Below are positions 1-64,000 of a DNA stretch of 64,000 nucleotides, piece by piece. The DNA is from an uncultured Mycoplasma sp. Its GTDB lineage: Bacteria > Bacillota_I > Bacilli_A > Mycoplasmatales > Mycoplasmoidaceae. Location: positions 62,001 through 126,000 of the forward strand of contig CANSNC010000001.1 of assembly GCA_947648205.1 (NCBI GenBank). The letters are read 5' to 3'. Below the pieces are notes generated by a model that was not told the DNA's origin, searched no databases, and saw only the letters and a program-made list of their open reading frames with translations. The position numbers and the translations under genes were made by a program. The first letter of the stretch is position 1. The number at the start of each line of letters is the position of its first letter.

Positions 1-800
1 ATTCTATTTTTGATATTAATACAAATAAAGTTTCATGTGTCATAATTGATAATTTGAATTTTCTTTCAAACACAAAATTATCAGTCAGTGAATCTAATTT
101 TTTAGAGTCATTAAAGCAACTGTCATCAAAAGTTTATGTAGTTTGTTACTCAAATAAAATTTCAAAAAGTTCACTTTCTTTTTTTGAACAAAGTTATCAT
201 TTAAAACAATTAAATAAATACACAGTAAAAAAATTTATAATAGATTATTTAACTTTTAATAATTTTCATTTTGACAATAAATTAGTTGATGCATTAGCAG
301 AAAGACTTCCTTTAAATGGTTCTTATATTGCATCTGAATTAAATAAATTATTTGTATTTAAACAAACTGAAATTAATATAGATTTAATAAATAGTTTAAT
401 ATCATATGATGTAGATTCTAATATATTTAAATTAGTTGATAATTTTTTAAATGATAAATCCTTGGAACTTATACAACAAATAAAGTATTTTGAAGAAATA
501 AAAATTGATTTTTTTTCAATACTAAATATATTAATATCACAACTTTATTCTTTAAAACTATATATACAATATTTTAATGTTAATAAGAACATTGATTCTT
601 TAGAAAAAGATTTTGGTGTTATAAGATTTCAAATAGAAAATTGAATAAATTTATTTTCAAAATATAATAATGATTATATTGATATATTACTTAAAAATTT
701 GTTAGAATTAGAGAAAGATATTTTCTCAGGTAGAAAAGATATCAATCAATCTTTAAAATTATTTTTAATAAAGGGTGTGAATTATGAAAATAACTTATAA
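1..800 (+). CDS. holA: DNA polymerase III delta subunit, C-terminal part (gene begins before the window)
   Basis: The gene enters open at the left edge (codons in phase with base 3) and stops with TAA at 798-800. A UGA-Trp at 642-644 is read through. The visible part has the HolA-like pattern: a helical region ending in an Asp/Glu-Leu-x-Lys-Leu element (about 320-350), then an all-helical C-terminal collar domain ending in a Phe-Ser-x-Arg-Lys stretch, as expected for the clamp-loader delta subunit that opens the beta clamp. The N-terminal AAA+-like domain lies outside the window. The last codons overlap the next start (784) by 17 nt, so the two genes are probably translationally coupled. The family call rests on overall pattern, since the most diagnostic N-terminus is missing. 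Confidence 0.72.
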
Positions 801-1884
801 ATTATTAATTGATACATCCAAAGATAATTTAACAAAAATATTTAATAATTCTTTTTTAGCTAACAATTTAAATAAAAATGCATTTGCAGAATTAATTTTA
901 AAACAAATTTCTATATTAGATTTTGCTGAAAAAAAGCAAGGAAAAGGTTCATCATCAAAAGAATGACTGGAAAAATTAAATGTAATTAATAATACAAATG
1001 TTAAATTAATTGATGTATCAAATTTAAATATCAATGAAATGTATGATGAAATTAATTACATAAATGTTTACATAAAAAATGTATTTAAATATGATTTATC
1101 TAAAAATGAGTCAGTAGAAACAGTTCAAAAAGTAGAATCTAAAACAGTAAATGATACTCCAACAAAGCAATCTTTTCAGTATGGTGGAAGTCCATTTTCT
1201 ACATATGGATTTAATCCAGAAAATATTACTACTGAAGGCATAAAAGAACAAATAGTTCGTGATATGGCATTGAAAAGAATGATAGAAGAAGTTAGAAGTG
1301 GAAGATTTTATCAATATAAAACAAAACCTATTTCAATTATTATTTTTAAATACATTATTGGAATCATTGCACTACTTTTTGCTTTACTAATTATTGTTAA
1401 ATTAGTAATTGCAGCTGTAATAGGAGCAGTTAATTTGAACATAAATTCAAATTCAGGATCACGAAATTTATTTGGATGAATTTTGTTTACAGATATTATA
1501 ACAATATTGGGATCAATTTGGCTGACTTATTCTATGTTTAAAAATAGTAAAAATGAAAATTATAAATATTATTTTATATGACCAAATGCAATGTTAATAA
1601 TATTTGTTATTTTATTTAATTTGGTTAGTTCTTTAATTGAAGAAGTCCCATATTATCAAAATCAAAATTGATGAATAAATAATAATAGTAAAGAGACTAT
1701 AAGGTTATTTTTTGTTTATCTTTATATTGTATTTACACTTTCTGGAATAGGATTCTTTTTATTTTTGATTTCAATTATGACAATTTTTTTAAATCCAAAA
1801 TTGGATCTTGAAAGAATTCAGTTAAAGCAAGAAGAAATATATAGAGAAATAAAACAATCTATGTCCCAAAATGATAAATTATAA
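784..1884 (+). CDS. Multi-pass membrane protein of unknown function (366 aa)
   Basis: An intact ORF with several UGA-Trp codons starts at ATG 784 behind an AAGGGTG ribosome site at 772-778. The N-terminal half (about residues 1-180) is soluble, charged and Asn/Lys-rich with a Gly/Phe/Tyr-containing segment near residues 135-155. The C-terminal half has about four hydrophobic segments (near 190-220, 235-250, 260-285 and 310-340), followed by a charged helical tail. It overlaps holA by 17 nt and is followed by a hairpin at 1899-1941. I do not recognise a family. A cytoplasmic domain followed by a four-helix membrane domain is the only structural statement I can support. Confidence 0.85.
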
Positions 1885-1885
1885 T
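1880..1885 (+). promoter_or_regulatory. Candidate -10 box for the folT transcript
   Basis: A perfect TATAAT overlaps the stop codon of the preceding gene. It would start RNA near 1892, just ahead of a hairpin whose loop contains the folT start codon. No convincing -35 element is visible, which is common in mycoplasmas. Confidence 0.4.
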
Positions 1886-1898
1886 ATTCAAATATCTA

Positions 1899-1946
1899 GG
1901 AAAAAAAGAATATGACATAATATGAAAATATTCTTTTTTCCTTTTT
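1899..1946 (+). promoter_or_regulatory. Hairpin plus U-run enclosing the folT start codon (terminator or attenuator)
   Basis: The 5' arm is 1899-1913 (GGAAAAAAAGAATAT). The 3' arm is 1928-1941 (ATATTCTTTTTTCC), followed by TTTTT. The arms pair over 14 bp with a single bulged A. The loop 1914-1927 contains the folT ATG (1922-1924). The structure resembles an intrinsic terminator for the upstream gene, but it lies inside the next gene's initiation region. It may therefore control folT translation or transcription. Confidence 0.55.
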
Positions 1947-2818
1947 ATCCACATAGCATATTTAAACATACAAAATTGATTGTTATATTATCTATTCTTC
2001 TTGCTCTAAGATTTGCATTACAATATGCAGTAATACATATACCAATTGTAAGTGTTTCATTTTCTTTAGCATGAACACCACTTATGATAATTGGATGAAT
2101 TTTTGGTCCTATAATAGGTTTTTTTTCTGGTGTAATAACTGATACAGTATCATATTTAATAAAACCAACATCACTTTGGTTTTGAATGTATGCAATACAG
2201 GAACCTTTTGTTGGATTTATTTCAGGAATTATAGGTTCATTATATATATTAAGAACAAAAACTTTAATAGATGATTTTGTGGAAAACAAAAATAATAATA
2301 AAAATATAAAATGAGATTTTGTAATTAATCAAATAATTATTATTGGTTTTACATTTGTGACAACTTTAATTGTTCTTGTTTGGGCAGATGGTATTCAATC
2401 TTTTGAAGGAAAAAGTAAGTTTGATGACATATTTTTTCAATATTCAAGATATATAATTATTGTTGTAAATGTTATTTTCTTTGTAGTTGTTGAGACTATT
2501 ACATTAGTTTTTTATAAAAAGAAAAAAAAGAATTTTTTATTATTTATATGAATTGTTAATCTTACGATGATAACAACAACAATTTTCTCATTCTTGCTTG
2601 GCCCAATATCAGCTGCTGAATATTTTAAATATGCAAATGGTAGAGAATCACCTAATGTTGTAAAATATGGTTTAATATTTTATTTAATTCCTAGAGTTAT
2701 TAAAGAATCTGTAAAATTACCACTTCAAGATTTTGCATTGCTATTATTAATTCCAATAACAACTCTTTATACAAATAATGTTAAAAAAAATCTAAGATTT
2801 ACTTGAAATAAATCTTAG
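1922..2818 (+). CDS. folT: Folate-type ECF transporter S component (FolT-like)
   Basis: The predicted 298-aa membrane protein has five or six hydrophobic segments. The N-terminus carries the FolT-type signature: a basic Thr-Lys before helix 1, an Ala-Leu-Arg-x-x-Leu motif in helix 1, and a Gly-Pro-x-x-Gly/Gly-x-x-x-Asp pattern between helices 2 and 3. S components bind the vitamin and dock on the shared EcfA/A'/T energising module, which is not in this window. The C-terminal half is longer and more divergent than usual. The start at ATG 1922 lies in a hairpin loop and the nearest AGGA is about 20 nt upstream, so initiation is unusual. The last codons overlap a terminator hairpin (2783-2826). 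Folate specificity is inferred from motif resemblance only. Confidence 0.7.
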
Positions 2819-2828
2819 ATTTTTTTTG
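2787..2828 (+). terminator. Intrinsic terminator at the end of folT, possibly bidirectional
   Basis: AAAATCTAAGATTTA and TAAATCTTAGATTTT pair perfectly around a CTTGAAA loop, with U-runs on both sides. It lies between convergent genes (folT on +, rpsT-ASCH on -), so it could stop transcription from both directions. Confidence 0.85.
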
Positions 2829-2858
2829 ATGTATGCATTTATAAATAATTTATGAAAT

Positions 2859-3617
2859 TTATTTTAAATATTGGAAACCGCTTGGTCCTTTAGTCATATT
2901 AAATTGTTCAAGTTTTTTTGGTTTACTATATCTAAATGATTCTTTAGAAATAAGAGCATGAGCTTCTTTTTTTCCTTCATAGTAAGAATCAAATTCTTTT
3001 TTTTCCATAGCAGATTGTGATCTATATTTATTTCATGCTGTACTTAATGCACATATATCAATTTTTTCTAAATCAAACTCCCCAACAACTGCTTTTACAG
3101 GAGCAGTTGCATAAATTAATACTCTTTTCACTTTGTTAACTGGTGTTACTTTATAAAAGAATACATTTTTTGATTCATCATCTAAAATTAAATTAGCATA
3201 TTTTGGAGTTGTAGAAATCATAATAATAGATGTTTGTTCAACAACTTCAACTTTTTCTTTTCATTCTTTTTTAGAAACAGTTTGAACTACTTTTAATTGT
3301 TCATTTTCTCTTTTTAAAGATTCTTCTTTTATTTTTACTTGTTTCACTGGTTTTTTAGGCTCTTGTTTTACAACTTGAGTTTTACCATTTACTATTGCAG
3401 TTAATCTTGAAGCTAACCTACTTGCCTTGTTTTTTGTTATTATACCTTTTGATAAACTTGAATCAATTAATGAATAAGCTTTAGCCAAATCTTCTTTTGA
3501 TTTAGATTTTTGAGCTTTTTTAATTTGAGTTTTTAGTTTAGACATTTGAATGTGATTTAATAAATGTCTTTTTTCATCTTGCAAATGTCTTTTATCATTA
3601 CTTTTAATATTTGCCAT
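2859..3617 (-). CDS. rpsT: Ribosomal protein S20 fused to a C-terminal ASCH (PUA-like) domain
   Basis: This single 252-aa reading frame on the minus strand runs from ATG 3617 to TAA 2859-2861. Residues 1-87 are a normal S20: [10 protein letters not shown] start, Lys-rich helices, and a Ser-x-x-x-Lys-Gly-Ile-Ile-x-x-Asn-Lys-Ala-x-Arg stretch. S20 binds 16S rRNA in the 30S body. Residues about 88-130 are a charged linker. After a UGA-Trp, residues about 133-252 match the ASCH fold: Pro-x-Tyr-Ala-x-x-Ile-Leu near the start, [15 protein letters not shown] in the middle, Phe-x-x-Tyr-Tyr-x-Gly, and a closing Pro-Ser-Gly-Phe-x-Tyr-Leu. ASCH domains are thought to bind RNA. S20 alone is usually about 85-90 aa. 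If UGA were stop the protein would be 118 aa, but the downstream codons remain conserved-looking. The SD site GGAGA precedes the start. Confidence 0.88.
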
Positions 3618-3659
3618 AATATCTCCAATTTATTATTTATAATTTGCATCATAATATAG

Positions 3660-3667
3660 ATTATAAT
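3660..3667. promoter_or_regulatory. Overlapping divergent -10 boxes for rpsT (-) and the 3723 gene (+)
   Basis: ATTATAAT reads TATAAT on the + strand (3662-3667) and TATAAT on the - strand (3665-3660). The two divergent genes start 56 bp (+) and 43 bp (-) away. The two promoters share bases, so they could compete for polymerase. Confidence 0.5.
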
Positions 3668-3722
3668 ATATGATTGAGTTATAAGAAAATTATATTTTTA
3701 ATAACATATATAAGGTATTTTT

Positions 3723-4439
3723 ATGGAAAAATTAGATTTTACTAAAATAATTAATATGGGAGATATGAGTGGAGGTAGTAACAATTTACTATTTTTAATT
3801 ATTCTTATTTTTATACCAGCTATTGCTATTTTTTATTTTTACAAGAAAAAAAAGGATAAAGATAATCAACCAACACAAACTAAATCTGAAAAACAAGGAG
3901 AAGTTTGAAAAACTGTAAAAGATTTTCTAAAATCTAAAAATGAATCTGGTAAGGAAATTGTTGAAACTTACGTAGTTAAAAGACCAGATGAAAATATTGT
4001 AAACAAGTCTTTACCAAAAGAAAAACAAAAAGAACAAAAAGAAGCAATTAAAAAAAGAAATCAAGCATTAAAAGAAGAAAATAAAAAATTAAAAGCAGAA
4101 GGTAAGTTGCCTAAACAAATAAAGCAAAAAGAACTTTATGTTGTTTTATTCACTACAAGAAATCCAAAAACTAAAAAAGAAGATAAACCAAGAGTTATTG
4201 AATGTGAAGTTAAGATGATCAAAAAAAATAAATATGATACTGAAAGAGTTATTGTAATAAATGGTGAAAAAGATTATAAAACAGAATCAGAATGAATATT
4301 ACCAATTAAAGAAGCAGAAGAAGCTAAAATGAAAGCTGCTATAAAAAAAGAGAAAAAAAGAGAAGAAAAAAGAAAAGAAAAAGCTAATAAAAAAGTAGAA
4401 AAACAAAAGAAAAAGGAAGAAGCGAAAAACAAAAAATAA
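3723..4439 (+). CDS. Membrane-anchored, highly basic Lys-rich protein of unknown function (238 aa)
   Basis: ATG 3723 follows an AAGG site. Residues about 22-40 form one transmembrane helix. It is followed by a long Lys/Glu-rich cytoplasmic region that contains a small globular-looking segment near residues 128-195 (ELYVVLFTTRNP, then VIECEVKMI, ending at a UGA-Trp). The last 45 residues are almost entirely Lys, Glu, Arg and Ala and are predicted to be a charged helix. It is divergent from rpsT and lies 12 bp before fmt. I do not recognise the family. The layout (N-terminal anchor, basic cytosolic tail) would suit an RNA- or ribosome-associated membrane protein, but this is inference. Confidence 0.85.
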
Positions 4440-4451
4440 AATGGGGTTATT

Positions 4452-5432
4452 ATGAAAAAAAATAAAAAAACTATTGTTATTAATTCCATAAAAAAGAGAT
4501 ATCCTAGAGTTGTGTTTATGGGTACTCCTTTTATTGCTGTTTCTGCATTAAAAGCACTTGCTAATAGGGGTTATAGAATTGTTGCAATTGTTTGTCAACC
4601 AGATAAACCATCAGGAAGAAAACAAACTATAACATTTAGTCCTGTTAAAGAATTTGCTTTAAAATACAATTTAAAATTATTTCAACCAAATAAAATATCT
4701 GATATATATAGTGAATTAAAAAATATTAAGTTTGATGTAATAGTAACTTGTGCATATGGTCAGTTTATTCCTGATAAGATTTTAAATATACCAAAATATG
4801 GATGTATTAATGCTCATGCATCATTGTTGCCAAAGTATAGAGGTGGAGCACCTATTCATTGAGCTCTAATAAATGGGGAAAAAGAAACAGGTGTTACATT
4901 AATGAAAACAGTTAAACAAATGGATGCCGGAGATTGTTATGTTTCATATAAAATTTCAATTTTAGATGATGATAATCTTAAAACATTATTTAAAAAAATA
5001 GAAAAAACAATTTATTTGATTATCTATCATGAACTTGAAAATATTTTGAATAAAAAATTAACTCCTATTAAACAAAATGAAGAATTTGCTACAAAAGCAT
5101 TAAATATTACAAAAGAACAAGAAAAATTAACATTTCATATGCAAGCAAAAGATTTTGTTAATTGAGTTAAAGGTTTATATGAATTTCCATGTGCTTATAT
5201 AGTTTATGAAAATGGAATGAAAATTAAATTATATGATGTTGAAGCAACAGATGAATTATCAAAATTAGAACCAGGAACAATTACTTCAATAAGAAAAGAA
5301 GGTATTTTTGTAAGCACTTTGGACTATAATATTAAAATTAATGAATTTAAAATTGAAGGCAAAAAAAGAATAAATATTAAAGATTTTTATTTTGGAAATA
5401 AATTATTTAAAATAAATAAAAAGTTTTTTTAA
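4452..5432 (+). CDS. fmt: Methionyl-tRNA formyltransferase
   Basis: The enzyme formylates initiator Met-tRNA using 10-formyl-THF. Visible hallmarks are VVFMGTPFIAVSALKAL near residues 20-36, CQPDKPSGRK near 52-61, INAHASLLPKYRGGAPIHW near 119-137 (catalytic Asn and His, and the formyl-donor loop) and MDAGD near 156. Three UGA-Trp codons fall in expected Trp positions (such as IHW). The C-terminal OB-like domain (about 215-326) is present and ends at TAA 5430-5432. At 326 aa it is of family length. A short N-terminal extension (about 16 basic residues) precedes the core, but ATG 4452 has a GGGG-like ribosome site so I keep it. lepA follows after 25 bp. Confidence 0.95.
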
Positions 5433-5457
5433 TAAATTGTGATAGGAAAAATTTGTA

Positions 5458-7263
5458 GTGATTGATAAAAAATATTTTAGAAATTTTAGCATAATAGCAC
5501 ACATAGATCATGGTAAATCTACCTTATCTGATAGAATCATTGAATTGACAAATGGGTTAGATAAAAGAGAAATGAAGGATCAAATTCTTGATTCTATGGA
5601 TATAGAGAGAGAAAGAGGAATAACAATTAAATTAAATGCTGTTCAATTAAATTATCATGCTAAAGATGGTAATGATTATATTTTTCATTTGATTGATACA
5701 CCAGGCCATGTTGATTTTACGTATGAAGTATCAAGAAGTTTAGCTGCATGTGAAGGGGCTTTATTAGTTGTTGATGCAGCGCAGGGAATAGAAGCACAAA
5801 CACTATCTAATGTTTATCTAGCATTAGAAAATAATTTAGAAATAATCCCTATTATTAATAAAATTGATTTACCTTCTGCAGATATTGATAAAGTTAAAAA
5901 AGAAATAGAAGATGTTATTGGACTTGATTGTTCAAATATTCCTTTAGTATCTGCCAAAACAGGATTAAATGTTGATACTATATTAGAATCTATTGTTAAA
6001 TATATTCCTTCGCCATTAAATTCTGATGAAAATATGCCTTTACAAGCATTAATTTTTGATTCATTCTATGATTCTTATAGAGGAGCTGTTTGTCTTGTAA
6101 GAATAAAAAATGGAAAAGTTAAAGTTGGTGATGTAATTAAATTCATGGCAAATGGAGAAAAATTTACTGTTGTAGAAGTTGGTGTAAATACACCAAAAAT
6201 GAAACAGAAAAGTGAATTAACTGCTGGGGAAGTTGGATGAATTGCAGCATCTATAAAAAATATTAAGAATGTTAATGTTGGAGATACAATAACAAATGCA
6301 AATTTTCCTGCAAAACAAGCTCTTGCAGGATATAAAAAAATATTACCTATGGTTTATTGTGGTCTATATCCTGTTGATACAACTCAATATGAATTATTTA
6401 AAGAGGCCTTGGAAAAAATATCATTATCTGATTCTTCATTAACCTATGAATATGAGACATCTCAGGCATTGGGGTTTGGAATTAGATGTGGTTTTTTAGG
6501 ATTGCTACACATGGATGTAATTAGAGAAAGATTGGAAAGAGAATTTAATATTTTTTTAATTGCAACATCACCATCAGTTATTTATAAAGTCATTATGGGT
6601 GATGGTACAATTTTGGAAATAGATTCAGCAAATAAATTACCTGATAAAACTTATTATAAAGAAATACAAGAGCCTTTTGCAAAAGTTGAAATTGTAGTTC
6701 CAGATTTATATCTTGGTAATGTAATGGATTTATGTCAAAAATCTAGAGGAGAATATATTGATTTAGAAGTTTTGTATAATCAAAGAAAAAAAGTAAAGTA
6801 TTTAATTCCACTAGCTGAATTAATGTATAGTTTTTTTGATAAATTAAAATCTATATCAAAAGGATATGCAACTTTGGATTATGAAATTTATGGCTATAAA
6901 AAAGAAAATCTTGTAAAAGTTGATATTTTATTAAATGGAAATAAAGTTGACGCATTATCAACAATTATGCATAAAGATTTTGCTGAGGAAAGATCTAGAA
7001 AATTATGTTTAAAATTAAAAGAATATATTCCTAAGCATCAATTTGAAGTTCCAATTCAGGCAGCTATTGGTGGCAAAATTATTGCAAGAGAAACCATAAA
7101 AGCCATGAGAAAAAATGTTCTTGCCAAATGTTATGGAGGAGATATTTCACGTAAGAAAAAGCTTTTAGAACAACAAAAAGAAGGAAAAAAGAAATTAAAA
7201 GCAATTGGCAATGTTAGTGTTCCACATGATACATTTGTCAAAATATTAAGTGATGATGAATAG
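5458..7263 (+). CDS. lepA: Elongation factor 4 (LepA), ribosome back-translocating GTPase
   Basis: The 601-aa protein has all GTPase motifs: G1 AHIDHGKST (residues 14-22), switch ERGIT, G3 DTPGHVDF (about 80-87), G4 NKID (about 134) and G5 SAKTG. The LepA-specific GFLGLLHMD segment and the lysine-rich C-terminal domain with PHDTFVKIL near the end distinguish it from EF-G. It starts at GTG 5458, with AGGA at 5443-5446; no nearby ATG fits the domain start. One UGA-Trp occurs at 6238-6240. Length is normal for the family (about 600 aa). Confidence 0.97.
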
Positions 7264-7280
7264 ATGGGAAAGGTTTAATT

Positions 7281-8630
7281 ATGGAATCATGAAAAATAAG
7301 TTTGATAATTAATACATCAATTTTTCTTATTTTCTTTTTGATATCAATAATTGTAATTTATAGATTAAAAATAAAGCAAAAGGGTTACAAATTATTATTT
7401 ATAACTTATCTTTGTTTTTGGATTCCATTAATGATGACACGTGAATATAGTAGCAAAATAACCTATGGTGTAAATGTAGACTTAATGTGGTTAGTGTTAT
7501 CTTCTTATGGATTTATTGGGATCTTTTTTCGACCGATTGTTGATTATTTAGCATTAAGATTAAAAAATAGGAAAATTATTTTATATTCTGCAATAGTAAT
7601 TGTCTTTATTTCATTTATTCCTTTTATAATTGTGCAAAATACAACAACATCTGTTATTCAATCAATTGGAATCGGTGTTGGTGCATCAATGATAGGAATG
7701 TATGAGTTAATGTTTAAAGAACAATACACTGTTAATAAAGCATTTTTAACAGTATCAATATTAGCCTTGCCCCCATTATTAGCAGATTTTTTGTCATCAT
7801 CAATTCAATCAATAGTGACTACAATTCCAAAAAGTGAATACAATACTAATTATCCATATATGTATATTTGAATAATTTCATTATTTTTTTTAGTATTGAC
7901 GTTAATTCTTTTATTCTTTGTTAAAGAAAATAGAGGCTTAATTGGACTAAAAAATTCTAAAAACATAATAATACAAAATAATTGAATAGCATATATTTGA
8001 TATTCATTAATATGTGTCATGGGTTTTTTAGTTGCTTTTATAAAATTTTCAAATAGTGGTAGTGTTGGTGTATTGACAATAACTCAAATTAATGAGTATT
8101 ATAAAACATATAGTAGTGAAGTGCTTGAAGGAATAACAGCTTATATGTCACTTCTTTTTAGTCTTTTTCAACTCTCTAGTTCATTATTTATATATTTATT
8201 TGTAATAAAAAAGGATAGAAAAGATATTTTATTTTCTATTGGTATAATAGTTTGAATTTTATATCATTTATTAATAATGTTTGTAAATGATAGTATTGCA
8301 TATTTTGCTTTATCTGCTTTAAATGGATTGTCTTATGGAATTCTTTATAATTTGGTATTAGGTTTGGTTTTAACACTTTCATTTAATATGAATAAAATTA
8401 CACCAATGGGAATATATCAAGGGATTTTGTCAATTGGAACAACAATATCAACTTTTTTAGTTCCTTTTATAAAAACAAATTTAACTAGTAAGAATCAAGA
8501 AGCATTTACTAAGAATAACTATATTACAAATGGAATATTATTGAGTTTAATTGTTATGTTTGGTTTGATATATCTTTTAGTTAGATTTATTCAACATAAA
8601 AATAAAGAAAAAATAATTTTAAACATTTAG
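7281..8630 (+). CDS. MFS-type permease (449 aa), substrate unknown
   Basis: About twelve hydrophobic segments cover the protein. A Phe-Arg-Pro-x-x-Asp-x-x-Ala...Arg-Lys motif between helices 2 and 3 resembles the MFS motif A (GIFFRPIVDYLALRLKNRK). ATG 7281 is chosen because AAAGG at 7269-7273 lies 7 nt upstream; a downstream TTG at 7302 would cut the first helix. Four or more UGA-Trp codons are read through. A perfect terminator overlaps its stop codon. Substrate cannot be inferred. Confidence 0.82.
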
Positions 8631-8652
8631 ATAAAACTAAATGTTTTTTGTT
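8621..8652 (+). terminator. Intrinsic terminator after the MFS gene
   Basis: AAACATTTAG (8621-8630) and CTAAATGTTT (8637-8646) pair perfectly over 10 bp and are followed by a T-run. This separates the housekeeping block from the coiled-coil cluster. Confidence 0.9.
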
Positions 8653-8743
8653 GTTTTTAGGAAAAAATGATATTGTTGCACTGCTATAAAATATATGATA
8701 AAATGGGTAATTTTTAGGTTATTATATAAGATAGGTATTTTTA

Positions 8744-8749
8744 TATAAT
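8744..8749 (+). promoter_or_regulatory. Candidate -10 box of the coiled-coil gene cluster
   Basis: TATAAT lies 47 bp upstream of the chosen start (8796). An alternative upstream element is TTGTTG at 8673-8678 with GATAAA at 8697-8702. This is the only clear non-coding gap (about 145 bp) before the six-gene run, so it is the likeliest place for the cluster promoter. Confidence 0.45.
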
Positions 8750-8795
8750 CAAAAATTTGTAAAAGTTTAATTATCAGATAAGGATGGAGTCAAGA

Positions 8796-11699
8796 ATGAG
8801 TAATAAATTTAATTTTATTGATGCAGTTTCGATTAAATATGCCAATAATGTTATTTCTAGAATCCAAAATTATGATGTAATTGATGAAATTGTATATGAA
8901 CAACCACAAAAGGAAGAGAGTATTAAATCTGAACAAGTTAAGAGTGTGCCTTCTCAGAAAATTGAAGAAAACTTATATAATGAGAATTTAAATGATTTAT
9001 ATGAAAAGAAAACCACTATAGAAAATGTTGCAAAAGATAAAGAAAGTGTTATCCATCCATATGTAGATTCACAAAGTGTTAATGTTCCAACATCAGACTA
9101 TAGCAAATTGAGTTCAAATTTTAATGCAAAATTTAATTTCAAAAAGGAACAATCAACAATACCAGTATCAAAAAATGAAAAAACAAATGAACAAGAAGTG
9201 ATATCAGTGCCAATTGTTCCACCTAAACCACAAATTATAGAAAGTAAAAAAAATGTATTAGAGGAAAAACAAGATATTGTTTATGTTAGTCCTAGTACAA
9301 AAAAAGAAGTTCATAAAAATATTGAGGAAAAGCCAATGAAAAATTTTAATGCTAATAATATTAGTCAAGTTACAACTAAAAATAATGCCAGCTCTAATTT
9401 AGACAATAATCAGCAAAAAAGTACATCTCAGAATTACAATTTAGAAAATGAAATTAATACTTTTAATTATGACTATGATATTAATTCCATAAATGAGTTA
9501 GACAATATTATTAATATTAATGATGTATATGATGATTTAGGCAAAACATTCCAAGATGATTTATTTAACCAATATGATAAATTGGATAAATATGTTAACT
9601 ATGATGATATGCCTAAATATTCTTATTTACCAAAGAAAAGAATAAGAGATTTATTATTAACTAAATATAATATTACAAATGAAGAATGTGTTAATGATTT
9701 ATATTCAATGGCTTTCAATAATAAATGAAAAGAGATTGATGTTGAACATTGATTATTGAATCCTGCAAACATATCCACACTTCAAGCAAAATATGGGAAC
9801 ATTGGGTTAGTGTCACAAAAGGAATTGGACAATAAAGAAGACGTTGCTGAATCTATTGATTTACCAAATAATAAAAATGATTCTAGTAGTGTAACAACAA
9901 CTAAAATTACAGATTCTAAAAATAAAAGTGATAATAATATTCAAAGAGTTGAAATTGCTATTGTGAGAGAGGATCAAAAACAAGAAAATGTTGATGTTAA
10001 ATCTAATAAAGAATTTGATCATCATTTAGATTATCATCATAATCATTGTCTTAAAAAAGAGAATATGAAACATAAACATCATAGACATACACATGAAAAT
10101 AACTATTACAATTATGACAATCGTTTTTTTATAAAAGATGAAATGAGATCAGTTTTAATTGAAGAAAATTATAGAAAAATGCAATTTGATTTTCAAACTG
10201 AGGTTTTAAAAAATCATATTGATTCTAAATTTAATAGTTTATTGAATATTGGCAATTCAAATTTTCCTTCTCAAAGATATGCAGGTTTCTCATATAATTC
10301 AAATAATTTACAAGAACAACAACATTCTTTGCAAAATGAATCATTAAATTTAAATAATCAAGATCAAAAAAATAATAAAGATTATTTATTAGTTAAGGAT
10401 TTTGATAATAAAATTACAGAAATGTTTAATGAAGAAAGGGCAAAAATAAAGGATGAGATTTCAGTTGAAATTAATGAATTAAAAGAAAAATTCAATGAAA
10501 ATGAAAAAAATATTTATGAATCTTTAGATTTTATTAGAAAAGAAATTAAGGAAAATGAAAACAATTTAAAAATTAATTTTAATGATTCATTAAATGAACT
10601 TAGAAATGAAATTTCAAATAATCTTACTCAATATATACAAGAAATTGATAAGAAACAAGATGTATTAGCTGAAGTTTTCCACAATAAGCAAAATGAATTA
10701 TTAGATAAAATTGTAGATATAAATAAAGAAAATAGTGTAAATGTAAATAATTCTTTAGTAGAACAATTAAAACTTAATTTTGATAGTATCTCTGAAGAAA
10801 TGTCATTATTAAAAAATAAAATTAATAACCAGAGTGTTGAAAATAGCAATGAAATTAAAGATTTAAGAAATGATATAACAAATCAATTAAGTGTAGTTTC
10901 AGAAGAGATGAAAAACTCTGTGCTTAATATTTATAATGAAATAGATACATTAAGTGAATATGTGTACAATAAAGAACATTATTTATATGACAACAAAGAA
11001 GATAATAATCAAGATCAATTAGTTAATGAAGAAAATTTACATAATGATGAATCTAATTATTCAAATGTAAATAGAGTAGAAACTTTTGATAATGATTTTG
11101 GAGTTATTCAAACAATTAGAACAAATGATAATAGTTTTCAGATACCAAATTATGATGACTATAAAGTAAATTATTATTCTAATAATTCAACTAAAGATGT
11201 AGTACAAGAAGAAAACAAAGTATCGAATGACTCATTGATTGAGGAAGTAAAAACTGAAAAAGCAAAAACAGTTGATTATGAATCATTTGCAAATAATGAA
11301 TTAGAAAATGCAAATTTTAATTTCTTAAATAATTCAAGTAACTTTGAACCTCAAAATGAATTAAATGAATATGAATCAAATTATGATGATGCAACATTAA
11401 CAAATGAAGATAAGGATTTTTATAATCGTTTCTTGAATGATGAAAAAACAGAAAATAAAAGTTCAATAATTTCAAATTTTGATTCTAATACAAAAGTGAA
11501 CATTTTGGACATAGAAAATACTGTAAATATTTCTAATGAAAATGAAACTAGTAAAGAAGATGATATTAAAGCTAAATTATCTAGGATAGATGAAATTATA
11601 AAAAATAGCATAGATGAATTAAGTGATATCAAAGACTATGTAAAAGAAGATGATGCAAAAATTGATGAATCAATAAAACTATTTGAACAAGTTAAATAG
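8796..11699 (+). CDS. Coiled-coil cluster protein 1 (967 aa), with His-rich patch
   Basis: ATG 8796 is preferred over ATG 8784 because the GGAG at 8786-8789 is then correctly spaced. Residues 1-230 are low-complexity and Pro/Ser/Asn-rich. Residues about 265-345 look globular: aromatic, with a PKKRIRDLLLTKY element and two UGA-Trp codons (SMAFNNKW, VEHW). A His-rich patch (10 His and 1 Cys in about 27 residues) lies near 408-435. Residues about 520-720 form a long Glu/Asn/Lys heptad-like coiled coil, followed by an acidic Asn/Asp-rich stretch to about 910 and a short final helix. No signal peptide or membrane segment is seen. It is the first of six co-directional, closely spaced genes. No recognised family; a structural role is inferred. 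Confidence 0.85.
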
Positions 11700-11733
11700 T
11701 CAAATATAAAAGTAATAACATTGGGAGAAACAT

Positions 11734-14700
11734 ATGAGTAGTTCATCTAGTAAAAAAGAAATACTACAATTAATTATTAGAAAAAAAGTTGTAATAGAAA
11801 ATAATTATTTTACAATTTCTTCTATAATTGATGACATAATCAAAACTACTAAAGATGATAATATTATTAGTTTAGCTAAAGCCAAACAATCTGCTTTAGA
11901 TAATGCTATAAATTTTGCTGTCTCTCAATTAGAAATACTTATTCAAAATTTTATTAATTCATTGCAATCTTTTGATGCTGAAAAACATAAAGAAATTGAA
12001 AAACAATTACAAAAAACAATTGATCAATTAAATTTAAAAACAAAAGTTTTAACAGAAGATTTATCAAAAGCACAAAATATTAAAAATTATTCAAATGTAC
12101 CAAGTGATAATGCTATTTATGGAACATTAGATAATGTTCCTGAAAAAGATGTGAACAAAGAATTTGGAAAAAAATCTAGAAATGAAATTAAAGATTTAAG
12201 ACAAGGTGTTTTAATTGAAAGTTTAAATGATCCATCTCCTAGAGAATTATCAATTTTTGATGACATGTATTTTGATGAAGTTCAAGAATTTAATGAATAC
12301 AAAAAAAATAAGAATGAACTTGAAACTAAAATGTCTATTAAAGATGAGTTTGAAAAAATGGAAGGTCATTCAATTAGTGATCAATTGTTAGAAATTGAAA
12401 ACAAATTAATGAATGAAATTAACAAATTAAAAGTGTCAAATCAATTAGTAAGTGATACTAATGATACATTATTGTCAAAAATTAAAAATGAACATCCTGA
12501 AGTAATGGATTCAGATTTGGTTAATAAGCATTCATTTGACATGTTAGATGTTGCTATTAATGATATGATTTCAAAAATTGAATTAACAAAAATTCCAGAT
12601 TATAAAAATCATGACATTAAAAATCTTGAAGATATAAGTCAAACATTAGTAAAAAGTCTTGAAGCAAATATTGAAAACCTTTCAAAAGATATTAAAAACT
12701 TAAAAGAAGAAAATAAGACTTATAGAGATAAGATGGATGAATATATTTCAACTATTAGTGATTTAAAAAATGATAGACTTGAAAGAGAAAAGGAATTAAA
12801 TGAATCATATATAGCATGAGTTTCAAGTAATAAAAAATTACAAGATCTTGAAATTTTATTAGGTCAACAATCAATTGACATTAGTGACCTAGATGGGCAA
12901 AAAAATATAATTATTGATACTCTTGAAAAAAAATTAAAAGATACAATATCTAATTTAAATATAATTTTATCTCAAAATGAAGAGTTAATTAATAGACAAG
13001 AAGAATTAGAAGAATTTATTAGACTTAATGAAATTAAAAGTGAGTATACTGTAAGTGCTTTTGAAAAGGACATTGAAGCAAAATCACTTCAAGATTTGGT
13101 TGAAAAAGAAACAAATAAAATTGTTGAAATTAAGTTATCTGCAATGATAAGTAGATATAAAGAAGAACTTGATTTATTAGAGAATAAAGTTAAAGAAAAT
13201 ATTGAAGGTATTAATACAAATAAGGATATTTTATCATATGAATTTGATAAACAAGCAAATCATACAAATGAAATAAAAGATTTCCAAGATAAAATAGATA
13301 GATTTGAAAATAAAGTTAAGCTATTAGAAGAAAAACTAATTCAAATTCAAACTCTAGATAGAAATAGCAAAGAAACTATAGAAAGTATTAATGATTCTTT
13401 AGGGTATGAATATGTAAAAAATGAAATAATGGATAATGAAGTTTCTCAGAAATTAAAATCATTAGAACAAATGTTAAATGATACAATGGATAGACTTAGT
13501 GCATTTGAAAATAAAGATGCAGCAAATTATTATTCAGATGATTATAATGTTGGAGAAATGAGTCAAGAAGAGTTGGATTATATTATCAAAAATTCTGATA
13601 TATATAATGATATAAGGTCAGAAATTGTTAGATTAGAAAATCAAGTTAATGTGTTGAAAAGTGAAAACATTAAGATTAAAAGAGAAAACTATGAAATGAC
13701 AACTGAGCTTGATGATTCTTTCCAAAAATTTGCATATAACACAAATAAGATGAAGCAAGTTGAAGAATTATTAAATAGTCAGGTTGAAGAATTTGAAAAA
13801 CTTAATGTTGAAAAAGATGAATTGATTGCAGCTCTTGAAAACAAAGTTCAAGAAACAATAGATACAAACAACCAGTATTATCAAGAAGAATATTATCCAG
13901 AAAACCAACAGTATCAAGAATACAATGAATATAATGAATCTTTAGCAAGGGAAAATATTGAATTATTAATTGATAAACGTGTTAATGAATTATTGGCAAA
14001 TAAAGCTTTAGATGTTCTGGCAAATAATAATAATTCATTATCATTAAATAATTTGAATTCTCAAGTAAGTGAAAATCATGTTTTTTCATCACCTGATGAC
14101 TACCCAACAGACTTTATTTCAAATGAAGATAATAAAGAGCAAATTGATATAAAGAATTTTGATCCATTTATGAAAGATGAAATTGATGATAAAAAAGATG
14201 TTATTCAATATAATAGTGGAATTAATGAAACAGAATCAGAAGAATTTGATTTTATTCCTGTTGAACAATCTTTTGAGTCAAATGGTTATACAAATGAATT
14301 TGAATCTAGTATTAAAAATAAAGATTATTTAGATGTTAACTATTATGATAGAGTTAAGTCTGATCAGGAAAATAAAGAAAAAATTATTCAAGAATTGAAC
14401 CAAGAAAAAACAGATCAAATTTTACCTGATGAAGCTGCTAATGATAGAAATGAATTAACTATTGAGAAAGATTTTAATATTGATGAATCTTTAGAAAATG
14501 CAGAATTAAAAACAAAATTAATTAATTTACAAGAACAATACAATCTTTTATTAAAGGAATTAGAAAATAAAGAACCAATCATAAAAGAGAAAATTATTGT
14601 TAAGGAAATTAAAGATAAACAATACAATGTTCCAAAAGAACTTCTAGAAAATACAGAGCGTTTGAAAAATTTTGAAAGATTATTAATACAAATAGATAAT

Positions 14701-14763
14701 GAAATATCTAATTTAGAAAATGATTCATTAAATAAATTTTTAAATGCAGGAGATAGAATATAA
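11734..14763 (+). CDS. Coiled-coil cluster protein 2 (1009 aa)
   Basis: It starts at ATG 11734 behind GGGAG. Almost the whole protein is predicted helix: coiled coil at about residues 60-115, 190-260, 300-360, 375-510, 630-710 and 905-1000. A less regular acidic Asn/Asp/Glu stretch lies between about 780 and 905. Two copies of the cluster motif (Lys-Leu-x-x-Leu-Glu-x-Leu-Leu-x-x-Gln) occur, one directly after a UGA-Trp at 12817 and one near 13735. A Tyr/Gln-rich segment (YYQEEYYPENQQYQEY) sits near residue 715. No signal peptide or membrane helix. The gap to the next gene is 28 bp with a GGAG site. Function unknown. Confidence 0.86.
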
Positions 14764-14791
14764 AAATAAATTTTAACTATATGGAGTCACT

Positions 14792-16585
14792 ATGAAAGAG
14801 GAAAAAATAATAGATCAATCTTTAGATGTTTCTTATAATAAAAAAAGAATTTCTAACAGATTAGTTGAATTAAAAAGTAAGTATCAAAATTTATTAGTAG
14901 AGTTAAATGAAACATCTATTGATAATATTGATAGAGTTTTTGGTTACAGTCATAGTGATTTAAGTGATATAGAATCAGATTTATTTCTAAATAAAATAAA
15001 TGAAAACTTGGAAGTTCAAGATAAGATTAGAATTTTAAAAAATAATATTGCTACAAAAATAAAAAATATTGAAAAAATTAATTCTTTAAATATTAATAAT
15101 CAATCTTTTGATGAAATTAAAAATCAAATTAGTGCATCACTTGATTTGATAAATAATATGGAACAAAATTATGATCAAAAATCAAATGATTTTAATGATT
15201 CAACAAATTTGATAATAGATAAAATTAATTCATTAGAGAATCAGATAAAAAATATAAGTGTATCAAAAAATATTGATATAAAAGACGAAGCTATTTATAA
15301 AGATGAAATTGCATTTTTGAAACACCAAATAGATCAATTATTATTAGAAAACAAAGAATGTAAATCTAAATTAAATGAATTAATTTATATAAATAATGAA
15401 AAGGAAGAGGAAATTAGTAAATCATATGATGCTTGACTAAAAAATTCTTCTAAACTTAATGAACTTGAAAATCTTTTATTAAAAGAGCAAGAGGAATACA
15501 CAAGTTTAGAAAATGAAAAGGATGAAGCTATTGATTCACTTGCTAATAAAATAAATAATATTAGAAATGAAAATAGTATTTATGATCAATTTTCTCAAGA
15601 TATATATAATGATTCTAATATTACAAATAATTCTTTATTAGAGGCAATTGATCAAAAATTTAATGATTTAAAAATAGAATTAATTAATAATAAATTTACA
15701 ACAGATAGTTTAGATAAAGTTAATAATGAAATAAATAATTATGATAAATTAAAAATAAAAGCTAAAGAAATTTATAATAAAACAATTATTGACTTATTAA
15801 AAAATTTGAAAGATAGATATACACAAATTATTAATAAATTAGATCAAATAGAACCATTATTTTCTTCAGAAGTTAGTGCATTAATATCTCCTAGTACAAG
15901 TGATTTTATTAATCCATCTTCTAATATTGAGGAATTAAAAAATGATTTAATTAATGTGGATGAATATGTAAATTTAACTTTTGGAAGCGAAGTTAATGAT
16001 GACCATGATTTGTTTAGTAGATTAAGCAAACTAAATACACTAAATGATTTTCAACAATTCATTACTTATTCAATAGATAAATTTGATGAGTTTGTAAATG
16101 AAATTATTTCTGAAAGAAATATTTTAAATAATAAAGTTATTGCTATTAATGACAAATCATTTAATGTAAATAGTTTCTTTAATATAATTAATGATTTAAT
16201 AAATAGAATTAATAATTTCATAGCACTATTAAATAGTGAAATCTCATCAATTAATGTTTCTAATATTTTATATGAATTAGAGGATGATCTTTCACAATCA
16301 CAGTACTGATTTGATTTTGTTGATTTATTGAATTCAATAAAATTATTAATAAATTATCAAAAAGTTGTTTTTGATAATTTAGAGACTGAAGTTGACATTT
16401 ATAATAAATTAAAGGAAAGTGGTTCTTCATTAAATGAATTTAATCATCAAGATTTATATGATTCAAATGAGTTAATTAATAAGAACAATAAATTAAAAAA
16501 TATTTTTCAAAAGTTAAGTAATTTAGAGAAATTAGTTGATTTATATGAAATGGATCAATTTGAAACATTTGTTGAGAAGATATAG
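14792..16585 (+). CDS. Coiled-coil cluster protein 3 (597 aa)
   Basis: Intact reading frame from ATG 14792 (ATGGAGTC upstream) to TAG 16585. It is helical throughout and Asn/Ile/Leu/Asp-rich, with heptad-like stretches at about residues 20-100, 130-310 and 390-590. One copy of the cluster motif follows a UGA-Trp at 15434-15436 (SYDAW, then Lys-Leu-x-Glu-Leu-Glu-x-Leu-Leu). It ends only 9 nt before the next gene, which supports one transcription unit. No membrane segment and no known domain. It is the smallest of the six and lacks the Pro-rich regions seen in the first and last members. Confidence 0.85.
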
Positions 16586-16594
16586 GAGAAAATT

Positions 16595-19500
16595 ATGAAA
16601 AATAAATTTAATAATAAACTAAATATTGAAGAATTAAAGCAAGAATTACAAAATATCGTTTCAGATTATAATGATATTGATAATTCTAACAATTTTCATT
16701 CTCAACAAAAAAATAATTCTCCAGCTAGCTTAGAAGAAGAAAATAGACAGTTGTCTATTAAAATAAACAACACAAAAGAAAGAATATATGAAAAATTGTC
16801 ATCTCTTTCTGGGAAAAATAAATTTCAACATTTATTGAATAAATTTGTAGAATTTTATGATGAAAAGGACTTAAATAAATTAAAAGTTGCTTCTAAGTTT
16901 GAAAATTATGTAAATGATGAATTTTCTTCTTCAAGTAATCTTGAAACTTCAACATTAAATTCTAGCCCTTCTTCTCTAGATAAAAGTTATACACAAGATA
17001 TTGAAAACCTTTTTGAAGAACAAATTAAAGAAATTAGAGATATTCAAAAAAACAAAGCAAGATTTATTGATGAAATCATTTATGATTTGAATCCAAATGA
17101 TGTTACTCATGAAGTTGTCACAACTTCTGTAATTAATAAACTTGATTACATTAATAAAGATTTTAAATTGGATTTGAATTATTATTCTTCAAAATACTCT
17201 AGTTTAAATAATAAAAATTCTAGTGATTTAATTAAATTTAAAGAAAATATTTTGAATTTAATTGATGATAGTATTGAAGAATTAAAAGAAGAATTTAAAA
17301 ACTACATTATGTTTAATAAATTTTTGCATGAAAAAATTTCATCTATTAATGGAGAAAATCAAAAAATTAATTTTGATGATTCATCAACTTCAAAACAATC
17401 TTTTGCAGTAAATGATGATAAATATTCTTCATTAGAAGATAAAATTTTAAAGTTAATTGATTCAGTTGATAATTTAGCAACTAAGAATAATAATTTTGAA
17501 AATAAAACTACAGAAATAATTGACAAAAAAATTAATGATCTTGAAGAAAAATTTAATAAAATGATAAATTCTCTTGTAGAACAAAATGAAAATAAACTTT
17601 ATTTAGAACAAGAAAACTCAAATAAGATTTTTGAAAAATTATCTAATTTTGTTGATTCAATAAAATCAGAAAAAAATGATTTTATAATGCAAGCTCAAAA
17701 ACAAATTGTTGATATTGTAAAAAATAATGAAAATGAAAAGAAAACAATTATTGAATTATTGCAAAAAATACAATCTGAAACAATTTCAGCAAGTGATGCT
17801 GAAGCATATAATAGAAGTTTAGTAAATAGCAATAAATTAGTTCAACTTGAATCATTAATAATGAGACAAAATGATGAAATTGAAGAATTATTAAAAGAAA
17901 AAAATGATGCATTTGATGTTCTTGAAGATATTTTAAATAACCCTCAAGGAAAAAATAATCCAGAAGAATTGTTGTCACATATTGAATCTAATATAGAACG
18001 TATAATTTATAATTTTGATGAAAAAATTAGCAATCTTGAACAATCATTTGTTGATAAATTAGAGTCTATGAATTCGCGTGAAAATTCTGACAGAAATGAT
18101 TTAATTGATAATATTAGTGATGTAGAAAATAGATTATTGCAAAATTATGAAACAATTAAAATGAATTTTTCAGATAGTTTCAATGAAATTATTAATTGAT
18201 TGAACTCTAATAGAGATACTGGAACTAAATTGGATGAATTATTAAATAATGTAAGAGATATTAAACATGGTAGTCATCAATTTGGATTAGGTAATGACAT
18301 TAAAAATGAATTATCTAATTTATTAGAAAGTAACAAATCATCTTTGATTCAACAGTATGGTCCTCTTGAAGATAAAATTGAGTCTTTAACTTCTGCTTTT
18401 AAAGAGAACAAGAATGATATACAAAATAAAACTAGTGAAATTATTAATTCAAGAATTTCAGAGCTTGAAAATAAATTTACTTCTTTAGTTGATGTTATTA
18501 ATGAGAGTAATGCTAATAAATTAAACATTGAACAAGAAAATTCTGATAGATTGTATGATAAATTAGCACAACTTGTAAATTCTATAAATTATGAAAAAAA
18601 TGAATTTTTCTTAGAAACAAAACAACAGATTACAAGCATCATTAAGAGCAATGAAAATGAAAAGAAATATATTATTAGTTTATTAAATAAAATTCAAGAT
18701 GACAATAAAAGCACAAATGATGAAGTTGCTTTAAATAGATCTTTAATTAATAGTGAAAAATTATTACAACTTGAACACTTGATTATGAGACAAAATCAAG
18801 AATTAGAAGAGTTACTAAATGATAAAAATGAAGCATTTGATACAATTCATGAAATGTTGTCAAAAACTACAAAAAATGATGATGTAACACAATCATCATT
18901 TATGGAAATAGAAGATAATGTAACTTCAATTGTAAAGAGTCTTGAAGATAAAATTAATGGTCTTGAACAAACATTTGTTTCTCAATTAGATGCAATTAAT
19001 AGCAATATGGCTGCATCATTGATGAATAATGCATCTAACTATAATGACAATAAATCATTAAATGAAATGATGAATAATATAAATTCAGTTGAACAAAAGT
19101 TGATTCAAAATTATGATTATATTAAGCAAAACTTTAATGAAAGTTTTAATGAAATAATTAATAGATTAAATTCAACAAAAGATTCAATTTTTAATGATAG
19201 TGAAATTAATTCAAAATTAGATTCAATTATTAGTGATATTGATTCAATTAAATATTCTAGTAAGTATGGTCTAGGTGATAATTTAAAATCTGAATTAAGA
19301 GATATATTTAGTGTTGAGTTAAATAATAAGATTTCAGAACTAATAAATAATGGAATTAATGCTGAAGAATTAAATAATAAAATTGGTCATATTGAAAGAA
19401 AATTAAATGATTTAACTGAAGAAATTATTGATAGAAACAAACATGAATTTATTGAATTATCTAACAAAATTGATAGTGTTGATTACATTACTAAATTAAT

Positions 19501-21457
19501 ATCTGAAAAAGTTTTAAGTTTAGATGATGAATATGAAAATGTGGAAGCAAAATTATTTGATAATTTTAAAAAATATGAAGAAGTTTTAACAAACACTTTG
19601 TTGAAAGATAAAGAAAATTATAATGAGTTAAAACAAATGATTGAAGAAAATTATGTTAAAAGAGAAAATGAACTTTCTGAGAGTGAGTTTTCAAAATTGC
19701 AATCATTAAATTTAAAGTTAGAAAAGCTTGCATCTTTGATAGATATGCAAGAAAGAGAAATTGAGACTTTAATTCAAGAAAAAAATGAAGTTATGTCATG
19801 AGTTGGTAATGCTAGTCCAAATGATTTAAAATTCAATTCTAATGAGATTGATCAATTGTCACAGGTAGTTGCATTAAAAGTTCAAGAATGTTTAAAAAGA
19901 AATCTTTCTACTCCAGACAATATAACAAGTATTTATAAAAGTGATGATTATAATGAACTTGTTCAAATGAATGAGAAGATAGATGAATTATCAAATTATC
20001 TTCATAATAATATGGGTTTTTTCCAAGATAAAAATAGCATTTCAGAATTATTTTCTGTTGATGTTTTCCAAAACTTTTCTAATATTGATTTTTTAATTAA
20101 GAAAGTTGAATTTATTACTTCTGAAATTAATAATATTCATTTTGAATTATCAACTTCTGAATCTCAAAAATTAGGAGAAATTCAAGATAAATTAGATTCA
20201 TTAAAATTTAACTTATTTAGTATTGAATGAGATTTATCTTTATTAAAACACAAATTAGATGCTTCGTTACAAATACAAGATATGAATGCTGAGAATAGAC
20301 ATAAAGATTTAATTTTGGCAAATAAGAAAAAATTAGAAATTATTTCAGATTTAATTGATAAAAACAAAAAAGCATTGAGTAATTTATTTAATGATAAGGA
20401 AAATTTAATTAAGAAATATAAATTAAATAATAATTTAAGTCCTAGTAGTGATCATGATTCAGATATTTTAGTAGACATTAAATCTAATGCTATTTTTGAT
20501 AAACTTGTGAATAAATTAAAAACTACATTTAATAATGAGATTGATTTATTAAATTCTAAGTTTATTAATTTACAAGCTAAAATATTAGATTCTTATTCAA
20601 ATAAAAATCATGATGATCAAAATTTAGTTGATGATTTTAATGAAGAAGATATTAAAACTATAAATGAGATTATTTCAAAAATTTCAATCTTAGAAGAAAA
20701 TCTTGAAAGAGCATTTGATGCATTAGAAAACAAGAATAAAGAGTTATTAAATGGAATTACATCATTAGTTTCTGAAAATTATGTTTATAAACAAATAGTT
20801 GATAAATTTGATAAGCAAAAGGGATTAATCCAAGAAGAATATGATAAACAAAAAGAAAATTTTAAAGATTATATTCTTAATTTAAAAAATACAGAAGTTC
20901 AAGGATATAAAGATAAATTAAATAAACTTGAAAAAGAAGTAAATAAACTAAGAGAATTAAATGAAAAAGAAATTTTTGATCAATTGGATTCATTAGACAA
21001 TTATATAGAAATGTTAATGTTACAGTTAAATTCATTCCAAGAAGAAAAACATAGTTTATATAATGAAATGATTGATAAATTAAATTATGTTGATAAACTT
21101 GGCAATCCAACTTCTAGTGATGAATTTATAAGTCTTGAAACTGATAATATGTATTCAGGAAAATTCAAGGATATAGTTGGTAAAGATACAATAAGAGTTA
21201 TTGAAGAAAAATTTGATACTCTTAAAGAAAACTTGATAGTTGATTTAAACAAAATTATTACTGAAATAAATGAATTAAAAGAAAAATGATTATCTGATGA
21301 TTCTAAATTACAAAAAATGAATAAAAACAGTGATTCTCCATTAAAATTAATAAATGATAATGTTTTATTTTTCATAGATGAACTTGAAAGAAGAAAATCT
21401 GAAATAAGTCTTTTCTATAAAAAAATTAATAATTTAAAAGAAATAGTGGAAAGATAG
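16595..21457 (+). CDS. Coiled-coil cluster protein 4 (1620 aa) with a ~310-residue tandem duplication
   Basis: The largest protein in the window. It starts at ATG 16595 behind TAGGAGAAAATT (its ribosome site overlaps the end of the preceding gene). UGA-Trp codons at 18197, 19799, 20228 and 21287 are read through. A unit at residues about 296-604 is repeated at about 605-915 with many identical positions, each containing LEQEN/IEQEN, Ser/Lys-x-Asn-Glu-Asn-Glu-Lys-Lys, Ala-x-x-x-Asn-Arg-Ser-Leu, and Leu-Ile-Met-Arg-Gln. A third, partial copy of the internal motif lies near residue 1040. The rest is long heptad-like coiled coil. No signal peptide, no membrane helix. The size and all-helical make-up suggest a filament or scaffold protein, by analogy to large mycoplasma cytoskeletal proteins such as HMW2; homology is not established. 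Confidence 0.87.
17480..19330 (+). repeat. Diverged tandem duplication inside cluster protein 4
   Basis: Unit 1 is 17480-18406 and unit 2 runs from 18407 to about 19330. The repeat is clear at protein level: the starting segments (Glu/Asn-Asn-Lys-Thr-Thr/Ser-Glu-Ile-Ile), the Glu-Gln-Glu-Asn-Ser segment, the Arg-Ser-Leu-x-Asn-Ser segment, Leu-Ile-Met-Arg-Gln, and the closing Gly-Leu-Gly-x-x-x-Lys all recur in the same order. Unit 2 carries about 19 extra codons near 19000-19080. Nucleotide identity is low, so the duplication is old. Confidence 0.85.
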
Positions 21458-21498
21458 TGAAAATTGAAAAATAAAAAATGATAATGAAGGGGTTTATT

Positions 21499-24111
21499 AT
21501 GTCAATTAAGCATAAAAAAAATAGCTATATTGATGATATAATTTTTGATTCTAATCTTGATTTTGAAAATAGAGCAGAAACAGATTTATTGATTCGTGAA
21601 GAAGCTAAACACTTAGCACAGAAATATTTAGCACAAGATAAATTGGAGTTGGCAAGTAATGCCAATAATCCTTTTGCTTCTACTTTGGAAAAATTAGAAG
21701 AAGGAACTCTTAAAAATGTAGAAGAAATTAAAAGAAGCAATGATACTTGAGAAGAAAGTAAAAACATCTTGTCTAGAATAGAATCAAAATTAATTGACTT
21801 TGATAATGAACTAAAACAATTGAAATATGGTCATAATGACAATAACTCTTTTGATACCCCTTTAAATGAAAACAATAATGATGTAATTTCTAGTATTAAA
21901 AAAACATTGGTGGAAAACAATGATAGTTTAAAAGATGCTTTTGGTGCAATGATTAACCAATTGTCTGAAGTAATAAATGGTACTAAAATATCAAAAACAG
22001 ATAATGTTCAATTAAAAGAAATTGATAAAAATGATGAAGAAATTATTATTGAGCCAATTCAATTTGATGATAATGATGTTTTGAATGAAGTTAAAGTTGA
22101 TAATGTAATATCTTTAGAAGACTTTGAAATTGATGATTCAGATTTAGATAAAAAATCTAATCCAACTATGAATGTTAATTCTGAAGAATTAGATCAATTG
22201 AAAAACAAACAAAATGAATTAGTTAATGTTCAAGAAAAATTAAATAAAGAAATAGAAATCATTAAAAAAAGTATTAATGATTATATTTTGGCAAGTGAAT
22301 ATTCAAATAAAACTATTTTGGAACAAACTATTGATAATGCACATAGATTATCACTTGATGTTAATGTTGTCAAAGAACAATATTCTAATTTGGAAAATGA
22401 AATAAATAAAATATATTCAACATGATTGGATAACAATCAATTGTTGACTAATCTTGAAAACTTGTTAATAGATTTAAGTCATAAAAATGAAAATTTAGTT
22501 GATGAAAAATATTTATATAATGAAGAAATTGCACGTAAAACAACTGATAATGAAAAATATATTAATGAAATTTCAATTGAATCAAATAATTTAAAAAATT
22601 CTATTGAAAAAATCAATGAAAGACTTTCTTTGGTAGAAGATTTATCAAATTCTTTTAATCCTAATGATTATGTAAAAAATAATTTAACTGAAACAATGAT
22701 TGATGAGGTTAAAACTATTTCAAAGAATATTGTTGAAGAAGCTTTAGTTGAAAGAAATTTATTTGATCCAAAACAAATAATAACAAGAGAAAGAGTTATT
22801 GATGAAGTTATGGATAGTGATATATTCAATTACTCATTAGAAAAGAAAATCCAACAAACTATTATTGATGAAAAATTGGATAGAAAATTAGATGAATCAG
22901 ATAAGTTAGAAATGCTAACATACACAATTAATTCTGATAAATTTAAAAATATTATTTCTTCAGAAGTTAACTATGTTTCTAATGATATTAAATTAGAATT
23001 AAATGATAGATTTACAAAATTAAGAGATGATTTCCATAACACTAACTGTTATAACTCAAATAAATTTATAGAACTTGAAACAAAATTAGATTCTAAAGAA
23101 GATTTTTTACAAAAAAGCGAAATTATTGAAATGGTTTTTGCTTCTAAGGAATTGGAAGATATCATTAATGATAAATTAATTTATGTTGTTAATGAACAAT
23201 TAGATGATTTAAAAGAATCAATGAGTGTCATAGAAAATAAAATTTTAAATAGTGTAAAAAGATATTTAGATGAAGATATTCAAGATAATTTAAAAAAGGA
23301 AATCATTGATTCAAAAGATATTAGACAGAAAATTAAAAATGAATCATTAAATGCAATTTATCATGAATTAAATGAACGTGATAAACAATATGAAGATCAA
23401 AAGAAAGAAATTCTTCAAAATTATGAAGCTTTATTTGAAAATAATAGAATTTTAGAAAATCTTGAAAAATTAATTTTAAAACAAGTAGAAGAAATTGAAG
23501 GTTTCAAAAAAGATAAAGAAAACTCATTTGAAATAGCAATTGATAAGATTAATGCTCAAAAGGCAGAAATTGATTACTTAAAGGAAAAAGTTTTTGAAAT
23601 TTATGGTAAAGATCTTGTGATAAATAGTTCTCCTGAACAAGTATATGAAAATGAAGTTTATGAAAAAGTAAAACAAATAACTGCAAGTTTAGTAAGAGAG
23701 GAAATTAAGAAATTAAATTTAATTTCCACAGCAAATAGTACTAATAATAGTCCAGTTATTACTACCCCAATTTTTATTGATGATAATAAAGAAGAAGTGA
23801 GTGATTTTTTCAAAAATAGAATAAAAGATATTCTAACTAAGCTTGAAGAAAATTATGAATCTGTCAAATTAGATGAAAAAATACCTCTAGCAGATGAATT
23901 TAAATTTAATTTAAATGATTTAAAAATTGATTTAGATGATTTAAAAGAGTCAAATCTAAATAATGCAGTTGAAACTGAAGATGATTTTGGTTGATTTTAT
24001 GAGCAAGAATTTAAAGCTCACAAAGAAGAAAAGGAACAGTTAGGTAAAAAAAATAGTAATTTATCAGATGATCAATTACTTAATTACAGTATTCTAGATG
24101 ATAAAAAATAG
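21499..24111 (+). CDS. Coiled-coil cluster protein 5 (870 aa)
   Basis: ATG 21499 is chosen over ATG 21478 because AAGGGG at 21487-21492 lies 6 nt before it. The N-terminus (residues 1-80) is Ala/Glu-rich with a Leu-Ile-Arg-Glu-Glu-Ala-Lys-His-Leu-Ala stretch. Three cluster-motif copies occur: after a UGA-Trp at 21748 (WEESKN), after a UGA-Trp at 22423 (WLDNN), and near 23440. Between them are repeated short helices of the form Val-x-x-Ile/Val-x-x-x-Glu-x-Leu (about residues 400-620) and long coiled coils. An acidic C-terminus with one UGA-Trp (23992) ends at TAG 24111. No membrane segment. Function unknown; co-transcription with its neighbours is likely. Confidence 0.86.
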
Positions 24112-24135
24112 GCAATAAATATAAAGAGGTATTTT

Positions 24136-26466
24136 ATGAAAAATAATGATATTTTTAAATTTGATATAAGTGAAAAATGTGAAAGAATTATTGAACTAGA
24201 AAATAATCCTGAATTTAAAAAATTGCCATATCATCAACAAGTAATTTTATTAACTGGTGAAAAACTTCTTCAAATTGACCAAAAACTTAGAATGCAAACA
24301 AATTATTTAAATGATTTTATATTGCAGTATGGTAATGCTATTTCTGATATTGCAACTAATCAAAAAAATATTCAATCTTTTATTAAAAATTTAATCAAAC
24401 AAGAAACTTTAAATTTAACACGTGATTTGAAAGAAAATGGTGCAATACCTTCAGTTGATGAACAAAAAATAGTTGATTTAATTGAGGAAAAATATAGTGA
24501 AGAAATTTCTAACATGGAAACACGTTTAGAATATGCAACTAAACAAACAATTAAAAATTTTGATGAAACAATTTATGATACATTAGAAAAAATTGATAAT
24601 TTAACTCAATTTGAAATAAAGGCAAAAGAAGAATTGCAAAAAAATCAAGACAGAATTTATTTAATTGAAGAAGAAATTGCAAGACAAAAAGAAATTAATG
24701 AAACATTAGAAGAGTCTTTTAATAAACGTATATCAGAATTATCAAAATTAGATGGGCATTTTGATACAAATTCTTCAATATTTAACTATAAATATTATGA
24801 TTCAAGATTTGATACTATTGAAGAACTTGAATCTTTCATAAAAGATGAGTCTAAAAAAATAGCTAAAGAAGAAGTAGAAAAATACATACATGACTATAAT
24901 TTATTTTCTGAAGATAGAAATGATGAATTGATTGAAAAGCTATTTGAAGAAGGTCAATTAAAAGAATCAGAAGTTTCAAAAGTTTATAAACTTCAACTTG
25001 AAAATAATAATAAAATGAATGATCTTGAATATTTATTAGATGAACAAAATAGACAAATTAAATTACTATCTGAAGATAGACAAAATTTAGTACAAACTTT
25101 ATCTGAAGTTTTAAAAAATAAAGATGTAGATATTTCAAAAATTTTAGAAACAATGCCTTTCAAAAATTTTAATGATGAATTTATTTATAAGGAAAGATCT
25201 GATAGCAAGAATGCATATGATATAAATCCATCAAATATTTTGAATAGCAATGAAATGGAAATATTAGTTAAGAAACAAGCAATAGAATTAGTTAAAGAGA
25301 AAATTGCTTTATTAAATAAGAAAAAAATTGAAAATACAAATTTAAAAGAAGTTCATGATGCTAATTTTGAAGACAAAGAATTACAGAAATACTTTGATCA
25401 AGCAAACAAAAAAATTGCAGCATTAGAATCACAACTTAAAGAACAAATCAAAGAAAATGATAATTTAAAAAATGATTTATTTGATGAAATATCTAAAAAT
25501 AATTTAGATGCACAAAATAATGAATTTATATTAAAAAATAATGATAACATTATTAATGATATAGATAGTATAGATTGAGAAAATTTAACTGATGAGGAAC
25601 TTATGAAACATAATTATTACAATGGAACAACACCAATTCCAGGTACAAAAATTACTAGAATTAATAATTATAAAATAAACAATGATTTTAATTCTTCAAA
25701 TTTTAGTAGTGATGCACAACATTTAATTAAACAAGATGCTGAAAAGATTGCTAATGAAAAAGAAAGTAATAATTTTGGTTCTGCTTGACAAGAAAGTAAT
25801 CAAAAACTTCTTGATTTAGAAAATTTAATTTCAAGACAAGAAGAAGAAATTAAAAGATTAAAAACTAAGGATACAGTTGCTACAAGTGGTGATAAAAATA
25901 CTTTAAGTAACATTGATGAATCAATAAAAGAAGCATTAATGAGATTGCAAGATTTATCTTCAGCTCAAGAAAAAACTAAAAAAGAAATTGAAGAAACTAA
26001 TAGAAAGATTCATGATTTGGAATCTCAATTAAGAAAGTCTAAATCTAGTGATATTGAAGAAGAACTTGCAAGAAAAGAACTTGATAAATTAATGGAAGAA
26101 AAATATAGTAGTAAACCTAATTATCAAGATATTAATTATTCAGATGAAATAAAGAAAATTGAAGCTGAACGTAGAAAAATAGAAGAAACTTTAGAATTAG
26201 AAAGAATCAGATTGTTATCTGAGATTGAAGCTAATAGAAAAAAATTAGAAGAGGCTCCTGTAGTAACTGAAGTTCCAGTTCAACAAGCACCTATTGCTAC
26301 ACAATTAGTTGAAGAAAAACCTAAAAAAATTGAAACTACTCCTCAACCAAAAGAAGAAGTTAAATTTGTTTTAGAAGCTCCTAAAAAGAAAAGAAAACAA
26401 CAATTGTTTTTTGAAATTAAAACTCATTCTACTCCAAAACTTACAAGAGCTGACTTAGAAAAATAA
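24136..26466 (+). CDS. Coiled-coil cluster protein 6 (776 aa), with Pro-rich basic C-terminal tail
   Basis: It starts at ATG 24136 behind AAGAGG and ends at TAA 26466 before a terminator. Coiled coil covers about residues 80-235, 285-345, 410-465 and 550-700. Cluster-motif copies lie near 24990 and directly after a UGA-Trp at 25786 (SAWQESNQKLLDLENL). Residues about 480-550 are less regular (YYNGTTPIPGTK). The tail from about 705 is Pro/Val/Glu-rich (VVTEVPVQQAP) and ends with a basic patch (KKKRKQQ) and a short Phe-Phe-Glu-Ile-Lys segment. Such a tail differs from the acidic helices elsewhere and could be a docking site. No signal peptide or membrane segment. Last gene of the cluster. Confidence 0.86.
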
Positions 26467-26473
26467 TATATAT

Positions 26474-26513
26474 AAATACAATTATTTGTTTTAAATGATT
26501 GTATTTTTTTATT
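26474..26513 (+). terminator. Intrinsic terminator closing the coiled-coil cluster
   Basis: AAATACAATTATTT (26474-26487) pairs with AAATGATTGTATTT (26493-26506), one G-U pair, followed by a T-run. This is the first good terminator after 8652, so the six genes could form one 17.7-kb transcript. Confidence 0.8.
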
Positions 26514-26617
26514 TTTCATTGTAAAAAAGAGTAATAATATATATATTTTATAGTTTTGTTGTTGATAAATTAGTTTAAAATTTATAAAATTTATGTATTA
26601 GTGTTTTTGAGGTATAT

Positions 26618-27187
26618 ATGTCACAAATTATTCATGCCAAAGATTTAAGACGTGGTAATACAATTATTTATAAAAATAATCTACTATTAGTTTTAGAAAA
26701 TTCATTTAATAAAACAGCAATGCGTGAAGGTATAGTTAAGTGTAAAGTTAAAAATTTAAGAACCCAAGCTATTACTACAGAAGTTTTAACAGGTGAAAAG
26801 TTAGAGCAAGCACCAGTGTCAAAAGTAAAAGCTACTTTTTCTTATTCTGAAGGTGTAAATTATATATTTATGGATAATGAAACTTTTGAAACTGTAGAAT
26901 TTCCTGTTAAAAAATTAGAATGAGAAAAAAATTTCATTGTTGATGGTATGGAAGTTAATGTTTTAAAGTACAATGAAGAAATTTTAAGTGTTGATCTTCC
27001 AGATCAAGTTACTATGGAAATTGAATTTGCTGAAGAAGCTGTTCAAGGTAATTCTGTAACAACTGCTTTGAAAAAAGCAAGACTTTCAACTGGTTATGAA
27101 TTAGATGTTCCACAATTTATTAAAACTGGTGAAAAGGTCATTATAAACACAACTAATGGAACATATGTTGGAAGAGACAATAAATAG
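26618..27187 (+). CDS. efp: Elongation factor P
   Basis: The 189-aa protein has the EF-P layout: KOW-like N-terminal domain with [15 protein letters not shown], the central OB domain, and a C-terminal OB domain ending [20 protein letters not shown] rescues ribosomes stalled at polyproline. The tip residue of the acceptor loop falls in the segment Phe-Asn-Lys-Thr-Ala-Met-Arg-Glu-Gly, where the usual Lys/Arg tip is not obvious; the loop reads differently from the E. coli Pro-Gly-Lys-Gly form. Start ATG 26618 follows a GAGG site. One UGA-Trp at 26921. It opens the efp to mtaB block. Confidence 0.95.
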
Positions 27188-27208
27188 TTTTATTTTTGGT
27201 GTAATTTT

Positions 27209-27493
27209 ATGATTAAGGTTTATTCAAATAAATTAGGTGGAATTTTTATTGAGAAAGATTTATTAAAGAATTCTTTTTTATCAATAATAAAAGATTATGT
27301 AAATTCAAAAGAGAACATTGATGTTACTTTTGATATTAAAAGAAATACTTTAAAATTTATAAATGTTCATTTTTCTAAAAAAATTTGTCTATCAAGACAG
27401 GAAGAAAAAAATTTATATGAACAATTAATTTTTGTTCTTTCAAATAAATTTCAAATCAATAACAAAATAATAACTTTTTCTTATGAAAATTAA
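27209..27493 (+). CDS. Small conserved-looking protein, possibly Asp23/Gls24-like (94 aa)
   Basis: The ORF lies between efp and nusB, where Firmicutes carry an Asp23/Gls24 gene (yqhY), and the alternating beta-strand pattern (IDVTFDIKRNTLKFINVHF) is compatible with that fold. The sequence is too short and divergent for a firm call. It starts at ATG 27209 with a weak ribosome site and its end overlaps the start of nusB by 11 nt. The family assignment is inference from position. Confidence 0.6.
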   Translation: MIKVYSNKLGGIFIEKDLLKNSFLSIIKDYVNSKENIDVTFDIKRNTLKFINVHFSKKICLSRQEEKNLYEQLIFVLSNKFQINNKIITFSYEN

Positions 27494-27908
27494 TAATAAA
27501 GAAAAAATAAATAAAAACTATAGTCTTTCCCAATGAGAAAGAAGAGTTGTTGTATTTAAATTTATATATTCATTATTAATAGATGAATTCCTAAATGACA
27601 AAGATACTGAAAAAAAGATTGAAAAAGAACTTCCAAATGATATCTATATTTTATCAATAGTTAAAGATTTTATAAAAAATAAAATAGATTATTTTAAATT
27701 ATTGCAAGATAATTTGAAAGATACTTGAAAAATAAATAGATTAGATTATGTAGATAGGGCTATAATATTTAGTGCAATTTGTGAATATAATGTTCATAAA
27801 ATTGATAAAAAAATATTAATAGACCAAGCTATAATTACATCTAAAAAATATGGTACAGATTCATCATATAAATTTATAAATTTTATTTTAGATAAGGTCA
27901 TGAAATAA
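27483..27908 (+). CDS. nusB: Transcription antitermination factor NusB
   Basis: The 141-aa reading frame is split by two UGA-Trp codons (SLSQW near residue 18 and KDTW near residue 82). The pattern is typical of NusB: a basic N-terminus followed by Arg-Arg-Val-Val-Val-Phe, a C-terminal block with Arg-x-Asp-Tyr-Val-Asp-Arg-Ala-Ile, and Lys-Lys-Tyr-Gly-Thr-Asp-x-Ser-x-Lys-Phe-Ile-Asn at the end. It binds boxA RNA with S10 and helps rRNA transcription. It overlaps the upstream ORF and ends 1 bp before rsmE. Confidence 0.88.
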
Positions 27909-27909
27909 T

Positions 27910-28614
27910 ATGCAAAGATTTAATGTGGAGAAAATTAAAAATAAAATTTTTTTTTCAGATGAAGATATCTTTCATATAAAAAAAGTGTTGAGAAAAAAAA
28001 TTGGTGATTATCTTGAATGCATTGATCAAGATAATAATTTGATTTCATCTATCATTAAATCTTTAGATCCTTTCATTGCAATTGTTGATTCAATAAAAGA
28101 ATATAATGTTATAGAAACATATCCAATTGATTTATATGTGTCTTTATTAAAGAAAAAAGAATTTGAATTTGTTGTAGAAAAAATGAATGAGTTAAACATT
28201 AATTCAATAACTCCTGTCTTTTTTAGTAGAACACAAGGTAACTTGTTGATTGATTTAGAAAGATTAAATAGAATTTCAAAAGAATCTTGTAAACAATGTA
28301 AACGACATAAAAATATTATTATTAATGCTCCTATTACATACAAAAAATTGATAGAAAAAATAAAAGAAAATAATAATTTTGTATTTGCTAATGAAAAAGA
28401 GTGTCAAAATAATTTAGATAGTGTTAAAATAAATTTTAATAAAAATATAGGACTAATTATTGGACCTGAAGGTGGTTTTATAAGTCAAGAAATAGATGAA
28501 CTTTCATCTTTGTGCTCAAGTATTGTTTTAACTAAAACAATATTAAGAGCTGAAACAGCTTGTTTATATTTAGTAAGTTGTATTATTGAGGATTATAAAA
28601 AAAATGAAAAATAA
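27910..28614 (+). CDS. rsmE: 16S rRNA m3U1498 methyltransferase RsmE
   Basis: This SPOUT-class enzyme has the conserved cofactor knot: GLIIGPEGGF near residues 178-187, then Ile-x-Glu-Leu, and LTKTILRAETACLY near 207-220. The N-terminal PUA-like region (MQRFNVEKIKNK, then DIFHIKKVLRKKIGD) is also normal. 234 aa, which fits the family. Its start abuts nusB and its end overlaps the next gene by 11 nt. Confidence 0.93.
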   Translation: MQRFNVEKIKNKIFFSDEDIFHIKKVLRKKIGDYLECIDQDNNLISSIIKSLDPFIAIVDSIKEYNVIETYPIDLYVSLLKKKEFEFVVEKMNELNINSITPVFFSRTQGNLLIDLERLNRISKESCKQCKRHKNIIINAPITYKKLIEKIKENNNFVFANEKECQNNLDSVKINFNKNIGLIIGPEGGFISQEIDELSSLCSSIVLTKTILRAETACLYLVSCIIEDYKKNEK

Positions 28615-29113
28615 AATTTTAGAATATTTTTTTACAATATCAAATATCATATTTTTTATTGGAATAGTTGTTTCAAGTATTTTGATAATTCAAGATGCAA
28701 AAAAAATTATTTTAGAACAACCAAATGGTTATGTGATAAATCCATTATTTTTTTTGCCATATATAATTTGTTTATTTATTTCAATTGTTTTATTAATAAT
28801 ATTTATGTTTTATAAACAAAATTATTTTAAACTCATAAAAATTCATGTTAAACATACGTGAATCTACTTGCATTACCTTTCTTGTTCAGTTATATTGCTT
28901 AATTTTATATTTGCCTCATTAATGTTCATTTTTGCCCCTTCACTTACAGCAAATATTATTAAATCTTATTACCTATATATTCTTATTGCTTTTGTGATAT
29001 TATTTTCATTAATATCTACTGGAGTTAATTCATATTCAAAAATAAGAATAAAAATTGAATTAGCAATCAGAAGAAGTCAAGGTAAAGAAGAAAATGTAGA
29101 AAATAAAAAATAA
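28604..29113 (+). CDS. Four-helix membrane protein of unknown function (169 aa)
   Basis: ATG 28604 is inside the end of rsmE (11-nt overlap) and the frame runs through one UGA-Trp at 28859. Hydrophobic segments lie near residues 10-30, 45-70, 88-108 and 116-138. The C-terminus is basic and charged, probably cytoplasmic. No known family is visible. Its coupling with rsmE and mtaB makes it part of the same operon. Confidence 0.82.
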
Positions 29114-29128
29114 TAAAAAGGATTATTA

Positions 29129-30430
29129 ATGAACACATTTGCAATACATACTTTAGGATGTAAAGTAAATCTATTTGAGTCGAATATAATTAAAAATGAT
29201 CTTTTGTCACATGGATTAATAGAAGTTCCATTTGATTCCAAAGCTGATATCTATATAATAAATACTTGTACAGTTACAAATAAAGCAGATGCTAAATCTA
29301 AATTTTTTATAAGAAAAGCATATAAAAATAATAATGAATCAATAATTGTTGTAGCTGGATGTATGTCACAAATTAATCCAAATTTAATGAAAGAATTAAA
29401 TATTAGTATTCAAATAGGAAATAAATATAAAAATAATATATTTGAATTAATTCAGTCTTATTTAAAAAATAAAGAAAGAATTGTCAAAATAGAAAATTTA
29501 CTTCTTGAAAAATCTTTTGAATCAAATGAAGAAAATTTTACTTTTTTAGAAAATACTAGAGCATTTATAAAAATACAAGATGGTTGTAATTTTATGTGTT
29601 CATATTGTATTATACCATTTTCAAGAGGACAACAGAGATCCCAACTATGTTCAAAAATAATCAACCAAATACAAAATTTGGTTTCTAATAATTTTAAAGA
29701 AATTGTATTAACTGGTGTAAACACTGCAGGATACTATGATGAAAATGGTGTTAACTTCTATGATTTACTTTTTAAAATTTCAAAGCTTAATGGGGACTTT
29801 AGAGTAAGAATATCTTCAGTTGAACCATTTCAAATAACAGATGAAATTGTTGATTTAATAACTTCTAATAAAAAACGTTTTTGTCAACATTGACATATTT
29901 GTCTTCAATCAGGAAGTGATAAAGTATTAAATCAAATGAATAGAAAGTATACAACTAACCAATTTTTTGATTTAATTCAAAAAATAAGATGCAAATCTCC
30001 AAATACAAATTTTACCACAGATTATATTGTTGGTTTTCCAACAGAATCTGATATTAATCATAAAGAATCATTAGAATTTCTAAATAAAATTAATCTTTAT
30101 GATATGCATATTTTTCCATATTCAGCACGAAAGGGAACAAAAGCAAGTTATATTCCAAATGTTGTAGATGATACTACTAAACATAATAGAATAAAAGAAG
30201 TACAACAATATTGTTTAATTAATAAAAGAATAAATCTTAAAAAATTTCTTAAAACTAGTGTTGAAGTTTTATTTGAAAAAAAATCAGAGAATCAAGAATA
30301 TTACTCAGGTTATAGCAATGAATATTGTAGAGTATATGTTAAATCTAATGATAATTTAGAAAATAAACTTTTGAAAGTTAAAATTACAAACATTATATTT
30401 GATGGTTTATATGGTGAATTAATTAAATAA
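29129..30430 (+). CDS. mtaB: tRNA t6A37 methylthiotransferase MtaB
   Basis: A radical-SAM enzyme that converts t6A to ms2t6A at position 37. The N-terminal cluster-binding domain has [16 protein letters not shown] and VAGCMSQ, giving the three Cys of the auxiliary [4Fe-4S] cluster. The radical SAM Cys motif is [22 protein letters not shown] motif follows a UGA-Trp near residue 256, and a TRAM-like C-terminal domain ends the protein. 433 aa is the normal family length. RBS AAAGG. tsaD, which makes the t6A substrate, is elsewhere in the window (55839). Confidence 0.94.
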
Positions 30431-30531
30431 AACTAATTTATAATCAATTAAAATAAAAAAAGAGCAATTTAGAATTAAAAAATCTTAATTGTAATTTTTT
30501 TATTTTTTTTCTTAATTTTTCAAAAAGTGTG

Positions 30532-30537
30532 TATAAT
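30532..30537 (+). promoter_or_regulatory. Candidate rrn operon promoter (-10 TATAAT)
   Basis: TATAAT lies about 63 bp before 16S. The -35 region is only loosely T-rich (TTTTTC-like), so the call rests on the -10 and on position. The weak inverted repeat at about 30460-30500 upstream may end the mtaB transcript. Confidence 0.5.
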
Positions 30538-30565
30538 TATATTGTTTGTGAAAAACACGAACAAG

Positions 30566-30594
30566 AAAGTTCTTTGAAAACTAAATAGAATCCG
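30566..30594 (+). promoter_or_regulatory. rRNA leader element and 5' arm of the 16S processing stem
   Basis: AGTTCTTTGAAAACT at 30569-30583 recurs before 23S (32263-32277). The AAAACTAAATAGAATCCG stretch (30577-30594) is perfectly complementary over 18 bp to 32223-32240 after 16S, giving the long stem that RNase III would cut. Confidence 0.8.
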
Positions 30595-30599
30595 TCAAT

Positions 30600-32113
<1,514 letters not shown>

Positions 32114-32334
32114 AACGGAGTTAATTTAGATAATTAACAAATATTAGAATATTTTAAATATTTGTGTACTTTTTATAGAAATCCAAAAAATAAATAAACC
32201 TAAATAAAAATTATTTTTTGGTCGGATTCTATTTAGTTTTGAGAGATATTTTCTCTCATGATAGTTCTTTGAAAACTGAATATTATACAATCTTTTTAGT
32301 CTAATCATATTTAATAATAGAATAAGGATACAAA
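32114..32334 (+). other. 16S-23S spacer without tRNA genes
   Basis: This AT-rich spacer has no tRNA gene. It contains the 3' arm of the 16S processing stem (32223-32240), the repeat of the leader element AGTTCTTTGAAAACT (32263-32277), and the 5' arm of the 23S processing stem (32271-32286). Confidence 0.85.
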
Positions 32335-35212
<2,878 letters not shown>

Positions 35213-35253
35213 TATTTTGAATTTTGACTAAATAAAAGAAAGATTGGCTCAAT

Positions 35254-35269
35254 ATAATATTCAGTTTTC
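35254..35269 (+). promoter_or_regulatory. 3' arm of the 23S processing stem
   Basis: ATAATATTCAGTTTTC is the exact reverse complement of 32271-32286, so the 23S precursor ends can pair to form the RNase III stem. Confidence 0.8.
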
Positions 35270-35284
35270 AGAGAATTATCAAAA

Positions 35285-35394
35285 AGATGCAGTGTTAATA
35301 TTGTAGTGGAAACACCTGTTCCCATCCCGAACACAGAAGTTAAGCACTATGAAGCCGAAGGTAGTTAATAGCGAGAATAGGAAGATGCTGCTTT
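35285..35394 (+). rRNA. rrf: 5S ribosomal RNA
   Basis: The core CCCATCCCGAACACAGAAGTTAAG is at 35321-35344, and the helix IV/V region GAAGGTAG follows. It is about 110 nt, followed by a short terminator. The terminal stem is imperfect by eye, so the ends are approximate. Confidence 0.92.
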
Positions 35395-35399
35395 AAAGA

Positions 35400-35420
35400 T
35401 GCCCAATTTTTGGGTATTTT
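35400..35420 (+). terminator. rrn operon terminator
   Basis: GCCCAA and TTGGGT form a short stem with a G-U pair, followed by ATTTTT. It lies directly after 5S. Confidence 0.65.
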
Positions 35421-35482
35421 TAATTATATGAATATAAAACTAAATTATAGTTATAAAATATATCTAATGGAGGTAAATTAAC

Positions 35483-35662
35483 ATGGCAGTGCAACAAAGA
35501 AGAGTAACTCATTCAAGAAAAGGAATGAGAAGAAGTCACCACCATTTAGAAGAACCAACACTTGTAGCTTGCAAGCAATGTGGCAAAAAAAATTTACCAC
35601 ACAGAGTTTGTAAATCATGTGGTTATTACAAAAACAAAAGTGTTCTTGCTATAGAAAGTTAG
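35483..35662 (+). CDS. rpmF: Ribosomal protein L32
   Basis: A 59-aa protein starting MAVQQRRVTHSRKGMRRSHH. A zinc-ribbon with Cys-x-x-Cys...Cys-x-x-Cys (ACKQCGKK and VCKSCGYY) gives four ligands. The length matches L32 (about 57-60 aa). GGAGG lies 9 nt before the ATG. It is a separate gene from the rRNA operon, with the small membrane ORF immediately downstream. Confidence 0.95.
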   Translation: MAVQQRRVTHSRKGMRRSHHHLEEPTLVACKQCGKKNLPHRVCKSCGYYKNKSVLAIES

Positions 35663-35668
35663 TTTTAT

Positions 35669-35851
35669 ATGGGAAATGAAAATAATAATAAATTTGATAA
35701 TGTTTCAAAGTTAATAGATAATAATAATTTTGAAAAAATTAAAGCATATCCAAAAAATAGATGATTTAATTCTTCACTAGCAATTATGTTTACTATTATT
35801 GGTGTAATGATTGGTGTTATTATTGGATGTTTGTTTATTATATTTTTGTAA
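35669..35851 (+). CDS. Small single-pass membrane protein (60 aa)
   Basis: The frame is intact only if UGA is Trp (Lys-Asn-Arg-Trp-Phe-Asn). Residues 1-32 are hydrophilic and Asn-rich; residues about 36-59 form one hydrophobic helix with Gly spacing (IIGVMIGVIIGCLFIIF). The frame starts 6 nt after rpmF and its stop codon falls at the first arm of a perfect terminator. No known family. Confidence 0.7.
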
Positions 35852-35885
35852 TCACTATTATGTAAATAATAGTGATTATTTTATT
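35850..35885 (+). terminator. Terminator after the rpmF operon
   Basis: AATCACTATTA (35850-35860) pairs perfectly over 11 bp with TAATAGTGATT (35867-35877), followed by ATTTTATTTA. Confidence 0.88.
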
Positions 35886-35919
35886 TATAATTATATGAAT
35901 GGATGTTATGGAGCATATT

Positions 35920-36882
35920 ATGAACTTAAATAAAAAAAATGATACAGTCAAAGTAGCTATTATTGGTGCTGGACCTGCTGGTTTATTTGCAGCATCACAA
36001 TTAAATTTTTTTAAATTTTCAAATTGCATTATAGAGGAAAATCCTTTTATTGGTGGGCAATTAACTCAATTGTATCCCAATAAACCAGTTTATGATTTTC
36101 CAGCAAATTATGGAATATTAGCAAAAGATATTATTACAAATTTATATACTCAATTATCAAAATATGAAGTTCCTAATATTTATTTATCTACAAAAATTGA
36201 ATCAATAATTAAAAATGAGGATGATAAATTTATTATTACCACAAATAATGTAATAATAGAATCTGAATATATTGTAATTGCTACAGGTATAGGTGCTTTT
36301 TTACCAAACAAGCTTGAAGTAAATAATGAACTAATAGAATTTGATAATACTCATTATACTGTTGATCATAATAGTGAAATTTATAAAAATAAAAGAATAG
36401 TTATTTTAGGTGGTGGTGATTCTGCTGTGGATTGAGCAAATTATTTTGCTGATAATTCAATTACAAATAATATAGCAATTGTTCATAGAAGAGATGAATA
36501 TAGAGCTCAAAATACAGGAATAGATAGGTTAAAAGAAAATAATATACAGCAATTTTTAAATTATGAAATAGTCGAAGCCACGAAAGAATACTTAATTATT
36601 AAGCATAAAGATAATGAAAAAACTTTTAAATTGAACTATGATTTTTTAATTGTTCAATATGGTCAAAAAATAAATCAATGTGATATTGAATTTTTTAATA
36701 ATTTAAATAAAAATGAAATGAACAAATTTATAGTAAATCAGAACCAAAAAACAAATATAAAAAATGTTTTTGCTATTGGTAGTAGCACATCATATAATGC
36801 AAAAGCAAACACTATTGTTACAGCATGTGGAGAAGCTACAGCTGTTGCTTGATTTATTGCTAAAAATAAACTTGAATGATAA
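35920..36882 (+). CDS. Ferredoxin/flavodoxin-NADP reductase-like flavoenzyme (320 aa)
   Basis: A Rossmann FAD fold begins VAIIGAGPAGLFAASQL near residues 12-28, with GGQL at 48-51. The NADPH fold starts RIVILGGGDSAVDWANYF near 158-175, and a closing NVFAIGSS motif binds FAD. It resembles thioredoxin reductase but lacks the redox Cys-x-x-Cys before the NADPH domain, which points to the YumC-type ferredoxin-NADP reductase. Three UGA-Trp codons are needed. Start ATG 35920 follows GGAG at 35910-35913; the upstream in-frame ATGs at 35899 and 35908 lack a spaced site. The electron partner is not in the window. Confidence 0.85.
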
Positions 36883-36889
36883 TTTATTT

Positions 36890-37726
36890 ATGAAAAAAAT
36901 ATATGTAATTGCAACACCAATTGGAAATATTAATGAGATTTCAAAAAGAGCAATAGAAGTATTAAATAAAATAAAAATTATTTATTGTGAGGATACTAGA
37001 GTCATAAAAAAACTGTTAACTTTGTTAAATATTAATTTAATTGATAAAAAATTTATATCACTTAATGGATTTAATGAAAAAGAAGTTGTTGAAAAAATTA
37101 AATTACAAAATGAATTTGAAATTTGTCTTGTAAGTGATGCAGGATATCCTACCATTAGTGATCCTGGATTTTGTTTAATTAATTTTTCTATAAATAATAA
37201 TATTTCAATAGAAATAGTGAATGGTCCTAGTGCATTAATGCATGCTTTGGTTATTAGTGGATTTAGTACTAATAATTTTTATTTTTTTGGTTTTCTAAAT
37301 AGTAAAAAAAATAAAGCACTTTTTGAACTTGTTAGAATTAAAGAATTTCAAACAACAATTATAATTTATGAATCTGTTCATAGGATAATTGAAACTTTAA
37401 AAAATATTAAAGAAGTTTTTTCAGATGATGTTAAATTAATTGTTGCAAAGGAATTGACTAAATCAAATGAAACCATTTATCGTGGTAATATTAACAAAAT
37501 AATAGAAGAAATAGATTTAAGAGGTGAGTTTGTTATAGTTATTGATAATAACTATAATGAAAATAAAAAAGAAATCTTTGATATTAAGGATTATATAATT
37601 GAAGTTAAAAAGCTTATAAATAAAAATAATTCTGAAAAAATGGCATGTAAAATGGTTGGATATAAGTATGGAATAAGTTCAAAAGATCTTTTTAATGCTT
37701 TACAACTTAAAAAAAATATTATCTAA
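36890..37726 (+). CDS. rsmI: 16S rRNA 2'-O-methyltransferase RsmI (C1402)
   Basis: The 278-aa tetrapyrrole-methylase fold has YVIATPIGNINEIS at the start, YCEDTR near residues 34-39, SDAGYPTISDPG near 81-92, NGPSALMHAL near 110-119, and IYESVHRI near 157-164. Methylates the 2'-O of C1402 with RsmH, which is not here. The start ATG 36890 follows the preceding stop by 7 nt. Confidence 0.96.
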   Translation: MKKIYVIATPIGNINEISKRAIEVLNKIKIIYCEDTRVIKKLLTLLNINLIDKKFISLNGFNEKEVVEKIKLQNEFEICLVSDAGYPTISDPGFCLINFSINNNISIEIVNGPSALMHALVISGFSTNNFYFFGFLNSKKNKALFELVRIKEFQTTIIIYESVHRIIETLKNIKEVFSDDVKLIVAKELTKSNETIYRGNINKIIEEIDLRGEFVIVIDNNYNENKKEIFDIKDYIIEVKKLINKNNSEKMACKMVGYKYGISSKDLFNALQLKKNII

Positions 37727-37744
37727 TTATATAGGGTATTAATT

Positions 37745-38422
37745 GTGAAAAGATCATCAATATATAGAAATGACACAAGTTGAATATTAGGATTATTTAT
37801 TTATTCTGTGTTATGTTTTATCATGTTTTGTGTATCATTAGGTGTTTTTGGTATAGAAATGTGATATTTATCTGATTTAAAAGGAAATAATTCTATACAA
37901 AATACATTCAAGTATGATGTTATTGCTTATCCAATGACATTAGTATTGACCATATTTGAATTAGTTTCATGCATATATTTTATTTGGAATTACTTTTTAT
38001 GATGTCAATCACTTTCTAAAAGTGCAGGAAAAAGAAGAAAATTCAATTTTGTTGTTGTAATTTTTGGTTTAGTGGTTATTGTATTAATTACTATAGACAC
38101 TTTATTAAAATTAATTGGAACATTTTCTTGTCTGCCATCTTATATACAAAATTGAACAGGCACTCCATCATTAGTAGTTGGAACAAGTAGATGAGTAACA
38201 TATTTTATGAAGCCATATATTTTATTAGGTGCTTCATTAATTGGTGGTGTTTTTTTCTTATCAGCATTTATATTACAAAAACAGTGATTCAAGTCAGAAA
38301 TTGATGAAAATTCTTTACAATCAGTTCAAAATCATTATAGAAATCTTGAAATGAATAAAAAAAGAAGTTTAATTAAAAAACAAAAACAAAAAGATTTATC
38401 AAAAAAGATAAAAGTATTTTAA
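37745..38422 (+). CDS. Four-helix membrane protein of unknown function (225 aa)
   Basis: The frame contains seven UGA-Trp codons, so it is hidden from a standard-code search. It starts at GTG 37745 about 9 nt after AGGG. Hydrophobic segments lie near residues 14-35, 60-85, 100-120 and 155-180. The final 40 residues are Lys/Arg-rich and cytoplasmic (KKRSLIKKQKQKDLSKK). No recognised domain. It lies between rsmI and rarA, so it is probably co-transcribed with them. The start codon is uncertain. Confidence 0.72.
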
Positions 38423-38432
38423 TATTTTATGT

Positions 38433-39677
38433 ATGAGTAAAAATAAAATAAATAAAGAATATATAAGAGAAAATTTAAACCCAAAAAATATCAATGATAT
38501 GATTGGGTTTGATTTTTTATTTCCTAAAAATTCAATTGTTGATAAAATGATTGCTAAAAATCAAATTGTATCTACATTATTTTTTGGCCCACCAGGATGT
38601 GGTAAATCATTATCAATTAGAATGATATTAAAAAAATTGAATCTTGATTATTTTGAATTTAATTCCACTACAGATAATAAAAATGATTTAGTTTCAATTT
38701 TAGAAAAATCAAATAAAAATAATAAGTTAATAGTTGTTATAGAGGAAATGCATAGATTAAATAAAGATAAACAAGATCTGCTGTTGTATTATCTTGAAGA
38801 AGAATTAATTTATTTGTTTGCTACAACAACTGAAAATCCATTTTTTGTTGTAAATCCTGCAATAAGAAGTAGATTGCATTTGTATGAAATGAAAAAAATA
38901 GATGAATCTTTATTAATTAATTTAGTTTATGATTATTTAAAAACTAAAGGATACCAATTTAGTTTAAAAATAGTTGAAGAAATAGTTTATAAATCAAATT
39001 GTGATTTTAGACAAATTTTTCTTTATATTAATATTTTATTATCATTGTATGATGATAATAATGAAGATGAAATTTTAGAAGGTTTATTTAATTTCTCTAA
39101 TTCAAATATTGATAGAAATGGATCAAATTTTTATAATTTACTTTCAGCGTTTCATAAATCAATCAGAGGTAGTGATCCTAATGCATCAATATATTATTTA
39201 GCAAAACTACTACAAACAAATAATTTATTACCAATTTTTAGAAGATTATATGCTATTGCTTATGAAGATATTGGGATGGCAAATCCAAAAATTGGTGCAA
39301 ATGTTCATGCAGCAATTGTTGCTGCACAAACTATAGGTATGCCAGAAGCAAGAATACCTTTAGCAAGCATCACAATAGAATTAGCATTATCGCCAAAATC
39401 GAATAGTTGTATATCTGCAATTGATGATGCTATGAATTTGATAAAAAATCATGATTATGATCCTCCAAGTCATATATGTGATAATCATTATAAAAATGCT
39501 AAGAATTTAAATGTTGTTGGATATAAATATCCTCATAATTATATTAATAATTGAGTAGAACAACAATATCTACCTGATAAAATAAAAAGTTATAATTTTT
39601 ATAAACACAATAAATATAGTTTATATGAAAATAAGTTAAATGAGTATTGAAACAAAATTAAAAATAGAGGTAATTAA
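38433..39677 (+). CDS. rarA: AAA+ ATPase RarA/MgsA (replication-associated recombination)
   Basis: The 414-aa protein follows the RarA plan: an N-terminal Arg-x-x-Leu-x-Pro-Lys-x-like segment, Walker A FFGPPGCGKS near residues 50-59, sensor TTTEN near 130, and an MgsA C-terminal region with YEDIGMANP near 280 and IPLASITIELALSPKSN near 310. Walker B reads VVIEEMHRLNK, with Glu in place of the usual first Asp, so the metal site differs. RarA acts with the clamp and DNA polymerase at stalled forks. A UGA-Trp at 39552 is required. It starts only 11 nt after the preceding stop and has no clear ribosome site. It ends 3 nt before metG. Confidence 0.9.
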
Positions 39678-39679
39678 TT

Positions 39680-41230
39680 ATGAAAAAATTTTATGTTACT
39701 ACTCCAATATTTTATCCTTCTGGGAAACCACATTTGGGACATGCATTTTCTGCTTTATATGCATCTTTACTTGCTGAATATAAAAGATTATTAGGGTATG
39801 ATGTGTACTTTGCAACTGGTACTGATGAACATGGTCAAAAAATAGAAGAGACAGCTAAATCAAAAAACATAACACCACAAGAATTAGTTGATAATAATTC
39901 CGATGTATTTAAGAAATTATGAAATAAGATGGGAATAAGATATGATTACTTTATTAGAACTACTAATTCATGTCATAAAAAAGCTGTCCAAGAAACTTTT
40001 GATTTTTTATTAAAAAAAGGTTTTATTTATTTGGGCAATTGAAGAGGTTTGTATTGTATTTCATGTGAGGAAAACTATACTGAAAATTCTGCAATAAAAA
40101 AGGACTCTGAATTTTTTTGTGAACATGGACATAAACTAGTTTCAAAGAATGAAGAATCTTATTTTTTAAAAATAAAATCATTTAATGAATGAATAATAAA
40201 TATGTTATCTAATAATAAAGATTTTATATATCCTCATAACAGGAGTAAAGAATTGATAAATAATTTTTTATCTGATGAAAAATTAGAAGATTTATCTATT
40301 ACAAGAACAACATTTGAGTGAGGTATAAAAACTTTAGTTAATAGTAAGCATGTTATTTATGTATGACTTGATGCTTTGTTAAATTATATAACCTTATTGG
40401 GATATAAATCTGATGATGATAGTAATTTTAAAAAATATTGAATATCTGATGATTGTGAAAAAGTACATTTAATAGGAAAAGAAATAACTAGATTCCACTG
40501 CATTTACTGACCTATAATTTTAAAAATGTTGGATTTACCTTTACCAAATAAAATAATATCTCATGGTTGAATTATTACAAACACTGGAAAAATGTCCAAA
40601 TCATTAGGTAATGTTATAGATCCAAATGATATTATTGATAATTATGGCAAAGATGCATTTAGATATTTTTTGGCAAAGGAAATATCTATTAAAGATGATA
40701 GTGTTTATTCAAATGATAAATTTATAACAACATTTAATACAGATCTTGCAAATAACTATGGAAATTTAATTAATAGAACAATTGGTATGCTAAAAAAATA
40801 TAACAATAATATTGTTCCAAAATATAATGGTCCTATAACCTATAATGATTTTTTGATAGTTAAAACACAAGATGAATTTTTATCAAAAGCTAAAGAATTA
40901 ATAGATGATTTAAACATAAAAGATCTTATTGATTTAATTTGTGATTTTGAAAATAAAATAAATAATTACATAGAACAATCAAAACCATGAGATTTTTTGA
41001 AAAATAATATGAAACAAAATTTAGATAGTTTTTTATCAATTCTTGTTAATTTAATTAGAACTACAATTGCTTTTTTAAAACCTATATTAATTGATGCAAC
41101 AGATTTAGCTATTCAACAATTAAATTTCAACAAAGAAATTTTATTGATAGATTCTTTAAAAGACTTTTCCAAAGTGGACAATATAATTGTTAATGAAGCA
41201 AAACCTATTTTTATAAGAATTAATCAATAA
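39680..41230 (+). CDS. metG: Methionyl-tRNA synthetase
   Basis: Class I synthetase with the HIGH motif as HLGH (PSGKPHLGHAF near residues 14-23) and the KMSKS signature (GKMSKSLGNVIDP near residues 303-315). A UGA-Trp-rich catalytic core (LGNWRGLYCISCEENY, RFHCIYWP) is characteristic of MetRS. 516 aa is the short form: it lacks the C-terminal tRNA-binding domain found in some bacteria. AGAGG precedes the ATG. The regulator gene starts 2 nt after its stop. Confidence 0.95.
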
Positions 41231-41231
41231 A

Positions 41232-41915
41232 ATGAAAACAAATATTTTATTTATATATAATGTTTCAAAAACACTTAATGGTCTAAAGATAGAACTTGAT
41301 GATAATACTTTTATTGTTGAAGCTTGTAATAGTAGTGACAAAGAAACTGTTGATAAAAAAATTAAAAACTTTAGGCATGATATTGTTATTATTGAGGTTA
41401 CAAACAATATTGAATACATAATAAATCTAATTAAAGAAATAAGAAATAAATCTATATTAACAGATATTATTACCTATGGTCATAATGAGACTTTAGAAAA
41501 TATTCTATCTTTATATAAAAATGGGGCAAATGATTATATACAAGCTCCAATTGAACCTAAAATATTAATGTTTAAAATATATTCATTATCTCAAAAATAT
41601 GAAATTTTAAACTCAAAATATTTTAATAATTATGTAAAATATGGAGACTTTGTTGTTGATAGAGAAGCTAATATTATTTATTTAAATAATTCTCAAATAG
41701 AAATTACAAAAAAAGAATATAGAATTTTAAGATTGCTTATGAAAGCAGATGGTTATCCTGTTAATAAACAAACACTACAAAAAGAAATATGGGGTTTTGT
41801 TGATGAATCATCAAAAACAGTAGAAACAACAATTTCAGCATTAAAAAAGAAATTAAATAATGGATATATTAAAACAATTATAAAGCAAGGTTATTTTTTA
41901 GATAAAAACTATTAA
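41232..41915 (+). CDS. OmpR/PhoB-type regulator with degenerate receiver, upstream of the pst operon
   Basis: The 227-aa protein has a receiver-like N-terminus (about 1-115) and a winged-helix C-terminus (about 135-227) of the Trans_reg_C type (KKEYRILRLLMKADGYPVNKQ near 155, then TVETTISALKKKL, ending QGYFL). The receiver lacks the phosphorylation set: the paired acids after strand 1 are Tyr9-Asn10, the phospho-Asp position is Glu55, and the conserved Lys before Pro is Ala (DYIQAP). Only the Thr of the activation pair is kept (IITYGH). No histidine kinase is in the window. Glu55 could mimic a permanently phosphorylated state (inference). Its stop codon is followed by a perfect terminator, then pstS. 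A phosphate-responsive role is inferred from context. Confidence 0.9.
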   Translation: MKTNILFIYNVSKTLNGLKIELDDNTFIVEACNSSDKETVDKKIKNFRHDIVIIEVTNNIEYIINLIKEIRNKSILTDIITYGHNETLENILSLYKNGANDYIQAPIEPKILMFKIYSLSQKYEILNSKYFNNYVKYGDFVVDREANIIYLNNSQIEITKKEYRILRLLMKADGYPVNKQTLQKEIWGFVDESSKTVETTISALKKKLNNGYIKTIIKQGYFLDKNY

Positions 41916-41920
41916 TATTT

Positions 41921-41970
41921 ATTTTAACAAGGTAAAAAATATTTTTACCTTGTTAAAATATTTTTTTTAA
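41921..41970 (+). terminator. Strong terminator after the regulator
   Basis: ATTTTAACAAGGTAAAAA (41921-41938) pairs perfectly over 18 bp with TTTTTACCTTGTTAAAAT (41942-41959), loop of 3 nt, followed by a run of T. This separates the regulator from pstS. Confidence 0.95.
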
Positions 41971-42023
41971 TTTTTTATTTTATTGCAATATCATTTAACC
42001 ATAACATTAGGGGAACCTATATT

Positions 42024-43271
42024 ATGAATAAGTATGTGAAGTATATTTCACTTGGTATTTTTGTTGCAATACCTATAGGTTTTATTGTTGGATTTTCAAG
42101 AGCTTGAAATTCGCCTCCATCAATTACTGCAGCAGGTTCAACTGCTGTACAACCTTTATTGGCAGCACTTGGAAATTATTATGATAAAGCTGATGTAACT
42201 GTACAACCAGGAGGAAGTTCTCTTGGAATGAAAGTGGCAGCAGATGGAAGTAAAAGTTTAGGTAATGCTTCCAAAAATACATACTCATCTGTTGGTAAAG
42301 CAACAATGGAAAAAAATGGTTTTACTTGAGAAACTTGAAGGGATAATGGATTAAAAACTATAACAGTTGCATGAGATGGAATTGCTATTGTTTATAAACC
42401 AGATTCACAAAATGACCCTGTATTACAAATTAATCAAGATAATATATTAATGATATATGAATCTTTTGCAGGAATTAAAAATTATAGATTATATGATTTG
42501 TTTGTAAATCAAATAGATGTTAATAATAAAAATAATAATTTATTAAATTATCAAAATCCAATAAATTCTAGTTTTATTAAACCTTATGCTAGAACAGGGG
42601 GAGGAAATGCCTCAGGTACTGCAACATCTTTTGCAAAAGAATCAGGGTTTAATTATGATTCTAAAGATGAACAAAGGTGAAAGGAAGCCCAAGATATTTT
42701 GCTTTCTGGAAATTATGGATCCAATGTCTCTACAACAAATGAATCTAATGTTGAATCTTGAAATAGATTTAATATTGAAAATAAACCAGGATCAATGATT
42801 TATCTTTCTTTAGGATTTGTAAGTACAAATAGGGAGTTTATTGAAAAACAAGGATATAAAATTGCAAATTATTATAATCCAATATATTCACCAAATAATG
42901 TGCCTGTAATTGCTGATACAAAAAATGTTACTAATAAAACATATGGGTGATATTCACCATTAAATACAATCATAGCTACAAATTTAGCAAATAATTTAGT
43001 AAAACAATTTATTTGATGATTATATACAGATGAATATGTAAATAGAAGTGATAATGATAATCCAGGATTAATTCAAAAAATAGGTTATGCACCTTTATCA
43101 GATGAAGATAAATTAAAAATGTTTTATTTACAAAATGAAACAATAATTGATAATGAAATTAATACAAGTAATTATAAATCATATGAGGATGTATTTTTTC
43201 ATGTTACTGATATTCAAAATGGAAGTACTACATGAGAAAAAAGTAATCAATGATATGGAGTGCCAAAGTAA
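42024..43271 (+). CDS. pstS: Phosphate-binding protein PstS, membrane-anchored rather than lipoprotein
   Basis: PstS motifs are present: AAGSTAVQPLLAAL near residues 36-49, GGSSLGMKVA near 63-72 and a VGKATME near 89-95. It captures phosphate for the PstCA-B transporter. Residues about 7-24 form one uncleaved-looking hydrophobic helix (ISLGIFVAIPIGFIVGFS), and there is no cysteine where a lipobox would be, so it is probably anchored through that helix. Many UGA-Trp codons interrupt it. Start ATG 42024 follows AGGGGA. 415 aa, with the pstCA gene 5 nt downstream. Confidence 0.92.
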
Positions 43272-43276
43272 TAAAT

Positions 43277-45322
43277 ATGAATGAGCAAGTAACTATTAAA
43301 TTAAATACAAATAATGATAAACAATTTCTTAGAACAAAAATAAAAAATATAAATAATAATGTTGGTAAATATTTCAGTATGATTATTTCAACATTTGTTG
43401 GTGTTATTCTATTTGCCATTTTAGGATTTATTTTATATAAATCTATTCAAGGTTTTGAATATTATGGAATTGAGAAAATTTTATTTTCTGACAAATTTAA
43501 TATTTCAAATGGTAAAGAACAAGGAGTTTCTTTTTGGCTTCCTTTTGTATCAACTCTTCTTACTACATTAATAGCTTTATTAATTGCTGTTCCTGTAGGA
43601 GTTAAAACATCAATCTTTATTAAATTTAGGGTTGATAAAAAATATAAAAAAACGTTCAGAATATTAAGTGAAACATTAGCAGGTATACCATCTGTAATAT
43701 TTGGTTTATTTGCATCAAAATCACTTGGAGCATTATTGTCTCAAATGGGAATAAATAATTATTCAATTATTAATGCATCTATTATGCTATCTTTTATGAT
43801 TATTCCTACAATTATTGCTATGTCATTAAATGCTTTAGATTCTGTGGATAAAAATTTAATTATAAATCCAATTGCAATTGGTTCTACAAAGACAAGAGCA
43901 ATTTATAAAGTGTATAAAAAAGCAGCAAGAAATGGGATAATAGTTGCAATAATTATTGCTATGGGAAGAGCAATTGGCGAAACAATGGCTTTGTCTATGA
44001 TTTTGCAAAATGAAAACGGTTATATTGAGGGATTTAATAATGGATTATTATATTCATTAAATAGTGATTTAAAAACTGTATCAGTTGTAATAGCAACAAA
44101 TATGTTTGGTGAAAATAGCAATGAAATAACAAGATCATTATTATTTGTTTTTGGATTCATTTTATTTATATTTATAATGATATTTAATGTACTTATTTTA
44201 TATGTAACTAGACAAAAAGGAAATAGAGTTAGTAGATTAGATAAATTCATTGATAAACTATATTACTATGTTTTATTTATTCCAAGACAAATTTCAAATA
44301 TATTTGAATGATTGATGTTTAAAGAGCGTAGATCTAAAAAATTGGTGTCTCATGAAGAAATCATTGAGTATACACGTATAAGAACTACTAATTATAAATT
44401 TGCAAACTTATACACTTGATATAAATTATTTTGAGAAATATTTTCTTTCTTGTTGTGTTTAAGCATTCTTATATGAATTATTTTGGAAATATTTGTAAAA
44501 GGTTGGGTTGCATTAGGAGCAAATTCTACAACTATATTTATGTATACCAAAAACACATCAGGACAAGCTTTTTTAAATACAATATTGGTTATTTTCATAG
44601 CTATTCTAATTGGTTTACCTATTTCTTTGATTTCAGCAATTTATTTAAATGAATATTCAAAAAATAAGTATTTTAATAAGACAATTAATTTTTTCTTGGA
44701 TTCTTTGGGATCTACACCATCTATCCTATTTGGTATGTTTGGATTAATTTTTTTCATTGAAACATTGGGATGAACAAGTGATGGAGCAAAAGGATATTCA
44801 TTAATTGCTGGTTCTTTAACAATAGTTCTTGTTATATTACCAAGTTTCACAAGATCTATACAGCAAGCATTAATACAAGTACCATATGAAGTAAGAATTA
44901 ATGCTTTGGCATTAGGAAGTTCTAAATGAGAAGTAATATATAAAATTGTTTTACCTGCAGCTTTAACAGGAATAATAACAAGCACAATCTTAGCTATAGG
45001 TAGAATTCTTAGTGAAACTGCTCCACTATATTTAACAGCTGGATTAACAAGTTCTACTGAAACAGCTTTAGATAGACCAGGTCAAACTTTGACTACAAGA
45101 ATTTATGCTCAGTTATATAACACTAATATAACTGAAGGAATAAACATAATGTATGAAATTGCTTTTATAACACTATTGTTAGTGTTGAGTTTAATTTTAA
45201 TTGGTTATGTCTTAATTCCAAATAAGAAAGAAATAAATAAATGATTTATAAATAAATTTCAATTCATTAAATATTTTTTCAAAAAAGAAATGTTATTAAA
45301 AAACAAGGAGATTTATGAGTAA
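43277..45322 (+). CDS. pstC-pstA: Fused phosphate permease PstC-PstA (681 aa)
   Basis: The N-terminal half (about residues 30-330) has PstC-like helices with AIGETMALSMILQN near 234-247. After a joint, the C-terminal half (about 365-665) has PstA features: EVPYEVRINALALGSSKWEVIYKIVLPAA-type loop near 535 (begin Gln-Val-Pro-Tyr) and ILAIGRILSETAPLYLTAG near 572-590. The two coupling motifs in one chain mean the permease would fold as a pseudo-heterodimer. Fused pst permeases occur in other mycoplasmas. It starts at ATG 43277 and its end overlaps pstB by 8 nt. Confidence 0.93.
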
Positions 45323-46220
45323 TTTAAAATTAACAACTCAGGAAATTAAGTTGCCTAGTGATAAACACTCTTCACCAAAAAAAGTTTCATTTTTTAAAAA
45401 ACTTTTTTCAAATAAGCATAATGTTACTATTAATCAAGAAATTAAAGAAGATTTTGATGAATCAAATTCATTTGAAATAAGAGACTTTAATTTTTGATAC
45501 AATAATGGTTATAAACAAGCTTTATTTAATATAAATTTGAATATAAAAAAAAATAAGGTAATTTCTTTTATAGGACCTAGTGGGTGTGGTAAATCTACTT
45601 TTTTAAGAATGTTAAATAGAATGAATGATTTAATTGATAATGTAAAATTTGAGGGAGATATTTTTTTTAATAAAATAAATATTTATTCAAAAAAAACACA
45701 TGTTTTAGAATTAAGAAGTGATGTAGGCATGGTTTTTCAAAAACCTACACCATTTCCAATGTCTATTTACGAAAATGTTGCATATGGTTTAAGAAGTAAG
45801 GGAATAAAAAATAAGAAAACTATAGATCAGATAGTTGAAAAGTCTTTAAAAGATGCAGCATTATGAGATGAAATTAAAGATAATTTAGATGATTCAGCTT
45901 TGGGATTATCTGGCGGACAACAACAAAGATTATGTATTGCAAGAGCAATTGCTATAGAACCAAAAGTTTTACTAATGGATGAACCAACTTCTGCATTAGA
46001 TCCTATAGCAACATCTAAAATTGAAGAATTAGTTTTATCTTTAAAGAAAAAGTATACAATAGTTATTGTCACACATTCTATGGCACAAGCACAAAGAATT
46101 AGTGATTATACTGCATTCTTTTTTGAAGGAAAACTAATTGAATCAGGACCAACAAGAAAAATATTTATGAAACCAAAAGAACAAAGAACAAGAGATTATG
46201 TAAATGGAAGGATTGGGTAA
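45315..46220 (+). CDS. pstB: Phosphate ABC transporter ATPase PstB
   Basis: Walker [10 protein letters not shown] near residues 85-93, Q-loop [16 protein letters not shown] near 140-155, signature [16 protein letters not shown] near 199-214, and Walker [13 protein letters not shown] near 219-230. The PstB-specific [15 protein letters not shown] segment fixes specificity. An N-terminal extension of about 50 residues precedes the usual start and is charged and disordered. 301 aa. AAGGAG precedes ATG 45315. UGA-Trp codons at 45495-45497 and 45864-45866. Confidence 0.96.
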
Positions 46221-46223
46221 AAT

Positions 46224-46886
46224 ATGGCTATTAATTTTTTAAGTCTTGAAAAATCAGAACTGGAATTGAATGATAATTTCTTATCATTAGTTTCATTGTG
46301 TAGAAAAATGTACATTAAATTAGCAACAATGGTTGATAATAAAATTGTTACTCAAGAATCTCTTGATAAAATGGAAGAATATCATAATAGAGTAAATGAA
46401 TCTCGAAGAGATATTAGAGATGATTGTATTTGAATAATTTCAAAAGACCAACCAAGAGCAAGTCATTTAAGATATATTATTGCTGTGCTTTATTCTATAA
46501 AAGATATTGAAAGAATGTCTGATTATGCCTATACAATTTCAAGAATTTTAAAAAAAGAAAAAATCACAACTGTAATGGTGAATAGATTAAGTAGTTTATT
46601 GGGAAAATCCATTGATTTTTATGATTGTATAATTGATGTTCTTTCAAAAGATGATTTGAGTGAATATGAGGAAAAAATACAATCAATGTTTAATAGTTTT
46701 AGAAGTGATTATAAAAATTTTTTAACAAATTCTATTGAATTATTTTCTAAAACTTTAAGCCCAAGTGATGTTTCACAGTTTATTTCATATTATTTTAATT
46801 TTTCAATTATTATTAAATACATTGATAGAATTGTTGATCATTGTCTATCAATTTATAAAAATTTTGTTTCTGTTAAAAATAGATAA
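46224..46886 (+). CDS. phoU: Phosphate transport regulator PhoU
   Basis: 220-aa all-helical protein with two three-helix bundles. The PhoU-type second half shows Ser-His-Leu-Arg-Tyr-Ile-Ile-Ala...Ile-Lys-Asp-Ile-Glu-Arg-Met-Ser-Asp-Tyr-Ala-like helix (about 80-102), and Tyr-Ile-Asp-Arg-Ile-Val-Asp-His near 205. PhoU normally dampens Pst transport and, in bacteria with PhoR, inhibits PhoB phosphorylation. Here no PhoR is present. Starts 3 nt after pstB. Confidence 0.9.
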
Positions 46887-46898
46887 TATTAATTTAAG

Positions 46899-46926
46899 AA
46901 ATGCTTTTTCTATAAGCATTTTTTTA
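46899..46926 (+). terminator. Terminator of the pst operon
   Basis: AAATGCTT and AAGCATTT pair around TTTCTAT, followed by TTTTA. It lies about 13 bp after phoU. Confidence 0.8.
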
Positions 46927-46958
46927 TTTCATGTTTTTATAAATCAAAAAAGAATAGT

Positions 46959-46964
46959 TATAAT
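46959..46964 (+). promoter_or_regulatory. -10 box giving a leaderless start for the 46972 gene
   Basis: TATAAT ends 7 nt before ATG 46972. The RNA would therefore start at or next to the start codon, which has no ribosome site. Confidence 0.6.
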
Positions 46965-46971
46965 AATTTAT

Positions 46972-47661
46972 ATGAAAACTAAAGTTATTCCACATTTGTT
47001 TAATAGAAGATATGAACTAGAAGACATACATAAATATTTTGATTATTTAAGAGTAAATAATCCACATATGACATATAAAAAAATAAGTAATATTTTTTTT
47101 GATATTAAAAAATATTTTTCTTCAAAAACATATAAATATTTTTATGTTTATTGCTTTGATATTGTTAGACAGTGAATAAATATTAATGAATTGTATACAG
47201 AAGACTATATTGTTAAATTAGAATTTATTTTGAAAAAATTAAATTTATTAAATTCTCTTAATTCTTTAGAAGTAGAATATATGAATCATTTTAAATCAAT
47301 CATATTTGCAAAAAAAAGAAATTTAAAAGAATTGATTGTTGATTTTCCTTTATTAAATTTAAATGATTATAAATTAAAAGAAAAAGCCTACTTTCATTTT
47401 GAAAGATCAACAATATCTATAGTAAACTGCACAAGTTGTGAAATAATAATTAATAAATGTAATATTTATCTTACAAATTATAGAATAGTTTGTAGTAGTA
47501 ATATTGATTATTTGTCATTTTATATAAAAGACATTAAATCATACAAATTAGGATTAAGTGGTTTAGAAATTTTTTACAATAACAAAAAATATATAATAGA
47601 AGTTAATGATAAATATGAATTATTTGTTTCTTATGAAAGAATAATTAATTTTATTTCATAA
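46972..47661 (+). CDS. Unknown cytosolic protein (229 aa)
   Basis: ATG 46972 lies 7 nt after a TATAAT, so the mRNA is probably leaderless; no ribosome site is visible. The N-terminal half is helical and Tyr/Lys-rich. The C-terminal third (about 145-229) alternates beta-strand and loop (ISIVNCTSCEIIINKCNIYL, then NYRIVCSSNIDYLSFYI, ending in a helix), which fits a small PH/GRAM-like fold. That fold call is weak. UGA-Trp at 47173-47175. It stands 17 nt upstream of uvrC, which has its own -10 box. Confidence 0.78.
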
Positions 47662-47666
47662 CAATT

Positions 47667-47672
47667 TATAAT
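47667..47672 (+). promoter_or_regulatory. -10 box giving a leaderless start for uvrC
   Basis: TATAAT ends 6 nt before ATG 47679. Together with the site at 46959 it gives two neighbouring leaderless transcripts. Confidence 0.6.
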
Positions 47673-47678
47673 CAATAT

Positions 47679-49448
47679 ATGACTGATTTAGAAAAAAAAT
47701 TAAAAAGTGTACCAAAACTACCAGGATGTTATTTGTGAAAAGATAAAAATGGAGTGATTATATATATTGGTAAAGCAAAAAATTTATATAATAGAACTCA
47801 TCAATATTTTAATTCTAAAAAAGATCCAAAAACTTTTAAACTTGTTCAAGAAATATATGATTTAGACTATGTTATAGTTAATAATGAAAATGAATCATTA
47901 TTGTTAGAAAATAATTTAATTAGTAAATACAAACCAAAATATAATATATTACTTAGGGAGTCTAATACTTTTCCTTATATTGTTGTAACAAAAGAAGAAC
48001 ATCCTAGGATTTTATATAGTCATGATAATAAAAGGAAAATTAGAGGAACATATTATGGCCCTTTTGCAACCACAAAAAAATATGAATTATATAATTTTAT
48101 AAATAGAATATTTCCTCTAAGAAAATGTAGAATATTACCAAATCAAAAATGTATTTATTATGACATAGGTCAATGCCTTGGACCTTGTATTAATAAAATA
48201 ACAAAAAATGATTATGAACCATATTTAAAAAGAATAAATGATTTTTTCTCTGGTAAATATCATGAACTTGATGAGAGTTTACAAAAAGAAGAATTATCAA
48301 GTGCTGAAAAATTAAATTTTGAAATGTCAAAAGAATATTTTGATTTAAGAAATAGTTTAAAATCATTTTCTTTAAAACAAGATATTATATCTTCAAAAAA
48401 TAATGATGAAGATGTTATTGGTTTTGCTATTAAAGAAAATATTATTGCAATAGTAATATTTAAATATGCTAATGGCTTTTTAATAAGTAAGTATGACATT
48501 TTTACAGTATTTTATTTATCAAGTGATGAAATAGTTGAATCATTAGTATTTGATTATTATTCGAATTTAGCAATTGAAAAACCTAAAAATGTTTATTTGT
48601 CATTAGATAATAATATTTTAAATAATTTATCATTATCTTTAAAAATTAATTTTATTAATCCAACAAAAGGTTCAAAGAAAGATATTATGTTAACTGCACT
48701 TACAAATGCCAATGAATTAATGAAAAGTAAATATTTGACAGCAGTTTCAAATTTATCAAGAGAATCAAATGCATTACAACAACTTCAAGATTTAATAGGA
48801 GTTGATTCTACATATATAATTGAAATGTTTGATAATTCAAATATTTTTAATGATGATAAAGTATCAGCTATGGTAGTTTATGAAAATGGTAAGAAAAATA
48901 AAAATTTATATAGAAAATTTAATATTAAAAATTTAAAATCAAATTCAGATTATGAATATATGGAGGAAGTTATTTTTAGAAGATATAAGTCAATTCTTGA
49001 TTCTAAAAATAGTTTACCAAATTTAATCATTGTTGATGGAGGCAAACCACAGGTTTCTGCTGCTTTAAAATCTCTTAAAAAATTACATATAGATTCTGTT
49101 GTCCCTATTATTGGTTTAGCAAAAGATGATAAACATAAAACAGATAGAATAGTTAAGTCAGATTTAACTGAAATTAAATTAGATAAGACATCAGAGTTAT
49201 ATTTTTTTCTTCTTAATATGCAAGATGAGGTTCATAGATTTGCTATAACATTTCATAGATCAAAGAGAAGTAAATCATTATTTAAAACAACACTTAATGA
49301 AATAAGTAATTTAGGTAAAAAAAGAATTGAAAAATTATTATTAAAGTTTGAAACAATAGAAAAGATAAAAGAAGCTAGTGTTGATGAATTATCACAAGTT
49401 GTGCCAAGAAAAATAGCAATAGAAATAAAAAATAAATTAAAAATATAA
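47679..49448 (+). CDS. uvrC: Excinuclease ABC subunit UvrC
   Basis: The 589-aa protein starts with the GIY-YIG-type domain ([26 protein letters not shown] near residues 11-36, as Ile-Tyr-Ile-Gly-Lys-Ala-Lys). A Cys-rich segment lies near 150-170 (RKCRILPNQKCIYYDIGQCLGPC) and UVR-like and RNase-H-like regions follow (NLIIVDGGKPQVSAALK near 447, and HRFAITFHR near 520). A C-terminal helix-hairpin-helix ends it (SNLGKKRIEKLLLKF). UvrC makes both cuts in nucleotide excision repair. The start ATG has no ribosome site, and a TATAAT sits 6 nt before it. Confidence 0.96.
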
Positions 49449-49500
49449 AAAATATTTATTTTAAAAAAAATATGAAATAAATATTTTTTATATTTTTATT
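49444..49500 (+). terminator. Terminator after uvrC
   Basis: TATAAAAAATATTTATTT (49444-49461) pairs perfectly over 18 bp with AAATAAATATTTTTTATA (49475-49492), followed by TTTTTATT. The 5' arm overlaps the stop codon. Confidence 0.85.
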
Positions 49501-49518
49501 CATTGGTTATTTTTAATA

Positions 49519-49524
49519 TATAAT
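49519..49524 (+). promoter_or_regulatory. Candidate -10 box of the HAD gene
   Basis: TATAAT lies 45 bp upstream of ATG 49569, just after the uvrC terminator. The -35 region is not recognisable. Confidence 0.45.
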
Positions 49525-49568
49525 TAGTTATATTTTATGGATTGAAGTAATAATTTTGGTGATTAAAA

Positions 49569-51119
49569 ATGAACTATAAAGTGGCAATGATTGACTTGGA
49601 TGGAACGCTTTTACATAATAGAACATCAATTAGCCAAACTAATTTAGAGGCTTTAAAAAAATATAAAGATAATGGCGGAGACATTGTAATTGCAACAGGA
49701 AGATGACCTCTTTCATCTTTTGTTTTTAATAAAACAATTGAAGAATTTGTAGGTTCTCCAAATAAATATTTAGTTACATTGAATGGTGCATTAATATATC
49801 AATTATCAGATAATACTTTGATTTATGAACAAGCAATAGAAGATGAAATATTTGAAAAAATTTTAGAATTAAGAAAAAAATTTAATTTGGCAATGTGAAT
49901 CTATTCAAAAGAGGGTATTGATAATAAATTAATTCACTCTTATAAGATTCCATTCAAATGATTTATAAGTAAATTTAATTATGGAAAAATAATTAATCAT
50001 AGAGGCGAAAAACTAAAGACATATAAAATATTGTTTGGGTCTTTTAATAGAAAAAAAATAGATGATGTTTATTCTTGATTGGATAAATATTTTTGTGATT
50101 ATTTAAATATTATAAGAACCTCTAAAAAGGTTATAGAAGTCACCCACAAAAATGTTGATAAAGGTTTTGCATTAGAATTTATAAGTAAAAAAGAGAATAT
50201 TAAGAAGCAAAACATAGTTTGTTTTGGAGATTCTGGTAATGATATTAGTATGTTTATAAATTCTGGTTTTAAAGTCTGCTTAAATAGGAATAATCAAGAT
50301 TTATCTAAAATATCAAATGTTGTTACAAACCATAAAAATGGTGTTGCATTTGCAATTGATAAATATTTATTTCATAAAACAGATTTTTCTAGTGACAAAG
50401 TCTTAAATTTAAATTTTTGTGGAACTTTATTTAATGTTGTAGAACATGTAGATTTTGTAAAAAATTTAAAATTTTGAGAATACTTAATTTCTGGACAACC
50501 TTTATCAATTTTATCTAAATATTCATTAAATGATAATTTGATGATGTTTAAAAGTATTATTGATATAAATAAAAATATATTGATAAATTGTGGTGATGGA
50601 TCAGTAGTTTATTCATGCAAAACAAAAAAAATTATCAAAAAGTCTATAATAACAGAAACTCAACTTTCTTTATTAACAAATTTTCTTACTAAATCTTTAA
50701 ATAATGAGGTTGTAAGTATTATTATTAATCAAACATCAGGTTCTAATTATTTTCTTACTAGTAATCCTAACAACTTTATAAATTTTATTAGAGATACTGG
50801 CTTTAATGAAGAAAATTTTACTGTTATTGATAGAGATTTTGAAAAATATTTGTCCCCACATACATCTAAATACACAAATATTATTATTATAGGTATAGAT
50901 AGCATTCCAAATAGTATAAATATAAATTCTTTCAGAATTGATATTAGAGGGAATGTTATATCTATTGCTAATAAAGTTAATTTTATTGATAATTATGAAG
51001 AAATTGTTAAAGAACATTTTAATCGCTCTGCAATTGAGACCATTGATGTTAAAACAATTATTAATAGTGAAAAGCAATTGTTTTCAACAATTGATGATTT
51101 AATAAAAAATAATTTCTAA
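49569..51119 (+). CDS. Cof-type HAD hydrolase with an extra C-terminal domain (516 aa)
   Basis: The N-terminal half (about residues 1-270) is a normal Cof/HAD-IIB phosphatase: motif [12 protein letters not shown] near 7-17, motif II IATGRWP near 43, motif [12 protein letters not shown] near 194-202, and motif [13 protein letters not shown] near 219-229. Normal family length is about 270-285 aa, so the last 240 residues are an addition. This region has a degenerate HAD-like look ([16 protein letters not shown] near 337-352, in place of the Asp-x-Asp-Gly motif), but lacks the catalytic Asp pair. Several UGA-Trp codons. A pair of tandem HAD domains, one probably inactive, is a reasonable reading. 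Substrate unknown. It precedes potA by 31 nt. Confidence 0.85.
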
Positions 51120-51150
51120 TTTCATTATCAGTAGATATGGAGGATTTACT

Positions 51151-52743
51151 TTGAAAAATGAAATTTTCATCCAAATTAAAAATATAAGAAAAGAATATAG
51201 TGATGGGAATATCGCAGTAAATAATATAAACTTGGAAATTAAAAAGGGTGAATTTGTTACAATTTTAGGACCAAGTGGATGTGGAAAAACAACATTGTTA
51301 AAAATGTTGGGAGGATTTGAATTGCCAACATCAGGAAAAATATTGGTAAAAAATATTGATATAAAAGATTTACCAGTACAAAGAAGGCCAACTGCAACTG
51401 TTTTCCAAGATTATGCTCTATTTCCAAATATGAATGTTGAAAAAAATATTTTATATGGTTTGAAGGAAACAAGAATTAAATTAGATTCTATTGATAACAA
51501 TACATTAAAGCAATGTGAAAAGTACTTTGATGATTGTTTAAAAAAATCAAAAGAAAAAATAAAAGATATTCAAAGAAAAAAAGAAAACCTTAGAAAAGAC
51601 AAAGAAAAAATTCTTAAGAGAATTAATAAAAATGATTTACTAAATAAAATTTATAATATGTCTGAAGATGAATATGATTTAATTATTGAAGATATAAAAA
51701 AGCAATATTATGAAAAATACAACAAAGATTTGCTTAGTTCTATTCCATTTAAAATAAAGTTTTATGAATTTATAAATAATACACTTAATTTCTTTAGAAT
51801 AAATAAATATATAAATTATAAAACAAATGAAAGTAGTGGATTTGTTCAATCTTATTTAAATCATGAAAGAACATACAGAATAAAAAACATGTGTGAACAT
51901 AAGATAGAAAAAATAGATTTTTCTTATAATGATTTAGATTACTGAGTATCATATTGAGAAAATTATCCATATGAGGAAAAAGATTGATTTGAAAAAAGAA
52001 AAATGTCTAGAAAATTAACTAAAGAAGAGTTAAAAAATGAGATTAATCAGATTATAGATTTGGTTGGTCTGACTGGAAAAAATAAAAAAATGCCAAATGA
52101 ATTATCTGGTGGTATGCAGCAAAGGGTTGCATTGGCTAGAGCACTTGTAATTAAACCTGATATTCTTTTATTAGATGAACCTCTTAGTGCATTAGATGCA
52201 CAAGTAAGAAAGCAAATGCAAATGGAATTAAAAAGATTACATGATGAATTAGGAATAACTTTTATTTTAGTAACACATGATCAAGAGGAAGCATTAACTC
52301 TTTCTGATAAAGTTGTTGTTATGTCTCATGGAAATGTTGAACAAATTGGTTCACCTGTTGAAATATATGATACCCCTGCTAATAATTGAGTTGCAAAATT
52401 TATTGGTAAGGCAAATATCTTTGAAGGAAAATATATAGGACATGGTCAAGTTTTAATTCATAATACAAAATTTGATATTGGAAATGAATTAGGAAAAAAA
52501 TTTAGTATAAATCAAAGTGTTAACATAATGATAAGACCAGAAGATTTTGATGTTGTTCCTTTAAGTAAGTCAAAAATTAAAGTTAATGTTGATAAAACAA
52601 TTTATAAAGGATTATTGTGAGAATTAGTTTGTTCATGAAAAGATATAAAATTAAATGTTGAATCAGTGAATAAAGTTAATGAAAGTCAAAATGTTGGATT
52701 AACATGAGACACAGAAGATATACATGTTATGGCGGTAGACTAA
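51151..52743 (+). CDS. potA: Spermidine/putrescine ABC transporter ATPase PotA, with large insertion
   Basis: TTG 51151 is the start, since GGAGG at 51139-51143 is correctly spaced. Walker [10 protein letters not shown] near residues 40-48, Q-loop [17 protein letters not shown] near 85-100, signature [15 protein letters not shown] near 318-332, Walker [13 protein letters not shown] near 338-349, and H-loop [13 protein letters not shown] near 372. The Q-loop to signature distance is about 225 residues instead of about 45, because of a lysine-rich helical insertion. Similar long PotA proteins are known in mycoplasmas. A TOBE-like domain closes it (530 aa). The first gene of potABCD. Confidence 0.93.
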
Positions 52744-52744
52744 T

Positions 52745-53605
52745 ATGAATATTAAATACTTTAATAATGTAAAAAAAGATGCCCCAAAACTTTTATTATT
52801 ACTTCCATTTTTTTTGTTGACACTTATTTTAGTTGTTGCTCCATTGATAACTATAGTGATTAAATCATTATCCCCTAATCAAGAGGGAAATTGAGATGTT
52901 GCTAATAATTGAAATTTTATAGATGAAAATTTAATGACAAAAATATTTATGTCCATTATTATAGCTTTAGCTACATCATTTTTTTGTTTAATAATTGGAT
53001 ATCCTTTTGCATACTTTTTATCATTATCAAAAAGGTTAAGCTTTAAAATATTGTGTGTTTCATTAATAACTTCTCCAATATGAATAAGTTTTTTGGTTAG
53101 ACTTGTTGGATTAAAAACTTTATTTGATGCAATAGCTGATAAACCAAATTCTACATATGGTGATATTTTTACAATAATAGCACTTGTTTATATGAATTTA
53201 CCTTTATTCATTTTGACAATTTATACATATATAAATTCAATACCTAAAAATTTATTAGAAGCAAGTAGAGATCTTGGAAAAAACAGTTTTCAAACATTTT
53301 TTTATGTAATAATTCCATACACTAAAAATGCAATAATTAGTGGATTGACATTAGTCTTTTTACCATCAATTACAATTGCTGGTGTTAGCAGATTTATGAA
53401 TAATTCAAATAATGGCGATTTGATTGGTGATACAACACTTCAACAAGGACAAGCAGCTTTGGTTAGTGAAATTGCTTTAGCGAGAGTTTCTTCACTTTGT
53501 TTATTATTGTGTGCAATAATTTTAATCTTATTTTCTGTGTTTATATTAATACCAAAAATTATAAAAAATTATAAGTTAAATAAAAAGGAGATAAAAAATG
53601 CTTAA
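52745..53605 (+). CDS. potB: Spermidine/putrescine ABC permease PotB
   Basis: Six-helix permease of 286 aa with the EAA-type coupling motif (IPKNLLEASRDLGKNSFQTFFYV) near residues 170-190; quoted segment begins Ile-Pro-Lys-Asn. Starts at ATG 52745, 1 nt after potA. Its end overlaps potC by 8 nt. Substrate specificity comes from the operon. Confidence 0.93.
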
Positions 53606-54443
53606 TCAAAAATTTAAAGAATTTAATTTTTTTTCACTCCTTAGACAATGATATATTTATATAATTGTTTTGTTAATTTATATTCCTTTAATTTTTTTAA
53701 TTATTTTAAGTTTTAATGGATCAAGTTCTAGAGGAAACATTTTATTGAATATATCTGGATTGACTAATTCTAATTACATAGATTTATTCAAGAATGATGA
53801 ATTTATAAATTCATTATTAAATACACTTTTAGTTGTTGTGGTTGTTGTTCCCATATCTATTATTATTGCAATACTTACATGTTTTGGTATGTGACACTCA
53901 AGAGTATTTATTAAGCAAGTAACAAAATATATGTATAATACAAACATTGCTATTCCTGATATTATTACAGGAATTAGCTTGTCTTTATTATTTACAATAG
54001 TATGACTTCCATTGGGGTTGGAATTTGGATATGCAACTGTTGTTATTTCTCATATTTCATTTTGTGTTCCATATGCAATAGTTGCAATATATCCTAAAAT
54101 GATTTCTATGAATGTTAATTTAATAAATGCATCAAATGATCTTGGAGCATCAAATATAAGAACTTTTTTTAAAATTATAATACCATATTTGACTCCATCA
54201 ATTATAAGTGCTTCAATTATTGTCACAGCAATGAGTTTTGATGATTTTGTGATAACTTCATTAGTTAATGGAAATTTTAATACAATTTCTTCATCTATTT
54301 ATCAATCTGCAAAAGGAATAAAGGCTTGAATAGTTACTTTTGGAGCAATCATGGTTTTTGCTTTTATAGTCGGTTCAATTGCTATTGCTATGCATAAAAT
54401 AGTAAAGAATAAAAGGGCAAGAAAATATGCTAAAAAAATTTAA
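53598..54443 (+). CDS. potC: Spermidine/putrescine ABC permease PotC
   Basis: 281-aa permease with six hydrophobic segments and EAA motif (LINASNDLGASNIRTFFKI near 175-193; Ser-Asn-Asp-Leu-Gly). A UGA-Trp at 53892 is needed. It overlaps potB by 8 nt and potD by 17 nt. The tail is basic (KNKRARKYAKK). Specificity is inferred from the operon. Confidence 0.92.
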
Positions 54444-55836
54444 TAAAATTATTACTTTAATTCCAACAATTTTATTAGCTGGCGTTCTTCCTACAACTCT
54501 TTATTCTTGCAGCAATTCTCAAGCATTTTATTTTGCTAATTTTGAAAGTTATATGTCTCCAACTTTAATGGATAGATTAAAAAAAGAAGTTGATAATATT
54601 AATTTTAGATATTATGGAACAAATGAGAATCTTGAACGTTCTTTTGATAGAAATTATGATGTTGCTATTCCATCAACATATCTCGTTGCAAAATTAGCTG
54701 GAGCAGGTAAATTACAAAAAATTGATTGAAATAAATTTGGACTTAGTTATGTAGATTCATTAGGGTCAGTTATTCAAGTAACAAATGCTGACTTGGCATT
54801 AAATTTATTTACACAAGATGTTCAGAGCATTTTAACTAATATATATGACATTAATGGAGATGGTAAACAAGATAATTCTGATAACCTTTTAAATTATGGA
54901 ATTCCATATTTTTTACAAGATTTTATAATAGGTTATAAAGGACATGAAATATCTCAATTAAAATCAAATTCTAATTATATTCCTACATGAGAAGATATAT
55001 TGTCTTTTTTTGGGCCAAGAGTTGGTAGAAAGAAAGAATATAATAAAATTGCAATGATTGATGATTATAGAACTATTTATTCTATTCCAAGATTAATTGA
55101 ATCAAATGGTTCGCAAGTGAATCCAAGTAAAAGCAATACAATAATTAGCATAAATGAATTTGAAAATACATATAGTTATTTATCAAAGTATTTTTCAGAA
55201 CAAAATTCTTTTTTATTGAATTCAGATTCTGGAATTATTCTTAATAATTTTGCAAATAAAAAAGGTGCAGATTCTGGAATTATGTATAATGGAGATTTAT
55301 TATATGCAATGTTAGGAGGAGATGAATATTCTGAAGATTTAACAAGCTCTCCTTTTTATGTTTCTGAAAATGAAGAACTAAAATCTCATTATATTAGACC
55401 AAAACAAACATTAGTGGCTTTAGATATGATGGTTATAAATAAAAATACTAAACACCTAGATACTGCGTATGATTTAATAAATAAAGTTGCACTTGAAGGT
55501 GTATCAAGTAATGATAGTATTTGAGAAGAAGATAATAATGGTAATTATGTCTATGGGCCGATGGTTAATTTTGATTACATATTGTATACATCACCATTAC
55601 AAAAAATACATAATTATGTAATGAATGGTGATAATCCTTCTGATCCAAATAATAATTATAGATATTTTGATTATTTATTTGATTATGGTTTCTCTTCTTC
55701 TTTTGTTGAAATGTGTATGGAAATTTTTAATATACAAACTCATCCAACACCTGACAATATGATTGAAAAAAATTTATCTGAATTAAATAAGTCAAACATG
55801 TTCTATGGATACTCAAATATTAAATTAAGGTTATAA
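54427..55836 (+). CDS. potD: PotD-like polyamine-binding lipoprotein with an EF-hand-type loop
   Basis: ATG 54427 overlaps potC. The N-terminus is a signal peptide of lipoprotein type: basic start, hydrophobic stretch, then Leu-Tyr-Ser-Cys at residues 25-28 (Cys-28; Tyr at the -2 position is unusual). The rest has the two-lobe binding-protein plan and is last in potABC, so it is the extracytoplasmic binding protein. A DINGDGKQDNSDN segment near residues 142-154 matches the calcium-loop pattern Asp-x-Asn-x-Asp-Gly. Calcium binding is inference. 469 aa, longer than E. coli PotD (about 350). Four UGA-Trp codons. Confidence 0.85.
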
Positions 55837-55838
55837 AT

Positions 55839-56777
55839 ATGCTAAAAAAATACATATTGGCAATTGAAACAAGTTGTGATGACACAAGCATTGCTATTTT
55901 AGATGACTATACTGTAGTAACTTGTGTTACAAAAGACTCAACTAAAGAGTTAAATCATTATGGGGGAATTGTACCAGAAATAGCAAGCAGGAAACATGAA
56001 GAGTATATAATTGATATATACAAACAATGTTTGCATGAATCTAAAATTAACCCAGAAGAAATAGGATATATTTGTTATACAAATGAACCAGGATTACCTG
56101 GTTCATTGCATGTAGGAGAAATATTTGCTAAATCTCTTGCATATTTTTTAAATATTGAAGCCTATCCTATTAATCATATACATGCTCATATATTTAGTGC
56201 ATTTATAAATACTAAACATATAGATTATCCTTTTTTATCATTAATTGCATCTGGTAAAACTACAAGTATATTCTTGATAGAAGGTCCTACAAAAATTTTA
56301 GAGTTAATAAAAACAAATGATGATGCTATTGGTGAAACATTCGATAAAATTGCAAAAAAATTAGGATTAGGTTATCCAGGTGGCCCTAAGATAGATTCTC
56401 TTTTTGATAAATCAAAAGCATCATTAATGTTGCCAAAGCAATCAGTACTTGATAATTTTTCATTCTCTGGAATAAAAAGTCATGTTTTAAGAATGATTGA
56501 TCAACAAATTAAATCTAACACACTTGATGTTGTTACAATAGCATCATCATTTATGAATTGAGCTATTAATACTTTAATAGAAAAATTAAATTATTTTAAA
56601 ACTAAATATGGTATTAATAATATTTGTATTGGTGGTGGAGTTGCATCAAATAGTTTATTTAAATCAGAAATTAAAAAAACATTTAAAAATAGTTTTGTTC
56701 CTTTAAAAGAATTTAGTTGTGATAATGCAGCAATGATAGGTTATTTATTTTATCAAGCAAATTTATTTAAAAAATAA
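55839..56777 (+). CDS. tsaD: tRNA N6-threonylcarbamoyladenosine transferase TsaD
   Basis: The 312-aa protein has ETSCDDTSIAI near residues 10-20, metal-binding NHIHAHI near 112-118, and the ADP-binding IGGGVASN near 263-270. The usual Ser-Gly-Gly-His-Thr motif reads Ser-Gly-Lys-Thr-Thr (IASGKTTSIF near 133). It installs t6A37 with TsaB/C/E, not seen here. ATG 55839 lies 8 nt after AAGG and 2 nt after potD's stop. A UGA-Trp at 56559 is needed. Confidence 0.94.
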
Positions 56778-56785
56778 TCAAAAAT

Positions 56786-56822
56786 TTAAATTTTAAATTA
56801 TATTTAAAATTTAACCTTTTTT
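56786..56822 (+). terminator. Terminator after tsaD/pot operon
   Basis: TTAAATTTTAAAT (56786-56798) pairs perfectly with ATTTAAAATTTAA (56802-56814), followed by CCTTTTTT. Confidence 0.7.
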
Positions 56823-56881
56823 GGTTATTTTTTTATTATTGACTACAAAAAAATTGATGAATACAATTGAAATGGTTAACC
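56813..56881 (+). promoter_or_regulatory. Inverted repeats AACC-N6-GGTT and GGTTAACC around the promoter (possible operator)
   Basis: AACCTTTTTTGGTT at 56813-56826 and GGTTAACC at 56874-56881 share the same half-site, AACC/GGTT, on either side of the -35/-10 pair. A DNA-binding protein could use both. Confidence 0.35.
56839..56867 (+). promoter_or_regulatory. Near-consensus promoter TTGACT-17 bp-TACAAT
   Basis: TTGACT (56839-56844), a 17-bp spacer, and TACAAT (56862-56867). It is the best -35/-10 pair seen in this window. The predicted start, about 56874, falls on the palindrome GGTTAACC (56874-56881). Confidence 0.8.
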
Positions 56882-56921
56882 GAAAATTCATATGATAAAT
56901 AACAAAAAATAGTGAGGGACA

Positions 56922-57236
56922 ATGAAAAGAAATGTTTTAGTTAAAAATAAATTAGATAGATATAAAATGAATGTTTTATGAATTAATAATCTTGATAAAC
57001 TAGAAGTTATAGATGATAATTCAATAAAAAATCTTGATGATAGGGTAAAAGATTGAAAAAATTATATAAGTTTGGTTAATAGTATTTTTGATAGTATGAA
57101 CCAAGAATATGCAGAATTATTAAAAGCTGTTTATATAGAGTATAAGACTGCTGAAGAATTGTATTATTCTACTACAACATTTTATTGAAAACATAGACAT
57201 GCAGTAAATGAGTTTTTAGAATTTTTTAATTTTTAA
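56922..57236 (+). CDS. Small sigma-region-4-like helix-turn-helix protein (104 aa)
   Basis: The frame needs four UGA-Trp codons. GAGGGA precedes ATG 56922. The last 45 residues look like a sigma-70 region 4 or ArpU-type helix-turn-helix: LLKAVYIEYKTAEELYYSTT near 66-85, then TFYWKHRHAVNEFL. A proven sigma factor would need region 2, which is absent, so this is a small DNA-binding protein. It is the first gene after a near-consensus promoter with flanking inverted repeats. The family call is by pattern only. Confidence 0.65.
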
Positions 57237-57237
57237 G

Positions 57238-58299
57238 ATGATAGTTGCTAAAAATTTATATTCAAACTCTGATTTATATTGAATACAAAAAATTGATTCA
57301 AAATATTTTGTTAGAAACCAATATGTTGATGTTCAATATTGCAAAGTTTATTTACAACAAAATTATTATAAACTTAGGTTTAATTTAGTTTTTTATATAT
57401 CAAATAATTTTTTTCTTCCTGCAAATAGCATAACTACTAAAATAGTAGGTCCAACATTTGAAGTAAATGATATTCCTTTAATTAAATCAAATGATACTAT
57501 TAATAATTCAATTGAAAATTTACAATATGATACAATAAGTGTTTATAAAACAATGTTTGAAATTGATATATCAAATGATCCCTTTTTTCAAGGTACATCA
57601 AATAAATCATTTGATTTAAATATATCATTTGATTTTGATACTAGTCAGTTAAATAAAGAAAATTCATCAATTGAATCTCAAACATTTGAAACATTTATAT
57701 CTGAATTATTAAATAGTTCTTTTGATATAAGAATAATGAACAATTCATATATATTTATCCCTAATAAGGGAATTTATAATCATGTTTTTGCTTATGAAAA
57801 TGACAATTTAAATAATAGCTTTGTTCATTCTAAAAAAGTTAAATTTGATTTTCAAAACTTTTCAAGTGTAGATTATTCTATAAAGAAACTTTTTAATTTT
57901 GAAGTCATTGATGGTACAAATAATTTAACAATATCAAATGTGCATCTTAAGCTGCATTACAAATATGATGAAATAGATAAAATGGCAGAATTAAAATTTG
58001 ATACTGAATCAGATTATTTGTCTAATAATTTATCTTTTGTGTTAAATAATTACGAAACTTACTTTGATAAATCAAAAAATGAAATAATATTTCAAAATGG
58101 AAATAAAGGAATATTTTTTCCATTTAATACAAATGGATTCTATGAAATAAGTTTTATATTAATAATCAATAATAAACCAATAACTTACAATTTAAGAAAT
58201 AATTTTTCTTATGTATATCAACAAAATAAAGCAAATTTTATTGTTGAACCTTTTTTTGATGAATTAATTGAATATGAAGAAATTACTTACAAAGAATAG
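57238..58299 (+). CDS. Unknown protein, beta-rich and Asn/Phe-rich (353 aa)
   Basis: Starts at ATG 57238, immediately after the preceding stop. No signal peptide or membrane helix. It is rich in Asn, Phe, Ser, Tyr and Asp with alternating hydrophobic strands, as in DLNISFDFDTSQL and LKLHYKYDEIDKMAELKFD. I do not recognise a family. Its end overlaps the next ORF by 26 nt, which suggests they act together. Confidence 0.75.
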
Positions 58300-58723
58300 A
58301 ATAAAATACATAACTATTGTATGTTTTTCTGCATTAGTAATAGGCAGTATATTTGGTATAGCTTCAATTTTTTTAAATGAAAATAACTCATCTAAAAATG
58401 ACAATGATAATAGTGAATATGATGAATTTATTTTTATATCAATTGAAAATGAAATAAAGCAACAAAATTTAAATTCTTTACTAGAAGATAGTAATGTTCA
58501 AAAATTTTCACAAAATAAAATAAGAAACAATATTATGAGAATTTCTAGAAATTCAATAGATAATTCTAATGATTTTAAATCAGAAAATATTAATGATTAT
58601 GAAATAAGATTAAGGTACTTTTTGAATGATGAATTCAGTGATTTAAAAATAAATATTTTTATGTATAATAAATTAATCAAAAATAAAAAGTTTAAAACTT
58701 TTTATAGATTGTACATAATTTAA
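58274..58723 (+). CDS. Single-pass membrane protein with a charged outer domain (149 aa)
   Basis: ATG 58274 overlaps the previous gene by 26 nt. One N-terminal hydrophobic helix (about 11-35: ITIVCFSALVIGSIFGIASIF) follows a basic start and would anchor the protein. The rest is Asn/Asp/Lys-rich with no known fold. Function unknown. Overlap with the upstream gene implies translational coupling. Confidence 0.75.
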   Translation: MKKLLTKNRIKYITIVCFSALVIGSIFGIASIFLNENNSSKNDNDNSEYDEFIFISIENEIKQQNLNSLLEDSNVQKFSQNKIRNNIMRISRNSIDNSNDFKSENINDYEIRLRYFLNDEFSDLKINIFMYNKLIKNKKFKTFYRLYII

Positions 58724-58738
58724 TTAAAGGATGTATTT

Positions 58739-58975
58739 ATGTCAATGATAGAAAAAATTAACAAAGTTTTAGCCAAAAGTACAAGTAATTTAAAATTGAA
58801 CAAATCAAACATGGATAAGACTATAAAAGAATTAGGTTTAGATTCTTTAGAGTTAATGGAAATTATAGTTCAAATAGAAGAAGAATTTAAAATAACATTA
58901 GATGATGAAAAATTAGTAAATTTAAAAACACCAAATGATTTAATAAAATTAGTAGAAAGTACTTTAAATAAATAA
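58739..58975 (+). CDS. acpP: Acyl carrier protein
   Basis: 78 aa with the phosphopantetheine site in the Gly-Leu-Asp-Ser-Leu-Glu-Leu-Met-Glu motif (Ser about residue 38). AAAGG precedes the ATG. Acyl carrier proteins are kept by mycoplasmas even without full fatty-acid synthesis. It lies 15 nt after the unknown gene, so it may be part of that transcript. Confidence 0.95.
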   Translation: MSMIEKINKVLAKSTSNLKLNKSNMDKTIKELGLDSLELMEIIVQIEEEFKITLDDEKLVNLKTPNDLIKLVESTLNK

Positions 58976-58990
58976 AAAAATAACATTTTT

Positions 58991-59018
58991 AGGACACAAA
59001 GTTAATGTGTCTTTTTTA
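58991..59018 (+). terminator. Terminator after acpP
   Basis: GACACA (58993-58998) and TGTGTC (59006-59011) form a short stem, followed by TTTTTT. Confidence 0.7.
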
Positions 59019-59094
59019 TTTTTTAAATTAAGTTCTTTATAAATTTATTAAATAATAGAAAATATTGTACAATAATTAATGTTATTGAACTAGT

Positions 59095-59169
59095 AGGGGT
59101 ATAGTTCAATGGTAGAACGGCGGACTTCAAATCCGCGTGTTGTGGGTTCGAGTCCTGCTACCCCTGCCA
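59095..59169 (+). tRNA. trnW: tRNA-Trp (anticodon UCA, reads UGA)
   Basis: 75-nt cloverleaf with acceptor AGGGGTA/TACCCCT and encoded CCA. The anticodon is TCA (59127-59129) in GCGGA-CT-TCA-AA-TCCGC. It reads UGA and, by wobble, UGG. This directly supports the UGA-Trp code. The size is far shorter than a selenocysteine tRNA. Confidence 0.96.
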
Positions 59170-59194
59170 ATTAAAAAAAAAAAAAATGACATTG

Positions 59195-59887
59195 TTATTC
59201 TACAAAAAATTTTATGATTTCATTTGAATCTTCTTTTTTGCAGACAATACTAACTTTGTCATTTTTTTTAATTATTTCATTTGCATTTGGAACAAAAAAT
59301 TTATTATCACGTCTTATTCCAAAAATACTACAGTCAAATTTTTCTCTTAAATTTAATTCAACAATTTTTTTACCAACAACTTTATCATTATTAACTTTAA
59401 AATGTACAATGTTGTAATTTAAACTAATGTCATTAATGTCAATATCCATTTTAAATAATGACTTATATGCAAGCTTTGATCCTACTTCATATTCTGGAAC
59501 AACAACTTCATCTACTCCCAATGTTTTTAATAATTTACTATGAATAGAGTTTTTTGCCTTTGCAAAATATATTTTGTCATTATATTTTTTACAATTTGCA
59601 GCAATCATTAGTGATTCTTCAATATCTGCCATACCAATAACAACTATTGAAATGTCATTTATATCAAAAGAATTAATTGAATCAAAATCTACAATACTTG
59701 CGTTAATTACATTTGAAAAGGTATTTATTGCAGAGTTTAGTAATTCTTGATTTCTGTCAACAATATAAATTCTATTTTCTTTTACTCTTTCATCAAGTAG
59801 CCTTTGTGCAAAACCTTGCCCAAATTTACCATATCCTATAATTAAATAGTTGTCTTTTTTCTTTTCAGATTTTGATTTTAAGGCCAT
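59195..59887 (-). CDS. ktrA: Potassium uptake regulatory subunit KtrA (RCK protein)
   Basis: 230-aa protein on the minus strand. RCK-N nucleotide fold LIIGYGKFGQGFAQRL near residues 15-30 (Gly-x-Gly-x-x-Gly), with IVDRN at the end of strand 2. A C-terminal RCK-C domain (about 150-230) ends the protein. It gates KtrB. RBS AGGAAAG precedes the start. The divergent ktrB gene starts 115 bp away. Confidence 0.93.
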   Translation of the reverse strand: MALKSKSEKKKDNYLIIGYGKFGQGFAQRLLDERVKENRIYIVDRNQELLNSAINTFSNVINASIVDFDSINSFDINDISIVVIGMADIEESLMIAANCKKYNDKIYFAKAKNSIHSKLLKTLGVDEVVVPEYEVGSKLAYKSLFKMDIDINDISLNYNIVHFKVNNDKVVGKKIVELNLREKFDCSIFGIRRDNKFFVPNANEIIKKNDKVSIVCKKEDSNEIIKFFVE

Positions 59888-59972
59888 AACTTTCCTATTT
59901 GTAAAAATATTAGCTGATTATTATTGTAATATACAATTAATTAAAAAAATATTATTTTTTTCTCTATTGATA

Positions 59973-59978
59973 TATAAT
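59973..59978 (+). promoter_or_regulatory. Candidate -10 box for ktrB
   Basis: TATAAT lies 23 bp before ATG 60002. The predicted 5' leader is short and has only a weak ribosome site (TGGT). Confidence 0.45.
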
Positions 59979-60001
59979 TAACTACATGATTTGGTTAATT
60001 T

Positions 60002-61891
60002 ATGTTATCAAATAAAATAAATAATTTAATAAAAAAATATAGAAAATATAAGAAGATTCAATCAATTGATAATAAAAAGAAAATCAATAATTTCAAAATA
60101 AAGGTTAGACATGCAATTTTAATGCATTGAACATGACCAAAAAAAGTATTTTTAGGAATGTTCATAATTGTTCTTTTAGGTGCTATTTTATTGTATTTAC
60201 CAATTTCATATGATTTGGATTATAGCAATAACAATGGATATAAATATGTAAACAATGAATATATTTTTTATTTTATTGACACTCCAACAGATTTATATAA
60301 TACCAAAGAACTTAATTTTAACTTTATAGATTCATTATTTTTGGCAGTATCTGCTTTTACAACAACTGGTATTAGTGGAAAATTAGACATAGGTTCTCAC
60401 ATGAGTTATTTTGGTCAATTTGTAATGTTTGTTTTATTGCAAATTGGCGGTTTTGGTTATGCATCACTTTTATACCTTTTTGGAAGATTTTTGCAAAAGG
60501 TGTTTCATAGACAATTTTTTTCATCTGCTTTATCAAATATTGAAAGAGGTGGAACAAAAATTACAGATTCACCAAAAATGTTATTAAGAATATTTTTACT
60601 TATAGTGAGCATTCAAATATGTTTTTCTTTAATAATAAGTATCATTTTTGTTGTAACACCATTTAAAGTGCAACAAAATGTTTATACATATCTTAATAAT
60701 CAACTTATTCCAATAAATGGAGTTACAAGTGATAGTGATGTAATTTATTCAGGATATAAAAATTATGGTATTGCTTTATGGCATGCTTTATTTTTATGTG
60801 GTTCAGCAATTAACAATGCAGGATTTGATTTATTTGGAACCAGCTCACTTGCCATTTTTAGAAATGATATAGGAATTATTATTCAATTTTTTGTAATATC
60901 TTTGTTTTTTATAGGTGGAATTGGTTATCAAATTATTTTTGATCTAATGTTAAGAATTGAATACATTTGGAAATATAGATTCTTGTATAAGGTTTGTGGA
61001 ATGAATAAGTATGCATCAATAGCAAAAAATAAAATCAGTTCATTTTCAAAAATATGTCTTACAACTACTTTTATAATAATTATTATTTCAACATCTTTAG
61101 TTTATCTTACAGAACATTTTGATCAATATAGTTATGTTGAAATGCTTGATGTTAAAAGTATTACATTGCCACTACATAAAATTCCAAAAATTGCTTATGG
61201 ATATGATATAAACAATAATATTGTTCAAGTAAAACCTTTTGGAAATAATTATTCTTTAAATGTCAATTTTACTCTTTTCTTTAATAGTATGAGTACAAGA
61301 TCTGCTGGTTTTTCCACAATTAGTATGTCATCATTAGGGGAAAATACAAAATGATTGTTTATCATTTTAATGTTTATAGGTACATCTCCATCATCAACTG
61401 GAGGGGGTATACGTATTACAACATTAGCAGTAATGTTTAAATCAATGATAAATTGATTAAGAGGTTTAACAAAATCATCATTGTATAAAAGAAATATACC
61501 AAATAATGATGTTATTGGGTCATTTTTAATTTCAACACTTTGTTTTGTTATGTTAGTATTGTTTTCATTTGTTACATATTCTTTTACATTGATACCACAT
61601 ATTGATTACAATGGAGAAAATATAAATCTTATTCAATATTTAAAACAAAAAAATTCTGTAACATTAACTTTTAGTGATTTTATGTTTGATATGGCATCAT
61701 CATTTGGTACTTGTGGTTTATCATCAGGGGTTCTTAATGCTGATAAATTAGGTTGATGATCAAAAATACCTTCAATTATACTAATGTTTATTGGGCAAAT
61801 GGGTATTGGTGCTACATTATTATTATTTGCAAGAAAAGTGCCTAGAAGAAATAATCCAAATTATATTGAACAACCTATTAGACTTGGTTAA
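60002..61891 (+). CDS. ktrB: Potassium uptake channel subunit KtrB (TrkH/KtrB family)
   Basis: 629-aa membrane protein. The four pore loops each keep a Gly: AFTTTGISG, AINNAGFDLFG, STRSAGFST, and ASSFGTCGLSSG. It carries an N-terminal basic extension and longer loops than bacterial KtrB (about 450 aa). UGA-Trp codons are read through at several points. It pairs with ktrA on the other strand. Confidence 0.94.
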
Positions 61892-61974
61892 AATTGCTTT
61901 TATCAATTATTTGTCTATTTGAATTTTGAATTTTAATTTTCTATAATTAATAATAGTGATGTTAAGGTAATTTT

Positions 61975-62334
61975 ATGAAAGTAACAAAAAAAGAAAAAAA
62001 ACAAAGTGATCTTATATCATCTCATAGTAATAGAGGTGAATCTCTACAAAAAGAAATGAAATTACAAGATTCTTCATCTCAATGAGATGAAATTAAAAAA
62101 ATACATGAAAATGAAGTGAGTAGTGTAATTTTAGAGCAAGAAATTTTAAAACGTGAAAAAGAAGCTGAAATAGAAAAAAAGAAAATATTTATAGAGATGC
62201 AAGAGCAAAAAATGACTCGTGAAGAAGATGAATTTAATAGAATTATAGATATTGAAAATAAAATTAAAAATAAGAAAAAAAGAGAAATGAAAAGAAGAGA
62301 TATAGCTTTTAGAAATAAAAGCATTCTTGGATAA
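61975..62334 (+). CDS. Small charged coiled-coil-like protein (119 aa)
   Basis: The frame needs one UGA-Trp (SSSQW). AAGG precedes ATG 61975, and TATAAT lies at 61942-61947. It is almost all Lys, Glu, Arg and Ile, forming one long charged helix (residues about 38-110). No known domain. Found between ktrB and the tRNA cluster. Confidence 0.78.
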
Positions 62335-62400
62335 AATTGTTTTTATATCAATAAATTAACTATTTGTTAAAAGTATTTCTTATAAAAAGTAACTTAGTGA

Positions 62401-62406
62401 TATAAT
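62401..62406 (+). promoter_or_regulatory. -10 box of the six-tRNA cluster
   Basis: TATAAT lies 23 bp before tRNA-Asn. No clear -35. Confidence 0.5.
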
Positions 62407-62428
62407 AGATATGTTTATTGATGATTAT

Positions 62429-62503
62429 GGATACATAGCTCAGCGGTAGAGCAACCGGCTGTTAACCGGTTGGTCGTAGGTTCGATCCCTACTGTATCCG
62501 CCA
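62429..62503 (+). tRNA. trnN: tRNA-Asn (GUU)
   Basis: GGATACA/TGTATCC acceptor stem, anticodon GTT in ACCGG-CT-GTT-AA-CCGGT, encoded CCA. First of the six-tRNA cluster, and it lies upstream of asnA. Confidence 0.96.
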
Positions 62504-62506
62504 TAT

Positions 62507-62583
62507 GGCCTGTTGGTGAAGCGACTTAACACACACGCCTTTCACGCGTGCATTCACGGGTTTGAATCCCGTACAGGTCACCA
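62507..62583 (+). tRNA. trnE: tRNA-Glu (UUC)
   Basis: GGCCTGT/ACAGGTC acceptor stem (one G-U pair), anticodon TTC in CACGC-CT-TTC-AC-GCGTG, encoded CCA, 77 nt. Confidence 0.95.
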
Positions 62584-62634
62584 ATTAAATAAAATGAACT
62601 AAAGTTTAGAGCTGTGAATCTCTAATCTTTTTCT

Positions 62635-62710
62635 GGAGTGTTAGCTCAGTTGGGAGAGCATCTGCCTTACAAGCAGAGGGTCGGGGGTTCGAGCCCCTCA
62701 CACTCCACCA
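62635..62710 (+). tRNA. trnV: tRNA-Val (UAC)
   Basis: GGAGTGT/ACACTCC stem, anticodon TAC in TCTGC-CT-TAC-AA-GCAGA, encoded CCA, 76 nt. Confidence 0.96.
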
Positions 62711-62715
62711 TTGTT

Positions 62716-62791
62716 GCCGTCTTAGCTCAACAGGCAGAGCAACTGACTTGTAATCAGTAGGTTGTAGGTTCGATTCCTATAGACGGCACCA
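62716..62791 (+). tRNA. trnT: tRNA-Thr (UGU)
   Basis: GCCGTCT/AGACGGC stem, anticodon TGT in ACTGA-CT-TGT-AA-TCAGT, encoded CCA, 76 nt. Confidence 0.96.
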
Positions 62792-62815
62792 TTTTTATAA
62801 CAAATACTATACTTT

Positions 62816-62891
62816 GCTTTGTTAGCTCAGTTGGTAGAGCAAGTGACTCTTAATCACTGGGTCGGGGGTTCGAGCCCCTCACAAAGCACCA
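62816..62891 (+). tRNA. trnK: tRNA-Lys (CUU)
   Basis: GCTTTGT/ACAAAGC stem, anticodon CTT in AGTGA-CT-CTT-AA-TCACT, encoded CCA, 76 nt. A CUU Lys tRNA implies a separate UUU tRNA elsewhere in this AT-rich genome. Confidence 0.96.
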
Positions 62892-62894
62892 AAT

Positions 62895-62978
62895 GCACTT
62901 ATGGCGGAATTGGCAGACGCGTTAGACTTAGGATCTAATGCCTTTGGCGTGGGGGTTCGAGTCCCTTTAAGTGCACCA
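62895..62978 (+). tRNA. trnL: tRNA-Leu (UAG)
   Basis: GCACTTA/TAAGTGC stem, anticodon TAG in TTAGA-CT-TAG-GA-TCTAA, long variable arm, encoded CCA, 84 nt. Confidence 0.95.
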
Positions 62979-62993
62979 ATTACAGTTTATATC

Positions 62994-63028
62994 AACTCAT
63001 ATATCCTTATGATATGTGAGTTTTTTTT
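62994..63028 (+). terminator. Terminator of the tRNA cluster
   Basis: AACTCATATATC (62994-63005) pairs with GATATGTGAGTT (63011-63022, one G-U), followed by a T-run. Confidence 0.9.
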
Positions 63029-63049
63029 AATTTATATTTTATCTTTTTG

Positions 63050-63055
63050 TATAAT
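63050..63055 (+). promoter_or_regulatory. Candidate -10 box for asnA
   Basis: TATAAT lies 49 bp before ATG 63104. No T-box-like structure is seen between them. Confidence 0.5.
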
Positions 63056-63103
63056 TTTATCTAATAGACACTAAATCAAAAAAATTAGAAAAAAGGAGTA
63101 TTT

Positions 63104-64000
63104 ATGTACAAATTAAGTTTATTTGAAACACAAAAAGCAATCAAATATATTAAAGATAACTTTCAAAAATTATTATCAGAAGCTTTAAATTTACAGAGAA
63201 TTAGTGGTCCAATTATTTTATCTCAAAATAAAGGTATGAACGATGATTTGAATGGAGTTGAATCACCAGTAAGATTTGAATCAAATGTTAATGGATTAAA
63301 AGGTGAGGTTCCTCAATCTTTAGCAAAATGAAAAAGATATGTATTAAAAAAATATGATGTTCCAATTCACCAAGGGATTTATGTAGATATGAATGCAATT
63401 AGAAAAGATGAAACTTTATCATATAAACACTCTATTTATGTTGATCAATGAGATTGAGAATTAAGAATAAATAAAAATGAAAGAAATTTATTAGTTCTTA
63501 AAAAGGTAGTTTCAAAAATATATGAGGTAATTGTTGAGTGCCAAAAACTTGTTTATAAAAAATATAATTGACCTACTAATAATCTTTTGCCAAAAGATAT
63601 TGTTTTTATCACATCTCAGGAATTACTAGATAAATATCCAAATAATACTGCAAAAGAAAGAGAAGATTTAATAACAAAAGAACATAAAGCAGTTTTTATT
63701 ATAGGTATTGGGCATAATCTATCTAATGGAGAACAACATGATAATAGAGCTCCAGATTATGATGATTGAAACTTAAATGGCGACATTATAGTTTGGGATT
63801 ATCAAAATAATGCATCACTAGAACTTAGTTCAATGGGTATAAGAGTTGATTCATTAAGTTTAATTAAACAATTGGAAATAAAAAATCAAATTAGTAAATT
63901 ATCATATGACTTTCATTCAGATTTATCAAAAGATTTATTACCTTTTTCAATTGGTGGTGGAATTGGACAAAGTAGATTATGTTATTTTATGTTAAATAAA
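63104..64000 (+). CDS. asnA: Asparagine synthetase A (aspartate-ammonia ligase), 3' end outside the window
   Basis: A class II-synthetase-like enzyme that makes Asn from Asp and ammonia. Motifs seen: SPVRFE near residue 53, [15 protein letters not shown] near 90-104, HSIYVDQWDWELRI near 110-123, RAPDYDDW near 218, and [14 protein letters not shown] near 284-297. UGA-Trp codons fall at conserved Trp positions. AAAGGAG precedes the ATG. The frame is still open at the right edge, with about 30 residues missing from a 330-aa family length. The upstream neighbours are the tRNA-Asn cluster. Confidence 0.96.

Follow-up and report, generated by a model that had tools for sequence, protein, structure and literature searches.

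A conserved six-gene operon of Malacoplasma that probably encodes an attachment-organelle scaffold

Our results indicate that six consecutive genes (P1 to P6) of an uncultured Malacoplasma encode a cytoplasmic coiled-coil scaffold, found only in Malacoplasma and its sister genus, that is probably the internal cytoskeleton (core) of an attachment or gliding organelle. The genes lie in a 64,000-nucleotide stretch of contig DNA, here called the window. The proposal of the initial annotation that they form one structural system is well supported by six-gene synteny, by a motif confined to the operon and present in five of the six proteins, and by models that are near-exclusively helical rods. A single internal scaffold is very probable because those five proteins carry a signature absent elsewhere in the genome.

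Operon layout and protein properties

Under genetic code 4 (TGA = Trp), six co-directional open reading frames of 967, 1009, 597, 1620, 870, and 776 aa were called on the + strand, separated by 34, 28, 9, 41 (or 20), and 24 nt from P1 to P6 and each preceded by a Shine-Dalgarno (SD)-like sequence, exactly as the initial annotation had described (gaps of 9 to 41 nt). Calling with table 11 broke all six genes, so code 4 is required. For P5, starting from the ATG farther upstream (21478) would lengthen the protein to 877 aa; the start at 21499, chosen previously, is preferred because the position of the SD-like site fits it. The bounding terminators placed earlier at 8621 and 26474 are borne out by hairpins followed by T-runs, whose folding is more stable than that of dinucleotide-shuffled sequence (z = -2.2 for the first and -2.65 for the second). 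The neighbors are the housekeeping genes lepA, efp, and nusB, and there is no adhesin gene within the operon. The features are as follows (positions are those of the window; motif copies are matches to a motif model).

8621 to 8662, + strand: terminator-like hairpin 5' of the operon, then T-run
8796 to 11699, + strand: P1, 967 aa, first gene of the conserved operon; long low-complexity/disordered parts; no shared motif
9624 to 9779, + strand: conserved segment of about 50 aa in P1 (YLPKKRIRDLLL...NNKWKEIDVEHWLLNPANI), from alignment with G008, G006, G001, and G009
11734 to 14763, + strand: P2, 1009 aa, coiled-coil; two motif copies, 304 aa apart
12793 to 12924 (contig 74793 to 74924), + strand: P2 motif copy 1
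13705 to 13836, + strand: P2 motif copy 2
14792 to 16585, + strand: P3, 597 aa, coiled-coil; single motif copy
15410 to 15541, + strand: P3 motif
16595 to 21457, + strand: P4, 1620 aa, tandem coiled-coil units of about 300 aa
17801 to 17923, + strand: P4 unit 1 motif
18728 to 18847, + strand: P4 unit 2 motif
19670 to 19795, + strand: P4 unit 3 motif, weaker (18 to 25 bits)
21499 to 24111, + strand: P5, 870 aa, coiled-coil; two motif copies, 336 aa apart
22399 to 22509, + strand: P5 motif copy 1
23407 to 23532, + strand: P5 motif copy 2
24136 to 26466, + strand: P6, 776 aa, best-conserved member of the operon
24970 to 25101, + strand: P6 motif copy 1
25606 to 25686, + strand: P6 segment KHNYYNGxxPIPGTKITRINNYxxNND, near-invariant across the genus (orthologue alignment)
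25780 to 25863, + strand: P6 motif copy 2
26380 to 26463, + strand: P6 C-terminal tail KKKRKQQxFFEIKxHxTPKLTRADLEK
26474 to 26515, + strand: terminator-like hairpin at the operon end, then T-run

All six proteins are acidic (pI 4.5 to 5.0), with 9 to 16% Asn, 19 to 26% Lys plus Glu, and 0.5 to 2.1% Pro; no transmembrane helix (maximal 19-residue hydropathy, ≤1.04), lipobox, or match to DPN(Q)xY was found in any of them. Composition and hydropathy thus agree with the acidic, Asn/Lys/Glu-rich proteins without membrane segments that had been described. The accompanying claim that all six are coiled-coil proteins stands for P2 to P6, in which heptad-period hydrophobic power exceeds that of shuffles (z = 3.5 to 17), but P1 barely does so (z = 1.7) and is therefore less coiled-coil than claimed.

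No usable family emerged when P1 to P6 were searched against Pfam, NCBIfam, and PDB, and no PDB relative was convincing; matches of two of eight P6 orthologues to SPAM and DUF7603, and coiled-coil matches in PDB, were rejected as composition-type. AF2 models, folded from alignment A6 (A5 minus two misaligned rows), contain only helices; they are monomeric and of low confidence (pLDDT, 56 and 68; pTM, 0.21 and 0.34). P6 has two short, almost invariant segments, both (including 25606 to 25686) outside the confident helices of its model; the sister-genus form of the 25606 to 25686 segment reads DEDMKxDxYNGxLPxTKIVKI.

A shared motif and its spacing

The motif common to P2 to P6 spans about 44 residues (W-x-x-N-N-x-K-L-x-x-L-E-x-L-I-x-x-Q-x-x-E-I-x-x-L) and is modeled by AF2 as a helix of about 48 residues with helix breaks on both sides; its heptad core is made of Leu/Ile, and some core positions hold the conserved polar residues Asn, Gln, and Lys. 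Models trained on one gene detected P2, P3, P4, and P6 above controls in most or all genomes, and P5 more weakly, the controls being reversed and composition-preserving block-shuffled sequences. Models trained on the other genes never detected the motif in P1. In genome-wide searches, 10 of 10 matches in this genome and 13 of 13 in Mycoplasma penetrans HF-2 fell inside the operon.

Might these be unrelated proteins, alike merely through AT-rich DNA that yields Asn/Lys/Glu/Ile-rich helices? At 24.5% GC, many coiled-coil-like stretches are indeed expected, but the cross-gene recognition that beats both types of controls, the confinement of the motif to the operon, the conserved synteny, and the match of the P2 profile to P3, P4, P5, and P6 (84 to 97%) together make this explanation extremely improbable.

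P4 is a tandem array of units of about 300 residues, each with one motif and each about 45 nm long if helical; complete orthologues are 1971 to 3317 aa long. Outside the motif, self-similarity on ungapped diagonals peaks at about 300, 600, and 900 residues, and self-BLAST returned nothing useful. Motif spacing is 285 to 319 aa in P4 and 295 to 311 aa in P2. Clade means for P4 and P2 agree (307.1 and 308.7 aa in one clade, 295.0 and 295.3 aa in the other), an agreement that amounts in effect to one phylogenetic contrast and that is broken in one genome, G004 (about 302 versus 293 to 316 aa, by hand from coordinates).

Distribution and comparison with known organelle systems

The order P1 to P6 is kept within Malacoplasma, mostly just 5' of efp, as far as contigs extend. 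The present genome shows this order together with the motif in P2 to P6 and the P6 tail. Identity to the other Malacoplasma genomes is 33 to 51%, and the reading frames are not chance because open frames and gene order persist there at that distance. The initial annotation had suggested a search in M. penetrans and Mycoplasma iowae: the whole operon is present in M. penetrans HF-2 (1,358,633 bp; P6 at about 201,148 to 203,550 of the chromosome) and in G008 (1.28 Mb, catalase-positive), which is probably M. iowae. P6 orthologues occur in 10 of 10 Malacoplasma genomes and in all 3 of the sister genus (g3), where a two-gene version consists of a giant rod and P6. The motif is multicopy in the same 10 and 3 genomes and nowhere else among 95 genomes of the family or 298 of the order. 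Four single weak matches in other genera of the family and single matches elsewhere in the order (G141 and G185; E of about 1e-5) were treated as chance.

The EAGR box (PF16713) has the opposite distribution: in one search, it was found in 11 of 11 g7 genomes, 0 of 10 Malacoplasma genomes, and 0 of 3 g3 genomes, so that its absence, noted near this operon in the initial annotation, holds for the entire genus. The g7 genomes gave no match to the P6 profile and one to the motif model (G105; E = 0.009). The organelle core of Mycoplasma pneumoniae and Mycoplasma genitalium (HMW1, HMW2, HMW3, P65, P41/MG491, and MG200/TopJ) belongs to the same wall-less family. HMW2 is a major component of that core, and P65 combines coiled coils with disorder (PMC11940719). 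Both systems have large cytoplasmic proteins that are acidic and either coiled-coil or disordered, and in both a short module is repeated in several components, the EAGR box in M. pneumoniae and the new motif in Malacoplasma; P2 to P6 resemble HMW2 by character only (heptad periodicity and helical models). In contrast to that core, all 10 Malacoplasma genomes lack the EAGR box, and P1 to P6 have little Pro and no acidic proline-rich (APR, DPN(Q)AY) repeats. On the basis of the motif, P6 profile, and EAGR searches, the scaffold probably has no sequence relationship with the EAGR/HMW system. A second likeness is offered by Mycoplasma mobile, a mollicute that also glides and that has an internal polar structure (the "jellyfish") and Gli proteins. 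The gliding of M. mobile, M. penetrans, and M. pneumoniae has a molecular basis without obvious similarity (PMC9282661).

An attachment organelle is known in M. penetrans and M. iowae (PMC9282661, PMC4367981), and in M. penetrans the terminal protrusion leads during gliding (PMC9282661). The operon thus occurs in organelle-bearing species (HF-2 and, probably, M. iowae), and we infer its role in the organelle; since the phenotype is known for two species only, operon and organelle are statistically inseparable. Distelhorst et al. (2017) reportedly listed 12 candidate organelle proteins of M. penetrans by mass spectrometry of detergent-insoluble material, some of which could be products of this operon. 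That study is not known to have described the shared motif, the unit of about 300 aa, the conserved order of the six genes, or the version with two genes. A literature search for MYPE locus tags nearby returned no match.

Alternative roles and a possible architecture

A general cytoplasmic or membrane-associated cytoskeleton for wall-less cell shape or division, not dedicated to an organelle, is the less probable reading, and a rather unlikely one. It would fit the presence of the operon in every Malacoplasma genome examined, the lack of an adhesin gene among housekeeping neighbors, and the two genes in a sister genus; the ancestral role could therefore have been more general. However, the other genomes of the family, wall-less too, have no operon (P6 profile and motif searches), and the operon and the EAGR system are mutually exclusive, as alternative tip scaffolds should be. 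A role in chromosome organization or segregation, as SMC/MukB-like rods, is very unlikely. The proteins are long rods with breaks, and the basic KKKRKQQ in the P6 tail could, from its sequence, bind nucleic acid, but Walker A is absent from all six, no Pfam SMC match was obtained, the proteins are acidic, and the range among the 298 order genomes is narrow.

For an organelle core, the motif may be a coiled-coil segment that sets register and partner, such that P2 to P6 would lie alongside one another in pairs and cross at intervals of about 45 nm. P4 would serve as the long backbone, its unit number setting the length of the structure; P2, P3, and P5 would be rods of lesser length that share its register; and P6 would be an adaptor whose two conserved peptides dock onto further partners. 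This raises the possibility, which we advance tentatively, of a cytoskeleton of independent origin: a bundle with a period of about 45 nm and one register-setting motif per approximately 300 residues and its length given by P4 unit number, expanded from a two-gene ancestor (giant rod and P6 adaptor) to six genes in Malacoplasma and replacing the EAGR/HMW scaffold of its relatives.

The operon is a candidate parts list for the organelle of the human-associated M. penetrans and of M. iowae from poultry, without M. pneumoniae parts, and its motif is a diagnostic marker for finding further members. The periodicity of about 45 nm and a relation of P4 length to organelle length are measurable predictions. 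If this reading is true, the same organelle would draw, in related lineages, on short recurring modules that differ from one lineage to another.

Organization and conservation of the operon

The genome under study (GCA_947648205.1; 1.0 Mb in 28 contigs, GC content 24.5%, TGA encoding Trp) is a member of Malacoplasma, a genus that NCBI taxonomy assigns to Mycoplasmoidaceae. Among the 10 Malacoplasma genomes compared, G001 (one contig of 1,358,633 bp) is taken here to be M. penetrans HF-2. The published M. penetrans genome has 1,358,633 bp (PMC3196708). The closest relatives of our genome are G008 (1,278,574 bp, one contig) and G006, and catalase is encoded in these three genomes and in no other member of the genus. 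As a catalase gene is known from M. iowae (PMC4367981), G008 is probably M. iowae. The window includes the following features.

2859-3617 (-): ribosomal protein S20 gene, 252 aa with a long C-terminal extension; the relatives' ORFs (134 aa in G008, 116 aa in G006) match the S20 part only
7281-8630: transporter-like gene with multiple membrane helices, MFS-like by eye
8796-26466 (+): six-gene operon, P1 to P6, of 967, 1009, 597, 1620, 870 and 776 aa
8796-11699 (+): P1, with a His-rich stretch, DHHLDYHHNHCLKKENMKHKHHRHTHEN, that lacks a similar aligned sequence in relatives
59095-59169: tRNA-SeC(tca) as called by ARAGORN, most likely a UGA-reading tRNA-Trp in this code-4 genome
61975-62334: small ORF (119 aa), highly charged and helical, directly 5' of a six-tRNA cluster

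The six reading frames of the initial annotation, with their lengths, are reproduced under code 4, as are the intergenic gaps of 9 to 41 nt and the Shine-Dalgarno-like sites at the starts; for P5, the evidence favors a start at 21499 over one at 21478. The operon had also been placed between terminators, and hairpin and T-run structures were indeed found on both flanks. A consensus terminator scan depends on G-C pairs and therefore detected neither hairpin.

In G008 and G006, the gene order is fmt-lepA-P1-P2-P3-P4-P5-P6-efp-(gap)-nusB-rsmE-TM protein-mtaB; P1 directly follows lepA there, and in our genome the transporter-like gene sits between the two. The search of M. penetrans that had been proposed revealed six large ORFs in a row with P6 last, and the same arrangement is present in G009 and G005 (P1 of G005 is incomplete at a contig end). 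The 3' part of the operon is seen in the fragmented genomes of the genus, and P6 is present in all 10. In G009 (locus L025), P6 has no efp 3' of it; minus-strand genes, including one for a DnaJ-like protein, are located there. Identities between our genome and G008 are 83% for LepA and 73% for EF-P versus 51% for P6 and 33 to 35% (local) for P2 to P5; the operon is thus fast evolving yet kept intact.

A shared motif and its periodic spacing

Similar stretches in P2 to P6 were first noticed by eye, and an iterated profile of this coiled-coil motif of about 44 residues found two copies in P2, one in P3, three to seven in P4, two in P5 and two to four in P6 across the genus, as well as copies in the sister genus g3 (three genomes). 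For cross-detection, a model trained on the copies of a single gene was used to search the other genes, and a hit had to score above all reversed sequences and all of a 20-fold block-shuffled set. The P4-trained model detected P2 in 6/6, P3 in 3/6, P6 in 10/10 and P5 in 1/10, and the P6-trained model detected P5 in 7/10; P1 was never matched by any single-gene model. P5 is thus the weakest link among the pairs; most of its copies score 25 to 46 bits with the joint model. The consensus (64 copies, <70% identical to one another) has Leu/Ile at heptad-like core positions and polar residues at other core positions, namely Asn at positions 5-6 (54 to 59%), Gln at 19 (82%) and Lys at 30 (68%), flanked by K8 (76%), E13 (84%) and E22 (73%). 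From general knowledge of coiled coils, the polar core residues may set register or partner choice.

Successive copies in the main array of P4 are 285 to 319 residues apart, and several orthologues have shorter spacings (206 to 228) nearer the C terminus. Even when the motif is masked, ungapped self-comparison of P4 gives its best matches mostly at about 300, 600, 900 and 1200 residues; the whole unit, beyond the motif alone, is thus repeated. Complete P4 proteins have 1620 (our genome), 1971, 2273, 2753, 3256 and 3317 aa. With a rise of 0.1485 nm per residue, one unit would span about 45 nm, and P4 of M. penetrans about 490 nm as an upper bound, if it formed a single continuous helix. Mean spacings in P2 and P4 are 308.7 versus 307.1 in our genome, G008 and G006, and 295.3 versus 295.0 in G001, G009 and G005. 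This match by clade, in essence one contrast from which G004 deviates, fits in-register pairing of the two proteins.

AlphaFold2 models, which are monomeric and of low confidence, serve as support only. A two-unit P4 fragment (10 rows) is predicted as long helices (pLDDT 68); in each of the two units, short breaks set off the motif as a separate helix of about 47-51 residues. P6 (8 sequences) is modeled with helices only (mean pLDDT 56), and its YYNG segment and C-terminal tail lie in low-confidence, mostly nonhelical regions although they are near-invariant; both behave as might be expected of peptides that fold on a partner.

Distribution in the family and a candidate scaffold

In our genome, all 10 motif matches (E<=0.01) lie within the operon (C1:74793-87863, window 12793-25863), and all 13 in M. 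penetrans lie at 183905-202851. Among the 95 family genomes searched, only the 10 Malacoplasma and three g3 genomes had multiple copies; the four matches in other genera were all single (E, 0.0025-0.009) and resemble noise. An order-wide search (298 genomes, E<=1e-4) added two genomes with one match each. The P6 tail model gave E <1e-16 in the 13 Malacoplasma and g3 genomes and 0.002 or worse elsewhere.

The g3 version is smaller. In G011, efp is immediately preceded by two genes. One encodes a rod of 3334 aa that contains copies of the motif, the other a P6 relative of 404 aa that shares the P6 tail; the 5' neighbor of the pair resembles rpoA by eye. In G020 and G029, the same pair adjoins a different gene, and the giant gene is cut at the contig end. 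P6 matches its g3 relative with a probability of 99.5% (E, 1.7e-22; 278 columns), and a counterpart of the YYNG segment, DEDMKYDYFNGELPKTKIVKI, is clearly recognizable there by eye. A two-gene ancestor that expanded in Malacoplasma is the simplest history; the alternative is that g3 reached its two-gene state through loss.

The EAGR box is a mark of attachment-organelle proteins in the M. pneumoniae group. It was found in 11/11 genomes of group g7 in the same family and in 0/10 Malacoplasma genomes, in line with the initial annotation, which had seen none near the operon, and also in 0/3 g3 genomes; EAGR box and shared motif are thus mutually exclusive within the family. No APR-type repeats were found in P1 to P6. 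A relevant proteomics paper on M. penetrans has been published (Distelhorst et al. 2017), and some of the operon products may already be known as detergent-insoluble proteins. At the molecular level, the motility of M. penetrans, which glides with its protrusion in front, does not obviously resemble that of either M. pneumoniae or M. mobile (PMC9282661). Given an organelle in a genus that lacks EAGR proteins and a conserved set of periodic coiled-coil proteins confined to one operon, we infer that this operon is the prime candidate for the scaffold of the Malacoplasma organelle.

Follow-up and report, generated by a model that had tools for sequence, protein, structure and literature searches.

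The window analysed here is a stretch of 64,000 nucleotides from the genome of an uncultured Mycoplasma sp. (G000:C1:62001-126000; 999,747 bases in 28 contigs, 93.26% complete), in which TGA encodes tryptophan in many genes. It carries an open reading frame for an orphan regulator of the OmpR/PhoB type, read identically under codes 4 and 11. Directly downstream of this gene, on the same strand, lie pstS, pstC and pstA fused into one gene, pstB and phoU (Table 1), and the first-pass annotation of the window, which had set the regulator beside a pst-phoU operon, was right in this respect. The pstC-pstA fusion, a 690-aa frame, also occurs in the orthologous loci described below and in G068, G149 and G151 (genomes are cited by our own numbers).

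Table 1. Features of the regulator locus (positions in the window)
Feature	Position	Strand	Remarks
metG, directly upstream of the regulator gene	39680..41230	+	1 base between metG stop and regulator start codon
Orphan OmpR/PhoB-type regulator gene	41232..41915	+	227 aa; receiver degenerate, winged helix intact
Pseudo-receiver domain, residues 1-122	41232..41597	+	alignment with intact receivers; Response_reg 21.3 bits, under cut-off
Interdomain linker, residues 123-135	41598..41636	+	6/13 columns invariant in five orthologs
Winged-helix DNA-binding domain, residues 136-227, and stop codon	41637..41915	+	Trans_reg_C 57.3 bits
Terminator-like 19-bp hairpin followed by T run, between regulator gene and pstS	41920..41960	+	RNA z-score -6.5
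pstS, phosphate-binding protein	42024..43271	+	PBP_like_2 34.6 bits; TIGR02136 57.7 bits, under its cut-off
Fused pstC-pstA permease	43250..45322	+	690 aa; TIGR02138 and TIGR00974 above cut-off
pstB ATPase	45315..46220	+	TIGR00972 above cut-off
phoU	46224..46886	+	PF01895 60.9 bits, above cut-off; TIGR02135 91.1 bits, under cut-off

Receiver residues and protein class

The DNA-binding half of the protein is intact, as had been proposed. Its Trans_reg_C score exceeds the Pfam cut-off (26.2 bits), and in a structure model this half is predicted to match the effector domains of VicR/YycF (Z 15.3, 95 residues, 1.7 A). That model was our second; the first, built with no relatives, was poor (pLDDT 48.5), and the second, which rested on a three-row alignment with visible misalignment in about the first 35 residues, reached a mean pLDDT of 68.6. 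Block means were 77-90 in the DNA-binding domain (residues 151-227), values fell below 50 at residues 10-39 and 123-133, and the first 40 residues of the receiver were poor, so that use of the model is limited to the DNA-binding domain and the latter half of the receiver. In a whole-length Foldseek search CosR-DNA complexes came out on top, and RitR and HP1043 were also matched, together with many canonical regulators; the large whole-chain rmsd of these matches results from a domain arrangement that is not reliably modelled.

The Response_reg score stays below its Pfam cut-off (30.2 bits) in the window's protein and reaches 42.4 bits, above the cut-off, in the ortholog of G016. We aligned the receiver with two intact regulators of named bacteria, from Flavihumibacter and Enterococcus alcedinis, and with intact relatives from the same order. 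A scan of genome contigs returned these two intact regulators only, and scans of viral contigs for relatives found none. In the alignment the catalytic residues D, D, D, T and K are replaced by Tyr9, Asn10, Glu55, Gly83 and Ala105. The earlier description of Tyr9-Asn10 in place of the acidic pair, Glu55 at the phosphorylation site and Ala for the active-site Lys is thus confirmed, with the conserved Thr/Ser lost as well; judged by these residues, the receiver is catalytically dead and unable to work as a canonical receiver. We also considered Glu55 as a fixed phosphate mimic that would explain the whole, and rejected it as a general explanation; it is weakened because the site is Ser in three of the five orthologs and because the Lys and Thr/Ser partners of Glu55 are absent from the window's protein.

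With regard to class, full-length response-regulator models match the protein with E-values down to 1e-20 but remain under their cut-offs, and the PhoB equivalog model TIGR02154 gives 64.1 bits against a cut-off of 296 bits. As a family name, the 'PhoB' in the label of the first-pass annotation does not hold. The protein shares with PhoB/PhoP the pst-phoU neighbourhood, which is kept in all five orthologs, and lacks the phosphorylatable Asp with its acidic pair, the Thr/Ser and the Lys. It has these features of an atypical response regulator: replaced phosphotransfer residues, an intact OmpR-type winged helix and no partner kinase detected in the 93%-complete genome. A missing partner kinase is common, not universal, among such regulators. 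The protein probably belongs to this known class of 'atypical' regulators that work without phosphorylation.

Histidine kinase searches

We searched genome-wide with the PF02518 (HATPase_c) and HisKA profiles and with the kinase of G061 as a query. Neither profile revealed a histidine kinase in the window, where the first-pass annotation had reported none, or in the whole 93%-complete genome, the search it had recommended. PF02518 matched three places in this genome, namely GyrB and ParE (both named from reading the sequence) and a HATPase_c_3 family ATPase. Across 14 genomes, 35 such places comprised 28 GyrB/ParE proteins (27 assigned through a conserved motif and one by reading its ORF), six HATPase_c_3 ATPases and a single kinase, which adjoins pst in G061. 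The G061 kinase as query recovered only itself in 10 genomes. HisKA matched none of the 320 genomes of the order, and since this profile also misses the existing G061 kinase, its silence is by itself weak evidence. Given that the genome is 93% complete, the case for the absence of a kinase is strong but not absolute. Receiver matches were confined to nine of the 320 genomes (five above cut-off; G040 and G299 are included), and together with the HisKA result this agrees with the earlier statement that Mollicutes rarely keep two-component regulators. The HATPase_c_3 ATPase of the window's genome is a 593-aa protein encoded outside the window (L004:1441-3222, G000:C1), and each of five other genus members that we read has one.

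It is conceivable, and in our estimation very improbable, that the regulator is an ordinary two-component protein and that its kinase either sits in a region absent from the assembly or has diverged beyond detection. Apart from the incompleteness of the genome, the case of G060 gives this idea some substance: a 378-aa ORF behind the regulator of that genome, which is likely its kinase, was seen only through a weak match to one NCBIfam kinase model (19.8 bits) and escaped both Pfam (E 0.1) and the G061 kinase query. However, a hidden kinase would meet an active site that cannot act as a canonical receiver. Moreover, G008, which is a single contig of 1,278,574 bases and carries an ortholog, likewise has no kinase among its PF02518 places.

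Relatives of the regulator in the order

With matches accepted up to E 0.001, the ortholog profile was found in 29 of the order's 320 genomes. Only matches with E below 1e-100 were taken as orthologs; these are five (the window's genome, G008, G006, G011 and G016), the same five that form the rows of the profile. The arrangement metG-regulator-pstS-pstCA-pstB-phoU is kept in order and orientation in all of them, across three genera. At the five catalytic positions the window's protein reads Y N E G A, G008 and G006 read Y D S S A, G011 reads Y K S G A and G016 reads D Q E S K. The phosphorylatable Asp is thus present in none of the five (E, S, S, S and E in the order given at the start of this paragraph), and Lys has become Ala in four. 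The ortholog of G016 branches off before the other four, which group together with support 98/96, and it has degenerated least; it keeps Asp9, Ser81 and Lys105 alongside Glu53, an intermediate state. Its position and its residues suggest that the Asp was lost first and the Lys later.

The replacement of Asp by Ser in three of the five orthologs raises the question of whether the receiver answers another modification, either Ser/Thr phosphorylation or oxidation of one cysteine, here Cys32, as in RitR or HP1021. We regard this as decidedly unlikely. A gene of the Pkinase family is present in each of the five ortholog genomes, the proteins of the window, G008 and G006 have no cysteine other than Cys32, and atypical regulators controlled through a cysteine or phosphorylated on Ser/Thr are described in the available part of a recent review (PMC12632262). 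On the other hand, the site is Glu, not Ser, in the window's protein, and conservation of Cys32 does not extend to G011 and G016.

Conservation is uneven along the protein. Columns invariant in the five orthologs number 9 of 17 in alpha5, 6 of 13 in the linker, 24 of 92 in the DNA-binding domain, 1 of 18 in alpha3 and 1 of 9 in beta3; beta5-alpha5 and the linker are among the best-conserved parts of the protein, and alpha5 is the best within the receiver. The charged alpha4-alpha5 pair of the Enterococcus regulator, R88 and E108, is Ile-Ile in four orthologs and Ala-Ile in G016, and the intact outgroups also vary at this first pair; Asp101 and Lys115 are conserved in all five. Going by the OmpR/PhoB literature, these positions would form the dimer contact.

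The regulator gene appears from its substitution pattern to be maintained by purifying selection and is not decaying. Between G008 and G006, dN/dS is 0.056 for the receiver (dN 0.038, dS 0.671) and 0.015 for the DNA-binding domain (dN 0.024, dS 1.58); values of 0.35-0.54 for the two domains of the window's gene against the other orthologs are unreliable, with dS near or above saturation. We give hardly any credence to the view that the gene is a relic, a response regulator drifting towards a pseudogene after loss of its kinase. The lost catalytic residues and the missing orthologs in other genus members would fit such a relic, but the substitution pattern disfavors it, the frames are open in all five orthologs and synteny has been kept over three genera. 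Among the nine other genus members searched, several of them incomplete, seven (G001-G005, G007 and G009) have PhoU and no ortholog of the regulator; it follows that a genome can have PhoU, and probably Pst as well, without the regulator.

The gap between the regulator gene and pstS contains a hairpin in the window and in three of the four other orthologs (z -4.1 in G008, -5.3 in G006 and -2.1 in G011); in the gap of G016 it is absent (z -0.3). The palindrome at 41920-41960 was considered as an operator and set aside: pairing in the orthologous hairpins is kept in part through G-U pairs (six in G008 and two in G006), which, with the T run, is more in keeping with an RNA terminator than with a palindrome in DNA. 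When the window was searched with the half-site of the palindrome, 11 matches with up to two mismatches came up where 8.4 were expected, which is no regulon signal, and inspection by eye of the sequence between the regulator gene and pstS revealed no operator-like motif. The hairpin with its T run suggests that the metG transcript probably ends after the regulator gene and that pst is probably transcribed from a separate promoter, where the regulator could work in trans.

This arrangement bears on the possibility that the regulator is constitutive and has no input, being always on, with its amount, as set by the metG operon, deciding pst expression. We hold this to be a tentative, rather doubtful proposal. 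Consistent with it are the single base between the metG stop and the regulator start codon and the terminator-like hairpin ahead of pstS in the window and three of the four other orthologs. Residue K+2 is Ile or Leu in all five orthologs, and such residues are linked to active conformations in the accessible portion of the same review (PMC12632262); this indication is weak, as Ile also occurs there in two intact outgroups, Flavihumibacter and G060. Against it, one would not normally expect a nutrient transporter to be governed by a regulator that lacks a sensor.

PF00486, the OmpR-type DNA-binding domain, is found in 34 of the 320 genomes of the order (32 above cut-off), so DNA-binding remnants of two-component systems persist in this order. 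Besides the orthologs, the pst-adjacent regulators include two outgroups that keep all five catalytic residues, G060 and G061 (with Ser for Thr in G061), and degenerate ones in G068, G149 and G151, which represent two further families and are placed differently; in G068 a GTPase gene lies between the regulator and pstS. A recognisable kinase stands behind the regulator in G061, where the intact PhoB-like gene (L035:5229-5860) is split over two frames, receiver then DNA-binding domain, although the kinase gene that follows it is whole. A midpoint-rooted tree was built from 27 rows, leaving out five f7 loci (L102, L106, L107, L109 and L113) and the split gene of G061. In it the window's group clusters with the intact regulators, and the remaining degenerate ones make up a separate set (100/99). 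This topology suggests that degeneration beside pst has occurred more than once, a suggestion made tentative by long branches and midpoint rooting.

We also observed a second orphan OmpR-type regulator in members of the genus and family (L027:6037-6759, L030:3039-3761, L033:5872-6588, L029:6738-7433, L032:2305-3021, L026:5167-5862 and L022:3718-4440). Where neighbours were scanned (L027, L022 and L030) it directly follows rpiB, the order in L027 being prfA, a methyltransferase gene (prmC-like), sua5, rpiB and then the regulator. The N-terminus of the L027 protein, the only one scanned, is not matched as a receiver by Pfam. In G001, which carries L027, the rpiB-linked gene is the sole OmpR-type match, and the two HATPase_c matches are GyrB/ParE. 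Many f7 genomes have further orphan OmpR-type proteins (L099-L114), often beside a gene for a protein of 971-982 aa.

Proposed role and known counterparts

We favor, as a reasonably probable explanation, that the protein is a dimeric transcription factor acting on pst independently of phosphorylation, derived from a former PhoB-PhoR pair that has lost its kinase. The ancestor would have been a pair of the PhoB-PhoR type beside pst; the kinase would have been lost and the receiver would have ceased to accept a phosphoryl group. The pseudo-receiver may then have become a dimerisation module, either permanent or tuned by a ligand or partner, in which the retained beta5-alpha5 and linker would support dimerisation without phosphate. 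The winged helix would bind DNA and most likely control the adjacent downstream pst operon. The earlier suggestion of a kinase-independent regulator tied to phosphate uptake is supported by this analysis: (i) all five catalytic residues are lost; (ii) no kinase was detected; (iii) the pst synteny is kept in all five orthologs; (iv) the gene is under purifying selection; and the DNA-binding domain is intact. Gene order suggests phosphate supply as the likely input and pst as the likely target. Several observations count against this explanation. The gene is co-directional with metG, and another target is conceivable; no operator was found in the gap, where the sole palindrome is terminator-like; PhoU occurs without an ortholog in seven of the nine other genus members, so pst can do without the regulator; the first 40 residues of the receiver are poorly modelled; and the genome is 93% complete.

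As to the signal, constitutive activity and another modification are sub-hypotheses that do not exclude the kinase-independent dimeric factor, and our estimate for the latter covers the statement as a whole. A third such sub-hypothesis, which we consider unlikely and which takes up PhoU or a ligand as the signal proposed in the first-pass annotation, is a Pho pathway that has become shorter through the loss of the kinase step. PhoU elsewhere communicates with PhoR. Once PhoR was gone, the Pst-PhoU complex would signal directly to the pseudo-receiver, whose surface would bind PhoU or a phosphate-related ligand that sets its activity. This end point may have been arrived at on two occasions, once in the window's family and once in other families of the order. 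In line with this, the adjacent operon ends with phoU in all five orthologs, and the receiver is under purifying selection despite accepting no phosphoryl group. However, PhoU is found in 204 of the 320 genomes of the order, most of which lack such a regulator, and there PhoU has another job.

What makes the favored dimeric factor on pst worth pursuing is that a likely input and target are suggested by gene order, with no kinase found to confuse the picture, and that intact, intermediate and fully degenerate relatives allow the loss of phosphorylation to be traced step by step. The switching of pseudo-receivers is called a mystery in the part available of a 2025 minireview (PMC12632262). As far as the accessible text of each source goes, aspartate-less receivers with OmpR-type effectors number 609, or 2% of that architecture (PMC4395418), mycoplasmas are stated to have no two-component systems (a recent mycoplasma paper, PMC9282661), and a 2006 survey counted OmpR among the families shared by the remaining Firmicutes groups but absent from its sample of Mollicutes (PMC1524751). 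The literature searched, with most subscription papers outside it, contained no report of a pst-linked regulator of this kind in Mollicutes.

PhoB/PhoP of the PhoBR/PhoPR systems resemble the window's protein in having an OmpR-type winged helix and a place beside pst-phoU, and intact examples occur in the same order (G060 and G061). The window's protein differs in that it lacks the phosphorylation site, has no detected PhoR and falls far under the PhoB equivalog cut-off. ChxR of Chlamydia trachomatis, as described in the available portion of the report, is likewise missing the phospho-acceptor Asp along with further active-site residues and has an OmpR-type winged helix, and it is reported to dimerise and activate without phosphorylation; as a difference, it is reported to bind its own promoter, and that portion describes no linkage to a phosphate transporter (PMC3960148). 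HP1043 of Helicobacter pylori and CosR of Campylobacter, to judge from the accessible parts of their literature, are also orphan OmpR-type regulators and work without phosphorylation, but they are essential regulators of other processes, with about 21-22% identity to the window's protein. RitR of Streptococcus pneumoniae, from similarly partial sources, is an aspartate-less OmpR-type regulator that controls a transporter operon, for iron uptake; it differs in using a redox switch through a linker cysteine, whereas the linker of the window's protein has no cysteine. Atypical regulators as such are well described, and what is new here is the setting, that is, a phosphate transporter, a mollicute and intermediates in relatives.
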